DNA of 64,000 nucleotides from Tetraselmis striata. Lineage: Eukaryota > Chlorophyta > Chlorodendrophyceae > Chlorodendrales > Chlorodendraceae. The position numbers and the translations under genes were made by a program. The notes beneath the pieces were generated by a model. It did no database searches and was not told where the DNA came from. It worked only from the letters and a program-made list of their open reading frames with translations. Positions 1 to 64,000 of the stretch are shown here, piece after piece. How positions within the stretch are numbered: position 1 is the stretch's first letter; each line of letters starts with the position of its first letter. The stretch lies in the NCBI GenBank assembly GCA_006384855.1, contig VCJN01002194.1, positions 1-64,000 of the forward strand. The letters are read 5' to 3'.

Positions 1-510
1 ACTTCCGCCACATTCATTGCAGTGTCAAGGAAACCGCTCAGGCATGACATGAATCTGGGTCAATCGGCGGGCAGTGGGAAATACTCGGGCCCGTAGTTGT
101 AGTATGTCATAATGTAAGGATTATCATAAGAATCAAATATTAATGGGCAGCACGCACTCTCCGTCATTCTTTCGGTTCTTGCGGGCTGCCGAGAAGGTCC
201 TGCCCTTAGAAACATATGTAACCCCAAGACAATGCGTCTTTCGGCAAATTACGCCGCCCCCTTATTCCCTGTACTTTATGATGAAGTCCCCCCCCCCCCG
301 CCCCCCCACCCGCACGGTCGGGCCCCTGAGGGCACAATCCCCCCTTCGTCTTAGACCCCGCCCCCACCCTCTCCTCCTGCACCCGCTTCCCCCGCCATCG
401 GCTCCGCCACCTTCACACATCAGCATCAATTGTCCACCAAACCCCGCCGCAGGCAGGCGCTCACGCCACCTTGGAAGCGCACGACTCGAATACCGCCAGC
501 GGCAGGAGCG
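1..510. other. 5' flank of the mS35 gene
   Basis: No exon is supported here. A C-tract lies near 290-307. The stretch is taken as promoter, 5' UTR or the end of an upstream gene outside the window. Confidence 0.4.
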
Positions 511-2792
511 ATGGCACCCCGACTGCGGCTGTTGCAACTGGCGCGCGCCGCCGCGAGTCGTTCAGGGCCCGGCGGCGTCCCCCTCCCCACGGTCGCTCGG
601 GCGCTTCCAGCGCCGCTGGCCAGCACCCTGGAAAGCAGCGCGGCGTGGGGGGCATGTTAACACGGCAGCTCGCCCTCAGCAGGTTCGCCCACCTAGCTCC
701 CTGCCCTGGACGATGCTGATGGATCCCCCTCCCCACCACCTCGCAGCTTCCCGGGGAATTGCTGCCCCGGGAATTGCCCAACTGATGCAGCAACTGCAGG
801 CGATGAGCCTCTTCTACCCCCCTCCCCCCCTTCCGGCTGCCGCCTCCCCAACCCTTCTCCCTGCCCCATCGCAAAAGCAGGCCCTGGCCGGCTTCCTGTG
901 CCGCGGCTGGGGCGCGGCTGGCCGCGCCTTCTCCGCCGACGGCGGCGCCCCCACGGACGGGGAAGCCGGCCATCCGACCGGAGCTGCCGCGGAGGCGGCG
1001 ACGCAGGATGACGCGGAAGCCAGCGGCGACGGCACGGAGGACAGCGTGGCGCTGGTCGAGGGCGCGGAGGCGGCGGAGGTGCCGCCGCACGAGAAGAGTG
1101 AGCGGCGCGGCCCTCCGCCATCCCCATCAACCCCCCCCCCCCCCCCCCGGGCGAAAGACAGAGAATCACAATAAAGAAACACTCGGCCTAGTTTAACCTG
1201 AACAATCTCCCGGGCTGCGCGATCGCAGAGGAGCTCGGCAAGCGGGACTATCTGTGGGGCAAGGGCCCGACCAACAACCTGAACGAGATGATGGTTGACC
1301 TGGAGGACTATGTGAGCCCCCCCCCCCCCCCTCCCCCCCCCTCCCCCCCCGCCCCACCGGCCACCCCCAATTCTTTTCCTTCCATAAGCCCCCCACCTCC
1401 ACCCTCAACACACACACTTACTGATCACCGCCGGCACTGACAGCTGGACAGCCTGCCGGACTTCCCGTCGGACGAGCCCATCTACGACCTGCCGACGCTG
1501 CTGGGCGAGGATTACGAGCGCGACATCGAGTTCGCCCAGGCCGTGGCGGTGCGCCCCCCCCCCCCCCCCCCCCACCCCCCACCCTCCCCACACGACCACC
1601 ATGTCACAGCCTGGCATGCGGGGGTGGAAGTGGCGCTGAGGCGGCGGCCCGCCCGGCGCTGCGGCAGGAGGACAGCCGCATCGCGCCGGAGCTGCTCAAG
1701 GTGTTTGAGGTGCAGCCGCAGGCGGCGCCGTACCCGGGCGCGCGGCAGATCCTGCGCTGGACGCAGACGGGGGTGCTCAAGTCCGTGTGGGGCAACGAGG
1801 CGGCGCACCCGCTGAACCGCAAAGTGGCGGTGCGCGCCCGCTCCGTGCCCTCCCATCCCGCCCCCGGCCGCCCCCAGCAGGGCCCACCCCACCCTCTCAC
1901 GCCATCCCCGGCCACGACGATGCCAGCCTCATCAACACACCGTTCAACACTCCCCCCCCCCCCCCCCCCCCCCCCCACCTTCCCCGGCTCCACTGCCGCG
2001 CCCTCTGACCGCTCGCGCCGCGCCGCGCAGTGCCGCGTGCACATGCGGGAGCTGCAGGAGGAGGCGGCCCTCAGCGACGACGCGGTCAAGCACATCATCG
2101 CCGTCTGCGGGCCCAGGTGCCCCCCCCCCCCCCCCCCCTTCCCTTTGTGTCACGGGGCTGTCGGTCTCAAGGTTGGCCGGCGTTTGATGGGTGATATGAG
2201 GGTTTACTGTGCAACCCTAAAGTAACATCAAACCTGGAGGTAGGCCCTAGTCACCCCATTCCCCATCGATGGCTGCGCGGCCTCCCTGATGGGCACAGCA
2301 TTGCTGCACGTGATCATGTCACGGGGCCGTGGATGTCCAGATTGGATGTCGTTTCATGGGTGATATGAGGGTTTACTGTGCAACCCTAAAGTAATGTCAA
2401 ACCTGGAGGTAGGCCCTAGTCACCCTATTCCCCATCGATGGCTGCACGGCCTCCCTGATGGGCACAGCGGCTGAAGAGGATCCCCCCACGCACCCCACCA
2501 TGGGGCATTCGGCAGGTACGCGCCCAAGACGGGCGTGCTCCGCCTGACGAGCGATCGCTACCGCGAGCGCGAGGACAACCGGCGAGACATCGTCGACACG
2601 ATCCGCGCGCTGGTGAAGGAGGGCCACGCGCGCTTCCCCAACCCCCACAAGGACGCGCAGCTGGCCGCGCACCGCGCCGCGTGCGCCGCGGAGGCGGAGG
2701 CCAAGGCGGACGAGGCGCGCGGGGCGGCGGCGGCGGTGGCGGCGGGCGGCGCGTCGGGTCGGGGCGCGCTCGGGGAGGCGGCCGCCAAGTAG
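511..2792 (+). CDS. MRPS35: Mitochondrial small-subunit ribosomal protein mS35
   Basis: Structural protein of the mitochondrial ribosome small subunit. Seven exons are inferred: 511-576, 881-1097, 1229-1311, 1444-1548, 1641-1829, 2031-2116 and 2516-2792. They total 1023 nt (340 aa) with matching phases at every junction. The first exon (MAPRLRLLQLARAAASRS) is an Arg/Ala-rich mitochondrial presequence. The family signature is in the C-terminal half: residues like CRVHMRELQ, then LSDDAVKHIIAVCGPRY, then LTSDRYREREDN and RALVKEG, as in the MRP-S28/mS35 domain. The tail is Ala/Glu/Lys-rich. Introns after exons 3, 4 and 6 begin GTG(A/C)GC or GTGC and run straight into C-tracts. A TGTAA motif, the usual green-algal polyadenylation signal, lies at 2838-2842. 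The exact 5' exon is the least certain part, because its donor (GTCCCC) is weak. Confidence 0.85.
2148..2470 (+). repeat. Two tandem ~154-bp repeats inside mS35 intron 6
   Basis: Copies at about 2148-2301 and 2317-2470 share long runs such as GGTGATATGAGGGTTTACTG and CCTGGAGGTAGGCCCTAGTC, with a few substitutions. Together they make up most of the last intron of the mS35 gene. Confidence 0.9.
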
Positions 2793-3058
2793 GTGCCCCT
2801 CCGCGCCTGCGGGCTCGGCCGTGCGGCGACGCGGTGCTGTAACTCCGGATCCGCACCAAGCTCCAATCAACGGGAACCTGGCCTTCGGGGGGCTGCGCGC
2901 GACGCGCTTCAAGTAGCGGACCTTATGCGGGTCCGTGCCGCCGGGCCGCAAGACAGCTGGCCCGTTCACCATCAAAGACTGAGCGGGGCCAAAGTTGTTG
3001 GAAATGTCAATCGAAGGTGAAGATCAAATGACGGAGATGGCGCCCCGGGAGGTTCAAG

Positions 3059-3664
3059 ATTGGACCGCGGCATCTCTCTGTCGGCGCTGCCTTTTGTTTT
3101 TCAAATGATCGGCGCTTGGCGATTGACCGGCTGCCGGCATCCCTCAGCTCCTGACAGTCATCAGATGCGCCGTGGCTGCGCAACTTTAGCGATGTTCCGA
3201 TCAAGCAACGATCGGGCCGCGCATATTATCGAGATCATGCGCATCGGGAATGCGGTGATCACATGCGCTTTTCGTGGCACACCACAAACTCGTACATCCC
3301 TTGTCCGCTCGGTTGAGCGGTCGTCTCGCATGCTGGCAGAGATACAGGTTCGATTCCGGGTTCGATTCCTGGCCGAGGTATTTCGGCAATATCGGCCCGG
3401 CGTGTCCCGGGTTTACCCGGTTGATGCATTAGCCCTTCGATTGGACCGCGGCATCTTTTGCTACTGGCAGTTTTTTTTTGATTTATGAACGGCGCTCGGC
3501 AATCGACCGGATGCCGGCATCCCTCAGCTCCTGACAGTCATCAGATGCGCCGTGGCTGCGCAACTTTAGCGATGTTCCAATCAAGCAACGATCGGGCCGC
3601 GCATATTATCGAGATCATGCGCATCGGGAATGCGGTGATCACATGCGCTTTACGCGGCACACCA
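3059..3664 (+). repeat. Direct repeat pair flanking a SINE-like insert
   Basis: Copies at about 3059-3284 and 3440-3664 both start ATTGGACCGCGG and share more than 200 bp, including CAACTTTAGCGATGTTCC and GCATATTATCGAGATCATGC. The end of the second copy runs into about 40 bp that also belongs to the 275-bp satellite unit further right. The pair therefore looks like an ancestral or diverged part of that array. Confidence 0.85.
3303..3437 (+). mobile_element. tRNA-derived SINE, copy 1
   Basis: A tRNA-like head has an A-box-like stretch (CGGTTGAGCGGTCG, near 3310-3323) and two B boxes (GGTTCGATTCC at 3347-3357 and 3359-3369). It is followed by a non-tRNA body ending GTTGATGCATTAGCCC. The same body occurs on the minus strand near 32.6 kb, which makes this a dispersed family rather than a tRNA gene. 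It sits between two copies of a direct repeat. Poly-A and target-site duplications were not identified. Confidence 0.7.
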
Positions 3665-3778
3665 TAAGCGCGTGATACTTGCATTTAATAGGAATACTGA
3701 ATCACCACAAACTTAATACTCGTATTCAAGAACGAATCGGGCATGTGAGCATGTGAAAATGCATTTGATCGACGTCAG

Positions 3779-6700
3779 CTGTTGGTATGGCAGAAAAGGT
3801 GCGACGCAGCAATGGGTGGCCATTCCTGAAATGGACATGCGTTCATCAAATGGTATGATTTTTCGAGCATGCCCTACAACATCTTGCGTGACGAGACACG
3901 CCGTCTCGGTCCGCCCGTCCGCCACATGCGCTGTAGGCGATCACACAGATGGTCACATGCGCTACAGGCAGCACACCATAAGCGCGTGATACTTGCATTT
4001 AATAGGAATACTGAATCGGGCACGCGAGGATGTCACGATCGGAACCACGTCAGATGTTGGTATGGCAGAAAAGGTGCGACGCAGCAATGGGTGGCCATTC
4101 CTGAAATGGACATGCGTTCATCAAATGGTATGATTTTTCGAGCATGCCCTACAACATCTTGCGTGACGAGACACGCCGTCTCTGTCCGCCCGTCCGCCAC
4201 ATGCGCTGTAGGCGATCACACAGATGGTCACATGCGCTACAGGCAGCACACCATAAGCGCGTGATACTTGCATTTAATAGGAATACTGAATCGGGCACGC
4301 GAGGATGTCACGATCGGAACCACGTCAGATGTTGGTATGGCAGAAAAGGTGCGACGCAGCAATGGGTGGCCATTCCTGAAATAGACATGCGTTCATCAAA
4401 TGGTATGATTTTTCGAGCATGCCCTACAACATCTTGCGTGACGAGACACGCCGTCTCTGTCCGCCCGTCCGCCACATGCGCTGTAGGCGATCACACAGAT
4501 GGTCACATGCGCTACAGGCAGCACACCATAAGCGTGTGATACTTGCATTTAATAGGAATACTGAATCGGGCACGCGAGGATGTCACGATCGGAACCACGT
4601 CAGATGTTGGTATGGCAGAAAAGGTGCGACGCAGCAATGGATGGCCATTCCTGAAATGGACATGCGTTCATCAAATGGTATGATTTTTCGAGCATGCCCT
4701 ACAACATCTTGCGTGACGAGACACGCCGTCTCTGTCCGCCCGTCCGCCACATGCGCTGTAGGCGATCACACAGATGGTCACATGCGCTACAGGCAGCACA
4801 CCATAAGCGCGTGATACTTGCATTTAATAGGAATACTGAATCGGGCACGCGAGGATGTCACGATCGGAACCACGTCAGATGTTGGTATGGCAGAAAAGGT
4901 GCGACGCAGCAATGGGTGGCCATTCCTGAAATGGACATGCGTTCATCAAATGGTATGATTTTTCGAGCATGCCCTACAACATCTTGCGTGACGAGACACG
5001 CCGTCTCGGTCCGCCCGTCCGCCACATGCGCTGTAGGCGATCACACAGATGGTCACATGCGCTACAGGCAGCACACCATAAGCGCGTGATACTTGCATTT
5101 AATAGGAATACTGAATCGGGCACGCGAGGATGTCACGATCGGAACCACGTCAGATGTTGGTATGGCAGAAAAGGTGCGACGCAGCAATGGGTGGCCATTC
5201 CTGAAATGGACATGCGTTCATCAAATGGTATGATTTTTCGAGCATGCCCTACAACATCTTGCGTGACGAGACACGCCGTCTCTGTCCGCCCGTCCGCCAC
5301 ATGCGCTGTAGGCGATCACACAGATGGTCACATGCGCTACAGGCAGCACACCATAAGCGTGTGATACTTGCATTTAATAGGAATACTGAATCGGGCACGC
5401 GAGGATGTCACGATCGGAACCACGTCAGATGTTGGTATGGCAGAAAAGGTGCGACGCAGCAATGGATGGCCATTCCTGAAATGGACATGCGTTCATCAAA
5501 TGGTATGATTTTTCGAGCATGCCCTACAACATCTTGCGTGACGAGACACGCCGTCTCTGTCCGCCCGTCCGCCACATGCGCTGTAGGCGATCACACAGAT
5601 GGTCACATGCGCTACAGGCAGCACACCATAAGCGCGTGATACTTGCATTTAATAGGAATACTGAATCGGGCACGCGAGGATGTCACGATCGGAACCACGT
5701 CAGATGTTGGTATGGCAGAAAAGGTGCGACGCAGCAATGGGTGGCCATTCCTGAAATGGACATGCGTTCATCAAATGGTATGATTTTTCGAGCATGCCCT
5801 ACAACATCTTGCGTGACGAGACACGCCGTCTCGGTCCGCCCGTCCGCCACATGCGCTGTAGGCGATCACACAGATGGTCACATGCGCTACAGGCAGCACA
5901 CCATAAGCGCGTGATACTTGCATTTAATAGGAATACTGAATCGGGCACGCGAGGATGTCACGATCGGAACCACGTCAGATGTTGGTATGGCAGAAAAGGT
6001 GCGACGCAGCAATGGGTGGCCATTCCTGAAATGGACATGCGTTCATCAAATGGTATGATTTTTCGAGCATGCCCTACAACATCTTGCGTGACGAGACACG
6101 CCGTCTCGGTCCGCCCGTCCGCCACATGCGCTGTAGGCGATCACACAGATGGTCACATGCGCTACAGGCAGCACACCATAAGCGCGTGATACTTGCATTT
6201 AATAGGAATACTGAATCGGGCACGCGAGGATGTCACGATCGGAACCACGTCAGATGTTGGTATGGCAGAAAAGGTGCGACGCAGCAATGGGTGGCCATTC
6301 CTGAAATGGACATGCGTTCATCAAATGGTATGATTTTTCGAGCATGCCCTACAACATCTTGCGTGACGAGACACGCCGTCTCTGTCCGCCCGTCCGCCAC
6401 ATGCGCTGTAGGCGATCACACAGATGGTCACATGCGCTACAGGCAGCACACCATAAGCGCGTGATACTTGCATTTAATAGGAATACTGAATCGGGCACGC
6501 GAGGATGTCACGATCGGAACCACGTCAGATGTTGGTATGGCAGAAAAGGTGCGACGCAGCAATGGGTGGCCATTCCTGAAATGGACATGCGTTCATCAAA
6601 TGGTATGATTTTTCGAGCATGCCCTACAACATCTTGCGTGACGAGACACGCCGTCTCTGTCCGCCCGTCCGCCACATGCGCTGTAGGCGATCACACAGAT

Positions 6701-8085
6701 GGTCACATGCGCTACAGGCAGCACACCATAAGCGTGTGATACTTGCATTTAATAGGAATACTGAATCGGGCACGCGAGGATGTCACGATCGGAACCACGT
6801 CAGATGTTGGTATGGCAGAAAAGGTGCGACGCAGCAATGGATGGCCATTCCTGAAATGGACATGCGTTCATCAAATGGTATGATTTTTCGAGCATGCCCT
6901 ACAACATCTTGCGTGACGAGACACGCCGTCTCTGTCCGCCCGTCCGCCACATGCGATGTAGGCGATCACACAGATGGTCACATGCGCTACAGGCAGCACA
7001 CCATAAGCGCGTGATACTTGCATTTAATAGGAATACTGAATCGGGCACGCGAGGATGTCACGATCGGAACCACGTCAGATGTTGGTATGGCAGAAAAGGT
7101 GCGACGCAGCAATGGGTGGCCATTCCTGAAATGGACATGCGTTCATCAAATGGTATGATTTTTCGAGCATGCCCTACAACATCTTGCGTGACGAGACACG
7201 CCGTCTCTGTCCGCCCGTCCGCCACATGCGCTGTAGGCGATCACACAGATGGTCACATGCGCTACAGGCAGCACACCATAAGCGCGTGATACTTGCATTT
7301 AATAGGAATACTGAATCGGGCACGCGAGGATGTCACGATCGGAACCACGTCAGATGTTGGTATGGCAGAAAAGGTGCGACGCAGCAATGGGTGGCCATTC
7401 CTGAAATGGACATGCGTTCATCAAATGGTATGATTTTTCGAGCATGCCCTACAACATCTTGCGTGACGAGACACGCCGTCTCTGTCCGCCCGTCCGCCAC
7501 ATGCGCTGTAGGCGATCACACAGATGGTCACATGCGCTACAGGCAGCACACCATAAGCGCGTGATACTTGCATTTAATAGGAATACTGAATCGGGCACGC
7601 GAGGATGTCACGATCGGAACCACGTCAGATGTTGGTATGGCAGAAAAGGTGCGACGCAGCAATGGGTGGCCATTCCTGAAATGGACATGCGTTCATCAAA
7701 TGGTATGATTTTTCGAGCATGCCCTACAACATCTTGCGTGACGAGACACGCCGTCTCTGTCCGCCCGTCCGCCACATGCGCTGTAGGCGATCACACAGAT
7801 GGTCACATGCGCTACAGGCAGCACACCATAAGCGCGTGATACTTGCATTTAATAGGAATACTGAATCGGGCACGCGAGGATGTCACGATCGGAACCACGT
7901 CAGATGTTGGTATGGCAGAAAAGGTGCGACGCAGCAATGGGTGGCCATTCCTGAAATGGACATGCGTTCATCAAATGGTATGATTTTTCGAGCATGCCCT
8001 ACAACATCTTGCGTGACGAGACACGCCGTCTCTGTCCGCCCGTCCGCCACATGCGCTGTAGGCGATCACACAGATGGTCACATGA
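3779..8085 (+). repeat. 275-bp satellite array, about 15.7 copies
   Basis: Near-identical 275-bp units repeat from 3779 to about 8085. The marker ATGCCCTACAACATCTTGCG recurs every 275 bp from 3869 to 7994 (16 times). Units differ at only a few positions, so the array is young or homogenised. The long reading frames inside are artefacts: 275 is not a multiple of three, so the frame changes in every unit. Past 8085 the repeat continues as a diverged partial unit to about 8140. Confidence 0.97.
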
Positions 8086-8222
8086 GGATCGGAACCACGT
8101 CAGATGTTGGCATGGGAGAAAAATGCGACGCATCTATCGGGGGCTATATCCGAAATGGAAATGGCCCGTCGTGGGTCGCAACTGTAGTGGGTGTCGGGTC
8201 GTGGGTGCCGACTGTAGGGTGG

Positions 8223-8252
8223 AACAGTAATTTAACCTATTTTGCGCCGTGG
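8223..8252 (+). repeat. Left terminal inverted repeat
   Basis: This 30-bp sequence matches the reverse complement of 20596-20625 at 27 positions. It lies directly right of the diverged edge of the 275-bp satellite. Confidence 0.7.
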
Positions 8253-9092
8253 AATTCATTTTGCACCGTAGGGTTTGTTCATACCCTAGTTCCCGGGTTT
8301 ACTATCAGTACTTAAGACTCACTGGTGATGTAGCTTGGGTTTGTAGACCTTGGGTGCAGTGCAGCATTCAACAGCATGAAGGCCAGCCGCGACGCATATC
8401 CAATGTTGGTTTTGGAGCATTTTGTCCAAAATGGGACAAGATGAGGCAATGAAATCAATATTTATTATGATTATTACATCCAGCGGCTAGCTAGCCACAA
8501 GACGTTGCTGATAGTTTATTCGTTGAGCATCCCCAACTCGAGCAAGTCCTTCTTCGTGGCTGCGTTAAACTTGACGACTCCGCCGGGTTTGCGTTGCGCT
8601 GGGGTGGTTGACATGACGTGGACGCAGTTGTTTCGTGGCTGGCTGATTTGCCACCCAGTTTGCGCATATGTCTTCACGACTTGGACGCTTTTACCGTACC
8701 ACTTCTTTCTGACCATGGTGCCGTCCTCGTTGAACACCTCTCGACTTCCCGACGCGTCGTGGATGGCCTTCGCGTACGATAGGGGGACGGCTTCAACAAG
8801 CTTCCAAGGAAGCGTCAGGCACTTCTCCCAGCTTGTGTCAACTGGCTTCTTCCCTCCTTTTGTCTGCGCGTACAACCATAGGGGCATGAGGGGTTTGCCC
8901 TTTGCATCGGCATGGAAGGGCTCGTATACGGCCACGGTCAACGTGTCTTCGGTAGTCTCGCGCGACTTCACAAGCCCGATGACAAATCTCGACTCCCAAT
9001 CACCAAGAGTTTCAGGACACTTGTCTTCCTCATGCACCTAACGATGACCAAGACCGCGAGCTATGTTAGTCCCGAGCGAGACGCCACGCCGT

Positions 9093-9114
9093 TTTTGTCC
9101 CAGCTGGGACAAAA
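9093..9114. repeat. 22-bp perfect palindrome in intron 3 of the transposase-like gene
   Basis: The arms are TTTTGTCCC and GGGACAAAA around a central AGCT. The same GGGACAAA core is the main motif of the three minisatellites and of the repeats near both ends of the element, so it may be a protein-binding site. Confidence 0.8.
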
Positions 9115-10892
9115 TAACAAGCAAGGTAGAAGAACCAAATTGTTTTGTCCCGTAAAGGACAAAAATGACAAACAATGGGACTCACATCGGAGACGTCGAT
9201 GACAACGAGGTTCGAGCCCTTTGCATCGCTGGGCGATGTGTTGTCATGAAGCCTCTCCTTGGCGCCGGCGTGAACTCCCCGGAAGGCGCTGTCATCTTGA
9301 AGCACTTCAGCACGAACCTCGGCTTCCACGCGAGCGGCTTCGGCATTGTTGAGGTCTGCGTTGGTAGCCATCGTGTGACGTGCCTCAGCAGGCACGGTCT
9401 GCCCGTGCCCGCGCAAGAAGTCGTCAACTTCCTCTTTCTGTTGCGGCCAGAACCCGGAGAAAGCTGCCGAAGGAGCAGTTTGCATCTCATCCAAGTCGTC
9501 GAGCAGATTCTTCCAGCTCTCGCGCTCGACTGGGGAGAAGTGCCACTGGACCGCCAGGTCCGTGATGTACGACCTGACCTTCTTGAAATCATCCAAGTAC
9601 CTCTGGACCTTCACCGCGTCGGGCTTCTTTTTGTCGCAGAGAGCCTACAAAAGGGGCCGGCCCGCACGAATCTCGGGCGTCCCAGTTGGCGCGCTCTTCA
9701 AGATCTGCACGGGCTCAGAAAGCGGTGTGTTGGACCACAAGGCGGTGCGCAACGAGCCGCCAGACGCGGCGGCGTCGTCACGGGTGAACTCGAATTTGTG
9801 CGGCTTGCTGATGTCCTGAATGTGGTCTTGGAAATGGGGCCTTAACCACTCAGAGAAGTCGAGGGAGAATGAGAGCTCAGCAATCTCCGGAGTGGGCGAG
9901 AATGCCTTCGCCACCAAGTCAAGAAAGGCCTCGATTGTGTAGGCGGAGCTGCGAGATAGCGCAAGACTGATGCGGCTGAAGATCTGGTCAACCCGTTCGT
10001 GAGTGTGCCCGACAGGCAAGAAGACCAAATGAATGACGTCGCAGATGCCGATAGACACAAGCCAATTGCAGAGGGCCGCCACGTTCCTATTCTTGTTCTC
10101 CCTGACGGTGTTGTCCATCTGGATTCTGATGTACGGAATCTTTCTACCACGGTGTTGAATTTCCTGCATCGCAGACCAGATTTCATCAGTCCATGGCTAC
10201 CGGACAACCACGGCGAACCTATCGGGAGGCTAATGAGCTCACCTTCATGATCGTGATCCATATCAGAGTGCACGTCGTGGACGAATCGTGGGGGATGGTG
10301 TTGGTGTAGTAGTAGATGTCGTCCGGGCGGTATCCGTCGTACTTCACACAGGTGAGGTGGTACTTGAGGAGCATGTCGGGCTTCACAGTCTTGGGGATGC
10401 GAACCCAGTGAGGCAGAAGGGTCTTCGCGGAGTCCATGCTATCAATTTCGAAGAAGAAGAAGTTTCCATGGCCAAGGCGCGACTGGAAGACGGCGTTGTT
10501 CAGATCCCTTCGTTCCTGGCGCACTCTCTCGAGGTGTACCTTCTGCTCAGCTCTGACCTGACGCCTCACCAGCTGCTGATGTTGACGGTGCACTTGACGT
10601 TCCTCTGGCGTCATGTCCTTTGTGCAAATCTCGCGAGCTTGGTCTCTGAGTGCTTTGCCCGCCGCGCATATGGGACAGTGGCTGAATCGCTTCACCTTCG
10701 GCGTGGTGACATCCGGGAAGTCTTCCTTCCAAGTCCGGCGGAAAGTGTCGAACGATGCGAGCTTCACTTCGCTCTCGGCAGCCAACTCTACAAAGGGGCA
10801 GGGGCATGATAGGTCGGTATACAAATAAGGTGTCATAATGCGAGACAGAAAGTTCGGTCTAAAGTGGGTCGAAATAATTATATCGGTAGTGG

Positions 10893-11547
10893 GTGAATAA
10901 TTCTGTAATCAGCAGGGCGAAACAATCTGTCATCAGTGTGACGAAACGGTATGTCAGTAGTGGGACAAAACCGTCTCTCAGCAGTGGGACGAGACGTTCT
11001 CTCTGCAGTGGGACGATATCGGCTAATTATGTGGGACAAATACTTTTGTGGTCGGTGGGACGAAACGGTATGCCACGAGCGGTGCGAAACGTTCTGTCAT
11101 CAGTGGGACGAAATCGGTCCGGCGTCGGTGGGACTAAACGTTCTGGCGATAGCGGGACGAAACGGTCTGTCATCAGCGGGACAAAACGGTTTGTCATCAG
11201 TGGGACGAAACGGTTCGTCATCAGCGGGACAAAACGGTTTGTCATCAGCGGGACAAAACGGTTTGTCATCAGTGGGACGAAACGGTTTGTCATCAGCGGG
11301 ACGTAACGGTTTGTCATCAGCGGGACGAAACGGTTTGTCATCAGCGGGACAAAACGGTTTGTCATCAGTGGGACGAAACAGTTTGTCATCAGCGGGACGA
11401 AAGGGTATGTAATTAGCGGGACGAAACGGTATGTCATCAGTGGGACAAAACGGTCTGTCATCAGCGGGACAAAACGGTTTGTCATCAGCGGGACGAAACG
11501 GTTTGTCATCAGCGGGACGAAACGGTATGTCATCAGTGGGACAAAAT
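10893..11547 (+). repeat. 24-bp minisatellite A, about 27 units
   Basis: The unit core on the plus strand is GTCATCAGYGGGACRAAACG, period 24 bp. The left part is irregular and the right part nearly perfect. It fills intron 1 of the minus-strand transposase-like gene. The period is divisible by three and five of six frames are open, so it produces spurious repetitive reading frames. Confidence 0.95.
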
Positions 11548-12382
11548 GGGCCTCACCACGGAGAATGGCGTTGTCGTCCTCGGCCCACGACTTGTAGTAG
11601 TAGTAGACGCAAATCTTGGTCATCCAGGGAGGTAGGTGCTTCTTGAAGGTCTCGCTGTTTCCGTCATGAAAAGGCATGATCTCGACGTGACCGAGGTCAT
11701 CCGAGAAGAAGTGCTCGAGAAACATGCGCACATGCTCCCTCGGTCCGGTCTGTCTGCTCTCGTATTGCTTGCGCTGCCTGATGTACGTGGGTTCGTTATC
11801 CACCACCGACCGCTGGATAACGAGACGTCTGTGTTTCGAGACCTGATGCAAGACCTCCCACGCACGCCCACACGTGTAGATGGGGCCGCGATGATCGAAA
11901 GATCGCAAGTAGCCACCGTGATCGAACATGTAATCGAACTTGTCGGATGCCGACTCGTAGCCACCCCTGAGAACCTGAGCGAGCCGGTCAAAGGAGCGGT
12001 TCTGATTGCCAGAGTATACGGTCAACGCACGGTCCAACACGGCATCGACGAGGGCCTCTCCGCACTGTGTGTATAGCTTGTGCACGCACTTGCGCGAACA
12101 GCATGGCGACTGCTCGCTAGCCTCCTTGGCGAGCATGAGGCGGATACTATCGCGAGAGGTGCGCTTGCTGATCAGAGACGAGACCTTGCCATTACCGCTT
12201 TCGGCGACCTCATCGGAGCCCTTGCCCCACGTGTACTTCCTTTTCTCAGGCTCCTTACGATCACTCGCACGCGCGTCGCAATCACACGAGTACCCGCTGC
12301 GGCACGAACACAGCGGTAATGTAACTGTAGTGTCCGACGCGCCGGATCCTGGAGAAGAGGCCATGCTTTCGACCGCCGCCAT

Positions 12383-12921
12383 GCAGCGCGGGGCGAGTGG
12401 GTGGGGGCGGGGGGTGAAGGACTGTGATCTGTGGTGAGGAAGAGTGACGGCCGATGACCGTTCTCGGACGGGCCGTTGACCGGGGTGCATAATATCCAGC
12501 TACGGGTGAAAATAATTGATGACTCAAATACCGTGTTATTTCGTGCTTCTTTCGTTTGTCGGAAATAGTTCTATACTAGTAAGTACACCCGAATCCAATC
12601 CAAGGAATATATCATCCCATGAAGGAATATTATTGCCACGCCACTGTACTCTCGTACCGTTATGACTCTCGAGTAGGGAATATTTTATCTTCCAGTAATA
12701 GTAATATATAGTCGCAGTAGTTAGCCTTGTATATTCGTCGCGGTGCAAAATACATGAACCTGATGACGACGACGAGGTACACTATAGTGTGCGCACGCGC
12801 GCCGTTTGTCCAGCAGGGGTCAGAGCGGCGGCAGACAGAAACCACGTCATTTCCACCTCTCCCTCACCGCTTCCCACCAAGAAACCCGCTCATCTACCGC
12901 GTCAACCTACCTACCGCCAGA
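12383..12921. promoter_or_regulatory. Divergent promoter between the two element genes
   Basis: This 539-bp gap separates the starts of the minus-strand transposase-like gene and the plus-strand methyltransferase-like gene. It is AT-richer than its surroundings (TATATAG near 12705). It contains GGTGCAAAATACATGAACCT around 12738-12765, which partly resembles the terminal inverted repeat. No defined promoter motif can be assigned. Confidence 0.5.
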
Positions 12922-13000
12922 ATGGCGCCGAAGAAGAACGAGCCTGCCAAGGACAAGGAAGACAAGGACGACGCCACCCCAGGTGAGTTGCGCGCGCGTG

Positions 13001-13236
13001 CAGTAGCTGCCTGCCTGCTCGACGCGTGATACGGCTAGATCTAGCGAGTTCGGTTAGGGTTCACTGTAGAAGCGGTGTAATCTAGGACCACTCGAGGTGT
13101 AGGCAGACGAGTGGCAGCGTACAGTAGCCGCCTGCCTGCTCGACGCGTGATGCGGCCTGATCTAGCGAGTTCGGTTAGGGTTCCCTGTAGAAGCGGTGTA
13201 ATCTAGGACCGCTCGAGGTGTAGGCAGACGAGTGGG
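13001..13236 (+). repeat. Two tandem 121-bp repeats in methyltransferase-like intron 1
   Basis: Copies start at 13001 and 13122 (CAGTAG(C/T)(C/T)GCCTGCCTGC). They share GATCTAGCGAGTTCGGTTAG and CTCGAGGTGTAGGCAGACGA with a few substitutions. Confidence 0.9.
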
Positions 13237-13477
13237 AATAGAAACCCAAACGAGACGAGCGGCATCAGGGTCCTGCAGGGTAGTATTACGTCCCGTCGAG
13301 GCAGCTGCGGCAAGCAGTAAGGATGCTAATTGGTGGTGGCAGCGGGTGGGGTTGATGAGCGGCCAGGGGGAACCTCTGCCTGTACTCCGCCGTAAGGATT
13401 GGTTTAATATTAGTGTGAAGAGCAGTACTTAAAGACATTACATTATTAAACCGCAGTACATAATGTATTGAAAATAG

Positions 13478-14057
13478 TTTTGTCATCAGCGGGACGAAAC
13501 GTTCTGTCATCAGTGGGACGAAACGGTTTGTCATCAGCGGGACGAAACGGTTTGTCATCATTGGGACGAAACGGTTTGTCATCAGCGGGACGAAACGGTT
13601 TGTTATCAGTGGGACGAAACGGTTTGTCATCAGTGGGACGAAACGGTTTGTCATCAGTCGTACAAAACGGTTTGTCATCAGCGGGACGAAACGCTTTGTC
13701 ATCAGTGGGACGAAAGGGTTTGTCATCAGTGGGACGAAACGGTTTGTCATCAGTGGGACGAAACGGTTTGTCATCAGCGGGACGAAACGGTTTGTCATCA
13801 GTGGGACGAAACGGTTTGTCATCAGCGGGACGAAACGGTTTGTCATCAGCGGGACGAAACGGTTTGTCATCAGCGGGACAAAACGGTTTGTCATCAGTGG
13901 GACGAAACGGTTTGTCATCAGCGGGACGAAACGGTTTGTCATCAGTGGGACGAAACGGTTTGTCATCAGCGGGACGAAAGGGTTTGTCGTCAGTGGGACG
14001 AAACGTTCTGTCATCAGTGGGACGAAACGGTCTGTCATCAGCGGGACGAAACGATCT
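13478..14057 (+). repeat. 24-bp minisatellite B, about 24 units
   Basis: Same unit and orientation as minisatellite A (core GGGACGAAACGGTTTGTCAT). It occupies the 3' half of intron 1 of the methyltransferase-like gene and ends 22 bp before the exon 2 acceptor at 14079. Confidence 0.95.
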
Positions 14058-14524
14058 GACAGGGTATGATATTTGTAGGCCGAAGGTCCAAGCGGACATC
14101 AAAACCTACCGAGAAAGCAAAAGAATTCGATGCGCTCGGAGCGCTAGTAGGGAGAAAACACAAGGCGTCATCTTCTGTGCCAGAGCAGCCGGCGGCGAAG
14201 AAGAGCCGTGCAGCCTCAGCTTCTGCAGCTAGAGCCGGCGCTGAGGCATCAGGTAACCCCTGGAAACCGAGCCTTTTAGGAGGTAGGGTGACGGCTTACG
14301 GCACGCACTCGCAAGGAGAAAGATCGGCCGCCTTGCTTTTGAGGGACCGAATCAAGCGCGGTCAGGTCCTCTCAGATGCTCAAATGCAGACAGCGCGAAG
14401 GCTAATGGATTACGAAAAGCTCATGCAAGCTTACTATCAAGCAGGTCCTTGCCTCTCCAATCACATGATTTTTGTGTGTGCACTGTGTCATATTGACATT
14501 GTTTGAAATCATGTGTGTTGACAG

Positions 14525-14795
14525 GTTCGAAAGGACGCGCACAAGAGCCAGTAGCGACTAAAGCTTCAAAGGAATCCAAGGGGAAAGAGAAGGTTTCAGA
14601 GACAATTGTGACTCCAGGTAATTGTGACTGAAAGTATCAATCCCTGCCTTTGTGAGTGCACTGTGTCACATTGACATTGTTTAAAATCATGTGTGTTGAC
14701 AGGTTCGAAAGGACGTGCACATGAGCCAGTAGCGACTCAAACTTCAAAGGAATCCAAGGGAAAAGAGAAGGTTTCAGAGACGATTGTGACTCCAG
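14525..14795 (+). repeat. Tandemly duplicated symmetrical exon
   Basis: Two 93-bp exons (14525-14617 and 14703-14795) encode near-identical 31-residue peptides starting GSKGRA(Q/H)EPVAT. Part of the flanking intron is duplicated as well. Both exons are phase 1-1, so duplication kept the frame open. Confidence 0.9.
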
Positions 14796-16959
14796 GTAAT
14801 TGTGACTGAAAGTATCAATCCCTGCCTTCTCACTCCCTTCGATTACTTTCTCGTCAATGAGTTATCTGACGTTCCAACAGGTCGTAAATTGGCGCAGGCA
14901 ACCGCGTCGGAAGCAGCTGGTAAATCGGGATCCCCAGGTAAGAAATTCACGATTGGCTTTGATGTGTATGGCGATACCGTTCAGTAGTTAATCGTGACGC
15001 CCACCGCAGGTGTGTTGAGTACTCTCTACTCATTCTTTACAGGTTCCCCGAATCAAGGCTCTTCTTTGTCTAAAGGCCCGCCTCAAGTCCCGGAAACAGA
15101 GCCTGAGCCTGAAATAGAGCACACTGAGCCGGAGCCAGAGCCTCGGCATGAGCCTGAAACTGAGCCCGCTCAGATGGAGCCCGAGCCGGAGCCCGAGCCG
15201 GAGCCCGAGCCCACTCGGCTTGACCCGGAGCTAGAGGCCGAGCTCGAGACTCCAGCGCCGACTACCGGGCAAGCGTCCGGTTCTGGAGCCTCTTGTTCTC
15301 GAGCCCCTGTTGCCGAGGCTCCGAGAAGGGTTCCTGAATTCCTCAGTATGTGCACGGATGAAGAGGTATTCGGCACAGAGGAAGAACAAAGGCAACGGGC
15401 GGCGGAGAAGCGTAAGCAAGCTCTCGACATCACCGGCACTCCCGGACCCGAGAGGAAGACAAAGCTGATGACGGTCGCCTCTTACGACGACTTCTTTGAC
15501 GAGAGGGACGGGTCCCAAGAAGATGACTCCTACAGCGACTTTACCTCAAGGAGCTGGACTATCCACTGGTTGAAGAACGCAAGTGCTGAGGTCGAGATCT
15601 ATTTGTACATCGAATTGCACAAGGCGAGCCTGCTGACTGGCAAGGACTTTTTCGATGATCCGAAGGGGCCACTTCTCGCGTGTATCGGAAAGATCAAGGA
15701 CGTCGAGCTGGACTCGGCCGGAAACTACGAGGTGAGTAAAGCTTATATGATGTCTGAATTCGTGTCAATGTCGTGTTTCAATAAGTATTTATATTCTTGT
15801 GCTTGTTACCGCAGATATCTCTTGAACCTTATCGCTTGACAGTGCACAAGGAGTTCAGGATCGATGTCAGCTTTGAGAGGTTGCTACTCCACGCGATCCA
15901 GCCGCCACTCTCCTTCCAACCGCGGTTCCAGTCTTACTACGCATGGACTTTGGTCGAGCGCAATGTGCTGGCGCAGGCGCTGACAGGTTTCGCGTCGGGT
16001 CAGATTGACATCGATGACTTGGCCAACATTGACAAGGATTTTAAGAACGCGCTTCCATACGTCAACACGTTGGCCGTCCCGCCGGCCTTGAATGGCTTCC
16101 ACAACACCGGTGCCGTCGACTGGATCTCTTACGGCCACCTCAGAGTCGAGATTGCTGATCCAGAGATGAAGACATCTCACGGTGGCGACATCAACACGTT
16201 ATACGCCGACAGAGTCAACCTCGTGGTCAACAAGGATACGGGGCTGCCTTACATTTTCAGCTTCATATCCGATAAGTTCGTCGCTCCGCCGCCGGAATTT
16301 GAATTCCGTTCCCCAAAGCTGCAAGACTGCAATATGGTGGCGCAAAGCTACAAGGTAAAAGCCTATCGCGACCTGTTGTACCTATCCGGATCAGATGTGT
16401 GTAGTTACATATAAATCAATACACAATGCAACTTACTGACATCCATTTCTTGCATTTGTTATTCAGAGAAATCCTTCCCTGTCCGCCGAGAATTTCTCGG
16501 TGTCCTTTCCAGTAGTCCCTAAACATGAGTTTTTATCCGAGGATTACGAGCCCCTCGCTCAGACCATGGCCAACTTCAAGGAGCTAGTCGCAGCACACGA
16601 AGGCGGGGAGAACCCGAGGTTGGCGGATTCCAATTCCTACAAGCCAGAGATCGACGTCATCGTCGAGTTTCTTCGCGCCCACGGCGCGCGTCAAGCCAAC
16701 ATCGACGGCAGCCACAGACGGGAGGCGAAGCGCATGGTGAAAGAAAACTACCCGGAAATCTACAACGCCAACAAAGGCATCCACCTCACGTCGACTAAGA
16801 TGTACATCGGCCTCTCGCCGGAAGTCTGCCGCTACATGTCTATGAAGCTCAACGAGGCGGGTCACACCGTCGTGGGAGACACGTCGATGCACAAACTCCT
16901 GGTGAGTGACCCATTCTCCCAAATTACTATTTAGCTAACCGTGGCAGCAAATAGGCGTA

Positions 16960-17440
16960 AAGTGTGACAAAAGTCGTTCTGTCGTTAGCGGGTTAAAAAT
17001 ATGTCACAGTGGGACGAAACGGTTTGTCATCAGCGGGACGAAACGGTCTGTCATCAGTGGGACGAAACGGTCTGTCATCAGTGGGACGAAACGTTCTGTC
17101 ATCAGCGGGACGAAACGGTTTGTCATCAGCGGGACGAAACGGTTGGTCATCAGCGGGACGAAACGTTCTGTCATCAGTGGGACGAAAGGGTTTGTCATCA
17201 GTGGGACGAAAGGGTTTGTCATCAGTGGGACGAAACGGTCTGTCATCAGTGGGACGAAACGGTTTGTGATCAGCGGGATGAAACGGTCTGTCATCAGCGG
17301 GACGAAACGTTCTGTCATCAGTGGGACGAAATGTTCTGTCATCAGCGGGACGAACCATTCTGTCATCAGCGGGACGAAACGTTCTGTCATCAGTGGGACG
17401 AAATGTTCTGTCATCAGCGGGACGAAACGGTTTGTCATCG
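16960..17440 (+). repeat. 24-bp minisatellite C, about 19 units
   Basis: Third array of the same unit in the same orientation. It fills the intron between the exons ending at 16901 and starting at 17488 of the methyltransferase-like gene. Variation is mainly GCGGG/GTGGG and GGTTTG/GTTCTG. Confidence 0.95.
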
Positions 17441-20312
17441 AGGTACAAGCGTTAGGAATTTTGAAATCGGTGCAATTGTTTCTGCAGAACCTTCGCAGAT
17501 GTTTCGAGAGCTGGTATGCAGAACAGGATGCAAATCGCCCCGGCTTTAGGGCACTTCCGCAAATCAGGGTAGTGAAGGAGTTCAAGAAGTCTGAAGTTCT
17601 TCAAGTTGAACTTGAGAAGATCGGCATCAAAGATGAGAAGAGCAGCGAGTTCTCAAATTTGATTGACCTCTGCTCGCGCCCACAACGGTGAGCTGCGTAC
17701 ATGATGAAAATTTATCGTGTTGTTAATGCTGCTAGATTCTGACAAATGATTTGCGCAGTGTTTTTGAGCCCCTTGAGCAGATTTCTGAAGCCTACCGGCA
17801 TGTGGACCTCGGGGTTCGAGGAAGGGACGAAGCCACAACCAAACTCGGAGACCTATTGGTGTACTACGAGCAAGAACTCGATAGAGTCAAGCGCCTCAAT
17901 TACGGCAGGCAACTCACCCAGAAGGAAGTGAGCAAGGTTTACGAAGCAATTCGGAAGCCTATCAATACAATCCTCGATAACAAGAAGTACGGCTTCGGGA
18001 AAGACAGAGCTCACTTCCGAGTCGCCCTCATGGAGGTAAGTTGTGACCGACCCCAGTGTCTTAATCACATGGAATACTATCATTATTCCTTTCTCCGTAC
18101 TGAAGTTTGTTTTTCGACCCAGGATGTCGGCTTTGGACCCCATGCGCCCTGGCTAGACGAGCCGTCTCTTGCCAAGCAGAGCGACAGCGCGGATCTCCCT
18201 GTGGGCCAGATGTACCTGGTGGTTGGACTGCTCATCCAAGGCGAGCACAGTGTGACCCCTTGCCTCTACGAGCTGGTGGATGACATAAAGCATGCCGGCG
18301 ACAATGGCCCCATGGCTGTTACGCACACCAACGCGGAGTGGCTCGCGATGATTGAGACCTGGAGGTTTCGCGATCTCTTGCGTCGAGCAAGCATCAAGCT
18401 CATGAATGCTATTGGCACGGCAAAGGGACACGGACAGGAACTCCAACTGCTGACGCCGGACGAACCGGCCAGGAACTGGGGGAAATATCTCTCGGGACCA
18501 CATCATCGAAATGGATGTGGATGACAAAGTGTCGGATGAGCAAGCGGCCGCTCGCCTTGACGCCATCACCAAGTTCCGAGCCAAGGTTGATGACCTCGGC
18601 CCAACAGGCTTCCCTAGAAAGTTCCAGGATTTGTTCAAAGGTGCTCATCGCTCCGGTCCGTTGATGGTCTTGCTGACCCCTCCTGCCAGATGGGGGGACA
18701 TGAAATCCGCCGATTGTCTCACACCACTACCGGTTCGAGAGCATATCGCGGCCACCAACACCACCATCAGGAGTGAGGCGTATCGCATCAAGAATCAGAT
18801 GCCGGACTTGGTCATCTCCTTCTTCACAGAGTTTGCTCTTCTGGCATGTGCGCCGGAGCTTATCGCGGTTTCCGCTCCGAATGTTTCTAATGAGCTGTGG
18901 ATATCGATGAAGGTAACTAAGATCTTGTGCAACCACAAATGCTCTTCTGAATTTTCGTTGTGAGCTATTAACCCGAATCTGTTTCTAATACACACAGGCC
19001 GGGGCACTTCCGGTGATGCCCAAGGGCTGAAAGGTCGACAAGGATGACAAGGTGTGGTTGAAGACGGAGCTTTGCAAGACTTGCATTGTGGAGGGGAACT
19101 TCAAGGCTCCCGCGACAAAACAATTCGTCGCGGACGCCATGTCGGCAGTTCGTGCCAAAAAGGCAACAGTCTTCATTGCCGACGCGCTTTTCGGAGCTGG
19201 TTCGCACACATGGGACTCGAAGGATGCTGCGTGGGGTACGGACGACTTCAACGACGTGTTTGCTTTCGCCAGGCAAGACAACCCCCACAACCCCGGTGCG
19301 TACTAGATGACTGTGCTTTCATTTATCTCATTCCCGATTTACCCCCGCGCAGGCAGTTGAATATCCTGACTGGATCTTCTGACGTCCACACTGCTCTCGA
19401 TGGGTGCCATTTCTTCATTCACCTCTCGGACCAGCAACTTGGATCCGCAATCACAGCCGTTCAAAAACAAGCTGAGGACCTCATCTATCACGTCCTGACT
19501 TGGGCCAAGGATTGCGGGATGAAGATGGGCAGCTCTCTGCGTCACGACGCTGAGTACTACCTCTACGTCAGGAAGCCCCCGCCAAGCATCATAGCTGACA
19601 ACATCCGTTTCAATGATCCCCGAAGGTGAGATTTGATCCGTGGAAAATAGCCGGCTTGTATATTCTACTCGCTAAGCCGGTTGTGCCTTTCCAGGTTCTC
19701 TACATCCATCATGTTGGGTCACTTCAAAGACACTGCGAAATTGAAGGACGAGAACAGACAGACGGTGAACAAGTACCAAAAGCCTATCGCTCTCTTCGCC
19801 AAGCACCTTAAGATGGCGGCAACAGACGGGACAACAATCGTCGACGTCACAGCCGGAACCGGGACAACCGCGGTGCGTGAGGAGTGCAACCCGGGTGAGT
19901 GTCTTAATGGGGTCAGCATAAACAAATTAACGCCTTGTGCGGTTTGCCACGCCTTTTCCAGGTCGCTGCGGCCTTTTCCGTGTGGTGGGACCATATGGAT
20001 CATACCTACTCGTTCACGCACAGGAACTTGAAGATTATCCTCATTGACAACCAGAAGACGCAAATCGCTGGGATGAAGTCCAGGATGACCTCATGGTTCA
20101 AAGAGAAGCCATGGGACGAGACTCAAAGACTGCGTCCAAGTGACTTCGAGAAGTGGCCGGGTCTACCCCTTCCAATGACCGAGTTAGAGGAGCGGGAAGA
20201 GCGTGCAGCGGCGGAGAAGAGGAGGCAACAGGCGGCAGAGCGCCGAGGGGATTATGTGATCGAAGATGATGATATGTAGTACAATTCCGCAAAATTAGCC
20301 GCTCATATGTTT

Positions 20313-20512
20313 TGTCCCGGCTTTGACAGAGTTTCAGCCCCGGACGGCACAAACTGCTTGTAGCCATCACGGCCCCCGCACTTCTTTTTGTCCCAGTTTG
20401 GACAGAGTTTCAGCCCCCGATGGCGCAAACTTCTTGTAACCATCCCGTTTCCTTCACTCTTTTGATTTGTCCCTGCTTGGACGGAATTGGTTTCCCCGAC
20501 TTGGCACAAAAT
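20313..20512 (+). repeat. Subterminal ~70-bp repeats near the right end of the element
   Basis: About three imperfect copies start TTTGTCCC and continue with GGACAGAGTTTCAGCCCC and then (A/T)ACT(G/T)CTTGTA(G/A)CCATC. They lie between the methyltransferase-like stop and the right inverted repeat. A similar TTTTGTCC...GGGACAAG palindrome-like motif lies near the left end at about 8417-8440. Confidence 0.75.
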
Positions 20513-20595
20513 GAATCAACCGGCATTCATATTAGCTTTCAATCCCACAGCTGCCCCCAAACCCTAATTTAGACCTAACCACAATGCACCGCGTG

Positions 20596-20625
20596 CCTCG
20601 GGGCAAAATAGGTTACATTACTGTT
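20596..20625 (-). repeat. Right terminal inverted repeat
   Basis: The reverse complement of 8223-8252 with three mismatches. Outside it on the right is a G-rich stretch (TGTGGGTGGGTGGGAG). Confidence 0.7.
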
Positions 20626-22246
20626 GTGGGTGGGTGGGAGAAAAACAGTAGAGGTGCAAATAAAGGGCATTTTCGGGGGGGGTAAGGGCGAGGGGAAGAG
20701 CGGCTCTGCTATTTTAGCCCAGCACCGCCTATATACTATTTTCGTATGCGGTCGTTGTCCGCCTCCGACTGGCACCCCCGCCGCGACGGGCTGTCGGTAT
20801 CTCCGATGGTCGGCCCTCCCCGGCGCGGCACGCGCGACCTCTGGTTAATACACCCCTCCACAAAAGTCCCAGGGCCCTTTCTCGCCGAATCCGAGCTTAC
20901 GAATAGTAGGGCAGCCGAATCTAGGGTTTATGACCTGAAATCCTGGAATATTGCACATTCATGCTCAGCCTTTACCACCATAGGGTGTAACTAGCCCCTT
21001 TGGCCCTAACAAGTGCCCTACACGAGTGGCACTTGCGCCACACTGAGCGTTTCCAATATCCCCGCAACAACCGGGGGTTGGTGCCCCGCACGTCCCGCCG
21101 CGCATGCATAGACCACTGCATGGTGGGATGGCCATGGGTGGGCGAGGAAACATGGCAGCAAAGAGGCTAGGGTATTTTTGGTTGGGGTGGGGCCATAGTG
21201 ACGTGCGCCTGTGCACGATGTGGCGTGATACCATCGCCAGTGCTACGCTCCCGTGTGGTGCAGTTGTCGAACTCGCGATATCTCTCGGTGCGTTGAGAGG
21301 AAACGCCAGAATATGTTCATATACATACCAATAAAAACAACGCAAGCAGGGCCACAATTTCTTCAGCGTCGGCACGGTCGTCCGAGGCCATTTAGTCACT
21401 TTTTCAATATTTTAGAAACGATCTATCGGAGTCGGACGTCTGTGTCAGCGTGTGGTCACCACATTAGCGTGAAATTTTTCGCCGAGTGGATATCTCAAAA
21501 CCTGATACACGGTGGCGGGACAGTGTGTTGCGTGTACTCGTGCACGGACCACTCATACTTAGGACATGCCCCCCTTGAGCGATGCCCACGGCCGCCATGC
21601 CGGATCCACCCTTTCTCAACATTATTTCCACCTGCATCGGCGCATTAAGGTGTACGCCATTGCCGCCCCACTGGGCTCACCCTGGCGCGCTATGAGCATG
21701 CGGTCATGCACTACTATAGAAAAGCTTTGGCCTACGGCAAGGAGGCCGCGAGAACCCTCTCCCGCCTGCGCGCGCAGCGATCACACCCGCATGTTGTCCA
21801 TGTTTCTGGTAATAAACCATCGTCATCGACACGTGGGGCTTGGTCCAGGTCGTGAATGACCTAATTTCAATGCCCTACATGTATGGTGGTGGTGATCATA
21901 CCAAGGGTGATATGGTATGAGTACGGAGGCCGTGGTGTGTCCCATGCCTATGTATGCACACGAGCAAGCTGTGCTTTTATTGCGTAAATGAAAGTGACTG
22001 GTCACGCAACGTACAGGTATCGCGTGGCATTATCGGGTGTATCGCGCTATCGCGGCATCCCCCCCCCCCCCCCCCCCCCCCCCCCACCGTACAACTAACC
22101 CTGAGTAACATGCATGCGCACGCACACGGCCTCAGTGTAGCTGCGCATGGGCATGCGGATCAAATTCGCAAACCCCATACTTATGTGGAGGGGTGTAGGA
22201 GTTAGCGGGGGCTTTCCGGTACGAGGCCGCAACCCGTGCCCATATA
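20626..22246. other. Intergenic, nothing recognised
   Basis: No reading frame with family resemblance or consistent splice phases was found on either strand. A 24-base C-tract lies at about 22062-22086. Confidence 0.5.
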
Positions 22247-22422
22247 TGGTCAGATGTAGTCATCTAGAGGTTTACAGTACTTAGCAATGTTGTACTGCGC
22301 ACGATCCCCGCGGTCGGCGCACGGACTGGGGCCTGCCGGCCCGCACCAGCACCACGACCTGAGGGATCCGCCCTCGGGCACCGGCACTCTCTGCTTTGCG
22401 CTTGCCTCAACCAGCTCGCGCA
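22247..22422 (+). repeat. Left 176-bp LTR-like repeat
   Basis: Starts TGGTCAGATGTAGTCATC and ends CTCGCGCA. It is nearly identical to 23805-23980. Directly inside it, CTCGACT and AGTCGAG form a short hairpin (22429-22447). Confidence 0.85.
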
Positions 22423-22451
22423 AGCAGTCTCGACTCTATTAGTCGAGCAGA

Positions 22452-23720
22452 GTGTCAACTTACTCTATGCCGACTCGGACCCGAGCCTCAGCCTCCCGAG
22501 ACGCTACACCTTCCCCACCCCGCGACAGCAGGATGCCCCATCGTCCTGTACCGGAAGACGCCCTAGTCGACGACGCCCCGGGCGGCGCCACTGCGGCATC
22601 CATCGCGGAATTGGAGAAACGCCTAACGGCCCAAGCAATAGCCCTGGAGAAGCGGCTGGCCGAGCAGTTCGAGGCGGCTACGGCCGCCTTACTCGCTCGA
22701 CTGGCCCCTCCCGTGCTATCGCCTCCTCCCAAAGGCACCCAGCCAGCCATTCCCGCGGGCGCGCCTGCGCCCGAGGGTGGTGAGCAAGGAGCGCAAGAGC
22801 CCTTTCCTGCTGAGCTAGACGCACTCGACACCGAGCTCGAGTACGTCGACTTCGCCTACTTCGGTCAAGTCCCCCCTTCCGGTCTGGAGCCACCCCCACG
22901 CGACGGCGACGAGCCTCGCTTGTGGATTCTGACCGGCGACGACACCGAATTGGAAAAACGCCTGACGGCCCAAGCAATAGCCCTGGAGAAGCGGCTGGCC
23001 GAGCAGTTCGAGGCGGCTACGGCCGCCTTACTCGCTCGACTGGCTCCTCCCGTGCATCCGCCTCCTCCCAAAGGCACCCAGCCAGCCATTCCCGCGGGCG
23101 CGCCTGCGCCCGAGGGTGGTGAGCAAGGAGCGCAAGAGCCCCTTCCTGCTGAGCTGGACGCACTCGACACCGAGCTCGAGTACGTCGACTTCGCCTACTT
23201 CGGTCAAGTCCCCCCTTCCGGTCTGGAGCCACCCCCACGCGACGGCGACGAGCCTCGCTTGTGGATTCTGACCGACGACACCGCCGCCCACGGCCTCGCG
23301 GAGCAGCGGGGTCTGACAGCGTACGACAAGTACATGTATCTTCACTGTCATGCTAAGGCCTGCGGCCAATCCCTGGCGGTACGGCCGTCACTGCAGTACA
23401 GTGTACAGTACCTGGGCCGCCCGTCCCGCGCACGGCGCCCGCGCCCGGGCTCAGGAGCGCCCTGGACGGTGTCGATGGCGGCCGAGCCCCACCTTCTTGC
23501 CGACCTCTCTCCGGCGCCGGCATGCCGACCAAGTTTTGGAGCGTTTCCCCGCTGGAGCCTTCCGCCGCTTGGTCCTTTTCAGCCACTCCCACTGACTGGC
23601 TGCGGGACGCCCGCCTGGCGGCGGGCGCCCAGCCGCCCCCCAGTGTCACGTGGGCATCGCACAAGTTGCGCAAAGGCGCGGCCTCGGCAGCGAGCTGCTA
23701 TGCTGCGTTTCTGCTGCTAG
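22452..23720 (+). CDS. Gag-like or orphan coiled-coil protein of the TRIM-like element
   Basis: A single 422-residue reading frame within the LTR-like element. After a Ser/Pro/Arg-rich start, residues about 53-165 and 166-278 are two tandem copies of a 113-residue module. Each module has a charged amphipathic helix (EKRLAEQFEAATAALLARL) followed by Pro-rich and acidic segments. The last third is Pro/Arg-rich and may not be coding. There is no zinc knuckle, protease or polymerase motif. A structural gag-like role is inferred only from its position between the LTR-like repeats. Confidence 0.45.
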   Translation: MSTYSMPTRTRASASRDATPSPPRDSRMPHRPVPEDALVDDAPGGATAASIAELEKRLTAQAIALEKRLAEQFEAATAALLARLAPPVLSPPPKGTQPAIPAGAPAPEGGEQGAQEPFPAELDALDTELEYVDFAYFGQVPPSGLEPPPRDGDEPRLWILTGDDTELEKRLTAQAIALEKRLAEQFEAATAALLARLAPPVHPPPPKGTQPAIPAGAPAPEGGEQGAQEPLPAELDALDTELEYVDFAYFGQVPPSGLEPPPRDGDEPRLWILTDDTAAHGLAEQRGLTAYDKYMYLHCHAKACGQSLAVRPSLQYSVQYLGRPSRARRPRPGSGAPWTVSMAAEPHLLADLSPAPACRPSFGAFPRWSLPPLGPFQPLPLTGCGTPAWRRAPSRPPVSRGHRTSCAKARPRQRAAMLRFCC

Positions 23721-23804
23721 CTCGTCCCCGTCCGGCCGCTACACTTCGCTACCTGTGCAAGCCTTTGGCTTTCTTCTCTGGCAAATCGTGCCTCCTTGGG
23801 TAAA

Positions 23805-23980
23805 TGGTCAGATGTAGTCATCTAGAGGTTTACAGTACTTAGCAATGTTGTACTGCGCACGATCCCCGCGGTCGGCGCACGGATAGGGGCCTGCCGGCCC
23901 GCACCAGCACCACGACCTGAGGGATCCGCCCTCGGGCACCGGCACTCTCTGCTTTGCGCTTGCCTCAACCGGCTCGCGCA
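23805..23980 (+). repeat. Right 176-bp LTR-like repeat
   Basis: Same length and TG...CA ends as the left copy, with very few differences (for example GGATAGGGG for GGACTGGGG). Confidence 0.85.
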
Positions 23981-24104
23981 CCCACCCACCCACAGCCATC
24001 TTTCTGCGCTAGGAGACACCCAGGCCAAGCCTGTGGTTCTCGTCTTAGCCTCCAATGTAAGCGAGCTGACATTCTTTGGCAAATCGTGCCTCCTTGGGTA
24101 AATA

Positions 24105-24303
24105 TGTGTATATACATATATGTAAAAATGATATTATATATATATATAATATTATATATGTATCATCTATAATAAATATTATATATATGCATAGTTATAT
24201 ATACATACATACATATATAAATATAAATGTATATATAAATATAAATGTATATATAAATATAAATATATTTATATATTTATATATGTGTGTGTGTGTGTGT
24301 GTA
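24105..24303. repeat. AT-rich microsatellite ending in (GT)n
   Basis: A (TA)n/(ATAAAT)n low-complexity run starts exactly where the truncated tandem copy of the TRIM-like element ends. It finishes with about nine GT dinucleotides. Confidence 0.9.
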
Positions 24304-25429
24304 GGCTGGGCTTTGTCCTCCAAGGCGCTCCATATGCTACAATGAACTATGGCAGCGCGGTTCATCCTCTTGCACGGAGACGGGATACCCCGCTGTTCAT
24401 CCAAGCGTCGAAGAATTCGGCCGGGCACCGGCGCTGCAGGACTGCACGGCCCGACTCCCTTTCCCGACTCCTCCATTTGCAGTTTTTTCTTCATGTACGA
24501 CTACGAAGCATTCCGAGTGGTAAGCCTTGACAGCTTGAACTCGGTGTCGAGATGATCCAATATTGATGACGTAGATATCATTGTGGGACGAGTACACCGA
24601 CAGGTCGGAAAATCGAAACGAGGTCGATGATTATCCCAGTGCCTCAATGTCCGGAGATTCCGCCGCTTTGAGGCCCCTCGTCCACGATTCAGCGTAATTT
24701 CATCAGGCGCAACATCTCGATAGGACGTGTGTAACACTGACAGGCGGACTCATGATGACTCCCAAGTTCCGTGTCGCTTGTCGCTTCCCGCGCTTGTTCG
24801 AGTTAAACACAACACCTCTTCTCAACTGGCGATGCGGAAGCGCTCCCGGAGCACGCCGCCGTAGGCGCGGAGGCACTGCCGCTCAAAGGGCCACGAGTGG
24901 CGCCCCGCACCCCGCGTTCAGACCCCTGCGGCCACAGCAGCGGCGCAGCGTCAGCCTGCCCCCCCCCCCCCCCCCCCCCCCCCCCAAACTTCCCCGTATG
25001 TGTCCTCTTTGCCCGGGTGGGTGCGCCTGTGGCGGTGTCAAGCCCTAAGAACCCCGTCCGCTACATGTGTTTGTTTGGCCCGGGAAAGTTGCTCGAGTTC
25101 TCTGTTTTACAGGTGTCGGCAATCCGTGGCCACTAATTCCATACTAACCTAGATATTACACCGCCATGTTCCTAAGCATACCAGTGCTGCATGGAAGCCA
25201 CCGCAACGCACTACACCGCTACTCTTAGGAGCACAGGCGCAAATTGGATCATGACGACGGGATATCAAATGCTAAGTTCCTGACGCATATTTGTATGGAA
25301 GGGTGTTTAGGGTTTGTGAGTATTAGGGGAAAATGGATGGAGAACGCGAATGTATATTTATGAAATCACAAAAACGCCACATGAAAAGGTGCACTGAGAT
25401 CTACCAAGTCGATGCCGCCAGAATCAACA
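24304..25429. other. Intergenic 3' flank of the GT29 gene
   Basis: No supported exon was found. It contains a C-tract at about 24959-24985. Confidence 0.5.
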
Positions 25430-28111
25430 TTACTGTTCCGACACGCGACGCCAATTAAACGGTGCGGTGTATGAATGTATGTGCATGGACTCGGTAGTTG
25501 GCTGGCGGCACATGGGCATGTGGGAACGTGGACACGCAGGGACAGTGGGGGGGCGGGGGGGGGGGGGGGTCTGGCCCACCTCCCTCTGCGCCTGGGGGTG
25601 GCCAAAGCCCTTGGCGTAGTAGTGCGCCCCGCCTTGGTCAAAGCCGTAGAGCGTCACCTCGCCGCACAGCTGCAGCGCCAGCAGCACCCCGAAGAAGCCT
25701 GCCGCGACGGGCGGGGTTCAACATCACCAAGGGGGGAGGTCGGCGAGGGGGCTGGCATGAGCAACGTGATGCCGAAAAAGTGGTCGCAGCTACGTGGGTG
25801 GTGCTGCCCCCACCTGCCCGCACTGCTTGATGTCACGGGCGCACTAGCTCGACAGGGCGACACCCGACAATTGCAGCTCAGGAAGTATGAAACTGCGAGT
25901 GCGTGACTTAATTGGGGGGGGGGGGGGGGGGGGCTCACCGACGGAGGGCTCGCGCCCCTGTGGATCGACATCCCGAAAGAAGCGCACCGTTTGCCGGAGC
26001 AGCTCCACCGGGACAAACACACCCTGCGCAACGGCAGTGTCAAGCGGGCGATCCCCTTCGGGATGAAAAATCAAGACAGACGAAATGGGGGAGGAAGGGG
26101 CAGGGGGGTGGGGGGGGGGGGGGGGGGGGGCAGAGGCGCACCTTGCCGGTGTCCATCCGCCCCCTCGCGCCCGGTGGGTGGTTCACCGACTTGCAGCCGC
26201 CCCCGGGCGCGCCCTGCCCGCAGCCAGCAGCCGACAGTCAGACCCACTCCCCCCCTACCAGCCCTGTCAATCAGGTCAAGCGTTCATTCGTTTGTCGAGT
26301 GGTGCCTGACACGATGCCAAGGGATGGAGCCAGGGCTTGGGGGAGGGCTCGGAGGGTTCGGGGTGAAGGGTTCAGCGGTGGGAGGGGGGAAGCACCGGCT
26401 GCTGCGCAAAGTAGTATAGCAGCAGCTCCGACTTTGCTCGTGGTAGCCGCAGTATCTGCAGCGCAGCAGCAGCCGACCCCGCCCGTGTCAGTGTTCGCTT
26501 CAGCCCAGCCGCGGCTTGTCGACCCCCCCCCCCCCCCCCTCTCGCCTCCCCCTTCCCCCTCTCTTCCCACCAATGACCCCCCCCCCCCCCCCCCCCCGGC
26601 AGTTATGGTTTCCGCCGAGTCCCAGCTCTCCCGAGTGGTGCCTTCATTGTGACGCTCAACATAACGATCCGCTACTGGACGCTCCTCTCACTTCTCAGCA
26701 TATTGCCATTAAGGTGTCGTGCATTCCATGCGCTCCGTTGCACATAATGCGATACCCCTAATGATAATGAACAATAACAAATCACAATCATAATAAATCA
26801 TAAATCATGACACTAAAATGACAAATGACAATGAAACGATATAAGTGAAATGATGAATTATAGTAATAAATGAGAGTGCAAGTAACAACCCAAACATCAA
26901 ATGTCACATCATGGTGAGCGCAAAAAGGCAAGCATATCAGGAGAGTGGCATATATAGTTGGGGGGAGGGGGGGGGGGAGGGGGGGGGGGGGGCTCACATG
27001 AAATTCTGCACGCGCAAAGTGCTGCGGCTGCCGGCGTCCATGGCGTATCGCCCCCCCGTGGGCGCGTCATTGAAGCGGATGACGGCCGTGGCGGCGTCGA
27101 TGTCGCGCCCCATGCGCTTGCCTGCGAGGCGCCCGCAGCGCCGCACGGCTCGCGGGGAATCAGCCACGGCGCAGCTGTGCCACGCCAAGCTGCTCGGCGA
27201 ATGCCATAGAACACAATTGAGTTCGCGGGTCGCCAAATTGTTGAATGGCTTTGTGCCATCGCGCCGGCGATTCCGTGCACAAGTCGTGGCGTATTCTTAT
27301 AGATTGAAATCTTTTCTGAAATCCATATGAAAACAGTTTCACCTTAACGGCAAGGGGGACAAAATCGATCACAAATAGCAACCCCAATAAGTGGTTACGA
27401 TAACAAGGGTGGTGTATTCTTATAGGGTGAAGTGATATATTACCATATAAAAACAGTTTCACCTTAATGGCAAGGGGGTCGAAATTCATCACAGATAGCA
27501 ACCCCAAAAAGTGGTTACGATAACAAGGGTAGAGGGTGGGCTTGGCAGCAGAGGGAGATGGGGTCTTATTCTCACCGCTGAGCGAGGAGGAGCTGCCCAC
27601 GACGGCGCAGCGGCTCCAGTCGGCCGCGGAAGCGAGGTCCACACCCGGGGCGGCCGCGCCCAGCAGACGGCGCCCCCAGGGCAAGCGCACCCCCACCGTG
27701 CTGCCGCCAGCGACGTGCCGCATCTTCAGCTTGCCGCCCTGGGGGGTCAGCGCACCGACGATTTCAGAAGGGTGACGGTCTCGAGACAGGGCCCATACCG
27801 AAACAGGAGGAGGAAGTACCACAACAAATTCCCTCCCCTCGCCGCATTGAAACAGGGCTGGCAACGGTGATCCCCTTTTAGCAAGTCTACGGTAACCTTT
27901 CCAGGCAACAGTATAGTCAGGGATAGCCCTATTAACCTTTACAGGCAATAGCTCGCTCCATTACGATAGTCAACCAAAACGCCTAGGTATCCGACACGAG
28001 TATTTGGAGGTCAGAGGCAGAATTCACCCCAAACAGGCGATCGCCGCTTCATACTACATCCGCCATCTAAATACCTGGATCTGACTTCGAAACCCCTTGC
28101 CGTTCCCGTCA

Positions 28112-28147
<36 letters not shown>

Positions 28148-28838
28148 AGCTTGTTTGAGCATTATGCGAGGGGGCCAAGCTGCACACCGCCAGATTGCCG
28201 CCACCCGACGTGCGCCCCGCCGCCTCCGCGCGCAGCCGCACAGTGAAGGGCCGGAAGCAGTGCCGGACGCGGCCGTCCTTGCGGGCCACCGCGGCCGCGT
28301 GCGCGTGCGCCTTGCACTGCGCGGACTGCGAGGAGTGAATCCGGGGGGACAGGAGCTCGCCTCGCTATGTCTGCATTAAACATGTCAAATAAATAGATAC
28401 AGCCGCGAGCTGCAGGACTTGGACCAAGGGCGCACCTCTTGGGAGCGGGCGTCGGTCCGCGGCAGGAGCGGGCAAAGCGAGCCACTGGCGTCTGTCAGCA
28501 GCACACGACGAGTCAAAGCGGAGCGGGGGGCGAAAACAACAACAACAAGGACAACAAGGACAAATTTCATATTAATAAAACTCCAAAATTGACACTTTTA
28601 AATAGCGACCTGGCTGATCGTGGCGTGATCATCGGATACCGGCAGTGCACCCCCCGCGTGTGACCGCGAGAGGGGGCGCCATCAGACGCGCGGCCAGAGG
28701 AGCGGGTGGTGGGCTGAGAGGCCGGGTACGCAGGTGCTCGCCTGGGGCCATAGACACCGCCAGTAGGAGCGCCGTGTTGAGCGCCGCCGTGGCAAGCTTC
28801 GTCCCGCCCAGCCGCCCCCACCGCCCGTTGGGGGCCAT
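25430..28838 (-). CDS. GT29 sialyltransferase-like type II membrane protein
   Basis: Golgi-type glycosyltransferase of family GT29. Minus-strand exons: 28838-28640, 28491-28436, 28325-28188, 27738-27576, 27121-26998, one unresolved exon near 26.4-26.6 kb, 26213-26142, 26023-25939, 25698-25580 and 25501-25430. The first exon has a signal anchor (KLATAALNTALLLAVSMAPG). Sialylmotif L is split by an intron: CAVVGSSSSLSG, then GRDIDAATAVIRFNDAPTGG. Sialylmotif S is GFFGVLLALQLCGEVTLYGF, followed by HYY. Phases agree on both sides of the unresolved exon. No clear Glu for the VS motif was seen in the short last exon, so that exon is tentative. Sense-strand C-tracts follow most donors. In algae and plants GT29 proteins may use Kdo-like rather than sialic acid donors, so the substrate is open. 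Confidence 0.8.
27291..27534. repeat. Two tandem 122-bp repeats inside a GT29 intron
   Basis: Copies start at 27291 and 27413 (GTATTCTTATAG). They share AAAACAGTTTCACCTTAA and GTGGTTACGATAACAAGGGT. They lie between the two exons that encode the halves of sialylmotif L. Confidence 0.9.
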
Positions 28839-29977
28839 TGCGCCACGACCCTCCGCCCGCGCTGTAAGGTCCAGTTTCGGCCGTTATCGTATCTCCGGAC
28901 GCGCCGGGTCCTGGACTGTGCCAGCTGTCGCCGATGTAGCGTCGATCCGACAATTGGGCACTAGAGCGACCTCGGCTGCCCGAGGAGCGAAAGACGAGGC
29001 GACCGGGGGGCTGCCCCGTCCGCCGCCTGCTGCGCGCCCGCCGACGATACGGGATTTGAATTCGAAACGCCGTAGATTGTGCTTAGGTTTGGGCTTGCGT
29101 TGTGCTCCAGTATATTAGGTCAGAGCACTCGAAATTGTTTGATGCTCGTCGCGTTATTTGGCGGTTGAAACGGTTTATTTATCTGGTTAATGATCCTGAC
29201 ACGGGGCGCGGTGCTGGTGCTGCGCGCGGGGCTGCTACAATAGCTGCGGCACAATAGCAGCAAACAACCGCCACCGCGCGGGCGTACAGGTAGTCACTAG
29301 CGGGCGTGGGCGTGCTTGGGCGCGGGCGTGGGCCGCCATGCTTGGCGATCATGTGTCATATCAAGGGTCGCTTCGACATCGGTGAAATTGGCGGTCATGC
29401 GGCAATTTACGCCAGATTCTCGCTTTTCCGGCGGAGATAAATCAGCATGTCGAGTGCCCGAGGTGCCAATCTCGCACTTAAATTATTAAGCTAGCGCGGC
29501 CCGTGGCGGATGAGATGACGCCTTGACGGCCAAACATTAATAGCGACTGCTCCTGAGGATTAGTACCAATGCGGTTGTGTCACACTGTCGTTAAGTACTC
29601 ATGCGCTGTCGACACGAGTACTGCATCTGCGGGTATCATCAATTATGTATTACCGATATCGCCTTCTGCTGCTAGCTCATGTAAATCAATTATGTATTAC
29701 ATACATGTGATTTGCAACACTACATTACCGATTATTTGTACTTAGAAGTCGACTATGCTCGTCTTGCATGCGCCCGGGGCGGATGCGCCTGACGCCGGTC
29801 GCAAGTTGCTACGAGTACCTGTAACGACCCGCAGCGTCGGGCGCGTCGGCGTGCCTCACTATCGATGAGCCAACCACCACCCCGCCCTACGGCGCGCTAC
29901 ACCGCCGCCCTCCTCCTCAGACACGGCAGGGCGTCGCTTCGCTCGCTGGAAGCTTTGAATCCGGACCAGGTGCAGCG
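28839..29977. promoter_or_regulatory. Divergent intergenic region between GT29 and CDH1
   Basis: This 1.1-kb gap separates two divergently transcribed genes and presumably holds both promoters. The repeated ATCAATTATGTATTAC (about 29638 and 29687) is the only short repeat noticed. No TATA box can be assigned with confidence. Confidence 0.5.
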
Positions 29978-32900
29978 ATGCCGTCCGGTATGGGCGACAT
30001 GCCAGGCAGCGCGCGCGGCGGCGAGAGCCGGCTGGGGAGGACATCCAGCGCGCCGGGCCCCTCCGGCCTGGGGCTCAGCCTCACTCGTACCGCCTCCGGC
30101 GTGCGCGCGGCCCCGGCATATCTGGACCGCTTCATCCCCTCACGCTCCACATCTAACCTGTCCTACCAGCTGATGGCAGCGCCTGTGGCGGGTGCGCCCG
30201 CAGATTCTGTGCAGAACGCGGAGCGCGAGGTGCCCCCCCCCCCCCCCCCCCGCTTCTTTTATTTTTCCCCCGGGGGGGGGGGGGGGGGGGGGGGAGGGGG
30301 CGCGCGCCTCCCTTCTTATTATATTTTTTCATTCTTTCTTTCTATCCAGATTATTTATATCCGATGTGACGAGTCACTTTATTTACCTATTCGCCATAAC
30401 TGCCACCGGGTCCCGGCGCAAGCAGCTCTGCAGCCTGCACAGCGCACAAGAGGAAACACCGCCAGCCAAGGTTGTGTGTGGCCGCGAGCGCCCGTGGATG
30501 CCGTTTCTCGAGACTCGCCTGGCCGTCTACTCCGTCCGGCCGATCCGGGTGCATCAATTCAACTGCCACGCCGGATGGTCTCCCGACAAAGTATTTTGTT
30601 ACCTACTGTTTAGGCGGCCGAAATAGACCGGGCGGATCCGGGGCCGGGTCTGCCGCACTACGCCGTCCACGCCGTGGCTGGCGGCTAGGATCAGCATACG
30701 GCAGTCGGTGATCGGCGGCGCTCATTAACCCCCGGTGGTCTCTGTGCCTTTCGCTATCGGCAGGACTCGGCGGCGGCGTACAGCATGATGCTGGGCCGGG
30801 AGCTGCTCGGCGCCAGAGGGGCGGAGCTGCCCGGCTCGCCTGGCAAGGCCGGCACTAGCGGCGTGGAGGGGCCACGCTCGCCCTCGAGGCAAACCACCCC
30901 CCCCCCCCCCCTCCCTTCCCCCGCCCGCCCCTGTTGTACTCCCCAATCTTCTCCCCCACACGCGCACTGTCGCTGCAATTTGCCTCCCATCGCACAGTGG
31001 AAAATTTGAACTGGCTGGTTTACTTCAATTTATTCACACCGGTAATCCTTATATGTGCGCATGCATACCTTTACCTTCACTATATACGCCACACCGCGCT
31101 GACTCCCTCCCTCTCTGTGCCTCCTTCCTCAGCCCCGCAAAGAAGCTGCTGCGCTTCAAGAGCGGCGGCCACCCCAATGCCGCTGCCGGCGAGCCCACGC
31201 CCTCGCCCTACTCGCGCTCACCCATCGGGCTGGACGCCACGCACAGCGCGGCGGTTGGCAGCCCGCGGCGAACGGTCCGCAAGATTGCGCGCGCGCCTTT
31301 CAAGGTGCGCTCAGAGGGGGTGGTACCGTGGGGGGCGGGAGCGGGGGGGTCTGGCGGGATGGCCCATGGGAGCGTACAGGCATTACCATGGTGGCGGACG
31401 TGTCAATCCAATTCCAGCCTGAATCACCGACTATCAATGATTCAGTTATGGCAGAAAAGCTTGGCAAATCCCTTCCCCTGTCGGCCGTCCTCTGCAATTG
31501 TCATTTCGGCTGCCCGCAGTGTGCCCCCGGGCCTGCCTATGCCGCCCGGCTGCTGACGCTGACCATCTGCCCCCCTTTTGCCCCCACAGGTGCTGGACGC
31601 GCCCTGCCTGCAGGACGACTTCTACCTCAACCTGGTGGATTGGTCCGCGCAGAATGTGCTGGCGGTGGGCCTCGGCTCCTCGGTGTACCTGTGGAGCGCG
31701 TGCACCAGCAAGGTCACCAAGCTGTGCGACCTCGGCAGCAACGACGAGGTGTGCTCGGTCGCGTGGACGCAGCGCGGCACGTACCTCGCGATCGGCACCT
31801 TTCGGGACGCAGAAGTGCAGATCTGGGACGTTGCCAAGTGCAAGAAGTGTGCCCCCCCCCCCCCCCCCCACCCCCCAACCCCCATCACCATGCACACACC
31901 CTCCCTCTCTCCCTTACTACATACGTAAGCACTTATAAACTTGAAATATATATATATAAATATGTATACATATATATTATAGTATACAGTATATAAAAGT
32001 ATATGTATAAGTGTATGTGTATATCGATATGTACAGGGGCAGTTTTAGGTGGTTATACCGATGTAAATCGGTCAACCTGCATGTGTCCAATTGTCTGTCC
32101 GGTTGCCAGTGGCTGAGCCCCGTCCCCTCGCCCATGTGGTTGCGCCCTCTCCCGGCAGGGTGCGCAGCATGTCGGGGCACCGCAACCGGGTGGGCACGCT
32201 CGCGTGGAACTCGCACGTGCTGTCGAGCGGCAGCCGGGACCGCAGCATCCTGCAGCGCGACGTCCGCGCCAAGGACCCGTTCTACATGAAGCTGCAGGGC
32301 CACCGAAGCGAGGTGTGCGGCCTCAAGGTGCAGCTCCCCCCCCCCCTTCCCTCTCTCCACCCCACCCCACCCCCTTCCATCACTCCTGGTGCATACGGCC
32401 AACGCATCACTTGCGGCTGAGCATACAGTCAAGTGGTGGCACGTAAGGCCCGGAGCAGGCCGTCACTAGAAAGTAAAGTAAAGGTCGCGGCCCTTGCTTA
32501 ATCGGCCGAAGCCGCCCCAGCACCTGACCCCCGCGCGCCAACTGCAGTCGTAGGTCTGACACAGCCCTGAGACCATTGCCTCATTCGAACCCCGAGGGGC
32601 TAATGCATCAACCGGGTTAACCCGGGACACGGGCCCGGTCGATATTGCCCTGAAAAGACAGAGCCGGGAATCGAACCAATGACCTCTTGTACAAGAGACC
32701 TCCGCGCGACCGAGAGGGCAGACAACGAGGCCGGCGCTAGGTCGCTGCAACTGTGCGGGTGCCCATGCACCAAACAACCCCTGACACCGTCCTCAGATCG
32801 GGCTTGCCTGCTACCTGTAGGACCATTCGCTGTAGTGCCGTGGTAGTTTGGTCTACATCTGAACCGACTGACAGCCGGGCAGGTTCTGATCTGCAGTCTG

Positions 32901-34563
32901 TTAGAAGCATCGAACAGCGGATGACAGGGATGAATAGTATGTGCTGGTGGGGCCAGGTTTATGGCAAAGCACACTCGAATGGAGGCGGCGTGACCAGCAG
33001 CAGTGCATTGGGGGCCACTCTTCCTCTGCGGCTCTCTCTGTGACCCGGTATTGTGATATGTTGTACTATGCACCATTTAAATCTTCCCAGGTGTGTGAAA
33101 CAAGGGTACTTAAAGCCCTACGTGAGAAATGTAGACCCTGGCACTGAATATTCATTAAAGGGAAAATTGTAAAACAGGGTGCAATGACAAAATGCAGAAC
33201 ATGGCATTCCCGACTTTGCCACCCTTGAACAAATGCAAAACAGGGTGCGACCGGCCCGTGGCTTTGACCGATCGCGAGATGCCGACGAGGCTTCGTAGCG
33301 CCTATTGTATCTGGGGATCATATCGGCGCGCCCCATCGCCGATCCGCCCCACCAGTCGCCTGTCTGGAGGTTTCTATAGGCGCGTCGGCCGGCGGCCCCG
33401 TCGTCGCCCAGATGATGCGACGCCGGAGCGTCCCTTACGGGTCGGGCCGCCGGACGTCGACACCCTGCTTTGCAATCTGCCACTGCTCGGGATTGCACCC
33501 TGTTTTGCAATTTTCCCTTTATTATATAAAATGACTCGAGGGATCGATATGATAAATACAGACGAGCCATGATATGAGTGGGGATTGGTACTAACGACCT
33601 GTGATGCGTTCCCGCCCGCAGTGGTCGTACGACGACCGGGAGTTGGCGTCGGGCGGCAACGACAACCAGCTGCTCATCTGGAACGCGGCGCGCCCAAACC
33701 CGCTGGTGCGCTTCAGCGAGCACACGGCCGCGGTGAAGGCGATCGCGTGGTCACCGCACCAGCATGGCGTGCTCGCCTCCGGCGGCGGCACCGCGGACCG
33801 CTGCATCAGGTCCCCCCCCCCCCCCCCCCCCCCCCCCCAGGCCTCTGCTGTCGTCGAAAGTTTTCGAACACATCATGTGATAGTACCATTCAATTGCCTT
33901 CGCTGGCTGGATTAAAAATAACGTTTTGGCGACATCGCCTCGATGCTTCCACTGTGGATGACATTGCGTGTCGTGTCGTGCTCGTTGATTTCGAATACCA
34001 CATGAAAAAAAACATAGTTTTCCTACATGATTACTCATATAGTAATCAGTATCGTGTGAACTGATTGCAGGTACCAGTATTAGCTTACATCGTGTTAATA
34101 GTATTATCATAGCAATTCCAGGGTGTCGGCACTACGCCAGCATTGTTCATTTGAAGCGGCGGTGAGCGCAGGCGCTGAGCCTCGTCTTATTCCCGTGCGG
34201 GCCCCTCCTTCTGCCGGCAGGTTTTGGAACACGACGACCTCGAGCGCGGTGAGCTGCGTGGACACGGGCAGCCAGGTGTGCAACCTCGTATGGTCCAAGA
34301 ACGTGAACGAGCTGGCGTCGACGCACGGGTACAGCCAAAACCAGATCGTGGTGTGGCGCTACCCTAGCATGTCCAAGCTGGCCACGCTGACGGGGCACAC
34401 CATGCGCGTGCTCTACCTCGCCGTCAGCCCCGACGGGCAGACCATCGTCACGGGCGCGGGCGACGAGACGCTTCGCTTCTGGAACATCTTCCCCGGCGCC
34501 AAGATGCAGGGCTCGGTCAACGACTCGTCCGTCGGCTCGCTCCTGCGCACGCACATCCGCTGA
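29978..34563 (+). CDS. FZR1: APC/C activator CDH1 / Fizzy-related (WD40)
   Basis: Substrate-recruiting activator of the anaphase-promoting complex. Seven exons: 29978-30229, 30764-30888, 31133-31304, 31590-31846, 32159-32327, 33622-33809 and 34221-34563. They total 1506 nt (501 aa), close to the usual length. Motifs in order: C-box DRFIPSRS; the conserved [38 protein letters not shown] leading into the WD40 propeller; repeats such as [33 protein letters not shown] and [12 protein letters not shown]; and the C-terminal IR tail (LRTHIR). The second intron starts with GC (30889), confirmed by phase. Five introns carry a C-tract just after the donor. Intron 5 contains a SINE on the opposite strand. 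The C-box, WD40 repeats and IR tail make the assignment secure. FZR/CDH1 rather than CDC20 is favoured by the N-terminal layout. Confidence 0.95.
32470..32735 (-). mobile_element. tRNA-derived SINE, copy 2, in a CDH1 intron
   Basis: Read on the minus strand, a tRNA-like head (A-box-like CTCGGTCGCGCGGAGG, B box GGTTCGATTCC at 32677-32667) is followed by a body. The body shares GGCAATATCG, GTCCCGGGTT and ACCCGGTTGATGCATTAGCC with the copy at 3.3-3.4 kb. It continues about 130 bp further and ends in TTTACTTTACTTTC. It is inserted antisense in CDH1 intron 5. Confidence 0.75.
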
Positions 34564-36620
34564 CGAGTCCAACCTCGTCGACCGACGACGGGCGCCGCGA
34601 GTACTGCTTTTAACTACGCCCAGGCAAAAGTGCTAGTCTCGACAGCAGCACAAGCACGGTGTATAAACGACGATTTAGAAAGAGCGCCCCGCCCGCTCCA
34701 GGCGGGCGGACGGGTGGTCGCCGTCCGGCCGAACGTGGGCGAACCCCGGCCCCGGACGTCGACGGTACGGGATGTCGCGACAGCCTGTCCCGGCACCGGC
34801 GGGGTTGCCGCGCCCGGCGGTGCCGGAAGCCGCCGGCGCCGAGCGAGGCATCTCTCGAGCTGTCCCCGGGGGAAGGGGACGCGTCGGGCGCCGCAATAAG
34901 CAGGTAGGGGGGGTGACGCAAGCAGAGGCAGCCGTCGACTGTCGGCAAGCGCTGATAATGAGAACATCCCTGAGACAGTGTGTAAGGGCCCGCTTCTTTT
35001 TTGCGGCGCGGTGCAGTCACTAGCGGCGTCATGCCGAGCGGGAGCATTCATAGCATTCAAGGGGCTGTGTACACGCAAGCGCGGAGGCGAGCGCTCCATC
35101 GATTGCAGTCACTGTCGAGCTGCTATGGCCACGTGCCGGGTGTCATGCTGCTTCGGCCATCATGAGCATTGAACCATCGCTGGGACTGTCACTGCTGAGC
35201 AAGTGCGGTGGGAATCCACCTGGGTTTGGGCTGGTTCAGGGTTGCGTGTGATACCGGTATATTGGGTCACGTATGGTCGGGTCATGCACCATACCCAAAC
35301 TTTTTTACCATGGACGAAATGGGCCACCGTAGTAACCTGAATCTCCATGAAATCTTGACATGGCACTGCAATAAATATGTTTCAGAGTGCAGGTGGCACA
35401 CATTGAAACGTCGATGCCTGGCCATATTTTGCCACCCTTCTAGGGTTTTTCCCTATCTTCACTCTATTCTGTTATTATTCTATGCTCTTCTACCTTAGTA
35501 TTGCTAGAGTTCCAACATGATACATTGTTTAGACGTAATAGTAAGGATATTACGTTTTAGTTCATGTTTGCAGTATTGCTGCAGTATATCCTCCATGTCT
35601 GCAATATCCTTACCAAACGCGCCAAATAATCATTACCAGTATATGTATGTGTACACTTCAACTTTTAACGAGTACCGAGGATAGCGTAAAAGTATCGCGC
35701 GTAATGCCGCCGTTATGATGATTAACGCCTTCTTAGTGCGGTACCCTGGCCGCCATCCCGTGTCGCTCTCTATGTTTTCTCTAAAAAGAACACAATAGAC
35801 GTATACTTTTCATGAATACATGGGCAATACGAACTCAAACAATGGCCTTAGTGCTTTCCAAAATCGATTCGCAATACAAATAATACGTATCTGTCAGTTT
35901 TCTATCAATATAATCCAATTTAATCAACATATTTAATATTCTATCTTTATAATCGCCGAACTTTAATACTATTAGTTTATACGAGTAGTGCACCAAACAA
36001 GCTATAGAGGGTTCGCTTTGCTTCGCGCATACTAATTACCTTTGACACGGGAGCATTGAACAGAGTCAAGAGATATCATCTGGATGCATCTCGGAAAGTA
36101 TCGACACGCTGATGTGGCAAAACCGTTCACTCTTGATGTTGTACCGGGCAAACCTGGCAATGAAATGGTGCGGGCGGCTGGGGCGGGCTGGCGGGAGGGT
36201 GCGGAGAGAGCCCCGATTCAGCCAGGAGACGAGGTAGATGTCCCCATGCATGCGCCTCTTGGCGGCCACCGGCGCATGCGAGGTCACAGCTGACGAGGAA
36301 GACAAGCCTCCAGAGGCGGCAAAAAGCCTTTTCCCCACATGCCAAACTAACCCCCCTCCCCCCCCCCCCCCACGCCCGCCCGCCCGCCTTGCCGTGTGGC
36401 CATCGCATCCTACACGGAGCGCCACGTTGTTATGGCATCATCACGGTTGGCCGACAATTTCAACTTGCGTACATGGCGTCACGTGGCTTCAGTGAGGGTG
36501 TGCAGATGAGATACCTTCTTGCCGCTGGTTGCCGTTGCTTAATGATGGCGGCAAAGGCAACCCCCCCCCCCCCCCCCCCCCCCCCTTTCCCCACCACCGC
36601 CACCCCCTGGTGGTGGAGCC
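34564..36620. other. Intergenic between convergent CDH1 and lumen-protein genes
   Basis: The first 600 bp is GC-rich and may include CDH1 3' UTR. From about 35450 to 36020 it is AT-rich and shows no coding potential. Further frames around 36.1-36.4 kb have no consistent splice structure and were not called. Confidence 0.5.
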
Positions 36621-38422
36621 TCACTTCCCGGCGCGCCGCGCCGCCCGCGTGGCCTGCGCCTCCTGCACCTTGTCGCCCGGCACCTTCCCCAGGAGCTCGT
36701 CGATCGCGGAGGCGGCGGCCCCGCAGGCGGTGGCGCCCGGCACGAGCGCGTCCTCCTTGATGGTCCGGCCGCTGATGGTGAGCACGCGCCCCACCGCCAG
36801 GTACACGCCGTCCAGCAGGCCCACCGCGGCCGCGCCGCCCTCGCCGCCATAGCGGTCGCCCAGCGCCGCCTCCACGTCGCCGCCCGCCAGCTGCAGCGCC
36901 GCGGGGGCCGCCGCCTGCACCTGCGACCCCCGCAATGCGCCACAGGTCAGCCAAGGATGGCATCGTGGGGCCGCAACTTGCGCCCATTGGCCGATTTCTC
37001 GTTAGTGTACTCAAGCGGGCATATGACCGACCATTACACACAACCTGCGTGGATAAGCAACTTGATGCAGGGGGAAAAGCCACCATGTCTAGGCACCCAA
37101 GTAAGTGGTACTTTTACGCGGCAGGTCCTGCCGGTCGTTCTGCTACATGCATCATCCACCAGGCGGATGGTGACATGATCGCAGCGGCGGGTTTGGCCTC
37201 TGCTGCACACTTTTCGGGGTATCGTGTCCGAGGAGGGGTTGGGCCCCGCTCGCAGTACCTTTCTCAGCGCGCCTGCCATGCCAGGCAGGATGGCCCGCGC
37301 ACGGAAGCGCTCCTCGCTGTCCTCCGGGGTGTCTGCCAGCATCTACGGGGCGGGGCGCGGGGGGGGGGGGGGGGGGGGGCACGATTAGCAGAGCACTCGC
37401 CTGCCATCTGCTATGCTGCTATCTCGTCATAGCAGCTCGGGGCTTCCTTTCAAGAACGCCAGCGAATAGAAACTGATATTCATCATATTAATAACGAATC
37501 ATAAAAAGGGCAGATAGCGCACCTGCAGCTCCAGCGCGGTGCCGCGGGCGTCCAGCAGCTGCACGAGCGCCTGCTCGGGCGCCACCGATGTGGGGCGCAG
37601 GAAGCCTCGCGCGGCCTCCACGGCGTCAAAGGCGGCAGCCTGTGTTGCGCCATGCAGGGATTATCCGGGGTTCAGGCATGCCCGCAAGCAGCAGCGTAGA
37701 CTGCTGGGGGCGGTTGGCTGCGGGTGGCTGCGGGTGGTCGGGACCAACCGGGGGGGGGGGGGGGGGGGGGGGATTACGCTCACCGGCGGGGCGGCGCGCG
37801 CCTGCAGAGCGGTCGCCAGCAGCGCGGCGGACAACAGGCGCCGCCGAGCCTGCATCGCGTGCGCCCCCAGTGCCGCCCGTCAGCCAAGCTGGTGAGCGAT
37901 GGCCGGGAGCGGCGGACCCTACTTCAAGTCAGCTGATGGCTCATGGGTGTAGTTTTTTTTCGCGCCTCCGACGAGACTCGCCGGCAACAGTCAGCAAAAT
38001 ATAAGGCTGCAGGGGGCTTGAACTCGGGATCTTGATTGAAATACCCACCAAAGTCGCTTCTGCTTTTTAATAACCAGAACATTACACATCCATCGCCCTA
38101 CTGCCTGCTTGACACAGCGGCAGGTATGGTGCCCCGTCATTTTTTTGCTGGGCGATCTTAACAAGCAGGTGCCGGCTCTCACCGGGTGGCTCGCGTCCGC
38201 ACCACGGCCCTCGCCGATCGATGCGCGAACCTGCACACACGGAAGAAGGGGTGAGCTATGTTTCTCGGTAGCGAGAGTCGGCCGATTGGCGAAAGGGCGC
38301 ACCCGCGTCGTCGGTTGCAGGTGGGCGCGCCGCGCGGCGGCGGCGGAGGAGGAAGCGAACGACGCGGATCCCGGCCTCCTCCCGACGGTGGCGGGGCGAG
38401 CAGATAGCAAAGCTGAAGCCAT
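36621..38422 (-). CDS. Predicted thylakoid-lumen protein, function unknown
   Basis: Six exons, all in phase 0: 38422-38303, 38230-38183, 37849-37784, 37639-37523, 37342-37259 and 36920-36621, giving 244 aa. The N-terminus is bipartite. A Ser/Ala/Arg-rich plastid transit peptide (MASALLSARPATVGRRPGSA) is followed by a twin-arginine lumen signal ARRRLLSAALLATALQARA with an ARA-type processing site. The mature part is about 170 residues and predicted mostly helical (FDAVEAARGFL, ALVQLLDARGTALELQ, RARAILPGMAGALRK, GLLDGVYLAVGRVL). It ends in a Lys/Arg-rich tail. It could be a photosystem-associated lumen subunit, but no family is recognised. Exon structure is well supported by the run of six phase-matched exons. 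Confidence 0.72.
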
Positions 38423-38769
38423 TTCGCCTTTAGCAACCGGGCTGATGATATCGAACGGAGAGAAGAGACTGAGGTCGGGATCGGCGGCGGGCGAACAGCG
38501 CGTTGTGGCCTGGGTGAAGAGGAGGGTTGGCCTCTGCTGCGCCGTCCTCGCCGCCGTGAATGTTCGCTGATGGCGGATATTGGAACCCCGCCGGCGGACA
38601 GCCCGGCGGGATGGCTGATATGCTCCGTATGGCGAGGATGTACCCGTAGCAGCGCGCTACATCCGCACATTTATTTCATCCTACAGTCGCTATGTAAATA
38701 TAAATGTAAATATACATATATACATAATAAATAGACATATATGTATATATATGCATGTGTGCATATAAG

Positions 38770-39182
38770 ATCCATGTGGACATGCGGTCCGTGTGTACAT
38801 GGAGCATATGGATCTTTTTTACTTAAATACATAATTAATGAAGATTATATTTTGGTTTTGGAGCAGTATCGACTGATGAAATTGTGTTCTTGCGCCTGGG
38901 CGGCATCACGATGATAATGTATGTATGTCGCTATGTGTGTATGTCGCTATATTATATATATAGATACATATAAATATTTAGAGATAAGTTAAGATATAAA
39001 GATATATATGTTAAGAGATATATTAAGATCCAATCATGTTGACATGCGGTTCATGTGTACATGGAGCATGGATCTTTTTAACATTATAATATACATTATT
39101 ATTAATGAGGATTATATTTGGTTTTGGAGCAGTAGCGACTGATGAAATTGTGTTCTTGCGCCTGGGCGGCATCACGATGATG
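38770..39182 (+). repeat. Pair of ~150-bp direct repeats with a hairpin
   Basis: Copies at about 38770-38915 and 39028-39182 share GACATGCGGT, GTGTACATGGAGCAT and GAAATTGTGTTCTTGCGCCT. Each begins GATCCA and has an inverted GGATC about 45-50 bp later, forming an imperfect hairpin (GATCCAT/ATGGATC). This could be the end of a small unrecognised transposon. Confidence 0.75.
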
Positions 39183-40087
39183 CGCGCGGCAGCAGGCGCG
39201 CGGCGGCGGCGGGTGGCGCGGAGCAGCTAGGTATGTAGGACCCCTCCCCCGCAGATCGCGCGAGCGCGCGCGTGGGAGCGCGGTGCTTAGACTACAGTAA
39301 TCCACAAATATATTTATGCATGCATACTATGTTTATATGGTATAATTTATTGTATTGTTAGTAATATAATATTTATTCCACCATATCGTCGCGCACGTGC
39401 TGATATGAGGCGGTAACCTACGTAGTTGTCCGACCGGGTCCAACGTACATATCATCTGTACACATATTGTATATCATATATCCTTGCTACAATACCAAGC
39501 TATATATAGATTCATCTACAGCAGCATGTATATGATCATTGTATGATATCGAATTATTATTTAATATGTAGATGGCAAATATATCTATTAGTAAAACGAA
39601 CCAGTCCACAAGCACCCCGCCGCCCGCCGCCCGCCACATCTATAACGGTATATTCTCATCTCGTGACTTGGTTCCCGGAGTTGTTTGCGGCACATTGCTG
39701 CTGCGTATTGTGTTGGCGGCCCGCACTCTACTATTTTGCCAACTGTTAGCGGGGTGCATGTGACTACGGCGCATACGCAAGCTGGCCGTTCTTCGCTCAC
39801 ATAAAATATGTTGCGCAGAAATTTCTTCTGAAATAAGGTTGATTTGTTATAACACAATTGTGTAATAATAATCACTACACGGAGCCGCAACGATATTCAG
39901 TACGTCATCAAACTCGACGTAGTCATCCCCATGCTTGTATTGATATTAAAACTGATGCATATTTAGTTTTGGGCGCGGCTTTTAGTAGTAGTAGTGTTTG
40001 TCGAATATTGCAGTGAGCTGAGCCTACTTACATACGATAGGTTAGTCGGATTTTGCTCTCCTACTCAACAGCCCGCCAAATATATGT

Positions 40088-40143
40088 AACACACACACAC
40101 ACCCACACACGCGCGCGCGCGCGCACGCGCGCGCACACACACA
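40088..40143. repeat. (CA)n/(CG)n compound microsatellite
   Basis: Alternating ACACAC, GCGCGC and ACACAC runs, a sequence type able to adopt Z-DNA. Confidence 0.85.
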
Positions 40144-41921
40144 TGTAACTATGTATATATGTAATACGCTGCGCGTCCACAAAGACGATAAAAATAACAA
40201 CGTGCATGCACGCGCAAAAGTCTGCATACAAATAGTTCGGCAATATCCCTTGCTTTCCCCTTATTGTCATATTATCCGACCGACGACGCAACCACCACCG
40301 CCCTCATCATACTGACCAGTAGAGGCATCTAATTATGTAGGGCTTATTTATGGCCAGTGCTTGCTTCCTTAAATTTGCGCGACAATGACAATATATTGGA
40401 TGTGGGTGCTCCACGTCGTGGCCACGCGTAGAAGTAATAAGTATTTCGGCTGAGCTGATTATTTAACCCTTGGACATTATACGGGCAACGCAATTTATAT
40501 GTAACATGATGATCATCTGATTAATGTATATTTTTTCTGTCTCCTGCATACTTAGCATCATCAACTTGTAGCGTGCGAAGCCAGAAACTACAATGAGCGC
40601 TGGTAGTGTCGGATATTTTAGGCGCCCAATATACGCGGGTGATATAAGCATATGTGCACTCGTTATGTTGGAGCCAGCCATGTTACTAATGGAATCGACA
40701 CACAAGAATTTATATATCTATTAGTTCCATACAATCACATATCAAGGTTTTATGCGTTTTTAACCAACTTGGGTGCCGAAATGCCCTCAAATGTTTAACC
40801 ACGTGCACCTCCATGTATGGTTTCAACATTGGTTCAAAACAAAGCTAGGTTGGTCACAAGATGCACAGTTTGCGGCATAAAGCTAAATTGGCCTCAGAAA
40901 CCCTGTTTTCAGGGGGAAAGACGTTGGCACTTAGATTATCGTGTGGCTTGCTTGCCGCGTGTGAACAACTCAAAAACTTTCAAGGTGGGCTCAGAAATGA
41001 AATTTATATACTGTGACATTGTGTATTTGGCGGATACTTGGATATAACTTGAAAACATAGTGGGCGCTACATGGTCTGGCGGCTCTGTAATTGAATTGTT
41101 CTATCTTTGAAACAACATCAGTCATAAATAAAGGTAAAGCATGGATGAACATAAAAACAACATATTAAGGGTAATTTCAAGTCATTCTCCGAGGCAAGCT
41201 CCGAAACCATCATTTTCTCACGCCTCCCAAAACGTGATGAGAAGGCATCAATAATAATATGCAGATGCTCCAAATAAGAACAAATTGATGATACGGTGTT
41301 ACACATGTGTTCATGGCTCTCTATTGCGAGATAGATATGCGGGTGCCTGGGTTGAGTGTCTACACCATAATTATCACATGTTATTGTTAATATATCAGCA
41401 TGTAATATATAACGACTCGATCCGACAAAGCTCATCGCGCCGTAATTGTTGCAGCATCACCCATCATCAGCAGCTAGCACGCGCATATATCACACGTTTG
41501 TCGACAATCATCAGCATCACCGACATCCAAAAAACACGGTAACTAAATGCATGCATCCACATATCATATCACACCGTTACTAACGGTGCGCACGCGGGTG
41601 GACGCGACGAGCACATGCGGCTCATAATGATAATTATAATATGCCGATGATATATCTGATTATCAACGATGAATGATGTTACCATGGTTTCAAAGCCAAA
41701 TATACTCCGAAACCATTCTAGCCGATTAAACACATCGCACTAAAAAATGCACAATGATAATAGACAACTCGCGTTATTGGAGCGAATTTGAACGAGCGCA
41801 AGGCCAAAATTCGCAATACCGTCCGAGGCAAAGTTTTAGACCTTTCGAAAACAATTTGGAACAATCTCCATGCCATTACAATAAGGTATCAAGTTTGGAT
41901 ATTTGGCGATTGTTTCTCGTC

Positions 41922-41922
<1 letters not shown>

Positions 41923-41958
<36 letters not shown>

Positions 41959-42008
41959 CCCCCCCCCCCCCCCCCCCCCCGGCCACACACACACACACAC
42001 ACACACAC
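41923..42008 (+). repeat. Long C-tract followed by (CA)n
   Basis: About 58 C residues with one interrupting G, then two Gs and about 14 CA dinucleotides. It is the longest homopolymer block in the window and lies outside any called gene. Confidence 0.9.
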
Positions 42009-42635
42009 GTGGGATTGAAGGCCAAGCACTGCCTGAGTACAACATGCCGACGTTGTCCATGCAAGCAGATGAACATCACCGTCGTCTGTAACAATTTCGC
42101 GACGCTTTCTGATGTTGTTTGAAGCAGCTCTTAAGGTGCCTGAGATACCCAGTAGCGCTGAAATGCTCGTGGCGACTACCGCCGCCGGACTCACAGCGCA
42201 GAAGTCTTATTTGTGGACACCTCTATCATTTAGCGTCTATTATTATTAATATCGTCGGTATGGTACGGATGCAATGGACACTTTTTGCGTATGTGGTCGA
42301 TTTGTTTTTTCAATGAGCAGACTGTCTACTGCCAGAAGCGCTCAGCCGCGCCAACCCGTGCGGAGCCCCGCCGTAGTCTGGCGGTTGGAGCACCAGTCGG
42401 TCGGGCGTCGTCGAGGGCCGGCCGGGGGCTTGACATCTGCTCGAGCACACCCCGCTGCCTGCCCCCGCGACGCTATGTCTGGACAGCGCCGCCGCAACCA
42501 GCACGTCCCGTATCACAACAGTCGTACTGGGTGGGTGTGCCCGTATTCGCGGTCGCTGGCCTGTTCGTCCCTCGTACCTCGCAGGGAGTTCGCCGCTGTC
42601 GTAGCAGCACAGCGCCACGCGCGCGCTTTCCTACG

Positions 42636-45600
42636 ATGGCCGCTGACCGCCGGTCGATACCATCCCCACTTTCGGGAGGGCGCCCCGCGGAGCGCCGCGG
42701 ACCGCTGCTCGTCGCCTGCCTGCTACTCGCGGGCCTGCCCGCCTGGTTCGCGCTCAGCGGCCTGCGGGATCGCTCGCCTCCGGGGCATGCTCGGCCGTTG
42801 CTTGTCGGGCCGGACACTGACGATGGCGTCCTGCCAGCGGGTAAGCAGGCGCCGTCCGGGTTGCCCGGTCGAACTCTTATTGTTATTGTTCGGCCACTCT
42901 TATTGTTACTATTTCCAATTTCTTCCCTTGGGGCATCGCGGAGAACGCACGGCTTCACGTTTGGGTGGTGCCGATCGACCAGTCTTCCGGCTGTGCGAGA
43001 TATGGGGTGTGCGCTGTGCGAGACCAGCAGACGCATATGGGTGCAGAAAGGAAGCCTGCCACTGAAAACTTGCCCAACGGGCGGCCATTTCAGGAGGGAG
43101 CGCCCCCAGCTGGAGCACCTGGCTATGGGAATGCAACGCCACGCTGCGCTACGCCCATATGTCCATGCTGGCCAGTCTGCCAGGGGGGCGCCTGGTGGCA
43201 GGCTGGCAGGCTGGGCACGGCCACGAGGGCGAGGCGCTGGCGGGGCTGGGCCTGGTGCAGAGCCTGTACCTGTCGCGCTCGCCCGACGGCGGGCGCTCGT
43301 GGTCGCGCCCCGTGCGCACGCTGGCCGGCATGGCGCCGCTGTGGGGGCCGGTGCTGCACTACGAGCGCGCCGCGCGCCGGCTGTGGCTCTTCTACAGCGT
43401 CTCCACCGTGCACGACTCCGCCGGCGGCGACGTCGCGTACCGCACCACCACTGACCTTGACAGCGATGCGCCTGTGTGGAGCCCACCCACTGTCATATGG
43501 CGGTCGGAGGACATGGACGGCCACCCCAAGGCGCGTGTATACATAATATATATATTCATTGCGCGCAAACATGTGTGTGCGTGCGTGCGTGTGGAGAGGG
43601 AGAGAGCATGAGGGGCTGGGGGTCGTGGGGGGGGGGGGGGGGGGGGGCGTTTTTGAATGTAGGAAGGGAGGCCTACGGGAGATACACTGAATGTACGTGA
43701 ATTGGCTCAAGGGCATTTGTTGGGCGAAAGGCGCAACTGCACTGCGTTGCTTATTCAAACAGAGCCCGGGTGCTGCCAGCGACCGTGGAGAATCCGCTGC
43801 GTGCAGCTGGCTGTGGCCATGCTGCCCCAGGGTGTTGTTGACATGATCATGCCGCCCCCATGCCGGGTCACCCCACTGGCTGCCTGCGTCTCTGTCATGT
43901 GCACCCCGCAGGTGACGGCCAACCGGCTGGAGGTGCTGCACGACGGGACCTGGGTGCTGCCCGTCTGGCAGGAGGCGCCCGGCGTGCGCCTCGGCGTCTC
44001 CTCCGTGCTGATCGGCAGGTGAGGTCGGTAGCCTCTCAGCCAAGAAATGCGCCCAGAGATGCGTTAGCGGTCGTGTATGGGGCGCAGCGCTGCCAGGAGA
44101 CGGCAGGCGGGTATCTCTCCTCTGATGTCTCTGGACCACGTGATTTTATTCCCTTGGGCAGTTACTTTAGGTAAGATAGGTTTATTTGGATTCTGGAGTA
44201 CGCCCATGTTCGCCATACCTACATCACTGCGTGCGGGGGGATAGAGTGCGTGTTTTAGTGTTGCTGTCGCGAAAGGGAAGGAAGGCAGAGTGACACCGAT
44301 GGTGGCGTGTGATTGCGGCTGACGACTCTAATTAACTACTTACTTAATTAACTTATTAATTAACTCATTGGTAAGTCCGAAAGGTGACTGCCTTCTGATG
44401 CTGCCGCCGTGTGCCTCTTGCGTACGCCAGGGAGGACGGCTCCGCCCCCGACGGCCGCGCCTTTACCGCGGCCGGCCGCATCACCTCGGACGCCGCGGGC
44501 TGGCTCATCGAGGGCAGCGTGGCGGAGGTGCGCCCCGCGGGGCCGCGCGGCGGGCCGCCGCGCCTGCTGCAGCTCTTCCGCTCCCGGGATGCGCACGTGT
44601 GGCGGGCGGGCAGCGAGGACGGCGGTGCGACGTGGGGCCGTCCTGAGCGAATGGCTGCGCTGCCCAACCCAAATTCCAAGGTGGGGTGTTGCCTTTTTGT
44701 TCCAAGACGCCACGTCTACCCCACCTCGGGCTCGTTGCCGATTGCAAGCTGCATAGCACCACTAACGACGTCCCGACTGTCAATGAAGAAGTCGCCTAAC
44801 TCTCAAAGGCGCTCCTAGATTGTTATTGTCATCAATTAAATCCATTTCGCTAGTATAGAACCAAGTCGGCCGCGGAGGTCGGGCTGCTTCCAGTTGAGGA
44901 TAGTACTAGTTATTGATAATAGCTAGGGAGTTTACTGCTACAAATATTGACGACTACACACTAGTGTCGCCACTGTCGATATACGGGTACTCGGCATTCA
45001 ACAGTCGCTACATCCATGACAAACTATTGGCATTTGCGGAAATACAATAATTTATGCTGCGAGAACAGCAAATGATGTCACGCGACAACACATGCGACTT
45101 GATGATATTGGCAACGCGCGTCGGTGCGTACAATGAAAAGTAGCCAGGTCTTAACATGAAATCATGATGATAGGAGCTGTGCACGTACGCTGCTGCACGG
45201 CAGAGGACGCGTTAATATAGTGGATGCTCTACCGCACGGGCGATTCCTCTGTATTCACGGTGTCCCTGTCGCTTTCGATGATTTTGCGCTGGCCGCAGGT
45301 GTCGGTGACGCGGGTGGTGGGCGCCAGCGGGCAGCACGGCCTCGTGCTCGCCTACAACCCGTCGCAAAGCATCCGGTCGCCGCTGGTACTCGCGCTCTCG
45401 CGAGACGGCGGCGCGCAATGGTCGGACTTTGCGACGCTGGAAAGCGACGCCACGGTGCCGGGGCGCTGGTATGCGTACCCCACCATCGTGCAGCATGGCG
45501 GCCACGTGTACTGCAGCTACACGGTGTACGACCACCTGCCGGAAGGAGGTACGGCAGTCTTTGCAAGCATGCCAGCTTTCGAGGCACGGCATTTTGATTA

Positions 45601-46056
45601 TTCGCGTGCTTGCCTGCTACTTCTCGTAGAGCCCGCACATGCCTAGGTGTAAGTACTATATGACGCTGTCCTGTTAATATCACTGCGAGCTGTGAGTCCA
45701 ACGGTGTTGCATTTCGTGTGTACAGCTGCATATAAATATTGGAACCGCCGAGTGGCTATCGCCGCGCGTGAGAAGTGAATAGTGTCGCCAGGACGCGCCA
45801 CTGCCGCGCTACCGACCTTGATTCCGAGGTCCCGTGTTTGCCTTTGAATCTCACTGTTGTGGCCGTCGTATCCACAGAGGTCGTGGGCGTTGTAGACACC
45901 GAGTGGCGGCTGCGAGTGTGCCCCGCCGGGGCGGATGTCTGCTCGATCGAGGCGGCCTCCGACCCGCAAGAGGAGCCAAAGGTCATTAAGGAGCGGCTGT
46001 TGAAGAACAGATTTTTGGGGCTCAAGCTGGCTGTCGTACCACTGCCCAGCTTTTAA
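42636..46056 (+). CDS. Membrane-anchored BNR-repeat sialidase
   Basis: Glycoside hydrolase of the BNR/sialidase fold. Six exons: 42636-42840, 43094-43530, 43912-44018, 44431-44680, 45299-45548 and 45878-46056. They total 1428 nt (475 aa) with matching phases. The N-terminus has a signal anchor (PLLVACLLLAGLPAWFALSG), so the enzyme is probably lumenal or secreted. Three Asp boxes are visible: SPDGGRSWS, SEDGGATWG and SRDGGAQWS. Other family features are NRLEVLHDGTWVLPVWQE and the closing GLKLAVVPL. Intron 2 begins GC (43531) and is phase-verified. A G-tract lies at about 43628-43646 within it. Catalytic Arg triad residues were not assigned. The substrate could be sialic acid, Kdn, Kdo or another glycan. 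Confidence 0.85.
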
Positions 46057-47531
46057 TCGACACGACAGCAGCACGCGCGCGAGTAGTATAGGAACCTAGA
46101 GCAGACTTTTCTTTGCATGGCGCGTCGTGAACGATCTAATGCTGCGACACCTGCACTTAAAGGGTGTATTATTACTCTCCATCTTGTCATGTATTGATGT
46201 ATTCGGGCAAAGCGGGCGGGTCCAGGCGCTGCCACCGCCAGATGGGTATCGGATGGGTATCGGGCTGACCCTGGGAGGCGGAAAGGGGGTGGGGGGGGGG
46301 GGGGGGGGGGGGGGGGTAGCTCGACAACCGCCCAGGGGCACGTGATAGGATACAGGGTGCGGGGGATTCCCGGGCGCGTGATCGGACGGACCGAACGGCG
46401 AGGGGGAAGTACTGCAGCGACTCGGCGAGTATCCAAAGCCCCTGAGCACTGGTGGTACCCAGAGCCCGTGCTGGGAGCCTCGCAGCCCTGGGAGCGGGAG
46501 TGGAGCCGACTCCTACTGCTCTGAAACCATAATGTCGCCGCGATGCCGATCACCTCCGAGCTCCGCCCCGCCGACCTGCAATCTGCTACACGGAACGGCA
46601 TCTCTGCCAATAACTTCGCCCTTGGAAGCACCACCAGCACCCGGTTAGAGCGAGAAGGTTGCCCCCCTCGAGATGCTGGCCATGCCGATATTGCGCCATC
46701 GCGCGGCTCGGGTCTTTGCAGCGGCAGAGCTGCCTCGCGCCCTTAAACCACCCAGCTTATTCCTCGGGAAGCCGACCACCGCCGCGCGGCACCGCCGAGC
46801 TGCCGTCGGAAGGCAGCCGCGCTCGTGCCTGAAAGCCCTACTACCCCAGAACCGCCGTTCCTGCTGCCTGGCGCGATCTGATGGCTGGCGCCCGACAGCG
46901 CCATGCATGCCGCACGGATCGAGACGCGCTGCCTTTTTGTCGACGGCGCAACAAAGATGTTTTGTACATACAGCAATGTATTCCTCGACGCCGTGCCCCA
47001 GCTCGTCGTCATGGGTACTACTGGTAGCATCACAACTGCCTGCGCTATCACCTTCATAGGTGACGTATGATACACAAAGTATAATTCGGCACATACCGGT
47101 ATATCACTATAAAATGATGACCTTGACATTTGTAGTATATCGGGGCATCAGACATCTGTAATGCCAATATTTTCTTGACACTGCAGCAATCACCCGCCGC
47201 CCACTGTATCATACTGCGGCGACATCATCGAGGCCAATCAGTGTGACATTATACTGCAGTAAAGTTCTCTGTTTCGACTGCTGAGCTAATTTGTACTGTG
47301 CGCACCCTCGCCACGCGGCGCTGATAAATCCTAGTCTGCAAGCGGCCGGAACACAGCAGAAGCCGAGCGCTACTCAGTGCGCCTGGCGCCAAAATTTCCT
47401 GCCACCGCCTGGAGCATATTCAGATAAAAGGGACAGCCGATATAACGCATCTGAACTCCCGCTGAGGCGCCGCCTGTTCCAAGCGCGGGCTAAAAGAAGA
47501 GCTGTGCTCGGTAACGGAGATACCCCGCCCG
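46057..47531. other. Intergenic with possible 5' exon of the next gene
   Basis: A G-tract lies at about 46288-46316. A frame starting at 46673 begins with an Arg/Ala-rich, acid-free peptide (MLAMPILRHRAARVFAAAEL) that could be an organelle transit peptide and a remote first exon for the gene at 47.5 kb. No splice donor or acceptor pair joining them could be fixed. Confidence 0.3.
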
Positions 47532-49073
47532 ATGAAGTACAATAAGCGCCATCGGAGCGCCGCTCGGCGCACATTGGCTGCCTGCTGGCTCGCTATTTAC
47601 TGTCTAGCGACTCCAATATTCCAGACAGGATGCACCGCACAGCCAAGCAGTAGCGGTGCTGAGGAAGTGAGGGTCGACTTGAGCGTGGCCGACCTACCGC
47701 CGGGTAAGACTTGAGCACGATCAAGAAGCTCAAATGGCCCTGGAAAACATCGGTCTCAGTTGCGAAACACTCTCATCCTCGGCGGCCCTTCATTATTCAC
47801 CATTATCATATATATAGGGCCTCGGGATGATCGTGCTCGCGAGCAGAGACTCGCTATATTCCCTGCTATATACACATGGCGAAAATGCGACGCATGAAGT
47901 GTCGTGCCCGCTGATCACGCCGTAATGACTCTTGCGCAGAGCTCCGACAGGCACTGAGAGGCGTGCTGGAGACTGTGGCAGACACATACGTCTTCGACGG
48001 AGAAAACAACGCCACGGCCCTCACGAGGAGCGTCGTTGATGCATTCGGCGGCAACCCTGCGTTCGCCGAGGGCAACGGCAGCGAAAGCCAGGACGAGCAA
48101 GCCCGCGTGCTTGCAAATACGGCCACTATGCTGCGGAACCAGTTTTTGTCCTTTATCGACGCAGGAGACTACGCGTACGGCGAGACCGTGACGCCGGCTA
48201 GGTTGCAGATGGACCTCGGGGGGGCAATCGCCGGGCTTGTGGGCAGCCATGGCGACGTCGTCACCGGGCAGGTAAGGCCAGCTGGTTGGTAGACCACGTC
48301 GTCACCAGCAGCTAGACCTACTTGTCGATTTATGACTCGTCCTGACCGCAATTAAGCGCTAGTCATATCTTGACTTATCACTGCCTGCAATGCGCTGCCA
48401 TGGTAATATTCATATGATAACTGGACTAAATCACGAACAATCACACTACGAAAACTCGCGGATGATAGCGCCATGTGTCACAAATTGTCGCAGCATTCGC
48501 TTTGCACCTACACGCAATACGCAACTTCGACAACGTATGTCTCATACATTACCAGACTCAGAAGATATACATAAACCTCAAGATCGACCAATCCATTAAG
48601 GAATATATATGCAACCTGATTAAGAAAATGAAAGGGTCGCTCCCCAGCAACGAAGCATGCATCCCTGTCCTACAAATGTAATTATGGTTTATAATCTCGA
48701 GCCACAGTCGGCATGTGGTAAAATTGCTGTTTCATATGATGTCACGGTTACTCTGACGCTAATACTAGCTGATGCGAAACGTTTTCATGCATCGGGTATG
48801 TCAGCTCACCTAGCACACTCACTCAAATCGAAGTATAATACCCATCCACATCACAGATGGCTGCAGGCATACATGTCAAAGGTCGGCAGCGTCAAACAAA
48901 TATGTATACAAAATTTCACGCGGAGAGCCCCGCTTCCCCCCCCTTTCCGCTTGGCCCAGTTTGAAGCCATGGGAGCCAAGGCCGCAGCGCTGCTGTCTGT
49001 AATCAGCAAGGCGCGCCGTGGTGAGGGCGGCGTGAACCGGCAAGACATCCTGAACGAGCTTCTATTCCTGTAA
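47532..49073 (+). CDS. Secreted or organelle-lumen protein, function unknown
   Basis: Three exons: 47532-47703, 47940-48271 and 48960-49073. They total 618 nt (205 aa) with agreeing phases (1, then 0). The N-terminus is basic, then hydrophobic (RRTLAACWLAIYCLATPIFQ). It could be an ER signal peptide or, because it starts with twin Arg, the lumen signal of a plastid protein whose transit peptide lies upstream. The mature part is helical and acidic (ELRQALRGVLETVADTYVFD; ARVLANTATMLRNQFLSF). It ends QDILNELLFL. No family is recognised. The start is the first ATG of the exon and may not be the true one. Confidence 0.6.
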
Positions 49074-49174
49074 GGCCGTCGCTCTTTTTCCTACGCTGCT
49101 CTTTCAGCCACATGTGTGTGGCCTTCCATCATGAACACAGCGCTCTCGATCAGGAAGAGCAGGGGTTAGGGTGA

Positions 49175-50360
49175 ATGGAATCACGAGACCGGATGCACAT
49201 TCATCGTATTGCACTGCAGCGGCTATTCCGCTGCCAAACTTCATCGATTCATTGCCCATGCGGAATATATGTGTTAAAACCAAAGCGGGAGAGGGTGGAC
49301 ACAGAACGGGTGACGGCATGTCCGCCGGACCAGTCGCGCACACCGAAACATGCGAATGGCTGTGCCAGGTTCTGCACCCCGCCGGTGCTGCAGCGGCCCG
49401 GCATCTCGCCCGCCGCCATCAGCCGCGGGCTGCTGGCGGTGCGTGTGGAGACCCACGCCTGCGAGCTCGACGCCCACAGGAAGCCCAAGATCCGGTGCTA
49501 CAAACCCTCGCTGCACATTGAGCACGTGCGCCCCCCCCCCCCCCCCCCCCCCCCCCCCCCTTATGTACGGGTTTTAAAACCTATACTCTAAACCCCTTCA
49601 GAAACCCTAAAACCATGATAAGCCCTAAAACATCCCCCATTCCTGCCCCAAACCTTTTCCACTTTCCACAGCTGCCAATATTTTCAGCGTACGCTCCACG
49701 ATGCTGAAGGGCATCGTCCCCCAGCATTTACTAAGAGGACTACACATGATGTGACATAGGTCAAACAGTCACACATCTCCCAGGAATACTTACCTAAGCA
49801 CAATCACCACAGGATGTGCGGAAATGTCTTAGCAACATGAAACTGTTGGTTAGGAGCTGACGGGAATCAATGCAATGTGGCGCACTTGCACACATACGGA
49901 CACAAGCATTTAGTGCCATGCACGCGTACGTTGTTGTTCCATTCACCATCTTGCATGGAGCATCCCTCTGAGGGGCGCCCGGCTGCTGCTGGCCCCCCCC
50001 CTCCTTTGCCCTGGGCGGCCGCGGCAGCACGGGCGCACCCACCACTACAAGTACATGGCGCCCACGGCGCTGGTCACCGGGCAGTGCGGGCAGGGGCTGG
50101 CCTTTGGCGCGGTGACCGAGACGGTGCTGTGGGCGGCTGGCGAGCCCGTCCGCCTGGGCTCCATCGCCGAGCTGGCTGGCCACCTGGAGGTGCCCCCCCT
50201 TTGCTCTGCTCTCCTCAGGCACCGCCTCTTCCCTCCAAGTGTCTGTCTGCACTGTTGCCGTCCTGCACATGTCTGGATACGAACCCGCTGACACCATACC
50301 CCCTTCCCTCCTCACGCGCAGCGTGAGTTCTTCCAGGCTGGGCAGGCCTTCACCGGCTGA
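49175..50360 (+). CDS. Unrecognised three-exon gene, 5' end uncertain
   Basis: The 3' part is well supported: exon 50028-50189 (phase 0 on both sides) and the last exon 50322-50360, which ends REFFQAGQAFTG-stop. The preceding exon ends at 49525 with a donor that runs into a 29-base C-tract. Its 5' limit is either an ATG at 49175 (total 183 aa) or an acceptor at 49369 with further exons upstream. Notable segments are ISRGLLAVRVETHACELDAH, HHYKYMAPTALVTGQCGQGL and FGAVTETVLWAAGEPVRLGS. No domain is recognised. Confidence 0.5.
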
Positions 50361-51025
50361 TTGCAGCAAATAGCACAGCAAAGCGCCAGCCCCCGCGGCA
50401 TCAAGAAGTGTAGTCATGCATCATGAGGGCTTACCCACTTGGGATGCGGGGATGCCCTTCATCCACCAGCCGCTCAGTGTAAGGCATCTCTCTCTGTCTC
50501 TCTCCCTCACTCTCTAAGACATGGCCTCATGGAGACGGTGTGGGCACGAATGTAGTGCCCAGCTGGGCATGCAGCGTGCTGCCGGGTGGGGATAGGGATG
50601 GGTTGGGGCCGGGGGGGGGGGGGGGGGGGGGACCATGAGGGGGCCACGGTGAGCCCTGTGGGCGTGGAGCGCGCGCTCTTCAAGCCGCCCTGTGCGACTG
50701 TGGAAGGCCTGGCGCAGGCGTGGGATCTCCGGTGTGTGGCATGGCGGCCCTATCAGCTACATGTTAGCAGAAGAGGAGCGGCTGCTGCCGGGGTGGAGGC
50801 TCATCCGCGGCTGTAAGCTTGACCCGATATGCTGCGTGTCAGCCCCCCCCCCCCCCCCCTGTTCCCGCCCCTCTGTGCCTATCGTGGCCATAGGCGCCTA
50901 CGTCCGGGGCAGGGCCGCCTGCAGCCGGGGGCTGAAGCAGCGGGCAGGACTCGCGATGAATGAATGGTTGACAGCTGCATCCGTACCCGGGCCCTGGCTA
51001 CTAGTGTCGGGTGGCGACCACGGCG
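50361..51025. other. Gap with a possible orphan exon
   Basis: On the plus strand 50719-50814 is open (ISGVWHGGPISYMLAEEERL) between an acceptor-like GGCGCAG and a donor-like GTAAGC followed by a C-tract. It could be an exon of an unidentified gene, but no neighbour exon fits. A G-tract lies at about 50611-50631. Confidence 0.3.
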
Positions 51026-51639
51026 CTAGAGTTCATCTCGCCCCGAGATGTGCGGCCCCGAGCCGCCGCCCGCCATGTTGGACATCAGCCATAGGCCGAT
51101 GGTCACCGCCGCCGCGAGGCCGATGGCCGCGATCGCAACCACCTGCGCACCGGGTGGATAGGTGGTGGTGAGGGGGGGGGGGGGGGGGGGGCTCAGCTGG
51201 AGCTGCATGGGTTCTCGGGTCTGGTGGCTCTGGTCAGGACAAGAGCTGCCTGCAGCAGCCTCGATGGTGCTCAATTAGTACGCACGAGTGGTCCGCCGAG
51301 AGTGGTCCGGCTCGGTACGCACGAGTTGTAGCCGGGCACCACATTGGTCCCACGCCGATATGAGCAGTAGAGGCGCGGGCTGCTGCGTGCCGCCGCGTTC
51401 AACCGTGCACCCTCCCCCCCCCCCCGCCCCCCCCCCCCCCCCCCCGCCCCCGGGGGGGGCGCGGTTGAGAGACCGCATCAGCCGGCGGCGAAGCCTCGAT
51501 AAAGCCCCCCCTCAGCTACGCAAACTTTAAGGACCCGGGGTATAAACTATCACGAGAAGCAAACGGCGCCGCCTGGGCAGAGGCGCCCGAAGGGAAGGGG
51601 GTGCACCTGCGCCGCGTTGCTCTGCTTCTCGTCCGCCAT
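51026..51639 (-). CDS. 49-residue single-pass membrane protein with GRDEL end
   Basis: Two exons, both phase 0: 51639-51607 (MADEKQSNAAQ) and 51142-51026. The second exon encodes one hydrophobic helix (VVAIAAIGLAAAVTIGLWLM), a Gly-rich linker and a C-terminal GRDEL. RDEL resembles KDEL/HDEL-type ER retrieval signals if the C-terminus is lumenal, but the topology is unknown. The intron starts GTGCAC, contains a sense-strand C-tract near its 3' end and a mixed G/C block near 51410-51460, and ends GTGCGCAG. No family is recognised. The gene was too short for simple reading-frame detection, so it rests on the splice fit alone. Confidence 0.5.
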
Positions 51640-52421
51640 CCGGGGGGTTGGGCTTTCTTGCTAGGAGATTGGCCCTGTGCCCGACAACTGTTGTGGCGAG
51701 TCGGACCGAAAAGCCTCAACGCCAGCAACTGGCCGCTAGGGTTGCAAGCGGAGGGCTGGTTGGCTGGTTGGCTGGATATGCTGGGACTATTTAGACGGGA
51801 GGCCGCGCTGCGCGGTTGTTGGCGCCGCGTCGCGTAGGAGGCCGCGCCGTCGTCCGCGCGGGCGAGGCGCGGGGGTAGTGGTTGATGATGAGGCGCGCGC
51901 GCCGATAGTGGTGACAAAACACCGGTAACTTCGGTAACTTCGTGCACCGTGCACGGTAACTTCGGACATCGTGCACAGACGAACTATTTAGATTTAAAGT
52001 TCCTTAGTACTTTGGTTCCCATATTACCGCTTCGGTCCTCATCTCTCCTCATCGCGTCGACGTCGTCCGCCGGCGGGACGAGCCTGCCAGCCAGCAGTAC
52101 CAGTACAAGGTACAGTACCTGATGCCGGCGCTGCCCTCGAGTTTGGCACTGGCTGTACCAGAAGCACGAGAGATCGGCTCTTCGGCTTCTCCACCCTGGT
52201 ACTCCGCACAGCTCAGCCAAGGTGGGGTAGCAGTGAACGCCGAGTCAGCTACTCGTCCGCCCTGCAGGTGGCACTCACCCCCGGCGCAGCGATCCCGCTT
52301 CAGGCCGGTCCACCTGGGCCTTCACGCGGCGGCAGCGCGCCCTGGACCGGTTGTACGACGGGGTAGAGGCAGCCGCGAGTGGGCGCGCGGGGCAGTGCGC
52401 GAAGCCGACGCCGGCGCCGGC
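51640..52421. promoter_or_regulatory. Divergent region upstream of RER1 and the 49-aa gene
   Basis: A 0.8-kb gap between divergent starts. A short tandem GTAACTTCG motif (about 51925-51965) and GTGCACCGTGCACGG near 51943 are visible. Function unknown. Confidence 0.45.
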
Positions 52422-53282
52422 ATGGACGCGGACAGCGGCGCGGCCGGTGGCGGCGGGGCCTTGCCGCCCGCGGTGGCCAAGCTGGAGGCGCTGCAGGCCA
52501 AGGCGGGGCAGCGGCTGCAGGCCGCGCTGGACGCCAGCACGCCGCACATCGCGGGCCGCTGGGCCGGCTGGGGCGCCCTCGTCCTGCTCTACCTGCTGCG
52601 CGTCACGCTGCTGCGCGGCTTCTACATCGTCACCTACGGCCTCGGCATCTACAACCTCAACCTGGTGCTGGGCTTCCTGTCGCCGCAGATCGACCCGGAG
52701 ACGGAGGGCCCCGAGCTGCCCACCAAGAGCGACCAGGAGTTCAAGCCCTTTGTGCGCCGGCTGCCCGAGTTCAAGTTCTGGTGCGCGGCTCCTCACTTTT
52801 ATTTGATTGCTATTTCTAAGCCAGTATTCATTTCACTGACAACAGAACGCGGGGCTGACCTCACGTCCCCCTCCCCGTCCCGGCAGGTGGTCCTCCCTGA
52901 AGTCCTTCCTGACTGGGCTGGTCATGACGCTGTTCCCCGTGTTCGACGTGCCCGTCTTTTGGCCCATCCTGCTGCTCTACTTCATCGTGCTGCTGTCCAT
53001 CACGATGAAGCGCCAGATCAAGCACATGATCAAGTACAAGTACGTGCCGTGGTCCGCGGGCAAGAAGGTGGGCCGCCGCCCCCGCCCTCCTCATACCCCT
53101 TTTGCTCCCCATCACCCGCCTTCGCCTTCCGGCCGCGAATGGCCTGAAAGGCACCGCGCTTTACCACGATGCCAGCCGGATGAGAGCTGCGGGGGAACGG
53201 GGTACCTCCTCCCTAAGTCGGTAGTAGAGGCAGTGCACAGTGCCCATTGCTCTCGGAGGCGTCGCATGCTCCAGGGGGTGCA

Positions 53283-53317
<35 letters not shown>

Positions 53318-53684
53318 GGCTCTGTGCATGGGGTCAATGCTGCCACATGTCCGGCCTTATGACTCGAACATAGAGGGGTATCTTTTGCGACAAGTAGAGA
53401 GGGAGAGAGAGAGAGCGGGAGAGAGCGAGAGAGTTGGTGTGTTATAGAGCGAGGGAGAGAGTGAGAGAGCGAGGGTGAGTGAGTGAGGGGGGAGGAGGGA
53501 GAGAGAAAGAGTGAGGGAGGGGAGGGGAGGAAGAGGGAGAGAGAGTGAGAGAGAGAGAGGCTTGAGGGATGCGAGAGGATGGTGTGCAGCTGGCGCGCCA
53601 GGCTGACCGCTCCCTTTTTCTTGGCGTGGGGCGCAGAAATACGTGGGCGGCGAGGGGAAGAGGCCCAAGGGCAGCGCGGAATGA
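52422..53684 (+). CDS. RER1: RER1, retrieval receptor for ER membrane proteins
   Basis: Golgi membrane protein that returns escaped ER membrane proteins through COPI vesicles. Three exons: 52422-52780, 52887-53067 and 53637-53684. They total 588 nt (195 aa), the normal length of the family. Diagnostic segments are [55 protein letters not shown] and [16 protein letters not shown]. Four membrane segments are expected. The last exon is tiny ([15 protein letters not shown]) and lies after a 569-bp intron that includes a 33-base G-tract and a GA-rich run. Phases agree throughout. Confidence 0.96.
53397..53572 (+). repeat. GA-rich polypurine run in RER1 intron 2
   Basis: Degenerate (GA)n on the coding strand, ending about 65 bp before the last RER1 exon. 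Long purine runs of this kind can form triplex structures. Confidence 0.85.
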
Positions 53685-53982
53685 GGGGTGCCGCCGCGCC
53701 GGCTGGCTCCCTTGGCGAGGCACTCTGCGGCTGCGCTAACCCTAAACCCGCAAGGGAGAGGCGACAGGATGGTGTCTTGGGAGGGGTGGGGGGCGCTGTA
53801 AGCAGTCCATGGCCCGTCCTTTGCCATCATCCATCGCCAGCCAGAGGAGCGCCGTCAGAAGCGGTTTGTTGCGGGGCGGCGAGGGGGGGCAGAGGGCATT
53901 CCAAGGTGGAAATGTATGCACGCCAGCGTTGTGTGGCGCTTGGGGAGACCGTGCGGCAGGAGCGGCTGCTATGTATAGTGGC

Positions 53983-54013
<31 letters not shown>

Positions 54014-55546
54014 GGCTGCTTTTGCGTCCTCCACATCGGACCTGGCATGGAAACACCTGAGCAGCGCCAACTGAGCTCTACGAAGCGCACTAGCCGGGAG
54101 CATATACCCCCCCCCCCCCCCCCCCTGTCCCATTCCCCGCTGGCCCTGCTGCGCAGCCGCAGCTTAGCAATGGGGCCCAAATAGAGGCAGACAGGGAGCG
54201 AGGTGAGTGTCTGTTGGTGGTGGTGGACGCGGGGCGGGGGGGGGGGGGGAAGGGGGGAGGGCTTTGGACGGATTAATAGAAAAGACAAGCACTTCGGAGC
54301 GCTTCGCGGATGCTGGCTGCCACGTGGTCTCCGGACGGAGACCCCGCATGGGTGCCTGAGGAGCGGCCCTCCCTGCAGCAGGATGTCCCCCCCCTCCCCT
54401 TTGGGTAAGTCAGCAGGGTCGGCCGCAGGTTGGGGGCGGCACTCGGCCTAGTGGTGGCGCTCGAGGCCATCGCTTTGTGCCCCGTCCGCCCATATTTGAC
54501 ATGCAAGCGTAAGGCCGCTTTTTGAGCGCTGGCGTTTTAGTTTGAGGTCTGTCTGCTGGGGGAGGGGTCAGGGTCGGCGGCATGGAGAGGCGGCCGAACT
54601 GTCCACACGTGACAGCATGGCGGAGGTGGTGGTGGTGGCCGGGCCGCTGTGTCTTTTTAATGGGGCACGAGGCCGCGCCCCCGCACGCTCTCATGCTCTG
54701 GGCGGCAGCTCGAGTGCGTGAGGAGATCCTCAGGAGGCTGGGCTGGGGGCAGCGCCCTTGGCGGAGATACTGGGGGCCGCCGGCTTGCTTCACAGAACTG
54801 GGCTTCCCATCTGACTCACCTACAATGATTGGTGAGGACAACCAGGCATGCATCATCCTGGGACCAGAGTACCACCCGCCGCCTCGGCAAACCTCGCAGT
54901 CGCAGATTGACATCGCCCCCACGCGGCCCGCACAATTCAACCGGACTGCGTTCCGTGAACGCCAAGGCGTGCGGTCGTGGCGGCGCGGTGTTACGAGGAC
55001 CCGGTGGCAGGATGTTGCATCGTTACAACTATGCGCTTGGACAGGCCGGGCGCGCTTCACCCACCTGCGCTGACACATGCCGAAACGAGCACAGAACGCC
55101 GCACCCCAAGTGGCGCTTTCCCTTGCCCCCCCCCCCCCCCCCCCCCCCCGCCCCCCACCGCCTCCCGGCCCTTTCCAGCCCAGGGACAGGACATCTGCCC
55201 CCATCAGGGACTTCCGATGGGGCATGTTATTAGGGAACGCAGCAGACTGACAGCGCAGCCATGAGAGTGTGTTGATGGCGCAAGTAGAGCGTGGCTGCTA
55301 CGCGGCGCCCTGAACCCGGGGGGGGGGGGGGGGGGGGGGGCTCTCCCCGGGTGAGGAAGGCAGGCCGTTGGCTGCAGGGTCAAGTGGACGGAGAAAGTGG
55401 ACGGAGAAAGGGGTATGTGCATTACAGCCGGCATGCCCTCCTGGGGGGGGGGGGGTGGGGGGTAGGCCGCAGGGCCAGGGGCGGCAGCCATCCTGGCGCA
55501 CACGGCCTGGGTTGCGGGCTGGCGGACAGGAGGGCGGGCGTGGGGT
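53685..55546. other. Intergenic between two convergent genes
   Basis: Both flanking genes end here. The stretch holds several homopolymers on the plus strand (G at about 53980-54007, 54237-54249 and 55319-55340; C at about 54108-54125 and 55127-55157). No coding structure was found. Confidence 0.5.
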
Positions 55547-56538
55547 CTAGTGCAGCGCGGCGACGTGCTTGGACAGCGTGTCCTTGGCCTCCGTCACCTT
55601 GGCCTCGTACTGCGGCGTGGCGCCCTCCATCTCGCGCACCTTCTTGGTGCTCTCCTGCCGGGGCGTTCAACACAGACATGCGAGAGCTAAACAAGTAGAC
55701 GTATACGGCCGGAAGTAAATCAATGCCTGCATGAGCCATCCTATCATGCCACCCACAATCCCACATTCGCATGAGGGTGGCTGGACCTCTCACATCCATA
55801 TTCGCGCCTGGACATCACCACCCTCGTAGAACCTAGCCGGTAGAGAGCCGTACCTACACGCTGTCCACCCCCCGCCCCCCATCCCCTCCACTGCCTTACA
55901 CACTGCCCTCTCCCGCGCCACATCCAGATCGGCTGTATGCCAGCGGCTGCCCCCCTCACCTGGATGGCCGCCGAGGCGGCGGTGATCTTGTGCGCCTCAT
56001 TCTTGATGGCCTGCAGGTGCGCCATGAGGTCTGCCTCCGCCTCGCCCACCTTGCCCTCCAGCACGCTCGTGTACTTGCGCGCATCCTGCGCCCGCCCGGC
56101 ACCCAGGCGACCTCAGGCCACCCGCCCGGCGCCACAGGAGCCCACAACGCCCGCGACCCGTGGGAGAGAAGCGACGGGAGCGGCGCCATCGGACAAAGGC
56201 ACGGAGGCGTGTATAGGTACTAAATCACACTGCCGTCATATGTTTCCAGTTTAATTGCGCTGCTTTGCTGAGGGTGCTTGGAAGGCAGTAAGGAGGCGGC
56301 GAGCGCGAAGCAGCTAGGAATTCCGACGTTCTTACTTCCCATAGAAGGTTGGTGGGTAGGAAGGTGGGTAAGGGGAGGGTGGGGGGGGGGGCACCTTGGT
56401 GTGGAAGTAGTGGTGGGTGCACTCCACAAAGAACATGCCGCAGCCCACGTAGACCATGACCTGCTCCAGCGGCTTGCTGCTGCCCGTCACGATGTACTTA
56501 TCGCGGTATGCCCGCAGGGCGCCCCTGAGGAAGGACAT
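55547..56538 (-). CDS. 125-residue protein, membrane segment plus coiled coil
   Basis: Three exons, all phase 0: 56538-56395, 56085-55960 and 55654-55547, giving 125 aa. The N-terminal exon has a short amphipathic start (MSFLRGALRAYRDKYIVTGS) and a weakly hydrophobic segment (VMVYVGCGMFFVECTHHYF). The other two exons are charged and helical (YTSVLEGKVGEAEADLMAHL; QYEAKVTEAKDTLSKHVAAL). Size and layout recall small accessory subunits of mitochondrial complexes such as the ATP synthase membrane part, but no family could be confirmed. The first intron starts GTGCC and runs into a C-tract. Confidence 0.65.
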
Positions 56539-57361
56539 CGTGCGGCTAGGTGGTGTGGTGTGTTGGCTCCCGCGTGCGGAATATTATTAGGGCAAAGCGC
56601 GCGCGCACGCCTCGCTGCTCAGGCCGCTGTTGGCCGGTCCGGCCGGCACCGCGGGCCGCGACGGATGGTGATTCCAGGGATGCGGGGGGCCGCTGACGGC
56701 GAAAAGGCGAGCTTGCGTAGAGGACGGGTTTGCCGAGAAGGACGCCGACCGGATAGGCCGCACGCTGCTGGCTTGGGTCGGTGGACGCGCGACGATGGCC
56801 TGCAGCACGGCCCAGCACGGCACGTGCGCGCTCGGGCCTGATCGTGTAACAGAGTCCGCCGCGCGCGCCGCCAGATCAAAAGATATGTACCCAGGTACCT
56901 AAGATTGAAATTGTAACACTGAAGTGATGTGCGCGCGCCCGTCCCGGACCTTCCTTTGAAATTGGTGATCCGCCAGCATCGCTGTCGTCGCCCTGCGCGC
57001 CGCCGACCGGCGCCCGAGAAATGGTCGCGTCAGTGGCGGGCGCGCCGATCTGTCGTCAGCGCGGACGACGCAAACCCATCTGCAGCAGTAATCGCTACCG
57101 TCGCCGCCCCCTCCTCCTCCGCCGCCCGACCCCGGCCGAATTCCCCCATAAAGGTCAGTGGGAGGCCAGGCAGCGGCGAAGCGGGCGGCGTCCCGCATGT
57201 ATTTGTGCCATCTGTGGCGACAGCTCTGCCGCAGGTCGCTCGCCCCCGGTTGGTCGGCGCTCAGCCGCCGCCGCTTACTCCCGCCGCCTCCGCCCAGTAC
57301 GCGCGCACCCCGCCGCGGGCTGCGCGGCGGGCGACCGGCGGTGGCTAGCAGCGGCGCGGGC
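56539..57361. promoter_or_regulatory. Divergent region upstream of TRM5 and the 125-aa gene
   Basis: A 0.8-kb GC-rich gap between divergent starts. Frames here lack splice or family support. Confidence 0.45.
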
Positions 57362-58761
57362 ATGGCGACTGCCGACGGCGGGCCGCCCGCGGCGCCTCTG
57401 ATCGACCGCAGCCGGTTCGACTCGACGGTCCGGCTGCCCGCGCTGCGCGTTCCGCTGAAGCAGACGCAGTCGTGGATGACCAAGCTGCGCGGGTGAGCAC
57501 CAGTTGGGCCCGAGGGCCCAGGCGCTACCCCTCGCCCCCTTGCCAGTACGAATACATACACTTCTTCTTTTCAGTGTGCTCGTGCTCCCTCTGGAGGGCA
57601 TTCTTACGGAGACCTGTATATTCACCGAGCTCGCTATATCACTATATTTAACAAATCGGTTTCGGTCCAAGCCGATGACGGCCTTAAAACCGATTGACTG
57701 TCTTCATTGGGTATAGCAAACTGAGACCACCAGAGAACTCGCGGGCGAGCCTGGGCATCTGTGTTCCAAATACGCGTATGAATTTGAACAACGCGTAGCT
57801 GCACGGGGGCTTTGGGGGCGGGAGGGTGCCCGGGCAGCCTGAACCGACGACCATCCCGACCGGCCCATCCGGCCGCCGCCTGGACCTGAGGAGACACGCG
57901 CCTGCGGGAGTTCGTACACGCTTGCCATCCGCTTGGTTCCGGTATTCCGCTGAGCTCAGGCGACGCAAGTGCCACATTCCGCACAGCCGCCGCTCCTCTC
58001 CCTGCCCGCGCCAGCATCCCCCCCTCCCCCCCCCCCCCGCTCTGGTTGCTGGCGCCCATCCAGGGGGGGGGAATGGGGGGGGGGGGCAGCTCACCTGCTA
58101 ACGCCGGCGCGCCGCGGACGCTCGCTCAGGTACACGCTGAACAAGCCGCGCATGAAGTGCGTCCTGCACGACAGCGGCAGCGCGGCGCACCGCCTGCTGC
58201 TGCTGTCGGACACCCTGGCGGACAGCGGTGCGCCCCCCTTGCCCCCCCCCCCCCCCCCCCCTCCCGGGTAAGTTAGTGCGAGTACCGCCGCCGCTTGCCT
58301 GGCGGTCCCTAGTCTCGGGTGTTTTATGAGGGCGAGGCATGGCACACACCCGGTCGGTTCGGGAACAGAAGGTCATGCCCCGTCACTCCGGTTCCTCTTT
58401 TTGGGGTGAGAAGGAACACCGCGGGCCAGAGGGGCAGTGGGGCAGCAGTGGGCAGAGGCACGTGCCGGGTATAGCTGCTGAAGAAAGTGGGGGCGGGGGT
58501 TGCCGCTGGTTGCTTGCCGCGCACAAGGGCTGGAGGGGCTGCCGGCGGCGCTGCGGGAGGAGCTGCAGCGGGAGGCGGTGGAGCTGACGGAGCACGAGCT
58601 CCGCATCGGCTACGACTACTGGTCCGCCGACCACGTGCTCAAGGCCCTCCTGCCCCCCGGCGCCGAGGTGCCCTCCTCCTTCGAGAGCATCGGCCACATC
58701 GCGCACCTCAACCTGCGCGAGGAGCTGCTGCCGCACAAGCGCGTCATCGGCCAGGCGAGCG

Positions 58762-58792
<31 letters not shown>

Positions 58793-59246
58793 CACCACCA
58801 TCCTCCTCACTGGGATGATGGCATGACCCTGACCATGACCATACCCTGCCATTCGATGGGGTCTACGCGTCAACACCACGGAACGGCGCTGCAGCGGCAG
58901 CCCCTATCCGCGCAGAATTTGTGCCGTATTCCATTTTGGAAAGTAAAATAGCATGTGGAGATCTATGGCTGCTGCTGCATGCCATGCCATGCCATGCCAT
59001 GCCATGCCATGTGATGTGATGTGATGTGTGATATGTGTGTTCGAAAGGGTCGACAGCCTCCCCCCGACCCCCCTCGGTCCCACCCCCAACCCGTCCGCCT
59101 TACTCTCCGCAATGGGCAGACATGTATATATGTAATATATGTGAGTAGTATATATATGTCAGTAGTATATATATATATATATGTACATATATGGTATATA
59201 TATATATATGGTTTATGTATATATGTCTATGTATATTAGATATAAC

Positions 59247-59278
<32 letters not shown>

Positions 59279-60831
59279 ATATATTACACACACACACACA
59301 CACATTCATTCCTTGATGTTTGCGGTCCGCTCTGTACCTCTTGCTCATTGACGTATTGCCAGGGAGGGGAAGGGGGGGTGGGGCTGGCAGTTGGAAGAAG
59401 CCTTCTGACCGGTCACGTTGAGATTGACATCGCCCCCACCCCTGCACACCACTGTGGCTGCGGTGGCCCTGCGCGCTTGCAGGTCATTCTGGACAAGAAT
59501 CCGCGCCTCAAGACGGTGGTGAACAAGGTGCGGCCGCGGCCCCTGTTGCCCTTTCTCCTGCAGCGGCCGGGCACCACCAATCCGGGAGACAAAAGAGAGG
59601 CGGCAGACGCGCGGCCGGCTCGGAAGTCCAGTACCGGTGAATGGGGGCATCTCACACCTGCTTGGCGGAATCTCACGAGTGCGGTGGTGCATACATATAT
59701 AGTAAGCGTAAGATGCATAAGATGTGCCATAGTCACAAGCAGGCACGCTGTGCACCCGGCCCCCCAAGGAGCCTGAGACAGAAACCCGGCGGTCGACCCC
59801 CAAAGCTGTGCACTAGCCCTCAAACCCCGGCCCAACCATTGTACATTGTTGAAAACGTTGCATTTTGAGAGGGTGGGGAGGGGGGGTGGGGAGGGGCATG
59901 TTGTACATGAGATGACCCATACATATACGGGGATGTATCCCACAGAGGTATGTATGTAGCTATACATTTACATCCTAAACCGGGTAGTATGAATGCTCAG
60001 ATATACACACATACATACAACGGGCAGCGAGGGGGAAGCACCCCTCTTTGCGTTGAGAAGACCGAATCGCTACGCCAGCTTTCGTGATACGATCCGAAAG
60101 GGCGGAGTCGCTCTCGACACGCAGTGTATCGGGACACTTACATACCGTTACTCGGCGGGTATGTACGGTAGAGTCCAGTTTGGGTATGACTGTGTGTGTG
60201 TGGGGGGGGGGGGGGGGGGGCAGGTGATCATTTGCTTGGCCGTGTGGTGCGGGGCACCCATGCCGCAGGAAAGGGGTGGCGGTGTGGGTGACATGCTGGG
60301 CCGGGCCGGGCTGGGGAGGCCCGCTGACCGGCGGCCGCCGGTGGGCGCAGGTGGGCAGCATCACCAACGAGTTCCGCGTCTTCCAGATGGAGGTCATCGC
60401 CGGCAAGGCCGACCTCGAGACGGAGGTGCGGCAGCACAGCGCCGTCTTCCGGCTCAACTTTGGGGAGGTGCGCCGCCGGGCCGCCCCTCGCCCTTGCCGC
60501 GCTTGCGCTTGAGGCTGCACCGGCCAGGCTCAACCATTCGTTGACAAAGACAGTCGGAATACATCACGGACCACAATCGTAGCCCCTCGCGAGTGATACG
60601 ACACACACGGAGCCGGTAGCCTACCAAACCCACCGCTAGTAACAGCGCTGGGAGGTCAACGCAACCCGCACGGGGCGGGAAGGATAAGTGGGGTGCGCCC
60701 GGTTGATCTCGAGATTCGGATCCTTACTGATGAGGGGTAAGAATAGAAAAACGACACGTGCAGCTGATCCGCCCGGGGAAGGGGACGTCACCTACCACGT
60801 GGATCTGCGATGAGCCTAATGAAATGGGCAA

Positions 60832-60868
<37 letters not shown>

Positions 60869-62390
60869 CGGCGCGCTTTCGTGGTTTGTGCGGCTATGGC
60901 CGCATGCTGCCACCGTTCTTGTCGCCGCCGATGCGACCTGCGGGCTGCCTTGCTGCCGGGTGCCCGGCGCAGCTGCCCCAAACCGCGGCTGCCCTCACTC
61001 GCAGCCTGCCGCCGGCCGCGCGCGCAGGTGTACTGGAACTCGCGCCTCGAGGCGGAGCACCACAGGCAAAGCTCCCCCCCCCCCCCCCCCCCCTCTCCCT
61101 CCTTGCCCCTCCCCCCGGCGGCGTGGCATTCCGGCACCCCCCCCCCCCCCCCCCCGCCCAGTCCCGGCCGGTGGCTCTCTGCCCTCCCTGGGTGCGCGCC
61201 GGCTGACGCCATGTGCGTGCCACGGGGCGCAGGCTGGTGGGCGTGTTCCGGGCGGGGGAGACGATAGTGGACATGATGTGCGGGATCGGCCCCTTTGCGG
61301 TGCCCGCGGCGCTCAAGGGCTGCCAGGTGCCCTCCCACCTCCCACTGGGTCCGCCCCTAGCGCCCCTGCCACATCGCATGTAGCCTTGCTGCGCCATTTC
61401 TGTCCCGAAATGGGCGGGCTCGAGGTGCATTGCAACCCGGCTAATCGTGCCCACTCCCCGGGGCCCGCAGGTGTACGCCAACGACCTCAACCCGCGGAGT
61501 GTGCACTGGCTGCGCGTCAACGTGAAGAAGAACAAGGTGGCGCCGCCCGCCGAGCCCACCGCGCCATAGTTACCCCCTGGGCCTGGGTGTGGCCTCTGCC
61601 CCCCGTGGACACACAGTCCTGCCTACTACGCAAATATAAAGCTGTGCTGTCTCAACCTATGCGCACCACTCATGTGCATGTGAACTGCGGGTGCGGACGG
61701 GGAACCAGGAACAGGGCGAGTCGGAACCTGCCCCACCCGCAAGAGCCCCAAAGTAGACGATTCCATAGCGAAGATACATGGGTGTTCTCGTAGGCGGCAT
61801 GCGAGCCCAGGGGGAGGCTGATAAGGCGGGTTCCTCTGGGTGAGGCGGCGCCCGTGAGGTGCAGGCGATGACTACCTATACGCCGGAGGAGGGGGGCGCA
61901 CGGCAGCCTCCTGTCCATAGCTAGGCCTCGGGCTACCTATGGCGCGGCGACAGTCGACGCGCACTACACACTTTTACCATTACTAGCAGGGACATGTACT
62001 TCTTCAAGCTCTGATGTTTCCCAGCTGAACGCTCAGCGTCCCCCCCCCCCCCCCCCCCCCCCCCCGCCCGCACTCCTGGCAGGTGGGCGATGCGGTGCGC
62101 ACCTACAACATGTGCGGGCGCGGGTTTGTGCGGATGCTGCAGAACCCCACCGGGGCGCAGGTGCGGCCGGCCCCTTTCCTTATAGAGAGGCTTGCGGGTC
62201 ATTGACGTTGCCCGGCAGCGAAGGGGGTGGGGGATTCCGCTACAGGGGGGAGACTGGGAGGCGAAGGGACTCAGAGGTGCTCGGCGGTTGGCTCTTAGAT
62301 CACACGTCACCTTTCCCTGTCCGGGTCTGAGTGCGTGCTGTCAAAGGGTAATAAACCTGCTTGCTGTCTTGAAGTGCGCGACAAGTACCC

Positions 62391-62473
<83 letters not shown>

Positions 62474-62492
62474 GCATATACATATACATATG

Positions 62493-62525
<33 letters not shown>

Positions 62526-63584
62526 CATATACATATAGACGCAGCCTGAAGGGGCAGGTGGGCTCACCCGCAGGGCGTGGAAGGCGACAGCGAGCCGCCG
62601 CCCTCGCCGCTGCTGTTCCACCACGCCGTCATGAACCTGCCAGCCTCCGCGGTCGAGTTTTTGGACGCCTTCCACGGTGACCACCCCGCCTGCCGCCTCC
62701 CTGGGGCAGCCCTCCAGATGCGCGCACCGATACACCGCTGATTCCATTTGGAAGGGGATTTGCTGTTGATCTTTGATCGGTACTTGATGCGAAGCCTTAC
62801 AGCCGGTCTCCCCCGGGTGTTTGCCCCTTGTTCCCACCATCTCGGCAGGCGTATTTGATCCTGAGGTGTGGGCAGACCATCCGCTGCCCATGATCCACTG
62901 CCACTGCTTTGCGCGGAGCCACGAGACGGAAGCCGGTGCGCCCCCCCCCCCCCCCCCCCCTTCCCCCCACACACACCTGGCCTTCGCGCTTTTCGCGTCG
63001 TTGCAAGCTTCGAGGTTAAAGCAGTGTTTCATTCGTTGCAAGCTCCGAGGCTAAAGCAGTTCCAAGAGCCTGGGTATTCGCGCAAAGGACCCGCATCCGT
63101 TCCCATTCGTAACGTCGCAAAGCGGCTCCTGGATGGAAAGCCAACGATGACTAAAGCCACGATGACTAAAGCCACGATGACTAAAATCGATGCGCTCGTA
63201 CGCGGAGCCGGTCGCCGGCGACTCGGCCGACACGGGTGTGGGGTTATTGGCGCCAGGTCGGGGCTCATCCAGTGCTGACAGCGGTTGCGCCTCGCGGCTG
63301 CCGCGTGCGTTCCGCGTCGTCCGCGCTGATGCACAGATATCAAGGCGACCTGCGAGAAGCACCTCGGCGGCCCGATCGACACGCCCTTCGCGGCGCACAA
63401 CGTCCGCAACGTGTCGCCCAATAAGGACATGTTTTGTGCGAGCTTCCGGCTGCCGGCCGCCATCGCCTTCGGAAACACCAAGCGCGCCGCCTCCACCTCG
63501 CCCGCCGCCAGCGACGACGCCGGAGTCGACGTCGACGCAGAGGCGGCGGCGGCGGCGGGGCCAAAAAAGCACCGCGCCGAGTGA
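57362..63584 (+). CDS. TRM5: tRNA (guanine37-N1)-methyltransferase TRM5
   Basis: Methylates G37 next to the tRNA anticodon using SAM. Twelve exons: 57362-57492, 58130-58227, 58528-58754, 59483-59527, 60351-60467, 61028-61065, 61233-61326, 61471-61536, 62083-62160, 62574-62676, 62849-62935 and 63337-63584. They total 1332 nt (443 aa), with all phases agreeing. Recognised segments in order: [74 protein letters not shown]; the SAM-binding [34 protein letters not shown]; and [18 protein letters not shown]. The C-terminal tail is Ala/Asp-rich. Two introns start with GC (58755 and 61066). Sense C-tracts follow the donors at 58228, 58755, 61066 and 62936. A TGTAA lies at 63701-63705. Introns hold large microsatellites. 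Confidence 0.95.
58978..59036 (+). repeat. (CATGC)n then (TGATG)n microsatellite
   Basis: About six CATGC units followed by TGATG units, in the TRM5 intron between 58754 and 59483. Confidence 0.9.
59120..59302. repeat. (TA)n-rich microsatellite ending in (CA)n
   Basis: Same TRM5 intron as the CATGC repeat. Long TATA and TATG runs end in about 11 CA dinucleotides. Confidence 0.9.
62390..62539 (+). repeat. (ATACAT)n hexanucleotide microsatellite
   Basis: About 24 units of CATATA/ATACAT, with occasional ATGCAT variants, in the TRM5 intron between 62160 and 62574. It yields long meaningless Tyr-Ile or Tyr-Thr frames. Confidence 0.95.
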
Positions 63585-63707
63585 CGAGCCGGCGGGCGTC
63601 ACTGCTGCCCGTAGGACGCCGGCTTGGACAGCGACGGCATCTTTTGTCGCAGCGCGCGCGTGAAGCTATCCCCGCTGCCCTGCGGGGCGCGACTCGCGTC
63701 TGTAAAC

Positions 63708-64000
63708 ATGGCGCGCGTCCAGTGTTCCACCTCGTCCGGCTGCGAGGGCGGCGGCGGCAAGAAGGGCCTGCGTGCCGGAGGCGAAAAACGGCGGGGAGGT
63801 CGTGAGCATATATATTCATTTATTTACGAGTCGTACGGGTAGGAATGTAGGAATGTCGAAATTAACATTTCATCGTCACCCCGCCGGCGCGGGTATTTGC
63901 AGTGGATAGGTACACGTCGAGAAAGGGGGGGGGGGGGGGGGGGGGGGGGTCAGGGTCAGGGTTTGGGGTTCGGCACCTCTGCACGAGGTCCCAGTCCTCG
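63708..64000 (+). CDS. First exon of a gene running past the right edge
   Basis: An ATG at 63708-63710 opens a basic, Gly/Lys-rich peptide (MARVQCSTSSGCEGGGGKKG). After about 35 codons, near 63800, a donor-like GTCGTGAGC occurs. The rest of the window (to 64000) would be intron, with a G-tract at about 63927-63949. The start lies only 124 bp after the TRM5 stop. No family can be named, and the call is tentative. Confidence 0.35.

Follow-up and report, generated by a model that had tools for sequence, protein, structure and literature searches.

The window analysed here is a stretch of 64,000 nucleotides from the Tetraselmis striata nuclear genome, and it contains a 12.4 kb transposon at positions 8223–20625 (Table 1). 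The element is bounded by 30 bp inverted repeats that are identical at 27 of 30 positions, and the chance expectation for such a pair is approximately 9 × 10⁻⁶ (for 13.2 kb, assuming equal base use). The left edge is sharp: of the 40 best genome matches among 456 candidates, the 39 that are not the window copy itself start within 12 bases of position 8223 and show 99–100% identity. A 22 nt end pattern has 248 exact matches in the genome (128 + 120), and its reversed control has none. The inverted ends proposed in the initial annotation are thus real, and many further copies carrying them are present in the T. striata genome. The window copy is flanked on both sides by GTGG, and a 4 bp target-site duplication (TSD) was found in 12 of the 16 copies with both ends, the four without a matching one being C2669, C1441, C226 and C200; C1496, for which no right end turned up, was left out of this count. 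The base composition of the duplications is mixed (gtgg, gaac, gcag and others). For two copies, C154 and C2053, we also joined the flanks around a single TSD and matched the result against the genome. The junction is spanned in all 40 best matches for each copy (of 308 and 220 candidates, respectively), and 79 of these 80 matches cover the full 260 nt, the remaining one covering 259 nt. The empty sites are therefore precise. From the high identity among copies we infer recent activity, and the element probably moves by cut-and-paste.

Table 1. Features of the transposon and its flanks (positions in the window).
Feature	Position	Strand	Basis
TSD GTGG, left	8219..8222	.	sequence
Left terminal inverted repeat	8223..8252	+	genome copies, end pattern
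Gene 1 exon 4 (C-terminal, to stop codon)	8516..9037	-	gene model
Gene 1 exon 3, second part of DUF7869/DDE core; premature stop in window copy, intact copies elsewhere	9186..10163	-	
Candidate third catalytic residue, E of GHTHE	9996..9998	-	role inferred
Candidate second catalytic residue, D of QMDN	10113..10115	-	role inferred
Gene 1 exon 2, first part of DUF7869/DDE core	10243..10787	-	
Candidate first catalytic residue, D of EID	10441..10443	-	role inferred
24 bp tandem array in gene 1 intron 1	10904..11546	.	
Gene 1 exon 1 (N-terminal part of putative transposase)	11557..12382	-	gene model
Shared region between divergent start codons	12383..12921	.	gene models
Gene 2 exon 1	12922..12982	+	
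24 bp tandem array in gene 2 intron 1	13479..14053	.	
Gene 2 exon 2	14079..14444	+	
Gene 2 exon 3, one unit of 178 bp duplication	14525..14617	+	
Gene 2 exon 4, second unit of 178 bp duplication	14703..14795	+	
Gene 2 exon 5	14881..14937	+	
Gene 2 exon 6, acidic repeats, length variable among copies	15043..15731	+	
Gene 2 exon 7, 3' splice choice uncertain	15815..16396	+	
Gene 2 exon 8	16467..16901	+	
24 bp tandem array in gene 2 intron 8	17002..17439	.	
Gene 2 exon 9, no aligned piece in 13 database gene models	17488..17687	+	
Gene 2 exon 10	17759..18035	+	
Gene 2 exon 11; frameshifted in window copy, intact copies elsewhere	18123..18912	+	
Gene 2 exon 12, start of methyltransferase-like domain; stop in window copy; then predicted GC-AG intron	18998..19272	+	
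DALF in place of catalytic DPPY motif	19181..19192	+	
Gene 2 exon 13	19353..19625	+	
Gene 2 exon 14, motif X and SAM-binding motif	19695..19872	+	
SAM-binding motif DVTAGTGTT	19843..19869	+	
Gene 2 exon 15, to stop codon	19962..20279	+	
Right terminal inverted repeat	20596..20625	-	genome copies, end pattern
TSD GTGG, right	20626..20629	.	sequence

The element carries two divergent multi-exon genes, together with subterminal repeats and intronic 24 bp tandem arrays. No third gene was recognized among its open frames of at least 100 amino acids, ten of which were scanned against Pfam, so the two-gene content first proposed stands. In the window copy, gene 1 has a single premature stop, and gene 2 has one frameshift and one stop. 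Both genes are open in five of the 11 copies compared, and gene 2 is disrupted in five of the 11. All 15 exons of gene 2 are in frame in five of these copies despite length differences, which are multiples of three. We fetched ten further copies, picked because both of their ends were listed, and the two genes occur together in all ten, with gene 2 internally deleted in two; the expected co-occurrence is thus borne out among two-ended copies. One copy (C200) has kept its ends and lost most of both genes.

The product of gene 1 (956 amino acids) matches the Pfam profile DUF7869 (PF25273) with an E value of 1.1 × 10⁻⁴³ (149.5 bits, cut-off 26), in agreement with the likeness noticed initially. 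Pfam lists no function for this family, in which a conserved D, D and HTHE are common to gene 1 and five metagenomic relatives. The predicted core of gene 1 gives fold matches to retroviral integrases and mariner transposases, and the candidate catalytic D, D and E are conserved with DD38E spacing; the predicted fold and the conserved residues together describe an RNase H fold with a DDE/D triad. The model has a mean pLDDT of 49, with core blocks of 55–87. With Foldseek alone, it gave no match at E ≤ 0.001 (best E 0.019), and the matches listed were RNase H-like folds mixed with other folds. Neither the gene 1 nor the gene 2 protein has a sequence match among solved structures. The integrase- and mariner-like predicted core and the conserved DD38E residues make it very probable that DUF7869 is a DDE transposase. 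What sets gene 1 apart from the bare PF25273 family is its place in an element whose ends and TSD are defined, together with the integrase-like fold of its model.

Gene 2 encodes a product of approximately 1,570 amino acids in 15 exons. A GT donor for exon 12 was rejected, as the next exon then falls out of frame; with the predicted GC-AG intron the frame is restored and a further conserved stretch is gained. In the database gene models, by using a different acceptor at the exon 12–13 junction, approximately 34 residues are lost. The C-terminal end of the protein matches PF01555 (N6_N4_Mtase) with an E value of 2.2 × 10⁻⁶ (28.2 bits, cut-off 26.7), and alignment to YhdJ and eight phage enzymes shows the β-class motif order (IV ... 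X-I) with the SAM-binding motif I kept. The amino-methyltransferase domain with a SAM motif that had been claimed is therefore confirmed. The aligned position of the catalytic motif (D/N/S)PP(Y/F/W) is occupied by DALF. Among the 39 database proteins covering the motif, 38 likewise read DALF and the remaining one has no residues there. Over all 54 database rows, DALF occurs in 38 and the standard DPPY motif in none. The third-position proline of motif IV is present in all nine reference enzymes, including one phage enzyme that differs at position 2 (DLPY), and is absent from gene 2.

More distant comparisons detect less of this domain. A profile built from the nine reference enzymes scores only the motif X-I stretch of gene 2, and the same stretch is all that hhalign recovered, with a probability of 11%, from a four-copy alignment compared with YhdJ alone. 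The best NCBIfam match to gene 2 is CcrM (2.6 × 10⁻⁴), far under the cut-off and beside unrelated families. The gene 2 model was discarded (mean pLDDT 35), so the fold assignment rests on sequence profiles. Using the methyltransferase part in tblastn, we obtained no match in phages and one irrelevant match in plasmids (E 0.3). Every relative of gene 2 found belongs to T. striata, where the methyltransferase part matches at least 150 places in the genome. The pN/pS ratio, computed on copies selected as intact, is 0.49 over gene 2 and 0.68 in the methyltransferase part, and selection is weaker on gene 2 than on gene 1. When the methyltransferase exons are compared with those of C2669, the dN/dS ratios are near or above 1 in most pairs (0.60–2.06). 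One such comparison had zero synonymous change.

The pairing of the two genes seems to belong to this transposon lineage and not to DUF7869 generally, since other DUF7869 families of the same genome mostly lack a nearby methyltransferase: among the matches listed, one of 58 contigs has a methyltransferase place within 16 kb.

We favour, with a probability of roughly 0.6, an autonomous and recently active DDE transposon that encodes a DUF7869 transposase and a SAM-binding, probably non-methylating accessory protein, and we prefer this reading to a self-methylating transposon. The gene 1 protein, as a putative RNase H-fold DDE (DD38E) transposase, would bind the 30 bp ends, cut them and join them to target DNA with a 4 bp stagger. 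The gene 2 protein may have been built on a captured β-class amino-methyltransferase, for which a prokaryotic or viral source is our guess. It would retain the fold and the SAM-binding motif with the catalytic DPPY turned into DALF, and this motif change suggests that it most likely has no DNA methylation activity; an enzyme with DALF could still be active or use another substrate. Its role may be that of a DNA- or end-binding, SAM-responsive helper or of an anti-silencing factor. A bolder form of this proposal is tentative, and we put it at somewhat less than even odds: the element would represent an unclassified DDE lineage, DUF7869 an unrecognized transposase family, and the captured methyltransferase an obligate SAM-binding transposition or anti-silencing factor, non-methylating or re-specified (a 'dead writer'), that recognizes the element's own ends or repeats.

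The initial annotation had envisaged a working DNA methyltransferase that marks the ends of its own element. Such an enzyme, active on N6-adenine or N4-cytosine despite DALF, could protect or license the element through its ends or subterminal repeats. The SAM motif, motif X and other conserved stretches are kept, the pN/pS ratios are below 1, and the subterminal and intronic repeats are possible substrates. However, the replacement of DPPY by DALF, the loss of a proline kept by every reference enzyme and the absence of the standard motif from all database rows leave the claim unsupported, and we consider it unlikely. Slightly less probable still is a decaying passenger, captured once, now useless and drifting, with gene 1 alone driving the spread. 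The broken copies of gene 2, its weaker constraint, the kept ends of C200 and the lack of a listed methyltransferase place within 16 kb on 57 of the 58 contigs that carry other DUF7869 families are consistent with this. Yet a passenger would not readily account for the 15 exons held in frame by length changes in multiples of three, pN/pS below 1 across the whole gene, the abundance of genomic matches to the methyltransferase part or the gene 2 sequence in every fetched copy. An endogenous virus or Polinton-like element was also considered, as T. striata hosts such a virus. The size and inverted ends are compatible, and integrated DNA viruses are described in PMC10120064 as common in protist genomes, some with methyltransferases. 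However, Pfam detects no capsid, polymerase, ATPase or protease domain in either protein, and viral contigs gave no relatives of the methyltransferase domain or the DUF7869 exon in a search able to detect close relatives only. The two intron-rich genes and the 4 bp TSD also argue against a virus. A viral origin is thus very improbable, and a Polinton-like virus identity was rejected on the missing capsid and polymerase domains.

On the preferred reading of a transposase with a SAM-binding accessory protein, the placement of gene 1 inside an element with exact ends, TSDs and empty sites suggests a function for DUF7869. The altered catalytic motif of gene 2 opens the question of what captured methyltransferases do for transposons, which is directly testable because a single algal genome holds near-identical copies in which neither gene is interrupted.

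Finally, we compared the element with known systems. Above the Pfam cut-offs, each gene matches a single family, DUF7869 for gene 1 and N6_N4_Mtase for gene 2; mariner appears only as a fold match. Sola2 DNA transposons are described in PMC3627910 as having a large transposase (one is 888 amino acids long), a 4 bp TSD and inverted ends that are short and imperfect, and chimeric Sola2 elements carry varied accessory genes, there Fanzor. Compared by description alone, the TSD length agrees, whereas Sola2 TSDs are AT-rich and those found here are mixed. A literature search found no report of DUF7869 paired with a methyltransferase, in line with the initial statement that no such element is described as far as this exact pairing goes. 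In its general form the statement was too wide, because mariner elements that reside in viruses and carry a methyltransferase had been described in 2013 (PMC3627910). These also are DNA transposons encoding a transposase and a methyltransferase. However, as presented there, they lie in viral genomes and have a mariner transposase, an extra endonuclease gene and a cytosine-C5 or Methyltransf_26 enzyme, whereas the T. striata element is nuclear and has DUF7869, a β-class amino-methyltransferase domain and no endonuclease gene that we found. The fungal DNA transposons (KDZ and others; PMC12730594) that carry TET/JBP dioxygenases, thought to aid silencing escape, likewise combine a DNA transposon with a DNA-modification-type enzyme, in their case a dioxygenase and here a methyltransferase-like protein. 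The analogy with KDZ elements drawn at the outset is therefore fair, but a relationship is unsupported: KDZ is absent among the Pfam profile matches of gene 1, and neither protein matches a TET/JBP dioxygenase. Among retrotransposons, DIRS elements with a Dam-like methyltransferase, its function stated as unknown, and DNMT-carrying elements of Symbiodinium and the charophyte K. nitens are described in PMC3266345 and PMC5890265. These too are eukaryotic mobile elements with a captured DNA methyltransferase; they have a reverse transcriptase and Dam-type or C5 enzymes, whereas neither T. striata gene has a Pfam match to a reverse transcriptase or tyrosine recombinase, and the element is a DNA transposon with a β-class domain lacking DPPY. 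The known mobile elements with a DNA-methyltransferase fold are joined here by a DNA transposon of a nuclear genome.

The inverted ends proposed in the initial annotation are real and match at 27 of 30 positions; beyond them the match stops, with agreement at 16 of the following 70. The further copies with the same ends for which that annotation had proposed a search are also present: many near-identical ones occur in the 224-Mb host genome (G000). Among the best 40 of 456 first-look candidates, the left-end search shows 39 matches besides the window copy, all with 99–100% identity and starting no more than 12 bases from the same edge; the searches with the right end and with a central piece of gene 2 gave at least 40 hits each, among the best 40 of 443 and the best 40 of 270 candidates, respectively. 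A 22-nt end pattern matches exactly at 248 places in the genome, and its reversed control at none. For comparison, ten further copies were taken from the eleven other contigs common to the results of both end searches, excluding C2525, where 23 kb separates the ends; a shorter copy was added afterwards, together with the end sequences of another five. Over aligned bases, the further copies share 97.0–98.4% identity with the window copy, from which we read the spread of the element as recent.

A 4-bp target-site duplication (TSD) flanks 12 of the 16 copies having both ends. At the remaining four (C2669, C1441, C226 and C200) a matching 4-bp duplication was looked for and not found, and C1496, whose right end could not be located, was excluded from the count. 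The duplicated target sequences have no obvious common motif. When the flanks of the C154 and C2053 copies are joined with one TSD retained, all 40 places listed for each query (the best 40 of 308 and of 220 candidates, respectively) match across the junction; 79 of these 80 matches cover all 260 nt and the remaining one covers 259. These two copies are inserted within members of other repeat families, so that unoccupied family members display the empty site. In our own reading, the C154 target resembles retroelement integrase coding sequence.

Gene 1, on the minus strand, has four exons encoding 956 aa and is open in seven of 11 copies. Gene 2, on the plus strand, has fifteen exons encoding 1,547–1,576 aa and is open at full length in five of 11 copies; one additional copy is open with an internal deletion. 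Both genes are intact in five of the 11 copies, and both are broken in the window copy. The exon boundaries are predictions from frame, splice signals and copy comparison, which agree in parts with database gene models; the models differ at exons 9, 12 and 13. Joining exons 12 and 13 of gene 2 across the predicted GC–AG intron has two points in its favour: the reading frame is preserved, and a stretch that aligns with known enzymes is regained.

The likeness of gene 1 to DUF7869 proteins noticed in the initial annotation is borne out by a profile match of 1.1e-43. A database search with its protein found 57 proteins; T. striata accounts for 52, and the other five are metagenomic relatives with 25–30% identity. 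Three acids, the D of (I)ID, the D of Q(M/L/V)DN and the E of GHTHE, are kept in all five of the latter. The structure model was built on the database protein P0024 with 28 sequences; its mean pLDDT is 49, and its core is better, with 10-residue blocks over 361–560 at 55–87 and strands and helices in RNase H order. Foldseek alone gave no match to this model at E ≤ 0.001. In a second structural alignment, restricted to Foldseek's 1000 best, residues ~359–544 superpose on retroviral integrases (123–140 residues, rmsd 2.8–3.6) and the stretch ~303–544 on Mos1 and SETMAR (163–176 residues, rmsd 3.5–3.9); two other Mos1 rows cover more residues with an rmsd of about 23. All 50 structural matches listed are integrases or mariner transposases (Z = 8.3–9.9). 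In the model, the first two acids sit at strand 1 and strand 4; the third lies where the helix following strand 5 begins, separated from the second by 38 residues. Among seven intact copies, gene 1 differs by 21 nonsynonymous and 36 synonymous changes (pN/pS 0.17; 0.09 in the core). We conclude that DUF7869 very probably represents a DDE transposase, and we infer that the three acids are its catalytic residues. Four gene models (P0017, P0018, P0021 and P0064) join the transposase to PF07714/PF00069, PF00443, PF02348 and PF13495/PF02899; these fusions are probably annotation running across insertions, and possibly real.

Regarding co-occurrence, which the initial annotation had proposed to check, both gene regions are found in all ten further copies, which were chosen for having both ends; gene 2 is internally deleted in two. 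A gene 2 or methyltransferase model lies within four gene numbers of 11 of 51 gene 1 database models, compared with 0.56 expected for random numbers. By coordinates, a methyltransferase place occurs no more than 16 kb from at least 24 of 40 left ends (best 150 of 966 methyltransferase candidates). Other DUF7869 proteins give 117 matches in the host genome; judged by identity, they seem to form two further families. With one place per contig and the same best 150 of 966 candidates, at least one of 58 has a methyltransferase place no farther than 16 kb away; on that contig, C1302, the DUF7869 place adjoins a copy of the present element. One of these families, which could be a second transposase family without a methyltransferase, includes open frames of roughly 760 aa; some of its matched pieces also carry a stop.

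The last third of gene 2 matches PF01555 (N6_N4_Mtase) over the Pfam cut-off, PHROG_67 DNA methyltransferase (2.6e-9) and PADLOC MTase_II (2.9e-9). Added to an alignment of nine references (E. coli YhdJ and eight phage enzymes), it is colinear along the domain in the strand preceding motif IV, the region that follows this motif, the W-K-D and E-Y stretches, the QKP of motif X and motif I. When the nine references alone were made into a profile, it scored only the motif X–I part (26.5 bits), so the alignment outside this part carries less weight. At motif IV, the place of the catalytic DPPY, gene 2 has DALF; the references have (D/S)PPY in eight cases and DLPY in one, with P at the third position in all nine. 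DALF is found in all 13 gene 2 homologues, the five element copies compared and 25 of 41 rows of another database set, in which P0088 spans the site without those residues and 15 rows do not show it. None of 54 database rows has (D/N/S)PP(Y/F/W) at this motif. The SAM motif (motif I) is TAGTG or AAGTG wherever visible. With DALF at motif IV, methyl transfer to DNA has probably been lost. Selection is weaker on gene 2 than on gene 1, with a pN/pS of 0.49 overall, 0.68 for residues 1270–1530 and 1.88 for residues 1223–1283 just ahead of the domain (20 nonsynonymous versus 3 synonymous changes; six copies throughout). The latter stretch evolves fast from copy to copy, and its changes sometimes hit several neighbouring bases together. 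All 13 relatives found are T. striata gene models (EukProt Tetstr1; 7,984 candidates scored); none came from outside this species among the proteins searched, the search reaching sharers of short exact words, and none was found in viral contigs.

L061, a deleted 7.4-kb derivative, has both ends and no matching 4 bases in its flanks. Of the genes it holds roughly the C-terminal 270 residues of gene 1, pieces of the start of that gene and the final 90 residues of gene 2. The remainder is other DNA, and the derivative is likely non-autonomous. It retains 24-bp-type arrays despite the loss of most of both genes, which suggests that the arrays may act in cis.

Coordinates of the element, its repeats and related loci (window positions unless a contig is named)
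Feature	Position	Remark
Inverted ends	8223–8252; 20596–20625	30 bp each
24-bp unit (TTTGTCATCAGTGGGACGAAACGG) arrays	10904–11546; 13479–14053; 17002–17439	in introns of both genes
Palindrome TTTTGTCCCAGCTGGGACAAAA	9093	relatives, 77–82% alike, at 8420, 9143, 20310, 20386 and 20465, close to both ends
Tandem duplication, 178 bp	14471–14826	gene 2; whole exon and flanking intron doubled, 95% alike
Gene 2 residues 1223–1283	about 18998–19180	
Tandem array, 275 bp	3772–8084	15.7 copies, 99% alike; ends ~140 bases left of element
339-bp unit	22608–23279	twice repeated, 97% alike; right of element
L061	G000:C200:44400–52200	deleted copy
Copies with 4-bp TSD	window copy, C821, C2106, C154, C1460, C2053, C1562, C140, C470, C586, C753, C1001	
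Other DUF7869 family	C1519:184717, C875:24216 and similar	roughly 30 contigs
Other DUF7869 family (P0063 family)	C652:18953 and similar	roughly 30 contigs

In the mechanism we propose, the gene 1 product would act as the transposase, cutting the element ends and inserting with a 4-bp stagger. Gene 2 would supply a large accessory protein built on a methyltransferase fold that binds SAM; this protein most likely binds the element's own DNA, perhaps at the TTTTGTCCC palindromes near the ends or at the intronic 24-bp arrays related to them. Such binding might aid assembly or counter silencing.

Our literature search found no mention of the term DUF7869 and, among the results listed, no transposon paired with an amino-methyltransferase of the gene 2 kind. 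DNA transposons with a methyltransferase gene are described in viral genomes (PMC3627910), retroelements carrying Dam-like or C5 enzymes are described as well (PMC3266345, PMC5890265), and several fungal DNA transposon lineages are stated to carry TET/JBP genes (PMC12730594). Lastly, the 4-bp TSD recalls Sola elements in its length.
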